From Prevotella sp. (lineage in GTDB: Bacteria; Bacteroidota; Bacteroidia; Bacteroidales; Bacteroidaceae): a stretch of 33,598 bases of DNA. Below are positions 1 through 33,598 of this stretch, piece by piece. The stretch spans positions 1-33,598 of the forward strand of contig JAFULM010000052.1 of NCBI GenBank assembly GCA_017483185.1, written 5' to 3'. The position numbers and the translations under genes were made by a program. Within the stretch, counting starts at the first letter, position 1, and each line of letters opens with the position of its first letter. A model generated the notes under the pieces. The model searched no databases, had not been told where the DNA came from, and saw only the letters and a list, made by a program, of their open reading frames with translations.

Positions 1-26
1 GATAGCCTTTTGGTTTCCGGCATCAT
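1..26 (-). CDS. possible 5' end of a leftward gene, cut by the window edge
   Basis: Read on the minus strand, two adjacent ATG codons (26-24 and 23-21) open a frame without a stop for the eight codons available (MMPETKRL). A TATCTTTG promoter box on the same strand lies about 75 nt upstream (108-101), which is a normal leader length for this window. Too little sequence is present to recognise a product, and the frame could be chance. Confidence 0.25.
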
Positions 27-100
27 ATGTCGGACATGTGATACTATGCGCAGGATAAAAACAGTTAATTTTTATAAGTAATTGAATATTAACGGTTAAA

Positions 101-108
101 CAAAGATA
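101..108 (-). promoter_or_regulatory. leftward Bacteroidetes-type promoter (-7 box TATCTTTG)
   Basis: The minus strand reads TATCTTTG, matching TAnnTTTG. A perfect 7-bp inverted repeat (TATCCAA at 114-120, TTGGATA at 125-131, 4-nt loop) lies just upstream, between the -7 box and the expected -33 region, where an operator could sit. No clear -33 TTTG was found. It would serve the gene leaving the window on the left. Confidence 0.45.
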
Positions 109-270
109 AAACTTATCCAATTATTTGGATAGCAACATAGAGGGAGGGAGCTTGATATGTCCATGTCCCAAGTACACATCCCATCGTAGGGTCGCGACCC
201 GTCGCGACCGCCTCGTGGTTCATATATAATGACACACATATCTGACCTAACCGGGCATGTTAAACCACGA

Positions 271-577
271 GACAAGGCGGTCGCGACGGTTGGATGACCG
301 GCGTAGCGCATGACGGACGTCATGCCTTTGCGTACTCTTGTATGCGCGGTGGCGCCCTCTTTGTGTCTCTGCGTCTTTGCGTTGAAATATGTGGGGTTAT
401 GGTGACAAGGAGGCGGTCGCGACGGTTGGATGACCGGCGTAGCGCATGACGGACGTCATGCCTTTGCGTACTCTTGTATGCGCGGCGGCGCCCTCTTTGT
501 GTCTCTGCGTCTTTGCGTTGAAAAAATTCTTCCCCACGAGACAAGGAGGCGGTCGCGACAGGTCGCGACCCTACTTT
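271..577 (+). repeat. tandem repeat, 133-136 bp unit, two full units and a partial third
   Basis: Units begin with GACAAGG at 271, 404 and 540. Each holds a half copy of the GGCGGTCGCGAC palindrome, a small hairpin (GCATGAC, 4-nt loop, GTCATGC), and a tail reading TCTGCGTCTTTGCGTTGAAA. The third unit is cut short and becomes the right-hand double palindrome ending GGTCGCGACCCTAC. Copy 2 (22372-22497) has a single unit. The copy at the right window edge has at least two, so unit number varies between loci. Confidence 0.85.
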
Positions 578-797
578 GGTATTTTTATATTACAAAATCG
601 TGTTCGGAAAAACGCTCAAAGATTTGCTTCCGCATGACCAATAAGGGCCTTATTACATTCTGAAGAAGGTTGGGAAGCCGCAAGTCTCTCCCTTTTGGGG
701 AGCCGGAGGGGGCCATAAGGGCCTTACGGCTCCCAATTTTTGCAAAACTTCGCGAGTTTTTGATTGCCGTTTTTGACCCAAAAAGCACTCGTTTTCG

Positions 798-906
798 TGC
801 AATAGCGGCCCCGCGACCCTGCAACGGCGTGCCCGCCATGTTGCAACGGCGGCCCCGTTGCAATGCCGTAAGGGCCCCGTTGCAACCCCGCGGGGCCGCT
901 ATTGCA
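798..906 (+). repeat. GC-rich branched hairpin inside the long repeat
   Basis: Outer arms of 18 bp (798-815 and 889-906) are perfectly complementary (TGCAATAGCGGCCCCGCG). Inside is a 9-bp stem, TTGCAACGG with CCGTTGCAA and a 5-nt loop. The same design returns inverted in copy 2 near 21995-22105, while copy 3 (10790s-11100s) keeps the left arm and inner stem but replaces the right arm after CGCGGGGCC. It could be a DNA-level structure or a structured RNA; no promoter is assigned to it. Confidence 0.6.
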
Positions 907-1148
907 ACCTCACCGAGGCTCTATCGGAAAACCGAAAGGCTGTCGTGATTTTTAAACGCCTGAATATCAAGATGTTAAGAAAACAGTAAATATAAAGTCA
1001 TAAAATCGCCCGGATTTTGACCTTCGTGAGATTTGAAAATTTGGGAGCACGGGCGAAAAATTTTCAAAAGTGCCCCTGAATAACGGCCTAAAATTCAGAA
1101 AAAAGCGGACATCCGCCATCCGCCTCTTCCAACTTATCCGCCCTTTTC

Positions 1149-1180
1149 TTTGGTCATATCCGAAAATCTCCGTATTTTTG
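1149..1180 (+). promoter_or_regulatory. pepT promoter (TTTG-N20-TATTTTTG)
   Basis: TTTG at 1149-1152 and TATTTTTG at 1173-1180 are separated by 20 nt, a full match to the Bacteroidetes sigma-factor consensus. Transcription would start near 1185, giving a leader of about 35 nt. The promoter is outside the long repeat, which ends at 1110. Confidence 0.8.
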
Positions 1181-1220
1181 TAGAGATATCTTTATATAGC
1201 ATAAACAATCGACAAACGAT

Positions 1221-2447
1221 ATGGACATCACAGAAAGATTCTTAAACTACACCAAGTTTGACACACAGTCTGCCGAGGACAGCCAGAGCGTGCCCAGCAC
1301 GTCCAAACAGCTCGTCTTCGCCGAATATCTCCGCAAGGAGCTGGAGGCCGAGGGACTGGAGGATGTCGAACTGGACGACAAGGGCTACATCTACGCCACA
1401 CTGCCGTCGAACATCAAGGGCAAGGACGTGCCCACCATCGGATTTATCTCCCACTACGACACGAGCCCCGACTGCAGCGGCGCGGACATCAAGGCCCGCA
1501 TCGTCAAAGGCTATGACGGCGGAGACATCACACTGTCGGAGGGCATCGTCTCGTCGCCAAAGAAGTTTCCTGAACTGCTCAGCCACGTCGGCGAAGACCT
1601 CATCGTCACCGACGGTCACACCCTGCTCGGCGCGGACGACAAGGCGGGCATCGCCGAGATCATGCAGGCCGTATGCTGGCTGCGCGACCACAAGGAGGTG
1701 AAGCACGGCAAGATACGTGTCGCGTTCAATCCCGACGAGGAGATAGGCATGGGTGCCCACCACTTTGATGTGGAGAAGTTCGGATGCGAATGGGCCTACA
1801 CGATGGACGGCGGAGACGTCGGCGAGCTTGAGTTCGAAAACTTCAACGCGGCCGGAGCAAAGGTCACCATCAAGGGTATGAGCGTCCATCCGGGATATGC
1901 CAAGGACAAGATGGTCAATGCCAACCGCCTCGCGGCTGAGTTTGCGGCCATGCTGCCCGCCGACGAGACGCCGGAGACGACGGAAGGCTATCAGGGTTTC
2001 TACCACCTGCTGGGCATCAAGAGCAACATTGAGAACGCGACGATGTCGTATATCATACGCGATCACGACCGCCGGAAGTTTGAAGCACGCAAGGCGTTCT
2101 TCGCCGAGTGTGCCGAAAAGATGAACGAAAAGTATGGCGAGGGAACCGTCGTTGCCGACGTCCGCGACCAATACTACAACATGAAGGAGAAGATTGACCC
2201 GTGCATGCACGTCATCGACATCGTGCTGAAAGCCATGCAGGACTGCGGCGTCGCACCGAAAGTGAAGCCAATCCGAGGCGGTACGGACGGCGCGCAGCTG
2301 TCATTCAAGGGTCTACCCTGCCCCAACATCTTCGCCGGCGGTGTCAATTTCCACGGTCCTTACGAGTTTGTCAGCATCCAGTCGATGCAGAAGGCAATGG
2401 AGGTCATCGTGAGAATATGCGAACTGACGGCCGGATATAACGACTGA
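1221..2447 (+). CDS. pepT: peptidase T (tripeptide aminopeptidase)
   Basis: A 408-residue M20 family zinc peptidase of the same length as E. coli PepT, which removes the N-terminal residue from tripeptides in the cytoplasm. The expected two-zinc ligands are visible: H78 and D80 in SHYDT, D140 in GADDK, the catalytic E173 and E174 in PDEEIG, D196 in MDGGD and H378 in NFHGP. The lid (dimerisation) domain falls between about residues 205 and 320. The start ATG lies about 35 nt after a good promoter. It is a single-gene unit, divergent from whatever lies left of the window and convergent with the antiporter gene. Nothing is missing or truncated. Confidence 0.97.
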
Positions 2448-2472
2448 ATGACAAATATGTAAAACAAAAAAC

Positions 2473-2683
2473 GAGGGTGTGTCAAAAAGCAACGGAAATC
2501 TTTAAGTGGGGTAACCATAGTCCCCTCCTTTCGAAGGAGGGGTTAGGGGTGGTTAGTCATTCTCGTCATCAAAAGTAATGATTTACAGACTTTTATTGTC
2601 TAACCACCCCTAACCCCTCCTTCTAAAGGAGGGGACTATGGTTACCCCACTTAAAGGCTTCCGTTGCTTTTTGACACACCCTC
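2473..2683. repeat. 84-bp inverted repeat, MITE-like, between convergent genes
   Basis: Arms 2473-2556 and 2600-2683 pair at 81 of 84 positions around a 43-nt spacer. The ends read GAGGGTGTGTCAAAAAGC and its complement, resembling terminal inverted repeats of insertion sequences. Each arm contains its own small palindrome (CCCCTCCTT, 3 nt, AAGGAGGGG). No obvious target duplication is seen in the flanks. It separates the 3' ends of pepT and the antiporter gene and would form a strong hairpin in RNA from either direction, so it probably also acts as a bidirectional terminator. Confidence 0.85.
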
Positions 2684-2722
2684 ATAGTTCTTATCCTCAT
2701 CAGCGAGACTGATCATCGTCAA

Positions 2723-4981
2723 TCACTGTCCGAGACTCAGTCTGTCCAACGACTCTTCCTCGCCGACGACCCAGATGATGTCGCCTTTCTCAAAATGACG
2801 GGCGGGCTCGATTTGCGAAAGATTTTCTTCACCTTCCTCTATACCGACCACCATGCAGTTGTAGTCGCTGCGGATGCCGCTCTCCTGAAGCGTCTTGCCG
2901 ATGAAGGGACTGCTGCCCGTGATGACCATCTGACGGAGTTTCATCTCCCGCTTCTCAAATTCGGGATCGTCGCCATACACCTCTTCCCGCAAGGCGGCAT
3001 CCAGATTGGTCAGCTGGTCGTCGCTGCCGACCACGCGCACTCTGTCGCCGGGGAAGATGACCGAGCTGCCGTCGGGGATGTTCATGCGTCGGTTGGCACG
3101 CAGGATGCTGCTCACGTGGACTCCGAACTTCTGACGCAGACCGAGTTCGGCCAGCGTGCGGCCGGCCCACAACGAGCCGGCGGGGATGTCAAAATCGGCC
3201 AGATGGATGTCCCGGTCCAGCAGATGGCCCTCATACAGGGGACGTTTGCGACCACGCACCTGTGCCTCTATGTCACGCGAACGCAGGTTCTTGACGAACA
3301 GTCGCTCCAGACGTATGCTGCCATGCTTAAGCCGGCGGGACAGCACCATGCCGATCACGAGGGCCACGGCAATGGTTATCATCAGGGCGTTGGCAAAGCG
3401 GCTGAGATAGTTGCAGACGTAGAAGACGAACGAACAGGCTATCACCACACGCACGATAATCGTGAAGATGAGCGGCAGATGGTTGAGACGACTCTCCGCC
3501 CAAAGGGTCTTGAACTCCTCGCTGTGGTTCTTTTTCATCACCATCGCACGCAGAAACGGCGATATGAGCAACACCGTCAGAGCGCCGCAGACGAAGTTTG
3601 CCGTCCAGTGCCAGCCGACAAGGATATGGCGGATGAAGGGCAGAAAGACCGTCAGCATGACAAAGATGATGGCAATGGAAAGGATTGAGTAGATCACGAC
3701 GTTGACCGTCAGCTGCATGAGCAGGCTCTTCCATTTGTTCTTGGCCGAAGACGTGGAGGGATGGCTGAGCGTTATGTGGTTGAGGGCAACAATCACGCGG
3801 GACGGCAGACGACGTTCCATCATGGCATAGCAGGGCGTCGCGGCACGCATCATGTAGGGCGTGAGGAACGTCGTTATGACCGAAACGGCCACAACCACGG
3901 GATATAAGAAGTCGCTGATGACACCGAGGGACAGGCCGAGGGATGCTATGATGAACGCAAACTCACCTATCTGGGCCATCGAGAAGCCGCACTTCATGGC
4001 TGTCTTGAGCGGCTGGCCGCTGAGGAGATAACCGAACGAACCGAGCACGGCCTGCCCGACGAGTATCGTCAGGACGATTGCGACGACCGGCAGGGCATAT
4101 TCAACCAGTATGCGCGGCTCGACAAGCATGCCCACGGAGACGAAGAAGATGGCTCCGAAGAGGTTCTTGACCGGCTCGACGAGCTTTATTATCTTGTCCG
4201 CCTCAACCGTTTCTGCCAAGATGCTGCCCATGACAAAAGCGCCGAAAGCACTGCTGAAACCAACCCTCGTGGACACAACGGCCATCAGACAGCACAGTCC
4301 GAGCGAGACGATGAGCAGTGTCTCCTCATTGATGAGCTTGCGGACATTACGCAGGAACATGGGGATGAGGAAGATGCCGACGACAAACCAGAGTATCAGG
4401 AAGAAGGCGATGCTGAGCACACTGCGCAACATTTGGCCGCCGTCAGGACCGCTTCCGCCCGCGACGGCGGCGAGCATGACCATCATGACGATGGCGAGCA
4501 CATCCTCGAGGATGAGCACGCTCATCACCAGACCGGCGAAACGCTGCTGACGCAGGCCGAGATCGTCGAACGCTTTATATATAATGGTGGTGGAACTCAT
4601 GGCCAGCATGCCGCCGAGGAAGATGCAGTCCATCTGCCGCCAGCCGAACATCTTGCCGGCGGAGAAGCCCATCAGCATCATACAGAAGATGATGGTGCAG
4701 GCCGCAATGACCGGTGCCGCGCCCATCTTGATTATCTTTTTGAACGAGAAATCAAGGCCGAGGGAGAACAAAAGGAAGATAACGCCGATGTCAGCCCACG
4801 TCTTCACGTCGGCACTGTCCATCACCGACATCGTGTAAGGCATGTGAGGACTGACCAGAAAGCCCGCCACAATATAACCGAGGACGAGCGGTTGCTTGAG
4901 TTTTTTGAAGAGAAGGGTCACAGTCCCTGCCACGACAAGGATGAGGGCAAGGTCTTTCACGAGTTCCGGTAGCTCTGCCAT
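2723..4981 (-). CDS. CPA2-family cation/proton antiporter with two TrkA-C-like domains
   Basis: A 752-residue inner-membrane protein. The N-terminal part (about residues 1-400) has the repeated hydrophobic segments of Kef-type exchangers, including PLVLGYIVAGFLVSP (31-45), LILED with the acidic pair at 159-160, and the MAQIGEFAF segment. Further membrane segments follow to about residue 565. Two regulatory TrkA-C (RCK_C) domains occupy roughly 595-665 and 680-750. There is no NAD-binding TrkA-N domain, which separates it from classical KefB and KefC. The likely job is K+ or Na+ exchange for protons. The gene follows lptD by 46 AT-rich bases on the same strand, so the two may be cotranscribed. 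The transported ion cannot be read from the sequence. Confidence 0.9.
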   Translation of the reverse strand: MAELPELVKDLALILVVAGTVTLLFKKLKQPLVLGYIVAGFLVSPHMPYTMSVMDSADVKTWADIGVIFLLFSLGLDFSFKKIIKMGAAPVIAACTIIFCMMLMGFSAGKMFGWRQMDCIFLGGMLAMSSTTIIYKAFDDLGLRQQRFAGLVMSVLILEDVLAIVMMVMLAAVAGGSGPDGGQMLRSVLSIAFFLILWFVVGIFLIPMFLRNVRKLINEETLLIVSLGLCCLMAVVSTRVGFSSAFGAFVMGSILAETVEADKIIKLVEPVKNLFGAIFFVSVGMLVEPRILVEYALPVVAIVLTILVGQAVLGSFGYLLSGQPLKTAMKCGFSMAQIGEFAFIIASLGLSLGVISDFLYPVVVAVSVITTFLTPYMMRAATPCYAMMERRLPSRVIVALNHITLSHPSTSSAKNKWKSLLMQLTVNVVIYSILSIAIIFVMLTVFLPFIRHILVGWHWTANFVCGALTVLLISPFLRAMVMKKNHSEEFKTLWAESRLNHLPLIFTIIVRVVIACSFVFYVCNYLSRFANALMITIAVALVIGMVLSRRLKHGSIRLERLFVKNLRSRDIEAQVRGRKRPLYEGHLLDRDIHLADFDIPAGSLWAGRTLAELGLRQKFGVHVSSILRANRRMNIPDGSSVIFPGDRVRVVGSDDQLTNLDAALREEVYGDDPEFEKREMKLRQMVITGSSPFIGKTLQESGIRSDYNCMVVGIEEGEENLSQIEPARHFEKGDIIWVVGEEESLDRLSLGQ

Positions 4982-5027
4982 GCTTTATTTTTTAATTATT
5001 AATCCTTAATTATTAATTAAAATCCGT

Positions 5028-7943
5028 TTAGTACCATTGCACGGCGTTGCTGTAACTGCTTCGTTTGTCATACTTGAGCGCGTCGGTGAGTGTCGCTGCA
5101 TTGCACCGGAACGAGAAGTTATAGCTTGTGTAGGGCGAAAGCACAACAGAACAGGACATGTTGAAGCAATGCAAATCGCGCGAAAGTGAAGCCGTGGTCA
5201 TTGATATCTTCTTGTTTTCGAAGTCATAACCGGACGAGAAACTGATGTTCCAGCCGTCACTGATGCGCACATTTCCGCTGAAGTTGAGCGTCTGGGTGAT
5301 GCCGTAAGGATAGCGCATCTTGTTATAATTGAACGGAGCGCTCATGTCCTCGCGCATCGTGATGCCGTAGCCGAAACTGAGAGACCACGGCAGACTGAAC
5401 TTCATGTATCCGTCGTCGTCCGTCTCCGCCTTTCCCGCATTTTCCTTACGAGCTCCACGTTGTCCCTTCTGCATGGTGTCGTCCTCATTTGTCTCGCGCT
5501 CATATTCGTCCTCTTCGTCCTCCCGTTCGTCTTTATCATCATTCTTCTTGACCCGCTCTCCGCGCAGCCACTTGAAGAAGTTGCTCACCTTTGTGTTGTC
5601 CAACGTATAGGAAATGTTCTGCGACATGCCTTGGAAACGGCCGAACTTGCCCTGACTATAAAGCGTGGTATGCTCACTGAGGCGTGGCTTTCCGTTTTCA
5701 TCCAGTTCATAGGCGTATGTCGCGAAGACTGCACTCATGTTGAAAGTATAGTTTTTCGTCAACTTCAGGCGCAAGCGGGTGTTGAGGTCACTCCACGGAC
5801 GTATGTCCGTAGCCATGTTGTATGACATGCTGGCGCCCAGCTCGTCGATGATGCTTATCTTCCTTACACCAGAGCTGTCGCGGTCCGAACGCACCTTCAT
5901 CTCGATGTTGTTGGAGATGTCCACCGATATGCTTCCGGTCTTTCCGCGGCCCGGCACGCCATAGAGGCCGTTGGAGTAAGGCGAATATTCCACGAGAGAG
6001 ACATTGCCATTGGCGTCCGTGCGCTGGTAGGACTCGTAGTAACCGTAGCGCCGTGTGCTGAAGTCAGGGGCATAATTGAAGCTGACCTGCGGGGTGAAGA
6101 CGTGGCGGATGGCCACGATCTTGTCACCGAAAAGCTTCTTCCAAGGCACATACGTACCGTAGAGTTTGGTCGAAGCGCTGACGCTCATCGTCCAGTTGTA
6201 GATGTTGTAGAATCCGTCTATGGTGTCCGTGACCTCACGCTGGGCGTCTTCGTCCCACGAACGCATGATTTTGGTGGTGTACATGCGATCGGTGAAGTTG
6301 AAGGAAGGATTGATGTTCAGGTAATTAAATAAGGTAAAATTGGCACTGATTGGTATGCTGTGCTGCATGCCGTTGCGCCAGTCTCGCGTCAGACTGGAGT
6401 GCATGAGGAGATACTCCTTAGTGCTGATGGAGTTGCTGAGTTGTCCCGTGTAGGACATTGATATCTTCTCATACCACTTCTCCTTGCCCACCATAGCCTT
6501 GCGCTTGAAAGGATAGAAGCGGCTGACGGACACGTTGAGGTCAGGCAGTGTCATGGCGATGGTGGTGTCACGCATGTTCTGGTTGAGGTTGACCGTGGTG
6601 CTGAGGGTCAGTCCGATGCTCGAGAAAGTGTTGCTCATGCTCACCGACGACGTTCGCGTGCTCTGCGTATAGCTTTGCGGATTGTACATGCTGGTGAGGT
6701 TGTTGCGCTCATAGCTGCTCGTCGCGAAGTTGACACTGGCCGACAGCGAGCGGTAGGGATTGGCCTTGGCGTCCTGCCGGTGACTCCACTGTATCTTGAA
6801 GCTGGTCTGCTTCATGTAGTCCGGCATGTTCTTCTCGCCGTTGATTGTGTTCTGATAGCTGGCATAGAAGCTGCCGCTGTAACGGTAACGCTTGCGGTAA
6901 TTCGTTGCCGCAGAGAGTCCCCATGAGCCTTTGGTGTATATCTCACCGATGAGTTTGAGGTCCATCCGGTCGCTGATGGCAAAGTAGTATCCGCCGTCAC
7001 GCAGGTAAAATCCGCGCTCGGTCTCGTCTCCGTATGTCGGCATGATAAATCCGCTGGAGTAGCTTTTGGAGAACGGGAAGAAGCCGTAGGGTATGGCCAG
7101 CGGCAGCGGAACGTCGGCCACGACGAGATAGGCCGGCCCGAAGACGACGTCCTTGCCCGGCCGCATCTTCGCCCGTGAGAGGGCGATATAGAAGTCCGGG
7201 TGCGGACTGTCGCACGTGGTGTACTTTCCGTGCTGAAGGAAAATTTCGCCGTTGGAGTTTCGTTTGGACAGTTCGCTGGTCATGAAGCCGTCCTCCTGCT
7301 GCGTATATACGTCCTTGATAAGTCCCTTTTTGGTCTTGAAGTTGAACGACATCGTGTCATTCTCATACGTATCGTTGCCCATCTTGAATACCGGCAGACC
7401 ATACATGGCTCCCGTGGAGTCTTTAGCTCCGGTCGCATGGACAAGACTGCTGTCGAGACTCATGTTGATACGGTCGCTCACGAGGTCCATGTCTTCATAT
7501 ACGACATGCGAATTGCCGTAGAGATAAGCCTTTCCCGACTCCGACTCGAAGACGAGTGAGTCTTCCGCCGAATAGGTCACGGGGGCGTCGATACCGTTTT
7601 TCCTCTGACGGTTGGCACTGTCGAGAGCCAGCGAATCGTCGATGGCTTTATTATAATGGTATATGGCCAACTGCATGGAGTCCATCTTGGTCGTGTCCGG
7701 TCCGGCTGCGAGCGTGGACGCCAAGGAGTCGGCCGCGATGGTGTCACCCACCAAAGAGTCGGCCGTGATGACCGCAGAGTCTTTCCGGACCACCGTATCG
7801 GCGGGGATACTGTCAGCCTGAAGCGTGAGAGTATCGACATCGGAAGCACTCTTCACCATGCCGGAAAAGAGCGCAGGAGACACGTCCGCCCACACGAAAG
7901 CGAAGGCGAAAACGAGCAAAAATATCAATGTCTTTTTTCTCAC
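5028..7943 (-). CDS. lptD: LptD-like LPS-assembly outer membrane protein
   Basis: 971 residues from a GTG start. The N-terminus (VRKKTLIFLLVFAFAFVWA) is a clear signal peptide. A Ser/Asp-rich linker follows, then an OstA/LptA-like beta-jellyroll region (about residues 120-250), then a long C-terminal beta-barrel rich in alternating aromatic strands and ending in QWY. This is the architecture of Bacteroidetes LptD, which places lipopolysaccharide in the outer leaflet. A charged Asp/Glu/Lys stretch at about residues 793-846 interrupts the barrel and is probably a surface or periplasmic loop. An upstream in-frame GTG at 8096 overlaps the HD gene stop, but the 51 residues it would add do not look coding. 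A TAATTTTG box sits five bases before the chosen start. Confidence 0.88.
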   Translation of the reverse strand: MRKKTLIFLLVFAFAFVWADVSPALFSGMVKSASDVDTLTLQADSIPADTVVRKDSAVITADSLVGDTIAADSLASTLAAGPDTTKMDSMQLAIYHYNKAIDDSLALDSANRQRKNGIDAPVTYSAEDSLVFESESGKAYLYGNSHVVYEDMDLVSDRINMSLDSSLVHATGAKDSTGAMYGLPVFKMGNDTYENDTMSFNFKTKKGLIKDVYTQQEDGFMTSELSKRNSNGEIFLQHGKYTTCDSPHPDFYIALSRAKMRPGKDVVFGPAYLVVADVPLPLAIPYGFFPFSKSYSSGFIMPTYGDETERGFYLRDGGYYFAISDRMDLKLIGEIYTKGSWGLSAATNYRKRYRYSGSFYASYQNTINGEKNMPDYMKQTSFKIQWSHRQDAKANPYRSLSASVNFATSSYERNNLTSMYNPQSYTQSTRTSSVSMSNTFSSIGLTLSTTVNLNQNMRDTTIAMTLPDLNVSVSRFYPFKRKAMVGKEKWYEKISMSYTGQLSNSISTKEYLLMHSSLTRDWRNGMQHSIPISANFTLFNYLNINPSFNFTDRMYTTKIMRSWDEDAQREVTDTIDGFYNIYNWTMSVSASTKLYGTYVPWKKLFGDKIVAIRHVFTPQVSFNYAPDFSTRRYGYYESYQRTDANGNVSLVEYSPYSNGLYGVPGRGKTGSISVDISNNIEMKVRSDRDSSGVRKISIIDELGASMSYNMATDIRPWSDLNTRLRLKLTKNYTFNMSAVFATYAYELDENGKPRLSEHTTLYSQGKFGRFQGMSQNISYTLDNTKVSNFFKWLRGERVKKNDDKDEREDEEDEYERETNEDDTMQKGQRGARKENAGKAETDDDGYMKFSLPWSLSFGYGITMREDMSAPFNYNKMRYPYGITQTLNFSGNVRISDGWNISFSSGYDFENKKISMTTASLSRDLHCFNMSCSVVLSPYTSYNFSFRCNAATLTDALKYDKRSSYSNAVQWY

Positions 7944-7948
7944 GGCTG

Positions 7949-7956
7949 CAAAATTA
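7949..7956 (-). promoter_or_regulatory. TAATTTTG box directly before the lptD start
   Basis: The minus strand carries TAATTTTG followed by CAGCC and the GTG start at 7943. If this is the -7 box, transcription begins within a few bases of the start codon, giving a leaderless or nearly leaderless message. No strong TTTG -33 box was identified. The alternative is that lptD is only read through from the HD gene upstream. Confidence 0.45.
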
Positions 7957-8092
7957 CTTATAAAATAGTTAAAACCGTTCGGTTTTCGATAGTTTAACGT
8001 TAGGCGACGCCGTTTGTTTCGAATGTTTGCGGACAATCTCCCGATTGTCTGCAAGCACGACAGAACTCCGTCAACAAGCGAGTGGCGGTCCG

Positions 8093-8629
8093 TCACTCAA
8101 ACATCTCCGCCCAACCGAGAAATCGCTTCACACCGTCATCACCGAATTTTGCGAGGCTCCGCGTGGCCTCCTCAACCGTGCGAACGCGGTCAAGATGGGA
8201 TTTGGAGAAGAACTTGTCGGCGTAGCAGATGACCTGCTCCTCCATTGTCTCAGGCAGAAAGTCCCGGTGAGGTAGCGGAAGCGAGCGTTCCTCTATCGCC
8301 TTGCGTGTGATGCCGGTACCCGTGTGCCGTTCGCAGACGCGGGCATGACGCGGGTATCCCTCGGTCCGCAGCATCTCTGCTCCGATCACTCCGTGACGTA
8401 TGTAGGGTTCGGTTCCGAAACACTCGATGCCGGCGGCATCCGTCCGACAGACGCCGATGTCATGCAGCATGGCGGCTTCTTCGAGAAAGGTGCGGTCGAG
8501 CTGCAACTCCGGATGACGGTCGGCGATGAGCAGAGTGCGGTCGGCCACGGCCCGACTGTGGGTGAGGAGGATATGCCTCAAGGCATTGTCCTCGGGATAG
8601 TAGCGGTCTATTATCTTCTGATAGTCCAT
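8093..8629 (-). CDS. HD-domain (HDIG-type) phosphohydrolase-like protein
   Basis: A 178-residue protein built around one HD domain. The metal-binding pattern is present: H24, H56-D57 in MLHDIG, H79, H102 and D138. HDIG proteins are metal-dependent phosphohydrolases; the substrate of this one is not known to me. No signal peptide or membrane segment is seen, so it is probably cytoplasmic. Its stop overlaps a GTG codon (GTGA at 8096-8093) that opens the frame of the lptD gene downstream, so translational coupling is possible although the true lptD start is probably further in. Upstream lies the AAGGTCTTT repeat tract rather than a recognisable promoter. Confidence 0.8.
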   Translation of the reverse strand: MDYQKIIDRYYPEDNALRHILLTHSRAVADRTLLIADRHPELQLDRTFLEEAAMLHDIGVCRTDAAGIECFGTEPYIRHGVIGAEMLRTEGYPRHARVCERHTGTGITRKAIEERSLPLPHRDFLPETMEEQVICYADKFFSKSHLDRVRTVEEATRSLAKFGDDGVKRFLGWAEMFE

Positions 8630-8639
8630 GAAAAATGAT

Positions 8640-8753
8640 TAAAAGGGTTCTTAAGGGGGGTAAGGTCTTTAAGGGCCTCAAGGTCTTTAAAGTCCTTAGG
8701 GTCTTTAAAGTCTTTAAAGGACCTTAAGGTCATTTGCCTTAAGGTCCTTTAAA
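8640..8753 (-). repeat. AAGGTCTTTAAGG-type short repeat tract between genes
   Basis: The tract consists of degenerate, imperfectly periodic copies of an AAGGTCTTT/AAAGTCCTT motif between the oadA-like stop (8761) and the HD gene start (8629). Its last part forms the 17-bp hairpin listed separately. It codes for nothing. It belongs to the same class as the short-unit tracts near 12830, 16100 and 18750, with a different unit sequence. Confidence 0.7.
8713..8753 (-). terminator. 17-bp hairpin after the oadA-like gene
   Basis: Arms 8713-8729 and 8737-8753 are perfectly complementary (TTTAAAGGACCTTAAGG) around a 7-nt loop, starting eight bases after the oadA-like stop codon. There is no long U-run, so termination may be partial or the hairpin may protect the 3' end. 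Confidence 0.55.
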
Positions 8754-8760
8754 ATGCTGT

Positions 8761-10536
8761 CTACTGCTCCTTGCGTTCTATCCATCCGAGCGTGTCGCCG
8801 CGGCGCACGCGCGCGCCCTGCTTGGCGCTGACTTCGACGAGTTTGCCGCCGAGGGCAGCGGGGATGGGGATTATCTCGCCCCACTTGGCCTGTATGTAGC
8901 AGAAGGTGTCACCCTCCTTATACTCCTGACCGACGAAGGGTTCGAGACATGGAGTGCACTCGCAGTTGCCGGCGAACTCATAGAACACCTGTCCGGCCAC
9001 GGGAGCCGTGAGAGCATCAGCCTTTGCATGCTTGAAGGCTGCCAGCTCTTCCGGCGAGAGCTTTGAGCCCAGCTTCTCGTCCTTGGCCTTCTGGAGGTCG
9101 GCGAGAAAGTTCTTCTTGGCCTGTCCGCTCTTGTAGTTGCGGTACTGCTCGGGGTGCATGGCCAGTTCAAACAACTCCTCGTCGTCCTGTCCGCAGTCCC
9201 AGCCGTTGTCGGCCATCTCCTTGCGGAACGAGTCGAGTGCGTCGGGGATGAGCGTATGCGGGTCTGCGTCGGTAAACTCGCGCTTCTGCTTGGCCGCCAG
9301 TTCGTGGAATATCGGGTCTATCTCGCCCGGGACGACACCGCTCTTGCCGAGTATCATGCCCCACATCGAGTCGTCCATCATCACGAATCGTCCCTTGCCT
9401 TGCGTCATCGTGAGCAGGTTCATGAGGGCGATGTTCTTGACATACTGCGAGAACGGCGTGACGAGTGGCGGATAACCGACGCGCGGCCAGACATATTCGA
9501 CCTCCTGAAAGAGTTTGACGAGCATGTCGTCCATCGTCAGTTCGGCCTCGCCCTTGCCTCTGAGTATGCCGTTGATGACGTTGCGTATGCCGCCGAGATC
9601 GGCCATCATCGAGCCCATCATGCCTCCGGGCAGTCCGCATCCGAGCAGAAGTGACGACATGTGCTTGTTCGTGGGATTGATAAAGTAGCCCAACCAGTCG
9701 TCGATGAACTCTTGAGTAAGTGTGCGCGCGTGCATATAGGCGTTCATATTGATTTCCGGCACGTCAAATCCTTCGTTCTTCAACATGCTCTGCACGGAGA
9801 TGATGTCCGGATGCACCTTGCCCCACGACAGCGGTTCGATGGCGGTGTCGATGATGTCGGCGCCATTGTTGCAGACCTCGAGTATGCTGGCCATCGACAG
9901 TCCCGGACCGGAATGGCCGTGGTATTGGATGATGACGTCCGGATGTTTGGTCTTGATGGCCTTGGTCAGGGCGCCGAGCATGGCGGGCTGTCCGATGCCG
10001 GCCATGTCCTTGAGACAGATCTCCGGTGCGCCGGCTGCGATGAGCCGGTCGGCGATGTTGCTGTAATACTCGACCGTATGGACGGGCGAAGTCGTTATGC
10101 AGAGCGTGGCCTGCGGCGTCATGCCGGCTTCGGCGGCCCACTTGATGCTGGGGATGATGTTGCGCACGTCGTTGAGTCCGCAGAAGATGCGGGTGATGTC
10201 TGTCCCCTGGGCATGCTTCACCTTATACATGAGGCGGCGCACGTCGTCGGGCACGGGGTACATCCTGAGGGCGTTGAGACCGCGGTCGAGCATGTGGGTC
10301 TTGATGCCGACCTCGTTGAACGGGCGGCAGAAGGCTCTCACGGCGTCATTGGGGTTTTCTCCGGCCAACAGATTCACCTGTTCAAAGGCGCCTCCGTTGG
10401 TCTCCACACGGGCAAAACATCCCATGTCTATTATTACCGGAGCGATGCGCTCCAACTGATCTTTGCGTGGCTGAAACTTTCCTGAAGACTGCCACATGTC
10501 CCGATAGACGAGACTAAACTGAATTTTCTTTTTCAT
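8761..10536 (-). CDS. oxaloacetate decarboxylase alpha / pyruvate carboxylase subunit B-like carboxyltransferase
   Basis: 591 residues from ATG at 10536; the frame can be extended to a TTG at 10545 but that start is weaker. The N-terminal 450 residues form the carboxyltransferase TIM barrel. YRDMWQS is the active-site start (D at about 15), CLKDMAG holds the carboxylated lysine, and QYHGHSG is the HxH metal motif. The usual DAHQS is here DMWQS. The last 70 residues look like a biotinyl/lipoyl barrel but carry YIQAKWGE in place of EAMKM, so the usual biotinylated lysine is not in its place. Such enzymes decarboxylate oxaloacetate or move CO2 between oxo-acids. No membrane beta subunit or separate biotin carrier is nearby. 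The gene has its own promoter. Confidence 0.85.
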   Translation of the reverse strand: MKKKIQFSLVYRDMWQSSGKFQPRKDQLERIAPVIIDMGCFARVETNGGAFEQVNLLAGENPNDAVRAFCRPFNEVGIKTHMLDRGLNALRMYPVPDDVRRLMYKVKHAQGTDITRIFCGLNDVRNIIPSIKWAAEAGMTPQATLCITTSPVHTVEYYSNIADRLIAAGAPEICLKDMAGIGQPAMLGALTKAIKTKHPDVIIQYHGHSGPGLSMASILEVCNNGADIIDTAIEPLSWGKVHPDIISVQSMLKNEGFDVPEINMNAYMHARTLTQEFIDDWLGYFINPTNKHMSSLLLGCGLPGGMMGSMMADLGGIRNVINGILRGKGEAELTMDDMLVKLFQEVEYVWPRVGYPPLVTPFSQYVKNIALMNLLTMTQGKGRFVMMDDSMWGMILGKSGVVPGEIDPIFHELAAKQKREFTDADPHTLIPDALDSFRKEMADNGWDCGQDDEELFELAMHPEQYRNYKSGQAKKNFLADLQKAKDEKLGSKLSPEELAAFKHAKADALTAPVAGQVFYEFAGNCECTPCLEPFVGQEYKEGDTFCYIQAKWGEIIPIPAALGGKLVEVSAKQGARVRRGDTLGWIERKEQ

Positions 10537-10621
10537 ATCGTTCAACCTTTTGCGTTTAAAAGTGATGGGCGGGATACCCGTTTTACCGATACGTTATTTT
10601 GTTGGTTTTTCCTTTCTCTTG

Positions 10622-10629
10622 CAAAGATA
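10622..10629 (-). promoter_or_regulatory. promoter -7 box of the oadA-like gene (TATCTTTG)
   Basis: The minus strand reads TATCTTTGC at 10629-10621, a consensus -7 box. Transcription would start near 10617, leaving a leader of about 80 nt before the ATG at 10536. No convincing -33 TTTG is visible at the usual distance. Confidence 0.7.
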
Positions 10630-10688
10630 AGAAAAAACAATGACACTCGCTGCACTTATCATCAAAAAGAAATAGAGTTTTTTTGAGG

Positions 10689-10756
10689 TCATCCGACATT
10701 TGAAGTGACATGGCTCACCTGACAAATAGATACTGCATGCTCTAAATGTCGGATGA
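10689..10756. repeat. 68-bp miniature palindromic element
   Basis: Perfect 13-bp arms (TCATCCGACATTT at 10689-10701, complement at 10744-10756) around a 42-nt loop. The left end continues TGAAGTGACATG, closely resembling the left end of the larger palindromic element at 31803 (CATCCGGTATTTGGAATGACATG). It lies upstream of the oadA-like promoter, next to the partial long repeat. Confidence 0.6.
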
Positions 10757-10791
10757 GCTTCATTTTTGCACATCCTTGACGAAATATATGT

Positions 10792-11313
10792 TTACAAAAT
10801 CGTGTTCGCAAAATTGCTCAAAGATTTGCTTTTTCATGACCAATAAGGGCCTTATTACGTTCAGAAAGAGGTTGGGAAGCCGCAGGTCTCTCCCCTTTTG
10901 GGGAGCCGGAGGAGGCCATAAGGCCCTTACGGCTGTTCTTTTTTGCAAAACTTCGCGAGTTTTTGATTGCTGTTTTTGACCCGAAAAGCGCTCGTTTTCG
11001 TGCAATAGCGGCCCCGCGACCCTGCAACGGCGTGCTCGTTGGGTTGCAACGGCGGCCCCGTTGCAATGCCGTAAGGGCCCCGTTGCAACCCCGCGGGGCC
11101 CTTACGGGAAGCCCAAGCTCCCCCTTTGGGGGAGTCAGAGGGGGCTGCCCGTTTGTAAGTGGCAGTGTGTCAGCGTTTTGCAAAAACAGCGCTTTTTCTG
11201 CCGAGAAATCGCCATGATTTTGACCTTCGTGAGATTTGAATATTTGGGAGCGAGGCGGAAATATTTTCAAAAGTGCCCCTGAAAAACGCGGTTAAATTCA
11301 GAAAAAAGAGGAC
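10792..11313 (+). repeat. long mosaic repeat, copy 3 (partial, second half only)
   Basis: Starts at TTACAAAATCGTGTTCG, equivalent to about 590 in copy 1, and ends at the same GAGGAC boundary. It lacks the tandem units and diverges from copies 1 and 2 between about 11100 and 11205: after CGCGGGGCC it switches to a segment with CTCCCCCTTTGGGGGAG, then rejoins at GATTTTGACCTTCGTGAG. It lies between the divergent oadA-like gene and the gene at 11622. The remainder of 10546-11621 holds the promoters and two palindromic elements listed separately, with no gene. Confidence 0.85.
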
Positions 11314-11353
11314 AAACGTGCATCGCGGTCGCACTCCGCCTCACCCCGACAAA

Positions 11354-11473
11354 GTAGGGTCGCGACCCGTCGCGACCGCCACCATGCCAACTGACAAACA
11401 GCTAATACATATCACATTCCCGGACGAGTCAAACCAATTGCCACGAGGCGGTCGCGACAGGTCGCGACCCTAC
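11354..11473. repeat. facing pair of GGTCGCGACC double palindromes
   Basis: A forward copy of GTAGGGTCGCGACCCGTC (from 11354) and an inverted copy ending GGTCGCGACCCTAC (11473) flank about 60 nt of unrelated sequence. Each arm is internally palindromic twice. It is the same unit as at 186, 541, 22329, 22551, 31834, 31921 and 33239. It sits 28 bases before the -33 box of the next gene. Confidence 0.8.
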
Positions 11474-11500
11474 CGGGGATGAGAAAAAAACGGCTGCGGG

Positions 11501-11532
11501 TTTGAGCTTCGCGGAATTTTTCCTTATCTTTG
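11501..11532 (+). promoter_or_regulatory. promoter of the 11622 gene (TTTG-N20-TATCTTTG)
   Basis: TTTG at 11501-11504 and TATCTTTG at 11525-11532, spacing 20, is a full consensus match. Transcription would start near 11537, with a leader of about 85 nt to the ATG at 11622. Confidence 0.8.
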
Positions 11533-11621
11533 CATAAGACAGGTTGCACCGCTGTAATTTCAAGCCGGCTTGATTACATTCGGTTTGCACATTCTCTGCA
11601 AAATCACACTCTCACAATGTT

Positions 11622-12353
11622 ATGCCAGAACACGACAAAAACAACTCCGGACCGTTCCGTTACACCATCAACGGACAGACGGTCGTCACGTCAGACAAGC
11701 ATGTCGCGGATATCTACAACTCCATAAAACGCATCATCGAGAATGAGGATGACGCCGCGACGCCGTGGTATTTTGTCATCAGCTGTCTCACCTACACACT
11801 GAGGGACTTCGCCAAGGACAGGGACATAGCGGACAATATGCTCTTGTCAGACATAAGAAAGCGGTTCGCCATCGCCTTGGAACTATACCGGATGGACGAG
11901 GAGGACACGACGACCATCAGGGAGCTACTGGCCGGTTGCGTCGCCGACATGGAGCGTCTCGACCTTCAGACGCGCCCCCTCTGGCCCGACAGCATGGCGG
12001 ACGGCGCGTCGAAACAGCCGGACGACAGGGGACTAAGGATTGTCGTCGAGCACCGGACGCAAGACATGTCCATTCCGGGACACTATCGGGACTGCGTTTG
12101 GGTGAGGCTCAAGGACCTGTGGTTGGGCCGGGCCGTCGACAGCGACGCTCTGATGTTCATCAGTCTGGTCGTCGTCGAGCTGTCCAGAGAGGCTGTCGTC
12201 CTGCGCTGGGGACGTGACGAATATACAGTCAGAACGGGCGAGACCGTCACCACCAAGGCTTTTGCCATCGACAATCCGTACCTGAGCAGCGACGTGGTCC
12301 GCATGACTTTCGAGTACGGCAGACGCGCCGACATGGACCGTCAGACGGTCTGA
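11622..12353 (+). CDS. hypothetical protein, 243 aa
   Basis: I do not recognise this protein. The first 115 residues look mostly helical, with several acidic and aliphatic segments (for example around [20 protein letters not shown]). Residues 145-235 look rich in beta strands and hydrophobic, with [12 protein letters not shown] and [14 protein letters not shown]. There is no signal peptide, no membrane segment and no metal or nucleotide motif that I can name. Codon use and base composition resemble neighbouring genes and there is a full consensus promoter in front, so it is probably expressed. Its last 13 bases overlap the 3' end of queF on the opposite strand. It is a single-gene unit. Confidence 0.7.
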
Positions 12354-12805
12354 TGGTTCAGCAGGCGCGTCTCTGCGAGCCGCTCATATTTCGTTCCGGG
12401 GCGGCCGTAGTTGGCATACGGGTAGATGCTGATGCCACCGCGAGGCGTGAAAATGCCTGTCACTTCGATATATTTCGGATTCATCAGCTTCACCAAGTCT
12501 TTCATGATGACGTTGACACAGTCCTCATGGAAGTCTCCGTGGTTGCGGAAACTGAAGAGATAGAGCTTCAGGCTCTTGCTCTCCACCATGCGCTCGCCGG
12601 GCAGATACATTATCTTTATCTCGGCGAAATCAGGTTGTCCCGTGATGGGACAAAGCGAAGTGAACTCGGGGCAGTTGAACTGAACCCAATAGTCGTTTTC
12701 CGGATGTTTGTTGAGGAATGTTTCCAACACTTCCGGTGCATAGTCCATCGCATATCGTGTCGTGGACCCGAGGGCCTGCAGTCCTTCTTCTTTTCTTGTT
12801 TCCAT
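12341..12805 (-). CDS. queF: NADPH-dependent 7-cyano-7-deazaguanine (preQ0) reductase
   Basis: A 154-residue type I (single-domain) QueF, which reduces preQ0 to preQ1 in queuosine biosynthesis in the cytoplasm. The thioimide-forming cysteine is C52 in [11 protein letters not shown] with D59 nearby. The QueF signature ESKSLKLY (residues 75-82) binds NADPH, and HEDC (93-96) supplies further active-site residues. The gene follows the queuosine precursor transporter gene on the same strand with 150 bp between them, filled by an inverted-repeat element, so the two make a functional pair. The 3' end overlaps the convergent gene by 13 bp. Confidence 0.95.
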
Positions 12806-12820
12806 ATTTTTTTAATTTTT

Positions 12821-12965
12821 GGGGAGTTAGAGGAGTTAAAGGAGTTAAAGCCAAATGCAACCTCATATTCAAAGTTCTTATCTGTGTTCAATCCTTTATG
12901 CTGCATTTGGCTTTAACTCCTGAGCGACCGCAGGGAGCGGTAACTCCTATAACTCCTATAACTCC
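12821..12965. repeat. GGAGTTAAA short-repeat element with inverted arms
   Basis: Perfect 19-bp arms (GGAGTTAAAGCCAAATGCA at 12841-12859, complement at 12902-12920) enclose 42 nt. Outside the arms lie 9-bp units: GGAGTTAAA-like on the left (12821-12840) and TATAACTCC on the right (12941-12965), the latter running into the stop end of the transporter gene. It fills the gap between yhhQ and queF. The right-hand unit is nearly the same as the CATAACTCC unit near 18750. Confidence 0.75.
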
Positions 12966-13648
12966 TTAGTAAACTTAAATACATTATAATCAATATCCCT
13001 GTCATAGACATCCTCACCCTCATAGCGCTTTGTGAAGCGCACGACGCGGATGGTGAGCGGCAGGATTATTATCTCGTAGAGCGTCTTGAGAACCACCTGC
13101 GAGATGATGAGCGACGGCAGTTCCTCCGTCGGCAGCACGCCGAGAAAGGCCAAGGGAAAGAAGATCAGCGAATCGGCCGTCTCGCCGAAGATGGTGCTGA
13201 GGATGGCCCGCAAGGAGAAATTGCGGCCCGACGAGGCCACTTTCATACGGCTCATGACATAGGCATTGATGAACGAACCGACGAGAAAGGCCACAAACGA
13301 GGCGGCGGCGATGCGCGGAGCAAGACCGAAAACGGCGTGGAAACCTTCGTCACCATTCCAATATGGCGCACCGGGAATGGCGTCGGCCACGGCTCCGAAG
13401 AGCACAAAGAGGAAGTTCATGGCAAATCCCGTCCATATCAGCATGCGCGCACGGCCATAGCCCCACACTTCGCAGACACAGTCGTTGATGATGTATGACA
13501 CGGGAAAAACGAGGAGACCGCCGGTGATATTGACCGGTCCCAATGCTATTTGCTTTGTCTCAAGCACGTTTGCCGTAATGAGGCAGACGCAAAACAGTAT
13601 GCCGAATAGCATGAACAGCACACTGACCTGACGGTTGTCATGTTTCAT
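12956..13648 (-). CDS. yhhQ: queuosine precursor transporter (YhhQ family)
   Basis: 230 residues starting MKHDNRQVS; a longer in-frame start at 13747 would add 33 unlikely residues and would begin within the promoter box, so ATG 13648 is chosen. Six or so hydrophobic segments and the family stretch NVLETKQIALGPVNITGGLLVFPVSYI mark it as a YhhQ/ECF-like inner-membrane transporter, known in E. coli to import preQ0 and preQ1. Its neighbour queF uses preQ0, which supports the assignment. A TACCTTTG promoter lies about 100 nt upstream. I looked for a preQ1 riboswitch in the leader and could not identify one. Confidence 0.9.
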   Translation of the reverse strand: MKHDNRQVSVLFMLFGILFCVCLITANVLETKQIALGPVNITGGLLVFPVSYIINDCVCEVWGYGRARMLIWTGFAMNFLFVLFGAVADAIPGAPYWNGDEGFHAVFGLAPRIAAASFVAFLVGSFINAYVMSRMKVASSGRNFSLRAILSTIFGETADSLIFFPLAFLGVLPTEELPSLIISQVVLKTLYEIIILPLTIRVVRFTKRYEGEDVYDRDIDYNVFKFTKEL

Positions 13649-13744
13649 AATTCTTGTTTTTTTAAGGAGGTTAGACAAGCACTCCATCGTTTCACATATC
13701 GTTCCGCCCCACCCCGCTATGCGGATCGGGCGCGAAAACGGCTG

Positions 13745-13752
13745 CAAAGGTA
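13745..13752 (-). promoter_or_regulatory. promoter -7 box of yhhQ-queF (TACCTTTG)
   Basis: The minus strand reads TACCTTTGC. Transcription would begin near 13741, leaving a leader of about 90 nt before the transporter ATG. The -33 box is not clear. Confidence 0.65.
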
Positions 13753-13856
13753 GGTAAATTTATCGGAATAGATAGAGGTAAGAACGCATTTTGTTTGATA
13801 ATATCAGCGATTTAGCATGAAATGGACATGCGGGAGTGGAAATATTGCGTACCTTA

Positions 13857-15017
13857 TTATATATCCATCCGGCGCACCATGTCCTCCGCCCGCTTCCTCG
13901 CCGGCTTGCCTGTCGGCGTCATCGGAAGGGCCGGGACGGACAGATAGTGCTTTGGGCGCCAGTAGGCGGGCAACACGCGGCGGCATACTTCACGGGCGTT
14001 TTCGATTGCGTCCGACTGCTGGTCCGCATCCTCCGACTCCATCAGCAGCACTACGGCCTCACCGAATTTGGAGTCACGACACCGTGTTATCATATAAGGT
14101 AGCGGCATCGACGGCCTTAATCTGCGCTCCACTTCTTCTATTTGTATTTTCACGCCGCCGCTGCAGATGACGTTGTCGCGACGGCCGAGGATACGAAAAC
14201 GACGGCCGTCAGGCGCGATCTCGGCGCGGTCGTTGGTCTCCAACACTTCGGCGCAGACTGCTGGAGCGTCTATCACGAGGCAGCCTTCGGCGTTAAGACT
14301 GACCTTCACCGTGTCGAACGGCGTGTACCAGTCACTGGCCTCGGGCCCGTTGAGACGGCGCAGAGCTATGTGCGACAGGGTTTCGGTCATGCCGTAAGTG
14401 CTCCACACGCAGTTCGGAAACGTCCGCAACTCCGACGCCAAGGCGTCGTCAATGGCTCCGCCGCCGATTATCAGATGGCGCACACGCATGAGCCGCTCAC
14501 GCTCTTCGGGCACTTGAAGCGTATTGTAAACCTGCATCGGCACCATTGCGGCCAAAGAGATGTCTTTTCGGGGAGGGAGGAGGGTTTGTTTTGGGGGAGA
14601 GTATTTTCGAGGAGGGATGAGGGTGGAGGGTGGAGGGAGAATACCATCAAGAACTTCGTTTGCATTTCTCACTCCACACACCTCACTCCTCCCTCCACGA
14701 AAACACTCTCCCCCAAAAAGCGCTTCCCGGATATCCGACGAAAAGGGATGACCCGTCGGCGTCATGCAGACAAGCCGTAGGCCACATGTCAAGGCCCTCA
14801 CGACCATCATCTTGCCGGCAATATAGTCGAGCGACATGCACAACAGCGCCGTATCGCCGGGCTTCAGACCGAGAAAGGAGCATGTGATACGAGCCGAAGC
14901 CTCCATCCGGTGTTTCTCCACCAGCAGAGACTTCGGCTCGCCCGTCGACCCGCTCGTATGCACCGGCACACAGGGGGCGTCGTTATTCCATTCCTTCAAG
15001 AAGTCTTCGAGGGTCAT
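13857..15017 (-). CDS. menE: o-succinylbenzoate-CoA ligase, with an in-frame palindromic insert
   Basis: 386 residues, the acyl-adenylate enzyme that makes o-succinylbenzoyl-CoA. The ATP-binding TSGSTGEPK (21-29), GRRDNVICSGGVKIQIEEVE and the C-terminal catalytic-lysine segment TPTGKPARK are intact. Residues about 99-152 are unlike the family: Pro/Arg/Gly-rich low-complexity sequence (LPPPSTLIPPRKYSPPK and similar) encoded by an inverted-repeat DNA element. On either side the normal text resumes (HPFSSDIREA, then DISLAAMVPMQV). The frame stays open, so the enzyme may tolerate a surface loop. It is the last gene of the men operon, six bases after menC. Confidence 0.92.
   Translation of the reverse strand: MTLEDFLKEWNNDAPCVPVHTSGSTGEPKSLLVEKHRMEASARITCSFLGLKPGDTALLCMSLDYIAGKMMVVRALTCGLRLVCMTPTGHPFSSDIREALFGGECFRGGRSEVCGVRNANEVLDGILPPPSTLIPPRKYSPPKQTLLPPRKDISLAAMVPMQVYNTLQVPEERERLMRVRHLIIGGGAIDDALASELRTFPNCVWSTYGMTETLSHIALRRLNGPEASDWYTPFDTVKVSLNAEGCLVIDAPAVCAEVLETNDRAEIAPDGRRFRILGRRDNVICSGGVKIQIEEVERRLRPSMPLPYMITRCRDSKFGEAVVLLMESEDADQQSDAIENAREVCRRVLPAYWRPKHYLSVPALPMTPTGKPARKRAEDMVRRMDI
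14565..14718. repeat. inverted-repeat element inserted within menE
   Basis: Arms 14589-14617 and 14690-14718 (29 bp each) pair at 27 positions around a 72-nt loop; the left arm starts TTTTGGGGGAGAG. A direct copy of part of the arm, TTTTCGGGGAGGGAGGAGGG, lies just outside at 14565-14584. The sequence is purine-rich on one strand, unlike the surrounding gene, and is translated in frame as a low-complexity insert. I do not find another copy in the window. Confidence 0.75.
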
Positions 15018-15023
15018 CTGACG

Positions 15024-16058
15024 TCATTTCTCCACATACCACAGTTTCTCGCCACGCACTTCCAGCGGCATCGGGATATTGTCGGTGAACAGCTGCCCCG
15101 TGCCGAGGCCTTGTGCCGTGCGTATGCCGGGACCATAGACATGGGCCGTCAACTGGGCGATGGCGTTCAGTCCGACATTGCTTTCGAGTGCACTCGTTAT
15201 CCACGTGCCGATGTCTTTGGCACGCGCGGCCTCTATCCACTCCTCCGTGCCGCGCATACCGCCGTGCAGCGACGGCTTCAGAACGATGTAGGCGGGCTTT
15301 ATGACATTGAGGATATGGGCTTTCATCTCAGGCTGGTTCACTCCGATAAGTTCCTCGTCGAGAGCTATCGGCAGAGGCGACTCACGACACAATTCGGCCA
15401 TGTTGCCCCACTGACGGGCGGCGATGGGCTGCTCGATGGAGTGGACGGCATATTGGGAGAGCAGTTCCAACTTATACAATGCCTCATCAAAACGGAACGC
15501 TCCGTTGGCATCGAGGCGGATGGTCATCTCCCGATGGGAGAAACGGTCACGGATGCGACGCAACAAGTCGAGCTCACTGTCAAAGTCGATGGCACCGATT
15601 TTCAGTTTGATGCAACGGAAACCCTGCTCTATTTTGGCCTCCATACGGCTGAGCATTTCGTCATAATTGCCCATCCAGACAAGCCCGTTGATGGGTATTC
15701 CCTCTTCGCCACGGCTGAAAGGAGTGTCAAATAGGGCCGTCGTTCCGGCCTCAAAATGGCGCAAGGCTGTCTCCAGACCAAAGAGCATCGAGGGATAAGG
15801 CCGCATCACGGCATAATCGATCGCGCCTTCTTGCTCAAACTTGTCACACAGAGCGCGCAGCGTCTTGCCGTATTCCGGAGTGTCGTCGCAACTCAACGAC
15901 GGCAGCGGAGCACATTCGCCGATACCACGCCGCCCCGGCTTTTCAGGCGAAGTAAGCTCGACGAACCACGACTTGCGGGTCGTATAAACGCCGCGTGACG
16001 TGCCCGCCGGTTGCTTGAAGTGGAGCACACGCTCCGTAATATCTATGTTGTATTTCAT
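15024..16058 (-). CDS. menC: o-succinylbenzoate synthase
   Basis: 344 residues of the enolase superfamily (muconate lactonising subgroup). It dehydrates SHCHC to o-succinylbenzoate in menaquinone biosynthesis. The catalytic lysines are K153 in IKLKIG and K261 in VLKPSLHGG. The Mg2+ ligands are D183 in RLDANG, E209 in SIEQP and D234 in ALDEE. The N-terminal capping domain covers about residues 1-120. It is separated from menB by a 126-bp repeat tract and from menE by six bases, all on one strand, which places it in the men operon. Confidence 0.94.
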   Translation of the reverse strand: MKYNIDITERVLHFKQPAGTSRGVYTTRKSWFVELTSPEKPGRRGIGECAPLPSLSCDDTPEYGKTLRALCDKFEQEGAIDYAVMRPYPSMLFGLETALRHFEAGTTALFDTPFSRGEEGIPINGLVWMGNYDEMLSRMEAKIEQGFRCIKLKIGAIDFDSELDLLRRIRDRFSHREMTIRLDANGAFRFDEALYKLELLSQYAVHSIEQPIAARQWGNMAELCRESPLPIALDEELIGVNQPEMKAHILNVIKPAYIVLKPSLHGGMRGTEEWIEAARAKDIGTWITSALESNVGLNAIAQLTAHVYGPGIRTAQGLGTGQLFTDNIPMPLEVRGEKLWYVEK

Positions 16059-16061
16059 TCG

Positions 16062-16180
16062 TTATTCTTCACTCTTCATTTTTCACGCTTCGTTTTTCAC
16101 TCTTCATTCTTCACTTTTCACTCTTCATTATAATGAATAGCGGCAGTAAATTCTTCGTTCTTCCCTCTTCACTCTTCCTT
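16062..16180 (-). repeat. CTTCACTCTTCATT repeat tract between menB and menC
   Basis: About ten degenerate copies of TTCACTCTTCATT fill the operon gap, interrupted by AGCGGCAGTAAATTCTTCG. That interruption resembles the arm of the hairpin at 20304-20454 (GCGGCAGCAAATTACTCG), so this appears to be a decayed member of the same family. No gene is present. Confidence 0.7.
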
Positions 16181-16184
16181 TCCT

Positions 16185-17003
16185 TTACGGCAATTTCGGA
16201 TACTTCTTGAAGTCCGGCTTACGTTTTTCAAGAAAAGCGCGGCCTCCTTCCTGAGCTTCGTCAAGAAAATAATAGAGCATTGTCGCATCACCGGCCAGTT
16301 CCTGGATACCCGCCTGCCCGTCAAGTTCGGCGTTGAGACCGGCCTTTATCATGCGCAAAGCCAACGGGCTGCGCTCCATCATCGTCTCAGCCCACTCCAC
16401 ACACTCGTCTTCCAGACGGTCAAAGGGCACGACCTTGTTTACCAGTCCCATGCGCTCGGCTTCCTCCGCACTGTATTGACGGCAGAGAAACCATATCTCG
16501 CGGGCTTTTTTCTGGCCGACGATGCGGGCCAGATAGGACGCGCCGAAGCCTGCGTCGAACGATCCGACCTTCGGTCCCGTCTGTCCGAAGATGGCGTTGT
16601 CACTGGCGATGGTCAGGTCGCAGACGAGGTGTAGCACATGGCCGCCGCCGATAGCATAACCGTTGACCATCGCAATGACGGGCTTCGGAAGCCGGCGAAT
16701 CTGCATCTGCACGTCGAGCACGCTCAGCCGTGGCACACCGTCGCCGTCGATATATCCGCCTCGGCCCTTCACGTGCATGTCTCCGCCGGAGCAGAATGCC
16801 TTGTCGCCGGCACCCGTGAGCAGCACGACACTGATGTCCTGCATCTCCCGGCAGAGCATAAACGCCTGCGAAAGTTCCCACGTTGTCTTCGGCGTGAATG
16901 CGTTGCGGTAGCGCGGGCGGTTGATTGTGATCTTCGCGATACCGTTATATTCTTCAAAAAGGATCTCCTCGAAATCCCTTATTTTCTTCCATTCTCTGTT
17001 CAT
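16185..17003 (-). CDS. menB: 1,4-dihydroxy-2-naphthoyl-CoA synthase
   Basis: 272 residues of the crotonase superfamily. It closes the second ring of the naphthoquinone from o-succinylbenzoyl-CoA. The oxyanion-hole region reads [16 protein letters not shown], and the active-site block is [34 protein letters not shown] carries the glycine of type I, bicarbonate-dependent enzymes rather than the aspartate of the mycobacterial type. The C-terminus ([12 protein letters not shown]) is typical of MenB. The gene starts 18 bases after the menD stop on the same strand. Confidence 0.96.
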
Positions 17004-17021
17004 ATCGGTTGTCTGTTATAT

Positions 17022-18707
17022 CTAAAGATTAAACGTTTCCAAATACTCTTTTATTGCCTCGGCATCCATTTCGGCATCTGTGAACACCTCGAAAAGCAGC
17101 GGACGGTGTGTCCCGCTGTACAGGAAAGTCTCCATGTGACGGGCCAGTTCGTCGGCATCGTGGGCCGCGAGATAACCGATGTCGTGGGCGTCGCAGATAC
17201 CGTGGGCGCTCGCATGATGTCCGGCGGCAATGAGACGGTCACGCACCGGCGAACATTCGAGTCCGGGCAGCTGGTGGAATATGCCGCCACAACAGTTGTT
17301 GAGCAGCAAGATGCGCAGATTGCCGCGAAGGCACTGGTTCCAAAGGGCATTACTGTCATAGAAGAAACTGAGGTCGCCGATGACGCAGAATGTCATGTCC
17401 GGACACGCCATCGCGAAACCGGCAGCCGTCGACAGTGACCCTTCGATTCCGTTGACGCCGCGGTTCACATATATATAATGAGTAGCATAGATGTCCGCCA
17501 GGCGTACGGCGGAACTGTTGGCGTAGTGCACATGGCAGTCGTAGTCAAGCTCATCGACCATCGTCTCAAACATCCGGACGGCCTGCATCTGCGAATAGCG
17601 CGGTTCGAAAGCGGCCGCATGACGGTCTGCCGCGGACAATGCCGCCATCCAACGGTGGCGGAATTCATCTGCCGTGGCAATCTGACGGACATCGTTTTCC
17701 GACACTACTGCGGCCGTTTCCGACAACACGGCGGCCAATCCACACAACAGCGAGACCTCATCTGCCTCGATTACGGCCGTCTGCGTCATGAACGTGTCAT
17801 GTATTTCGCCATCTCCGCTGACCGCCCATGTCTCCGCTTCGGCCGCCGCACGCAGGTATTTCTTCAACCGTTTGCTTACGACGGTGCCGCCAATATATAA
17901 TATGAAGTCGGGCATATAGTCCTCCGACATACCTATTTTATATATCACTTCGTCAAAACGTACGGCACCGGCACCGGGACTGAGCGGCTCTTGCAACACG
18001 ACAAAGCGTCGGGACAGCTGCCGCAAAGCGTCGGCAAGCGCGCGACTGTAAGCACACTGACCGACGACAATCATCGGCCGCGCCGCGCCAGTCAGTCTGT
18101 CACCTACCCTCCGGACCTGTTCCGCGGACGCGCCGCCATGTCCGATGAATTCCACCGCCTTGGCGGGCGGCATGTCCGACGCGGCGAAATCAAACAGAGG
18201 TTCACGGAGCGGCACATTGATATGCACCGGACGACATACCGGATGACGTGCGGCGAGCAAGGCCTCGTTGACCAGCCGTCCACAGTAACGGAGGTTTTCG
18301 TCATCCGCCGTTTCCGGCAGTGTGACGCTGCGAGCGACAAACCGCCCCAATGCTCCCGGCTGAGGGAGAGTCTGTCCGTCGAGCTGACCTATCCACATCT
18401 GAGGCCTGTCGGCCGAAATGACCACGAGCGGCGTCTGTTGATAGTATGCCTCAGCCACGGCCGGGGCGAGATTGAGTAGTGCCGTGCCCGACGTGACACA
18501 CACTGCCACGGGCTTACCCGTAGCCTGCGCCATGCCGAGGGCGACAAATCCCGCCGAGCGTTCGTCCGTCACCGGATAGCACTCCATATCCTCCGACTCG
18601 CTCAGCCAATGGACTATCGGGGCGTTGCGCGAACCGGGACAGACCACCACCTTGTCAACCCCATGCCGACAGAGCAGTGATGTCAATATATGTATGTTAT
18701 GGTTCAT
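17022..18707 (-). CDS. menD: SEPHCHC synthase (MenD)
   Basis: 561 residues, a ThDP-dependent enzyme that adds the succinyl semialdehyde unit from 2-oxoglutarate to isochorismate. The N-terminal ThDP pyrimidine domain contains VVCPGSRNAPIVHWL and VTDERSAGFVALGMAQATGKP. The C-terminal diphosphate domain has the metal motif GDLSFFYDSN at about residues 443-452, followed by LLLNN. The length is normal for the family. The gene starts 82 bases after menF, a gap made almost wholly of 9-bp repeats. MenD and MenF act consecutively, in agreement with gene order. Confidence 0.95.
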   Translation of the reverse strand: MNHNIHILTSLLCRHGVDKVVVCPGSRNAPIVHWLSESEDMECYPVTDERSAGFVALGMAQATGKPVAVCVTSGTALLNLAPAVAEAYYQQTPLVVISADRPQMWIGQLDGQTLPQPGALGRFVARSVTLPETADDENLRYCGRLVNEALLAARHPVCRPVHINVPLREPLFDFAASDMPPAKAVEFIGHGGASAEQVRRVGDRLTGAARPMIVVGQCAYSRALADALRQLSRRFVVLQEPLSPGAGAVRFDEVIYKIGMSEDYMPDFILYIGGTVVSKRLKKYLRAAAEAETWAVSGDGEIHDTFMTQTAVIEADEVSLLCGLAAVLSETAAVVSENDVRQIATADEFRHRWMAALSAADRHAAAFEPRYSQMQAVRMFETMVDELDYDCHVHYANSSAVRLADIYATHYIYVNRGVNGIEGSLSTAAGFAMACPDMTFCVIGDLSFFYDSNALWNQCLRGNLRILLLNNCCGGIFHQLPGLECSPVRDRLIAAGHHASAHGICDAHDIGYLAAHDADELARHMETFLYSGTHRPLLFEVFTDAEMDAEAIKEYLETFNL

Positions 18708-18717
18708 TCTTTTTTTG

Positions 18718-18792
18718 TTATGGGAGTTATGAGAGTTATGAGAGTTATGGGAATTATGGGAGTTATGGGAGTTATGGGAGTTATGGGTATTA
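18718..18792 (-). repeat. 9-bp tandem repeat (CATAACTCC on the coding strand) between menF and menD
   Basis: About eight copies of a 9-bp unit (GGGAGTTATG on the plus strand) fill the gap. The menF stop codon lies in the last unit. In frame with menF the unit adds further TAA codons, so slippage would not extend the protein. Changes in copy number would alter the spacing to menD, which starts 11 bases beyond. Confidence 0.85.
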
Positions 18793-19866
18793 TGAACGAA
18801 ACAATCTCTTCATGGTCTCCATCTTGGCCTCCGTCTCAAGCCATTCCGACCCGACGTCACTGTCTTTCAGCAGACCGCCACCGGCATAAAGGCGAAAGTC
18901 CCTGTCGCCGGATTGCCGCATGCAGCGCAGTGAGACATACAGCCGGGTCTTGCCCTCATGATCGAGCGGTCCCATGAATCCACTGTAATAGCTGCGTTCC
19001 GTGTGCTCTCTGTCCACGATGTGACGCCACGTCTCCGCTTTCGGCAGACCGCAGACAGCCGGTGTGGGATGGAGTGCCGTGATGACATCGCCGACACGCA
19101 CATCCTCCTTCAGCCTGAACGTGAAGTCGCTCCGCAGATGCACCAGATTGCCGGCACGTACGGTCTTCGGCCCTTCTTCGTTGACGTCGCGGGCCAACGG
19201 CTTCAGACTGTCGGATATATATGTCGCGACATAACGCTGCTCCTTGATGTTTTTCGTGTCCCACAATATGCCCGGTGCCGCACCGTCTGACAGCGGCGAG
19301 GGCGGCGTGTCAAAGCCGAGCTGCCCCACTCCGAGGCGCTTCGTTCCGGCCAAAGCGACCGTGCGCCACCGTCCGGCGTCTCCCTCGAGCAGTATCTCGG
19401 GTGTGGCGGCAAGCCACGTGCCGCTCTGCGGGGTATGGACGAGCACGACAAACATGCGCGGATACAACCGGCAGGCACGCAGGAAGAGTTCTTCCGCACT
19501 CACGCCGGTGTCCGTCCGGATGTCAGCGCTGCGTGCGAGCACAATCTTCCGGTAGTCTCCGGACACGAGCCGGGCGTGACATCCGGCGAAGTCTGCCTCG
19601 TAGGCCGTGCGGTCGGATGTGACCGTAAACCCGATGTCACGACCGCAACCGGGCGCCGCGACATCCGGGACCGGATGCCGCTCGACCTTGTCGGGGCGGA
19701 TGAGGACCACGGGAGTGTCGTCCGTCACGGCAAACGGGGCCACGACAAAACCGCTCCGCCCATTGAGCGAAGCGTAAGAGTCCAATGTCTCCGGTCGACC
19801 GGAGTTTTGGGTCATCAGTGTGTATGTCTGTTCGTGGGGCAGTCTGTAGTAAGCGAATGATGTCAT
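18790..19866 (-). CDS. menF: isochorismate synthase
   Basis: 358 residues from ATG at 19866; the frame can be extended 32 residues upstream, but those overlap menI and look non-coding. The chorismate-binding fold is shown by HPTPAVCGLP, ERSYYSGFMGP and GGGLLKDSDVGSEWLETEAK near the C-terminus; K107 in RKIVLARS matches the general-base lysine of MenF/EntC. It converts chorismate to isochorismate, the first step of the pathway. The start overlaps the menI stop by four bases (ATGA), so translation is probably coupled. Confidence 0.94.
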   Translation of the reverse strand: MTSFAYYRLPHEQTYTLMTQNSGRPETLDSYASLNGRSGFVVAPFAVTDDTPVVLIRPDKVERHPVPDVAAPGCGRDIGFTVTSDRTAYEADFAGCHARLVSGDYRKIVLARSADIRTDTGVSAEELFLRACRLYPRMFVVLVHTPQSGTWLAATPEILLEGDAGRWRTVALAGTKRLGVGQLGFDTPPSPLSDGAAPGILWDTKNIKEQRYVATYISDSLKPLARDVNEEGPKTVRAGNLVHLRSDFTFRLKEDVRVGDVITALHPTPAVCGLPKAETWRHIVDREHTERSYYSGFMGPLDHEGKTRLYVSLRCMRQSGDRDFRLYAGGGLLKDSDVGSEWLETEAKMETMKRLFRS

Positions 19867-20291
19867 TCTCCCACCTCCCTCGGTTTTATCAATACGGCGT
19901 AGTTGGTCACGGTGATTGTCGATATCACCTCGCCGGCGGTGTTGGTCACCTCCACGTTCCACACATGAAATCGTCGGCCGCGATGGACGATGCGGGCCAC
20001 GGCCGTGATGGTGTCACCCTCCTGCACGGCTTTGACATGACTGCCGCTCACGTTCACACCGACATATTTTTCTCCGGGACACAGGGCCAACGACCCTACC
20101 CCGGCCAATGTCTCGGCCAACGCCAGCGTGGCTCCGCCACTGAGAACTCCGAACGGCTGACGGGTGCGGCCGTCGACAGCCATCGTGGCTACACACCTGT
20201 CCGGCTCCGGCGTCGACAGGAATGTCATCCCAAGCGTCCGGGCCAGTGTCGGCTCGTCGCCCAAATGGTCAATAATATAAGATAAATCCAT
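19863..20291 (-). CDS. menI: hotdog-fold thioesterase, probable DHNA-CoA thioesterase
   Basis: 142 residues of the PaaI/YdiI-type hotdog family. Position as first gene of the men operon, overlapping menF, suggests it releases 1,4-dihydroxy-2-naphthoate from its CoA ester. The central helix motif is FGVLSGGATLALAET: E60 matches the catalytic acid of YdiI, while the usual His in LHGG is Ser51 here. C-terminal strands read FHVWNVEVTNTAGEVIST. The specificity is inferred from context and sequence class; other acyl-CoA substrates cannot be excluded. No promoter was found in the gap upstream, which is occupied by a long hairpin. Confidence 0.83.
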   Translation of the reverse strand: MDLSYIIDHLGDEPTLARTLGMTFLSTPEPDRCVATMAVDGRTRQPFGVLSGGATLALAETLAGVGSLALCPGEKYVGVNVSGSHVKAVQEGDTITAVARIVHRGRRFHVWNVEVTNTAGEVISTITVTNYAVLIKPREVGE

Positions 20292-20303
20292 AATTTTTTT
20301 TAA

Positions 20304-20454
20304 TGAAGAATGAAGAGTGAAGACGTGTTGATGAGCATAGCGAGTAATTTGCTGCCGCCATGTATTTGAGGCAGATGTAGGCCGATGGGAATATGAACGG
20401 CGGCAGCAAATTACTCGCTATGCTCATCAACACGTCTTCACTCTTCGTTCTTCA
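20304..20454. repeat. 56-bp inverted repeat between the ROK gene and menI
   Basis: Arms 20304-20359 and 20399-20454 pair at 55 of 56 positions around a 39-nt loop. The outer part is the GAAGAATGAAGAGTGAAG short repeat and the inner part is unique (GTTGATGAGCATAGCGAG, GCGGCAGCAAATTACTCG). It begins four bases after the ROK stop codon and ends 13 bases before menI, so it is probably a strong terminator or processing site separating the two genes. Confidence 0.85.
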
Positions 20455-20457
20455 CTC

Positions 20458-21438
20458 TCATTTAAACAGCGAATACTCCTTCACGTTCCATGCCAGCACG
20501 CTGGCACCCAATATGTCGCGTTCGCGGTTGCTCAGTTGTGAGACAATGAGGTCCACACGTCCGCGGATATTGTTGAAGACATGGTTTTCAAACGAGTCCT
20601 TGGTCGGCTCCGTCAGCCAGCGTCCCGCCTGCGATATGCCGCCCGTAAGGATGATCGCTTCCGGGTCGAACATTGTGGCCAGATTGGCCAGGCCGATGCC
20701 GAGCCAATAGCCCGTGCGGCGGTACACCTCGATGGCCATCCTGTCTCCCTTCTCACAGCAGTCGCGAATGGTCTTCGGCGTCAGCTTTTCGAGATCGCGC
20801 ATGAGAGAGCTATCGTTGTTTTCCTCCATCAATTCGCGTGCGGTGCGCACGATACCCTTGGAAGCCACATAACTCTCGAGGCAGCCAAGACGTCCGCAGT
20901 TGCAGGCCCGGCCGTTGTCCACAATGCAGGTGTGACCCAGCTCTCCGGCAAATCCGTTGGCTCCCGTATGCACCGTACCTCCGGAGAACACCGTGCAGCC
21001 GAGACCGTGACCGAGCGTGATCACGCAGAAGTTGCGCAGACCGTGAGCACTGCCGAAAGCCTGTTCGCCCATCGCCACGGCATGGCAGTCGTTGGCCAAA
21101 GCGACGGCAAGTCCGAGACGGTCACGCACCATAGCGGCCAATGGGATGACGCCACGCCACGGCATGTTCGGCGAGTTCTCGATGCACCCCGTGAGATTGT
21201 TTCCGCTCGGAGCGGATATTCCGATTGAGCGAATGTGCTCTATGGCATCGTTTTCTTCAATCAGCTTCACTATACTGTCACACAATTTCGACACATACCC
21301 CTCTATCTGAGGATATGCCGATGAGTCAAAACTGTCTCTCGCGAGAATGTTTCCGCGAACGTCGACAATGGCGTAAGAGGTTTCCTCCAAACTGATGTCG
21401 ACTCCTATTACCTGTGTTTTTTGTACTCCTTTTAGCAT
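20458..21438 (-). CDS. ROK-family sugar kinase
   Basis: 326 residues. N-terminal GVDISLEETSYAIVD is the phosphate-binding strand of the actin-like ATPase fold; LANDCHAVAMGE carries the catalytic Asp; GELGHTCIV followed by CNCGRLGCLE is the ROK zinc motif. There is no helix-turn-helix domain at the N-terminus, so this is a kinase rather than a NagC-type repressor. The substrate is probably glucose or another hexose, but cannot be read from the sequence. It has its own promoter (21463-21470) and ends in a long hairpin. Confidence 0.9.
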   Translation of the reverse strand: MLKGVQKTQVIGVDISLEETSYAIVDVRGNILARDSFDSSAYPQIEGYVSKLCDSIVKLIEENDAIEHIRSIGISAPSGNNLTGCIENSPNMPWRGVIPLAAMVRDRLGLAVALANDCHAVAMGEQAFGSAHGLRNFCVITLGHGLGCTVFSGGTVHTGANGFAGELGHTCIVDNGRACNCGRLGCLESYVASKGIVRTARELMEENNDSSLMRDLEKLTPKTIRDCCEKGDRMAIEVYRRTGYWLGIGLANLATMFDPEAIILTGGISQAGRWLTEPTKDSFENHVFNNIRGRVDLIVSQLSNRERDILGASVLAWNVKEYSLFK

Positions 21439-21462
21439 TGTTTTTCAGCATTGATTTGTTTA

Positions 21463-21470
21463 CAAATTTA
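21463..21470 (-). promoter_or_regulatory. promoter -7 box of the ROK gene (TAAATTTG)
   Basis: The minus strand reads TAAATTTG, with a weak -33 (TTGG) 20 bases upstream near 21491-21494. The start codon lies about 20 nt downstream of the expected transcription start. Confidence 0.6.
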
Positions 21471-21494
21471 CAAAATTTCCGCGTAACAGCCCAA

Positions 21495-21790
21495 GTCATG
21501 CGCTCTAATATCCCGAAAGTTTGTTTTTTTTAACATGTGCACCTACACAAAGTAACTATTCAGTCCCCCGCTTAGGCCAAGCCTAAGAAATAAAACAGAG
21601 GTGACAGTGCGGAGGTATTACATAGTAGCGACATGTTAAATGTACTTCAAGACCTGGCATAGGAGATGCGATTGATGCGCGAAACAGTCAAACGCATCTC
21701 TTCCGCCAGCAAGGGAAATGGCACTTGCACTTTCTCTTAAATTAATGGCCAAAAGAAAAACGGCACACATCATTTGTTTTCACACCATTT
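21495..21790. other. intergenic stretch without recognised gene
   Basis: About 300 bp between the ROK promoter and the long repeat. It contains two small inverted repeats (CTTAGG/CCTAAG near 21575 and GAGATGCG/CGCATCTC near 21662-21705) and short open frames without recognisable protein sequence. It could be a decayed insertion, but nothing identifies one. Confidence 0.5.
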
Positions 21791-22631
21791 GTCCTCTTTT
21801 TTCTGAATTTAACCGCGTTTTTTAGAGGCACTTTCCAAAAAAACTCCGCCTCGCTCCTAAATTTTCAAATCTCACGAAGGTCAAAATCCGGGTGATTTTG
21901 TGACTTTATATTTACTGTTTTCTTAACATCTTGATATTCAGGCGTTTCAAAACCGCAACAGCCTTTCGGTTTTCCGATAGAGCCTCGGCGAGGTTGCAAT
22001 AGCGGCCCCGCGGGGTCGCAACGGGGCCCTTACGGCACTGCAACGGCAGCCCCGTTGCAACCCAACGGGCACGCCGTTGCAGGGTCGCGGGGCCGCTATT
22101 GCACGAAAACGAACGCTTTTCGGGTCAAAAACGGCAATCAAAAACTCGCGAAGTTTTGCAAAAATTGAGAGCCGTAAGGCCCTTAATGGCCCCCTCCGGC
22201 TCCCCCAAGGGGGAGAGACCTGCGGCTTCCCGACCTTCTTCAGAATGTAATAAGGCCCTTATTGCCCATAAAAATGCAAATCTTTGAGCGTTTTTCCGAA
22301 CGCAATTTTGTAATATAAAAATACCAAAGTAGGGTCGCGACCTGTCGCGACCGCCTCCTTGTCTCGTGGGGAAGATTTTTTCAACGCAAAGACGCAGAGG
22401 CACAAAGATGGCGCCGACGCGCATACAAGAGTACGCAAAGGCATGACGTCCGTCATGCGCTACGCCGGTCATACAACCGTCGCGACCGCCTCCTTGTCTC
22501 GTAGTTTAACATGCCCGGTCAGGTCAGATATATGTGTAATTATATATGAACCACGAGGCGGTCGCGACAGGTCGCGACCCTACGATGGGATGTGCACACA
22601 AGGGCTTAGACATATCAAGCTCCCTCCCTTT

Positions 22632-22648
22632 GGGAGGGTTGGGGTGGG
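22632..22648 (+). other. G-quadruplex-type motif upstream of trmO
   Basis: The plus strand reads GGGAGGGTTGGGGTGGG, four G-runs with loops of 1, 2 and 1 nt, followed by another GGGG at 22653. The equivalent place in copy 4 (minus strand, about 33190-33162) keeps the G-runs with one longer loop. It is 50 bp upstream of the -33 box, on the non-template strand. Confidence 0.5.
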
Positions 22649-22696
22649 TTTTGGGGTGGTTTTTTGAGGGCTGGGTGGGTTTATTTTCCCATCCAT

Positions 22697-22730
22697 TTTG
22701 CTCCGTTCTGCGTTTTTTGACGTACCTTTG
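22697..22730 (+). promoter_or_regulatory. trmO promoter, carried on the edge of the repeat
   Basis: TTTG at 22697-22700 and TACCTTTG at 22723-22730 (spacer 22) form the promoter. The segment from about 22660 to 22731 is nearly identical to the aroB promoter region on the other strand (33089-33150), and the two sequences diverge right after the -7 box. The leader to the ATG at 22802 is about 65 nt. Confidence 0.75.
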
Positions 22731-22801
22731 CATGAAACAAGCTGCATCCGTCAACGTGTGAACAAATCCACATCGACCAAGACAGCCAACGCCAAAAGAC
22801 A

Positions 22802-23509
22802 ATGGAAATAAAACCGATAGCTCATTTTCGCTCACCATTCACCACCAAGTTCGGCATACCGCGACAGAGCGGGCTGGTCCGAGGACTCCGCGGACGCATC
22901 GTCTTCTGTCCCGACTACCGCGACCCGGAGGCCCTGCGCGGGTTGGAGGGATTTGACTATCTGTGGATGATCTGGGGATTTTCGGCCAACGTGTCCGCCC
23001 CGAAGCACGCCACGGTGCGCCCACCGCGGCTCGGCGGCAACCGCCGCATGGGCGTATGGGCGACACGCTCGCCTTTCCGTCCCAACAATCTCGGTCTCTC
23101 CTCCGTGCGTATCGAGCGCATCGAGACCGGCGGAACGGAAGGACCGGTCGTACACGTCTCGGGGGCAGACCTCATGGACGGCACACCCATCTACGACATC
23201 AAGCCCTACGTGGAGACGGCCGACAGCCACTGCGGCGTGCGCAGCGGATTTACCGACAGCGAGGCGTGGGAGGAGTTGCGCGTGGTGATGGACAAGAGAC
23301 TGGAGGAGGAGTTTCAACCGGAGCAGCGGAAAGCTCTCGTCGAGACGCTCGCTCTCGACCCGCGGCCACACTATCACGATGACCCCGGACGCATCTACGG
23401 CATGCCATTCGCCGGACGCGACGTGCGCTTCCGTGTCGAGGACGGCGTGCTCACGGTCGTGGAAGTGACAAAGAATGGGGGCTTCAGACATTTGGAGGGA
23501 CGGCTCTAA
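22802..23509 (+). CDS. trmO: tRNA (N6-threonylcarbamoyladenosine-37-N6)-methyltransferase
   Basis: 235 residues of the TrmO/YaeB (UPF0066) family, which methylates t6A37 in threonine tRNA using S-adenosylmethionine. The family signature is clear: RPPRLGGNRRMGVWATRSPF followed by RPNNLGLSSV (about residues 73-102), and DLMDGTPIYDIKPY (about 127-140). The N-terminal beta-barrel SAM domain is followed by a smaller C-terminal domain. It is a single-gene unit, convergent with the DUF4230 genes across a hairpin. The only oddity is its repeat-borne promoter. Confidence 0.94.
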   Translation: MEIKPIAHFRSPFTTKFGIPRQSGLVRGLRGRIVFCPDYRDPEALRGLEGFDYLWMIWGFSANVSAPKHATVRPPRLGGNRRMGVWATRSPFRPNNLGLSSVRIERIETGGTEGPVVHVSGADLMDGTPIYDIKPYVETADSHCGVRSGFTDSEAWEELRVVMDKRLEEEFQPEQRKALVETLALDPRPHYHDDPGRIYGMPFAGRDVRFRVEDGVLTVVEVTKNGGFRHLEGRL

Positions 23510-23631
23510 TTTTCAACGCAAAGACGCAAAACTACAAAGAAATCGCAGCACATGACGCCATTCATGCCTTTGTGGTCGTCCGTATGTGCGGCTTGCACCG
23601 GCTTTGTGGCTTTGCGTCTTTGCGTTGAAAA
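23510..23631. repeat. CAACGCAAAGACGC hairpin element between convergent genes
   Basis: Arms 23510-23539 and 23602-23631 pair at 28 of 30 positions (TTTTCAACGCAAAGACGCAA) around 62 nt. The loop contains a CATGACGCCATTCATGCCTTTG segment like that in the 135-bp tandem units, so this is a free-standing relative of them. It starts right after the trmO stop and may terminate both transcripts. Confidence 0.78.
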
Positions 23632-23668
23632 CCAGAACTATTCCTCCAATTGTCGGAAAACTCAAAAA

Positions 23669-24280
23669 TCATTTCCTCCTCGGTGAAAACCTGACAACGA
23701 CAGTCGCGAAGCCCATCGCCTTCATCATGTCGCGCAGCTGGACGTCGGCATTGGTCTCGGCGGAACGAATGTTCTCCTGCGTGAGCCCCTTTTGCTTCAT
23801 CCGGGCTGCGGCACGACGATACATGGCCTCACGGTCGTCGGCACTCCAGCGGCCACTCTCGTGAAATGCGCGGGTGCGGGCCTCGTCGATGAAGTTGTCG
23901 TCAAGAAGTCGTATGGGAGGCATAAGGATGGTGACAGTGTCGCCGCTGACCGTAATGCGGTCTGAGGTGAGTTCGCGCATGTCGATGCCGAGGCGCATGG
24001 TTCCATAGTAGATGCGGGCCAAACGGTCGTCGGAGAAGAAGCCGCGGCGGACGGTGTCGACCATCTCCTCGTCCGACACGGAGAGAAACTCCCACTCTCC
24101 GATGGCCCTTATGGACTCTATCTGCTCGGGAGTGACGTCGATGCGGCCGTCCGAGACGAAAGCCATCTCCGCGCTGCGGACAGTCCGCGCCAAAACCACG
24201 AAAACGAAAATCACGGCTATTGCGATTGCTACGAAAAGGGCAATCTGTACCTTATATATACGTATGAAATTCTTTATCAT
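23669..24280 (-). CDS. DUF4230 domain protein, membrane-anchored
   Basis: 203 residues. One hydrophobic segment at about 10-32 (VQIALFVAIAIAVIFVFVVLA) is an N-terminal anchor; the rest is probably periplasmic. The body matches the DUF4230 type, with beta strands such as DRITVSGDTVTILMPPIRLLDDNFID, then a helical stretch and GFATVVVRFS at the end. The function of DUF4230 is not known to me. It follows the lipoprotein DUF4230 gene by 13 bases, so the two are cotranscribed and probably work together. Confidence 0.78.
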   Translation of the reverse strand: MIKNFIRIYKVQIALFVAIAIAVIFVFVVLARTVRSAEMAFVSDGRIDVTPEQIESIRAIGEWEFLSVSDEEMVDTVRRGFFSDDRLARIYYGTMRLGIDMRELTSDRITVSGDTVTILMPPIRLLDDNFIDEARTRAFHESGRWSADDREAMYRRAAARMKQKGLTQENIRSAETNADVQLRDMMKAMGFATVVVRFSPRRK

Positions 24281-24293
24281 CGTTCGTTAACTC

Positions 24294-24998
24294 TTATCTG
24301 TCGTTACTTCTGTCCGTCATGCGGAGCTTCTGCCCGTCGCCATCGGTGACCATCATGACGATGTCCCTGTCCGCAAAGCTATGGCTGAAGGTCACGGTGA
24401 TGTCGCTCGCGCGATAACCAAGCTGCTCCATCATGGGTATGAGGATGCGGGCCGCGTTGTCACGGGCTGTGTCGAGGATGCCCATACGGGCGATGGAAGC
24501 GATGATGGAGGAACGTCCCTGATACTCATAGTCGGCCATTTCGGAATCGCTGAAATGGGAACGGGTGAGCGAGACAAACTCCTTGACGTTCTTGTGGTCT
24601 ATCTTGCTGCCGGTCAGGACAAGCTCCGGATCAGGCAGGATGATGGTCACACGGTCACCGTCACGTCTGACATTGGCCTCGGAAAAGCCTTCGAAATCAA
24701 TATAGGCCTTGATAGTCGCTGTCATGGGAATGGCTATCTTGCGGTCGCCAATAGGCATCTTGATGTCGAATGGTTTGGAAAAGACTGTACCCTTGAGGCG
24801 GACGACATCGTCGTGGGTGACGATTTTGCGTATGCGATACTCCGCTGTGTATATTCGCGAACATTGTCTGACGTGCCGGATGATTTCCGGTATGGTGTCG
24901 GTCGGCTGCACGGACATTTCCGCAGCGGCCTTGTCTCCGTCGTAACAGGATGAAAGAGCTGCCGGCAGCAGCAGCAAATACAATAGAATACGGTTCAT
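24294..24998 (-). CDS. DUF4230 domain lipoprotein
   Basis: 234 residues. The N-terminus MNRILLYLLLLPAALSSC is a lipoprotein signal with a lipobox ending at Cys18. The body repeats the DUF4230 layout of its neighbour: a segment with GDRVTIILPDPELVLTGSKID, then helices (around FSDSEMADYEYQGRSSI) and a final DITVTFS strand. The two proteins look like diverged duplicates, one lipid-anchored and one membrane-spanning. It is first in the pair, with a TACTTTTG promoter box 20 to 30 bases upstream. The function is unknown. Confidence 0.8.
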   Translation of the reverse strand: MNRILLYLLLLPAALSSCYDGDKAAAEMSVQPTDTIPEIIRHVRQCSRIYTAEYRIRKIVTHDDVVRLKGTVFSKPFDIKMPIGDRKIAIPMTATIKAYIDFEGFSEANVRRDGDRVTIILPDPELVLTGSKIDHKNVKEFVSLTRSHFSDSEMADYEYQGRSSIIASIARMGILDTARDNAARILIPMMEQLGYRASDITVTFSHSFADRDIVMMVTDGDGQKLRMTDRSNDR

Positions 24999-25020
24999 CT
25001 CGTTGTCTGTTATGTCAATA

Positions 25021-25028
25021 CAAAAGTA
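25021..25028 (-). promoter_or_regulatory. promoter -7 box of the DUF4230 pair (TACTTTTG)
   Basis: The minus strand reads TACTTTTG, 22 bases before the lipoprotein start codon, so the leader would be under 20 nt. The region 24999-25181 between this pair and the divergent gene at 25182 is AT-rich and carries no long repeat. Confidence 0.5.
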
Positions 25029-25181
25029 ATAAAAAAATCCCGCCGGACAGAAAAAACAAATTTATTTTATCTATTCTTTAAACTTTATGTCATTTCCAAC
25101 GTCATATAGACAGTTGCAACAAAGAGATGGCCAAAAGGCTGAACATTAGTTTAACACAATAAAAAAAAGGAGAAACTGAAT

Positions 25182-25712
25182 ATGAAACGGATGATAATGG
25201 CTTTCGCAACCTTGGTGATGATGAGTTCTGTAACAATGGCACAGAAGAACGACACGACAAAAGCGGCCAGACCGAACCGCACCGAAATAATCAAGAAACG
25301 CACCGAAGCAGTCGCACAGAGATACGGACTGAACGAGGAACAGAAAGCAAAACTGTTGGAACTGAACAGCAAGTATGACGGAAGGATGCGCATGGGAGCA
25401 CCCGGACGCGGCAACAGACAGATGAGACCGGTAATGCGCGAACCGATGAGAAAGGCTGACGTCAAGGGCGACTCCTTGGCTGGCAGACCGGCAAAGGCTG
25501 ATGGCGAAAAAAGAATGAAGCGCCCTATGCCGCGCAGACAGATGACAAATGGCATGCAGCAGTATAACGAGGAACTGAAGACCATCATGACCGAGGAACA
25601 ATACACCAAGTATCAGGCTGACATGCAGAAGCGCTTTGAACGTCAGAACGCACGCAAAGACATAAATAAGAAGGGCGCCACAAAAGCCCCCAAAAACTCG
25701 GATGAGAAGTAA
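25182..25712 (+). CDS. small secreted basic protein, DUF4890-like
   Basis: 176 residues with a signal peptide (MKRMIMAFATLVMMSSVTMA, cleavage before QKN). The mature part is rich in Lys, Arg, Met and Gln, with LNEEQKAKLLELNSKY (about 48-63) and ILTEEQ-like LKTIMTEEQYTKYQADM near the end. This spacing of EEQ motifs resembles Spy/CpxP-type periplasmic proteins, and small Bacteroidetes proteins of this kind are filed under DUF4890; I am moderately sure of that name. An AAGGAG sequence sits about 11 bases before the ATG, unusual for this window. A hairpin terminator follows at 25824. Confidence 0.75.
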   Translation: MKRMIMAFATLVMMSSVTMAQKNDTTKAARPNRTEIIKKRTEAVAQRYGLNEEQKAKLLELNSKYDGRMRMGAPGRGNRQMRPVMREPMRKADVKGDSLAGRPAKADGEKRMKRPMPRRQMTNGMQQYNEELKTIMTEEQYTKYQADMQKRFERQNARKDINKKGATKAPKNSDEK

Positions 25713-25823
25713 GACAAACATCGATCATAGTGATTTAGGTTAACATAAAGTTAAAATGATTGGGCGAGTGAGCCCTGTTTCAATGGTAGTAATCATTTAA
25801 GTAAGAAGAATTGAAAGGATGAC

Positions 25824-25860
25824 AGAGGGGACTGGCCATTTCGGCAAGCCCCCTCTTTTG
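25824..25860 (+). terminator. intrinsic terminator downstream of the 25182 gene
   Basis: A stem AGAGGGG...CCCCTCT of about 14 bp with two mismatches and a 5-nt loop is followed by TTTTG. It lies 112 bases after the stop codon. The remaining bases of 25713-26034 hold a small GGGC/GCCC hairpin near 25765 and the next promoter, no gene. Confidence 0.7.
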
Positions 25861-25914
25861 TATGACAGCACAACATTTGTAAGGAGGTAACGATGGCTAT
25901 TCGGTATTTTTTCG

Positions 25915-25922
25915 TACCTTTG
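25915..25922 (+). promoter_or_regulatory. promoter -7 box of the 26035 lipoprotein gene (TACCTTTG)
   Basis: The plus strand reads TACCTTTGC at 25915-25923. A -33 TTTG is not evident. The leader to the ATG at 26035 would be about 110 nt. Confidence 0.65.
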
Positions 25923-26034
25923 CAGAGGATGGCTCACTCCGATTGTCACATCGGAAAATGCGAAACATCATATTGAAAGATGAAAAGCGGATCCGTCTGA
26001 CCTATTGCAGAATACTACAAAACAAACAAATCGT

Positions 26035-26586
26035 ATGAACAAAGCATTGACAACACTGCTGGCCGGAATTGCAGTTTGCATAATGGCAGGCTGCGGCGGC
26101 AAAAAGACCAACGACAACATAATCACCGAAAAGATGGAAAAGGCAAAACCGGCAGCCCCCATCCGCATGCAGGAATATGAGCAGACGAAGGACATCGAAT
26201 GGCTCGGCAAGTCTTATCGGTGCGAGATACAACGCATACCGGACGACAGTCTGGCACTGGTCAAGGACGAAACGGGACAGGAGTTTGTCGACAACCGTAT
26301 CACCCTGACCATACTGCGGAACGACGGCAGCGTCTTTTTCAGCAAGTCATTCACAAAGGCCAACTTTGACACCAATCTCGACGACGACTACCGTAAGACC
26401 GGCATATTGGAAGGACTGGTGTTCGACCGTGTCGACGGATCGACGCTTGTGTTCGCCGCCAGCGTGAGCCATCCGCAGACAGACGAATATATCCCGCTCG
26501 TCATGCGCGTCTCACGGATGGGAGACGTGAGCATCGTCAGGGACACGCAGATGGACACCAACGCTGAGGACGAAGAGGAAATATGA
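26035..26586 (+). CDS. small lipoprotein, DUF4738-like
   Basis: 183 residues from ATG at 26035; an in-frame TTG at 26005 would place ten residues before the signal and is rejected. MNKALTTLLAGIAVCIMAGC is a lipoprotein signal with Cys at 20. The mature protein has a charged linker followed by strands (ITLTILRNDGSVFFSKSF, TLVFAASVSH, EYIPLVMRVS) that suggest a compact beta-domain. It resembles the Bacteroidetes lipoproteins named DUF4738; that match is from memory and moderate. The function is unknown. It is a single gene, convergent with the HAD hydrolase. Confidence 0.72.
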   Translation: MNKALTTLLAGIAVCIMAGCGGKKTNDNIITEKMEKAKPAAPIRMQEYEQTKDIEWLGKSYRCEIQRIPDDSLALVKDETGQEFVDNRITLTILRNDGSVFFSKSFTKANFDTNLDDDYRKTGILEGLVFDRVDGSTLVFAASVSHPQTDEYIPLVMRVSRMGDVSIVRDTQMDTNAEDEEEI

Positions 26587-26636
26587 TGCAAAAGCAGGCT
26601 CGGAAGGAGGCTATATCCGAACTGCAAAACAATAAG

Positions 26637-26670
26637 AAAGGCGAACTTCTGTTACCGGAAGTTCGCCTTT
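26637..26670. terminator. bidirectional hairpin terminator overlapping the HAD gene end
   Basis: A perfect 13-bp stem (AAAGGCGAACTTC at 26637-26649, complement at 26658-26670) with an 8-nt loop and TTT on either side. The stem covers the last codons and stop (26652-26654) of the HAD gene, and follows the lipoprotein stop by 50 bases. Confidence 0.75.
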
Positions 26671-27380
26671 AAAGTATCCCAACTGTCGCGGAAGTCGGCC
26701 ATACGGCTGAAAACGATAGCCGCGCCCTCGTCCGCCAGCATGCTGTCAGGCAGCGGTCCTGTATTGACGGCTACTGTGAAAACGTCTGCGGCAACGCCGG
26801 CACGCACTCCCAACGGTGCATTCTCGACCACGATGGCTTCCCAAGGCTTCACGCCGGCTTTCTCCATGCCCTTCAGGTAGGGTTCGGGATCGGGCTTGCC
26901 GCGGCTCACGTCGAAGCTCGAGACGATGAGTTCGGGGCTGACAAGGCCGTCGAAATCTTTCACAAGCTTGTCCAGCAGAGAGCGCTGACCGCTTCCCGTC
27001 ACCACGACTATCTTCATTCCGTCGGCCTTCATCATGCGCTGCAAGTCCCGGACACCGTCCATGACTTTCGCCGTAGGACACTCCGAAAAAACACGCGACT
27101 TCTCCCCGTACATCTTCTGAGCCTCTTCGTCGGTCAGTTCGCGGCCCCATTGCTGGCGAGCCATCAGCTTGATGGTCTCCACTCCGCGCATACCTTCATA
27201 CTTATAAGCATCTTCGGGCGGCATGGTCAGGCCGAGGGCGGCCATCGACTTGTGCCAGCTGTAAGCATGATTGGGCATCGAGTCATACAGAACGCCGTCC
27301 ATATCAAAAAGAACGGCCTTGGGACTGAATGTCCCAAAGCCGTGTCTTTCCAAGTATTTTTCTATTTCCTTTTCGTACAT
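26652..27380 (-). CDS. HAD-family hydrolase, beta-phosphoglucomutase-like
   Basis: 242 residues of HAD subfamily I with a helical cap. Motif I is FDMDGVLYDS (about residues 25-34), with the nucleophile Asp and general acid Asp. Motif II is VVVTGSG, the conserved lysine lies in RGKPDPEPYL, and motif IV is VVENAPLGVRAG. The family includes beta-phosphoglucomutase and sugar-phosphate phosphatases; the substrate here is not determined. It lies 75 bases downstream of pgi on the same strand, suggesting a role with sugar phosphates. Its last codons double as the arm of a terminator. Confidence 0.88.
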   Translation of the reverse strand: MYEKEIEKYLERHGFGTFSPKAVLFDMDGVLYDSMPNHAYSWHKSMAALGLTMPPEDAYKYEGMRGVETIKLMARQQWGRELTDEEAQKMYGEKSRVFSECPTAKVMDGVRDLQRMMKADGMKIVVVTGSGQRSLLDKLVKDFDGLVSPELIVSSFDVSRGKPDPEPYLKGMEKAGVKPWEAIVVENAPLGVRAGVAADVFTVAVNTGPLPDSMLADEGAAIVFSRMADFRDSWDTLKANFR

Positions 27381-27455
27381 TATCCTGTTCAGATGATTGG
27401 TTTAACGATCCCTTGAACTGTTTGCCAAGGACCATTATGCTTATCGGACGAACCT

Positions 27456-28814
27456 TCAGGCCTCCTTTGCAAGGCGCTCTTTGATAGCCTTGCTGTCGGC
27501 CTCGTAACCTGGTTTGTCAAGCAGGGCGAACATGTTCTTCTTATATGCTTCGACGCCGGGCTGATTGAACGGATTCACGCCAAGCACATTGCCGCTGATA
27601 CCGCATGCTATCTCAAAGAAGTAGATGAGCTGGCCGATGTAGTATTCGTTGAGTTCGGGCATGCTGATGCGTATGTTCGGCACACCGCCATCGACATGAG
27701 CGAGACGTGTTCCAAGCTCCGCCATCTTGTTGACCTCATCCACGCGCTTGCCGGCAAGGAAGTTCAAGCCGTCCAGATTCTCCTCGTCGTTGGGGAAAAG
27801 GAGATTGCGGTTGGGCTTCTCAACGCTGATGACAGTCTCATATATGGTGCGCTCGCCTTCCTGAATCCACTGTCCCATTGAGTGCAGGTCGGTCGTAAAG
27901 TCACACGATGCGGGGAATATGCCCTTGCCGTCCTTGCCTTCGCTCTCGCCGTAAAGCTGCTTCCACCACTCGCTCATGAAGTGGAGCTTCGGCTGATAGT
28001 TGACCATTATCTCAATCTTCTTGCCTGCTTCGTTGTATAGTCCGTTGCGAACGGCAGCGTAGATGGCAGCGGGGTTCTCCTCGAAAGGAACGTCCTTGCC
28101 GCAAGCTTTCTCCATATCCGTAGCACCGGCCACGAGCTTTGCAATGTCAAATCCGGCGCAAGCGATAGGCAGCAGACCCACCGGAGTGAGCACGGAGAAA
28201 CGTCCGCCGACATTGTCGGGGATGATAAAGGATGTATATCCCTCCTTGTCGGCGCATGTGCGGGCGGCACCCTTCTTTGCGTCGGTGACGGCCACGATGA
28301 CCTTCCGGGCCTCTTCCTTGCCGCGCTGCTCCTCACACTGTTTCTTGAGAAGACGGAATGTGAGTGCGGTTTCGGTCGTTGTACCGGACTTTGAGATATT
28401 TATGACGCCAAACTTTTTGCCTTTCAGATAGTCGGTCAGCTCTGCGAGATAGTCTTCACCGATGTTGTTTCCGGCAAACAGGATTGTCGGATTGGTCTTG
28501 TCACCGACGAGCCATGCGAACGAATTGCCGAGAGCTTCGATGACAGCACGTGCGCCGAGATAGCTTCCACCGATACCTGCGACAACAACAACTTCGCAGT
28601 TACGGCGCAACACATCGGCACAATCCTGTATTTCCTTGATGAATTCAGGTGTTATTGACGACGGCAGATGGAGCCATCCGAGGAAATCATTGCCCGGGCA
28701 GGTGCCGTTTTCGAGGGCTTCCTGTGCGGCCTTGACCTTGGGTTCATACGCTTTCACTGCGCCCTCCTTGAGGAATTGGGCGGCTTTACTGATGTCTAAG
28801 CTGATATTTTTCAT
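27456..28814 (-). CDS. pgi: glucose-6-phosphate isomerase
   Basis: 452 residues, the short bacterial type. It interconverts glucose 6-phosphate and fructose 6-phosphate. Both family signatures are present: [17 protein letters not shown] and [29 protein letters not shown]-type sequence near the C-terminus. The phosphate-binding loop is [10 protein letters not shown]. The gene starts 24 bases after the gpsA stop on the same strand, so it belongs to the lysS-gpsA-pgi-HAD cluster. The sequence looks intact. Confidence 0.97.
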
Positions 28815-28838
28815 ATTATTTAAAATTGGTTTGTTGTT

Positions 28839-29834
28839 TCATCTGAAAGAGTCGGTCAGCAGTTTTATCTCTATCTGCGGGCTTATCCGCTCGTACAATA
28901 TATTATATACGGCGTCGAGGATAGGCATGTTGACGTGCATGTGACGGTTGATTTCCTTCATACACTTCGTTCCGAAATATCCTTCGGCTATCATTTCCAT
29001 TTCGATCTGCGCGCTCTTGACGCTATATCCCTTGCCTATCATTGTGCCGAACGTGCGGTTACGAGAGAAATTGCTGTAGCCCGTGACGAGCAGGTCGCCG
29101 AGATAGACAGAGTCGTAGACGCTGCGTTCGATGGGGTGGACGGCCTGAAGGAAGCGGGCCATCTCCTGCACTGCGTTGGACATGAGCACGGCCTGGAAGT
29201 TGTCACCGAATTTAAGACCGCTGCAAATGCCGGCGGCTATGGCATAGACGTTCTTTAACACCGACGCATATTCGATGCCGATGACGTCCGTACTGGTCTT
29301 TGTCTTGATGTAGTCGCTGGTGAGTATGTCTGCAAAGGCGTGGGCCTTATCCCTGTCGCTGCATGCCACGGTGAGATATGAAAGGCGCTCCAAGGCCACT
29401 TCCTCTGCATGTGAAGGGCCGCCGAGGCAGGCGAGATTTTCGTATGGGACGTCAAAGACTTGATGAAAATACTCCGAGACGGCAAGGTTTTCGTCGGGCA
29501 CGATGCCTTTGATAGCCGTTATGACATACTTGTCCTTCAGCCGGCTCTTGAGTTTCTTCAGGTGGTTTTTCACGTACGGGGACGGAGTCACAAACACGAG
29601 GGTGTCGTAATTCTGCACAATCTTGTTGATGTCGCTCGAGAAGAATATCTCGTCGATATTGAACCGCACGCTCATCAGGTATGCCGGATTGTGTCCCAGT
29701 CGGCGGAAATCCTCGATACGGTCATCCCGGCGCATGTACCATCCGATGTGATGAGTGTGTCCCACCACTATCTTGGCAATCGCCGTAGCCCAGCTTCCGC
29801 CACCGATTATCGCTATTTTTCCGCAGGTAAACAT
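28839..29834 (-). CDS. gpsA: glycerol-3-phosphate dehydrogenase (NAD(P)+)
   Basis: 331 residues. It reduces dihydroxyacetone phosphate to sn-glycerol 3-phosphate for phospholipid synthesis. The Rossmann nucleotide motif is IIGGGSWATAIAK (about residues 9-21). AIKGIVPDE and LKNVYAIAAGICSGLKFGDN (with the catalytic lysine) mark the GpsA family. The C-terminal helical domain is complete. It follows lysS after a 107-bp gap occupied by a hairpin element, so readthrough from lysS may be reduced. No separate promoter was found. Confidence 0.95.
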   Translation of the reverse strand: MFTCGKIAIIGGGSWATAIAKIVVGHTHHIGWYMRRDDRIEDFRRLGHNPAYLMSVRFNIDEIFFSSDINKIVQNYDTLVFVTPSPYVKNHLKKLKSRLKDKYVITAIKGIVPDENLAVSEYFHQVFDVPYENLACLGGPSHAEEVALERLSYLTVACSDRDKAHAFADILTSDYIKTKTSTDVIGIEYASVLKNVYAIAAGICSGLKFGDNFQAVLMSNAVQEMARFLQAVHPIERSVYDSVYLGDLLVTGYSNFSRNRTFGTMIGKGYSVKSAQIEMEMIAEGYFGTKCMKEINRHMHVNMPILDAVYNILYERISPQIEIKLLTDSFR

Positions 29835-29847
29835 TCTTTCTAAATAA

Positions 29848-29940
29848 AGAATGAAGAATGAAAAATGAAGAATGACCCGCCACTTGTCATCGGTCTCTCA
29901 TCCGGAGAATCATCATTCTTCATTTTTCGCTCTTCATTTT
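29848..29940. repeat. GAATGAAGAATGAAAAATGAAG hairpin between lysS and gpsA
   Basis: Arms 29848-29875 and 29913-29940 pair at about 25 of 28 positions around 37 nt. The arm is the same GAAGAATGAAAAATGAAG short repeat as at 20304 and 16062. It begins directly after the lysS stop codon. Confidence 0.75.
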
Positions 29941-29941
29941 C

Positions 29942-31672
29942 TTATTCTTTCGCTTTCTCTATCCAAGCCGCAAACTCCTCCACCTTCGGGTTTTCGAGTC
30001 CCAGCTTGTACTTCTTGTTTACGCCGCATACATCCTGCTGGAGCTTCTGCGGGTTCAGTTCGCGGATATCCGAGACGAGATAGTAGCCGCACTTGTTCAG
30101 CAGGGGCACCCACTCCTCTCCCACTCCGACGGCGGCCCATTCGGCCGCGGTGCTCTTCGGGGCTTTCTTCTCCGGCTTCATCGTCGGGAAGAGCAGCACC
30201 TCCTGTATCGTCGGCTGGCCGGTCATGAGGATGGCCAGACGGTCGATGCCGATACCGATACCGCTCGTCGGCGGCATACCATATTGCAGAGCACGGAGGA
30301 AGTCGTGGTCGATGACCATCGCCTCGTCGTCTCCCTTGTCGGCGAGACGCATCTGTTCGATGAAGCGCTCCTCCTGATCGATCGGGTCGTTGAGCTCGGA
30401 GTAGGCGTTGGCCAGCTCCTTACCGTTGACCATCAGCTCGAAGCGTTCGGTCAGTCCGGGCTTTGAGCGGTGCATCTTCGTCAGCGGCGACATCTCGACG
30501 GGGTAGTCGGTAATGAACGTAGGCTGTATGAACGTGCCCTCGGCTGTCTCTCCGAATATCTCGTCAATGAGCTTGCCCTTGCCCATAATCTCGGTATCTT
30601 CGATGCCGAGCGATTTTGCTATCTCGCGGATTTCCTCTTCGGTCTTGCCCTCAAGGTCATGACCGGACTTCTCCTTGATGGCCTCCAGTATGGGCAGACG
30701 GCGGTATGGAGCCTTGAAGCTGACGACATTGTCGCCAATCTTCACCTCTGTCGTTCCGTTGACCGCGATGCAGATTTTCTCGAGCAGCTGCTCGGTGAAG
30801 GCCATCATCCAGTTGTAGTCCTTGTAGCTGACATAGAGCTCCATGCAGGTGAACTCCGGATTGTGGCTACGGTCCATGCCTTCGTTGCGGAAGTTACGGC
30901 CAATCTCATATACGCCCTCAAATCCGCCGACGATGAGCCGCTTCAGATACAGTTCGGTGGCGATGCGCAGATAGAGGTCCGTGTTGAGTGCGTTGTGGTG
31001 TGTGATGAAGGGGCGGGCGCTCGCTCCTCCGGCTATCTGCTGGAGGATGGGCGTCTCGACTTCGGTAAATCCGGCCTCGTCGAAGACCTGACGCATCGTG
31101 CGCAGTATGGTGGCACGCTTCTCAAATGTCTCCTTGACGCCGTCGTTGACCACGAGATCGACGTAGCGCTGGCGATAGCGCAGCTCCGGGTCGTCAAACT
31201 TGTCGTATGCCACACCATCCTTATACTTGACGATGGGCAGCGGTTTGAGGCTCTTCGAGAGCATCGTCAGTTCCTGCGCATGCACGGAGATTTCGCCCGT
31301 CTGCGTGCGGAAAGCATAGCCGCGCACACCGATGAAGTCACCGATGTCCATCAGTTTCTTGAATACCTTATTATATAAGTCCTTGTCTTCGCCCGGGCAG
31401 ATGTCGTCGCGGGTGATATAGACCTGTATGCGGCCTTTCGAGTCCTGCAGTTCGGCAAAACTGGCCTTGCCCATCACGCGGCGGCTCATCAGTCGTCCGG
31501 CGATGCAAACCTGTCGCGGCTCGGCGTCGTCACTGAATTCGTTCTTTATATCTGTAGAAAAAGCATTGGTGGGATATTCCGCTGCGGGATAGGGATCGAT
31601 ACCCATGTTGCGCAACTCCTGCAGACTCTGGCGTCTGCCGATTTCCTGTTCACTTAACTCTAAAACGTTCAT
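29942..31672 (-). CDS. lysS: lysyl-tRNA synthetase, class II
   Basis: 576 residues. The N-terminal OB-fold anticodon-binding domain (about 55-165) contains RRVMGKASFAELQDSKGRIQ. The class II catalytic core follows, with motif 2 around RNFRNEGMDRSHNPEFTCME and motif 3 in GIGIGIDRLAILMT. About 70 residues after the core (KKAPKSTAAEWAAVGVGEEW and onward) form an extra C-terminal domain that accounts for the length over the usual 505; this extension is common in Bacteroidetes enzymes. It has its own promoter 42 to 49 bases upstream. Confidence 0.97.
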   Translation of the reverse strand: MNVLELSEQEIGRRQSLQELRNMGIDPYPAAEYPTNAFSTDIKNEFSDDAEPRQVCIAGRLMSRRVMGKASFAELQDSKGRIQVYITRDDICPGEDKDLYNKVFKKLMDIGDFIGVRGYAFRTQTGEISVHAQELTMLSKSLKPLPIVKYKDGVAYDKFDDPELRYRQRYVDLVVNDGVKETFEKRATILRTMRQVFDEAGFTEVETPILQQIAGGASARPFITHHNALNTDLYLRIATELYLKRLIVGGFEGVYEIGRNFRNEGMDRSHNPEFTCMELYVSYKDYNWMMAFTEQLLEKICIAVNGTTEVKIGDNVVSFKAPYRRLPILEAIKEKSGHDLEGKTEEEIREIAKSLGIEDTEIMGKGKLIDEIFGETAEGTFIQPTFITDYPVEMSPLTKMHRSKPGLTERFELMVNGKELANAYSELNDPIDQEERFIEQMRLADKGDDEAMVIDHDFLRALQYGMPPTSGIGIGIDRLAILMTGQPTIQEVLLFPTMKPEKKAPKSTAAEWAAVGVGEEWVPLLNKCGYYLVSDIRELNPQKLQQDVCGVNKKYKLGLENPKVEEFAAWIEKAKE

Positions 31673-31713
31673 AAGTTCTGTAATATCGAATATATATATT
31701 CCTGTTATGGCTG

Positions 31714-31721
31714 CAAATTTA
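31714..31721 (-). promoter_or_regulatory. lysS promoter -7 box (TAAATTTG)
   Basis: The minus strand reads TAAATTTGC, followed by a leader of about 35 nt to the lysS ATG at 31672. No clear -33 box. Confidence 0.6.
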
Positions 31722-31802
31722 ATAAATTATTCTGAAAACACGCCACTTTGCCCTCGGTTTATTCGCAGCGTTAAGGTCATTTAACCCGCAATCCACAAGG
31801 TT

Positions 31803-31982
31803 CATCCGGTATTTGGAATGACATGTCCTGAAAGTAGGGTCGCGACCCGTCGCGACCGCCTCCGTTCCAACTACATAACCGAATGTATATAAGTCAACAG
31901 GACACAGAACCAATTGACATGGAGGCGGTCGCGACGGGTCGCGACCCTACTTTTAGGGATTGTCACTCCCGATGTCGGACGG
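31803..31982. repeat. 180-bp palindromic element between aroB and lysS
   Basis: Perfect 30-bp inner arms (GTAGGGTCGCGACCCGTCGC... at 31834-31863, complement at 31921-31950) around 57 nt. Outside them the sequences CATCCGGTATTTGGAATGACA (left) and TGTCACTCCCGATGTCGG (right) are also roughly complementary, extending the arms to about 60 bp. The rest of 31673-32000 is the lysS promoter and AT-rich sequence. It begins 18 bases after the aroB stop (reading leftward), so it may terminate aroB. Confidence 0.78.
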
Positions 31983-32000
31983 ACCGATTGCATCCGTCTC

Positions 32001-33056
32001 TCAGCATCCCTCGCGGTAGAAGTCGAGCGCCTCACGGATTTCCTCGCGCGTGGCAGTCCGGTCGAGTCGGATGCCGCCGATATCGGAGAGCAGTGCGAAG
32101 TTGATGACGCCCGCAGTGTTTTTCTTGTCGTGTGTCATCAGTTCGATGAGTTCGTCGTAGTCGTCACAGGTGATTGTCATACGACCGTAGTGGCTGTTGA
32201 TGAAGTCCACCGTCTGACGCATACGGTCGGCGGGAAATCCCTCCTTGACCGTGCTCAGATAGAGCTCGCAGACCAGTCCCCACGCCACGGCATAACCGTG
32301 GAGCACGGGGGCGCCGCGACGCATGGCCAACGACTCGAAGGCATGGCCGACGGTGTGGCCCAGATTGAGCACCTTGCGCAAGCCGCGCTCCGTCGGGTCC
32401 TCCTCGACGACGCGCTCCTTGACAGCCACGGACTCGGCGACCATCGTCTGCAGCAGGTCGAGGTCGGGAGCGGTGATGTCATAGTTGATGAGTGACGCCC
32501 ACATCCTTTCGTCGCTGATCAGTCCGTGCTTGAGCATCTCGGCATAGCCGGACAACATGTTTTCCGTGTCCATCGTGGCCAAGAAGCGGGTGTCGAGGAT
32601 GACCGTGCGTGCGTTGTTGAAGACACCGACTTCATTCTTCAGACCGCCGAAATTGACACCCGTCTTGCCTCCGACGGAGGCGTCGACCATCGACAGCAGT
32701 GTCGTCGGGATGTTGATATAGCCTATGCCGCGCTTGAAGGTCGACGCGGCGAAACCGCCGAGATCGGTGACCATGCCGCCACCGAGATTGACCAGCAGCG
32801 AGTGGCGTGTGCCGCCCAAGCGTCCCAGCTCGCCCCAGACATTGGCCAGACTGTCGATGGTCTTGGCCGTGTCGCCGGCGGCGATGGTGATATGGCGTGC
32901 GTTCTTCAAACAGTCCATGCCCTCCACGAGTGGCAGACAGAGTCGTCGCGTGGTCTCGTCGGTGAGCACGAAGAGCAGGTCGTGTGGTTCACGGGCGATG
33001 GCTTCGCCGAGCACCCGCTCAAGGTTGTCAGATATTACTACGTTCTGTCGTTTCAT
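32001..33056 (-). CDS. aroB: 3-dehydroquinate synthase
   Basis: 351 residues from ATG at 33056; another ATG two codons upstream (33062) is equally possible. It converts DAHP to 3-dehydroquinate, the second step of the shikimate pathway, which supplies chorismate to the men operon. Family features: NLGGGMVTDLGGFAASTFKRG (NAD-binding glycines), IPTTLLSMVDASVGGKTGVN, the metal-binding Glu in SGYAEMLKHG, and histidines in NLGHTVGHAFE and LHGYAVAWG. It is a single-gene unit. The frame runs upstream into the repeat to 33158, but that extension crosses the promoter and is not used. Confidence 0.95.
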   Translation of the reverse strand: MKRQNVVISDNLERVLGEAIAREPHDLLFVLTDETTRRLCLPLVEGMDCLKNARHITIAAGDTAKTIDSLANVWGELGRLGGTRHSLLVNLGGGMVTDLGGFAASTFKRGIGYINIPTTLLSMVDASVGGKTGVNFGGLKNEVGVFNNARTVILDTRFLATMDTENMLSGYAEMLKHGLISDERMWASLINYDITAPDLDLLQTMVAESVAVKERVVEEDPTERGLRKVLNLGHTVGHAFESLAMRRGAPVLHGYAVAWGLVCELYLSTVKEGFPADRMRQTVDFINSHYGRMTITCDDYDELIELMTHDKKNTAGVINFALLSDIGGIRLDRTATREEIREALDFYREGC

Positions 33057-33088
33057 AATCATTGTATGTCGGGTGAGGTTTACCCTTT

Positions 33089-33598
33089 GCAAAGATACAT
33101 CAAAAAAACGAAGAACGGAGCAAAATGGATGGGAAAATAAACCCACCCAACCTGACACCCACCCCCCAAAAAAACCACCCCAACCCTCCCAAAGGGAGGG
33201 AGCTTGATATGTCTAAGCCCTTGTGTGCACATCCCATCGTAGGGTCGCGACCTGTCGCGACCGCCTCGTGGCTCATATATAATTACACACATATCTGACC
33301 TGACCGGGCATGTTAAACCACGAGACAAGGAGGCGGTCGCGACAGTTGGATGACCGGCGTAGCGCATGACGGACGTCATGCCTTTGCGTACTCTTGTATG
33401 CGCGGCGGCGCCATCTTTGTGTCTCTGCGTCTTTGCGTTGAAATATGTGGGGTTATGGTGACAAGGAGGCGGTCGCGACGATGGATGAATGGCGTAGCGC
33501 ATGACGAACGTCATGCCTTTGCGTACTTTCGTATGCGCGGCGGCGCCATCTTTGTGTCTCTGCGTCTTTGTGTTGAAATATGTGGGGTTATGGTGACA
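33089..33598 (+). repeat. long mosaic repeat, copy 4 (first half, runs off the window)
   Basis: From the aroB promoter edge it reads through the CCCTCCCAAAGGGAGGG segment, the palindrome at 33239-33271, the ATATATAATTACACACATA spacer, and tandem units starting with GACAAGG at 33324, 33460 and 33595 (periods 136 and 135). Same orientation as copy 1, inverted relative to copy 2. The second unit carries several differences (GATGGATGAATGGCG). The element is cut by the end of the window. Confidence 0.87.
33090..33124 (-). promoter_or_regulatory. aroB promoter, carried on the edge of the repeat
   Basis: The minus strand has TTTG (33124-33121) and TATCTTTG (33097-33090) with a 23-nt spacer. The upstream sequence is nearly identical to that of trmO. 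The start codon lies about 25 nt after the expected transcription start. Confidence 0.75.

Follow-up and report, generated by a model that had tools for sequence, protein, structure and literature searches.

A multicopy palindromic element in frame within menE of a Prevotella genome, in a loop that repeatedly gains inserts across the genus

The menE gene of a Prevotella sp. genome very probably contains a palindromic element, one member of a non-autonomous multicopy family, which is translated and tolerated within a working enzyme. A first-pass annotation of the window, the whole stretch of 33,598 nucleotides analysed here (contig JAFULM010000052.1), had described a palindromic element in frame within this gene, and both the sequence and the coordinates of that element hold. 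The site in MenE is not special to the genome of the window (G000), being a recurrent insertion site in Prevotella that receives different repeats in different species.

Results

The palindrome within menE

The menE gene, which belongs to the vitamin K pathway and codes for an o-succinylbenzoate--CoA ligase of 386 residues, lies on the minus strand at 13857..15017 and was delimited from its open reading frame, family models and an alignment with 51 relatives. It forms a single open frame that includes the insert, in agreement with the earlier claim that the frame is kept open. The Pfam AMP-binding model matches the product in two stretches, as does the NCBIfam menE model TIGR01923, whose 97.7 bits do not reach the curated cut-off of 330; the name MenE therefore rests on this match together with the aligned relatives and the adjoining men genes, which were recognised by their sequences. 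By alignment the protein is related to the solved structure 4GS5, which we take to be a protein from Dyadobacter. MenE residues 5-93 and 151-374 align to chain residues 29-117 and 122-345 of 4GS5, which leaves residues 94-150 as extra (14568..14738, minus strand, placed by the alignment and an AlphaFold2 model). The added peptide of about 50 residues proposed earlier is thus real but larger, with 57 residues where 4GS5 has 4.

At the DNA level, an inverted-repeat search delimits a left arm of 53 nt (14589..14641) and a right arm of 53 nt (14666..14718) that is 85% complementary to it, and the fold places a loop of 24 nt (14642..14665) between them. The 29-bp arms and 72-nt loop described in the first-pass annotation exist, but they are merely the outer part of this longer hairpin (14589-14718). 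The direct partial copy reported beside the palindrome was also recovered by repeat search, as a partial extra copy of the arm end at 14562-14582, 90% complementary to 14686-14706. The hairpin reaches -77.2 kcal/mol as coding-strand RNA (z -8.44) and a z of -7.63 as plus-strand DNA, and none of 200 dinucleotide shuffles of the RNA or 200 shuffles of the DNA folds as well, which rules out a chance palindrome. An Rfam scan of 14400-14900 gave no known RNA family as the identity of the palindrome, none of its 26 matches at E up to 1 reaching its gathering score.

We modelled MenE with AlphaFold2 from 52 sequences and obtained a mean pLDDT of 85.7, with 252 of 386 residues at 90 or above. The model places the insert between the helix 95-101 and the strand 155-158 at low pLDDT: residues 104-116, 127-140 and 142-145 fall below 50, and blocks over 101-150 lie at 41-54. 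The insert is thus predicted to be largely disordered. An inactive menE accompanied by a second copy would have spoken against the original reading; no second copy was seen in the genome of the window (a draft of 61 contigs, 74.7% complete), and the gene outside the insert is under purifying selection.

The window holds other repeats. A second hairpin at 20304-20454 has 56-nt arms of the GAAGAGTGAAGA type that are 98% complementary and 39 nt apart, and may be a cousin of the menE element. Long direct and inverted repeats (up to 427 nt, 88%) occupy 172-912, 10792-11316, 21788-22718, 31799-31985 and 33103-33598, and include GTCGCGACC palindromes. A GTAGGGTCGCGACC palindrome is also found in a stretch of contig C41 (L363), which holds a Y1_Tnp gene.

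A dispersed family with half of its places inside genes

The insert DNA gives 75 matches at E <= 1, counting both strands, at 26 places in the genome of the window. Two of these, C58:24165 and C11:30280 (L183 and L184), lie on different contigs but are identical, in inverse orientation, over 200 bases or more; they are probably one place, reducing 26 to 25. The shared stretch itself may be a repeat, or one stretch assembled twice. At 13 of the 26 places the copy lies within one open frame that continues on both sides, and the remaining 13 lie between genes, as judged by eye. The search for the arm sequence elsewhere in the genome, proposed with the original observation, therefore bears out the suggestion that intergenic repeats of this genome also enter genes.

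The thirteen hosts, identified with Pfam and NCBIfam models, are menE, holB, dusB, lpdA, lpxB, ispH, an apiosidase-like hydrolase, dxs, mutS2, ispG, a glycosyltransferase-containing protein, a 4-alpha-glucanotransferase and a rhamnogalacturonan lyase. In 9 of the 13, a single family model spans the insert or matches in at least two stretches. In holB and the glycosyltransferase each flank is matched by its own model, while in dusB and mutS2 a model matches one side only and the other was judged from sequence. For the 4-alpha-glucanotransferase and the lyase, the evidence is a weak DNA match (E 0.002 and 0.35) together with a recurring peptide. The genome also encodes a second DXS-like protein (C22:35829-37577), which matches the insert-bearing dxs product in two stretches (28% and 43% identity) and may give dxs a partial backup.

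The family is thus a dispersed multicopy repeat with a long palindromic hairpin, although some copies fold poorly and some places hold half elements, and its in-frame copies in conserved, unrelated genes are free of stops. This agrees with the proposal that the element resembles the palindromic elements of Rickettsia (RPE). In 16 chosen copies we find a common consensus stem of 20 pairs, two of which are changed on both sides; the covariation term for this stem (+0.63) gave no support beyond the sequence itself. The element ends resemble TTTTCGA/TCGAAAA. No RAYT gene bounded by the family was found in this incomplete genome, where the one Y1_Tnp match lies on contig C41, which has no family match, and no transposase could be tied to the copies in this draft.

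The reading frame is kept

In the genome of the window none of the 13 in-gene copies has a stop in the host frame, whereas only 2 of the 26 remaining sense frames are open; nine of the intergenic copies, counted in all six frames, have 19 of 54 open. The in-gene copies of all three genomes studied were recognised by a spanning open frame, a procedure that favours open frames, so these stop counts are not independent. A test that is independent of open frames gave the same picture: at each of the 135 fetched loci the two flanks of MenE share one frame, and 27 of 27 gaps between MenE segments in the less selected MenE search set are divisible by 3. No gene split by a copy was noticed by eye. A peptide of the form SEECGVR...SPSSLHTPPSS recurs, with variations, in unrelated enzymes of this genome, as expected where the arms offer few stop-free frames. 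We infer that the inserts are in fact translated.

Inserts in relatives evolve nearly neutrally

Of seven relatives searched with the dusB copy, G322 gave 5 matches, G152 gave 4 and the rest none, and the family seems to have expanded specifically in this lineage. The genome of the window has its lpxB and ispH inserts in common with G322 and G152, which were separately assembled. On the other hand, dxs and holB of G152 and G322 have no long insert, and about 10 codons resembling an arm remain in its place; the dxs flanks are 92-94% identical in protein to those of the two relatives. These remnants make loss or growth as possible as fresh insertion, and a clean empty site with a target duplication, sought in dxs and holB, was not found, the sister genomes keeping the short remnants. 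The long holB insert is absent in 8 of 10 genomes, the other two (G213 and G084) being matched on one flank only. At the dxs site, where 29 of 30 loci were readable, only the loop of the window's genome, with 68 residues, exceeds 18; anchors were unreadable at 1 of 30 dxs, 3 of 30 lpxB and 13 of 30 ispH loci.

We estimated selection with the simple NG86 method, the shared inserts comprising 41-47 codons. The flanks are conserved, with dN 0.036-0.043 and dS 0.745-0.823 for dxs against G152 and G322, dN 0.044-0.073 and dS 0.47-0.54 for lpxB, dN 0.039-0.043 and dS 1.27 for ispH, and dN 0.14-0.15 and dS 1.6-2.2 for menE. The shared inserts gave dN 0.152 with dS 0.155 and dN 0.242 with dS 0.222 in lpxB, and dN 0.281 with dS 0.323 and dN 0.377 with dS 0.492 in ispH. 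Between conserved flanks, dN/dS in these inserts is therefore about 0.8-1.1. By these estimates the flanks are under purifying selection and the shared lpxB and ispH inserts are near neutral, and since near-neutral ratios appear where relatives share the insert, it seems to be tolerated without having a function. The inserts have a lower dS than their flanks, which the near-neutral picture does not explain, and the remaining insert comparisons, of 17-27 codons (dxs, and ispH of G199), scatter widely. The enzymes presumably retain their activity despite the inserts.

The insertion in menE itself cannot be dated from these relatives, because at this position G152, G322 and G084 have another MenE loop, 53-54 residues long and not palindromic, and because these genomes differ more in menE than in dxs. 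The menE loop of G152 (L140) is the same as that of another locus (L059). One stretch upstream of ispH in G152 (L249) contains an array of TTTAATGACTTTAGGGTC-like repeats and another palindromic repeat, built of GGAGTGAGGAATGA-like units.

A recurrent insertion loop across Prevotella

We measured the MenE loop between the conserved GHPL and AMVPMQ motifs, and its length is mostly 11-75 residues in the fetched loci. The 133 loci reduce to 115 distinct loops, DNA-identical loops being counted once and near-identical ones (L104/L126 and L059/L060/L061) apart; L049 and L123, without loop anchors, were left out, and the length of 0 at L151, included among the 115, is an anchor slip. Seventy-nine of the distinct loops have 19 residues or fewer and 34 have at least 24, a proportion that is inflated because the loci kept were the best matches to a long-loop query. 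By search set, loops of at least 24 residues number 4 of 26 in the less selected set, and 28 of 78 and 7 of 25 in the other two. An insert present throughout the family would have spoken against the original reading, and the 79 short loops show that it is not.

Among the 34 long loops, 10 fold at z <= -4 and 9 have perfect stems of at least 12 bp, whereas both counts are zero in 68 control windows of the same length from the same loci. The palindromes differ in sequence; several have GGGAC-type cores, and these may, judging from the shared core, be cousins. Other long loops contain tandem repeats, duplicated host codons or nothing recognisable. Plain tandem duplication has enlarged the loop at L143, L142 and L079, and at L143 (genome G094) near-tandem copies of the host SGHPLREI codons provide another route to loop growth. 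The exact point of insertion shifts by several codons, and elements also occur in a second loop of MenE (L082 and L129). A named isolate, Prevotella ruminicola KHT3 (L100), carries a weaker palindromic insert in the same loop (z -3.1, 11-bp stem), which has 10 matches in its genome, some of them in open frames other than MenE. At L087, and at L031, which is cut, MenE lies in a 1089-residue open frame as if fused to a further protein.

Further palindrome families and a RAYT-type gene

Two further MenE palindromes were tested, and both are multicopy in their own genomes (G323 and G329) and also lie in frame in other genes. The fetched stretches, 18 in G323 and 20 in G329, cover part of all matches, and the counts of Pfam-bearing frames below do not include the spanning frame at L346. 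The palindrome of L082 has 44 matches in G323, and MenE at this locus holds two copies in two loops, both giving QGDGSFVTS..DVTKEPSPC. The 18 stretches of G323 contain 22 places, of which 8 lie in Pfam-bearing frames: menE twice, an rsmF-like gene, a fucose pyrophosphorylase/kinase, an rsmD-like gene, a GH43 hydrolase, a ketoacyl-synthase-like frame (where the copy lies beyond the matched domains) and a sulfatase. A ninth place lies in a 566-residue frame without a Pfam match.

The palindrome of L110 has at least 88 matches in G329, where 40 of 100 candidates were scored. Its 20 stretches contain 22 places, with 10 in Pfam-bearing frames: thrC, a TonB receptor, mnmG, dnaG, a sodium symporter, dnaE, a Na/H exchanger, peptidase M3, gyrB and an oxidoreductase. 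The copies in dnaG and the exchanger come after the last matched domain. Nine of the 10 hosts use the same frame, giving P-[TN]-P-x-P-S-x-G-[EK], and the symporter uses another. Across G323 and G329 the host frame is open in 19 of 19 in-gene copies, again selected by a spanning frame; other sense frames are open in 6 of 18 cases in G323 and 4 of 20 in G329, which makes openness alone weaker evidence in these two genomes.

The L082 family has a RAYT-type gene bounded by its own repeat. In G323, a frame called RAYT from its PF01797 match lies at 1599-2390 of L338, and palindrome ends lie at 1508, 2400 and 2779, an arrangement known as a REPtron. In G328, close to the end of a contig, full copies follow the matched transposase domain at distances of 377 and 1351 nt. 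Since the same palindrome ends bound the gene, the mover of this family is probably a RAYT transposase.

Discussion

We propose that palindromic elements land between and within genes, and that copies within genes would survive only where the frame is kept, no stop falls in frame and a surface loop is hit. The surviving copies would then be transcribed, and translated into a disordered stretch tolerated by the enzyme. At sites other than MenE the inserts would likewise occupy the protein surface. Each copy would have arisen by insertion rather than by growth from a short seed. Most of the genomes concerned are metagenome drafts. A broader reading, which we offer tentatively and at somewhat less than an even chance, is that several unrelated palindromic lineages of Prevotella have independently become coding-compatible, with a stop-free frame and a hydrophilic peptide, and have spread through essential genes. 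Certain loops, above all that of MenE, would then be recurrent landing places that record the active element of each lineage, and the evolution of Prevotella proteins would be steadily fed by translated selfish DNA.

An insert that is spliced from the RNA as an intron, or skipped by the ribosome through translational bypassing, would never appear in the protein. Known bypassing elements form very stable hairpins, as the coding strand of menE does, but such elements need neither stop-free sequence nor a preserved frame. Here the host frame is open in all 13 and all 19 in-gene copies, which were selected by spanning frames, and, in the independent test, the MenE flanks share a frame at all 135 loci with segment gaps divisible by 3 in 27 of 27. 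Because the frame is kept everywhere tested, we set splicing and bypassing aside as very improbable. The inserts might instead be useful, the peptide or the mRNA hairpin regulating or stabilising the host gene and being kept by selection. Hairpins could affect mRNA stability, and the same frame and peptide (SEECGVR...SPSSLHTPP) do recur across unrelated genes; the few stop-free frames of the repeat, however, account for that recurrence, sister species have short remnants in dxs and holB instead of the insert, and the MenE site holds different sequences in different species. The near-neutral dN/dS of about 0.8-1.1 in the shared lpxB and ispH inserts leads us to set a functional peptide aside too, as improbable though less so than bypassing.

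Tolerance by the loop may also not be the whole reason for the recurrence at MenE, if its DNA attracts palindromic elements as a special docking site. That 34 of 115 distinct loops have at least 24 residues, several with unrelated palindromes, is in line with such attraction, as is the dxs site, where only the copy of the window's genome exceeds 18 residues among 29 readable loci of 30. Best-match sampling inflates the first figure, however, with 4 of 26 in the less selected set, and tandem duplication (L143, L142, L079) lengthens the same loop, the insertion point shifts by several codons and a second loop is hit (L082, L129). All of these features fit tolerance, and we regard a docking site as unlikely, if the least unlikely of the alternatives weighed here. 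Lastly, the insert could reflect an assembly artefact, contamination of a metagenome-assembled genome or a decaying menE pseudogene, given a 61-contig draft at 74.7% completeness, the difficulty of assembling palindromes and the presence of one element-bearing stretch on two contigs. This reading is hardly credible when the frame is kept at thirteen separate positions, separately assembled relatives share the lpxB and ispH inserts, the MenE flanks are under purifying selection, and the isolate KHT3 has a palindromic insert in the same MenE loop with 10 matches in its genome.

In the portions available of the relevant papers, protein-coding palindromic repeats are best known from intracellular Rickettsiales (PMC2229807, PMC10969869, PMC2996958), and REPs are found inside genes of some free-living bacteria (PMC3733652). 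In Prevotella we find three families of different sequence with many in-frame copies, two of the genomes coming from rumen or abomasum samples according to their record titles. Their presence in genes such as gyrB, dnaE and dnaG suggests that the process is independent of intracellular life. The MenE loop is a natural experiment, with one loop, many species and different inserts, and with it culturable strains could be used to test directly whether such inserts serve proteins as neutral raw material. Annotators should also be aware that peptides derived from repeats may be a genuine part of conserved proteins in Bacteroidales. Working proteins appear to carry selfish DNA that is translated with them.

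Palindromic elements of Rickettsia were reportedly described by Ogata in 2000 and 2002, and intragenic ERIC/MITE sequences of enterobacteria are said to have been described by Delihas in 2007. A sequence relationship between the Rickettsia families and the G-rich and C-rich arms of the window's family seems unlikely. In the largely open-access literature searched, as judged by titles and abstract openings, we recognised no report of in-frame palindromic elements in Bacteroidales.

As far as the accessible parts of the sources describe them, RPEs and their counterparts in Wolbachia and Methanocaldococcus are hairpin-forming palindromes of 105-150 bp with several families per genome, located between genes and in frame in conserved genes, and the one enzyme tested kept its activity (PMC2229807, PMC10969869, PMC2996958). 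By that description the Prevotella palindromes are alike, with several families, intergenic and in-frame copies in conserved genes, and hairpins. They differ in belonging to another phylum, whose hosts here are not obligate intracellular, and in that a single enzyme loop receives different families in many species. Intragenic REPs and REPtrons, in the part of a 2013 study at hand, are short palindromes in open frames of conserved genes, often of replication or repair, with RAYT genes bounded by the repeat in REPtrons and, in two Xanthomonas species, different REPs near the same position of recB; Bacteroidetes are named in one of its passages, as carrying CGTC repeats (PMC3733652). The window's family is longer and no RAYT link was found for it, whereas the G323 family has the RAYT arrangement.

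The enterobacterial ERIC/MITE sequences, in the excerpts available, are miniature inverted-repeat elements from which conserved proteins gain in-frame peptides (PMC2229807, PMC10969869), as they do from the Prevotella elements; they differ in sequence and phylum, and those excerpts describe no recurrent site. PARCEL elements, according to the section consulted, are palindromic coding repeats spread among genes, as in Prevotella, but mainly in tandem arrays, in contrast to the single inserts in housekeeping enzymes seen here (PMC2996958). Porphyromonas MITEs are treated as non-coding in the available part of their description (PMC5771137). The kind of element is thus already established by RPEs, the Wolbachia elements and intragenic REPs; what is new is the recurrent MenE site and the presence of several unrelated families in one genus.
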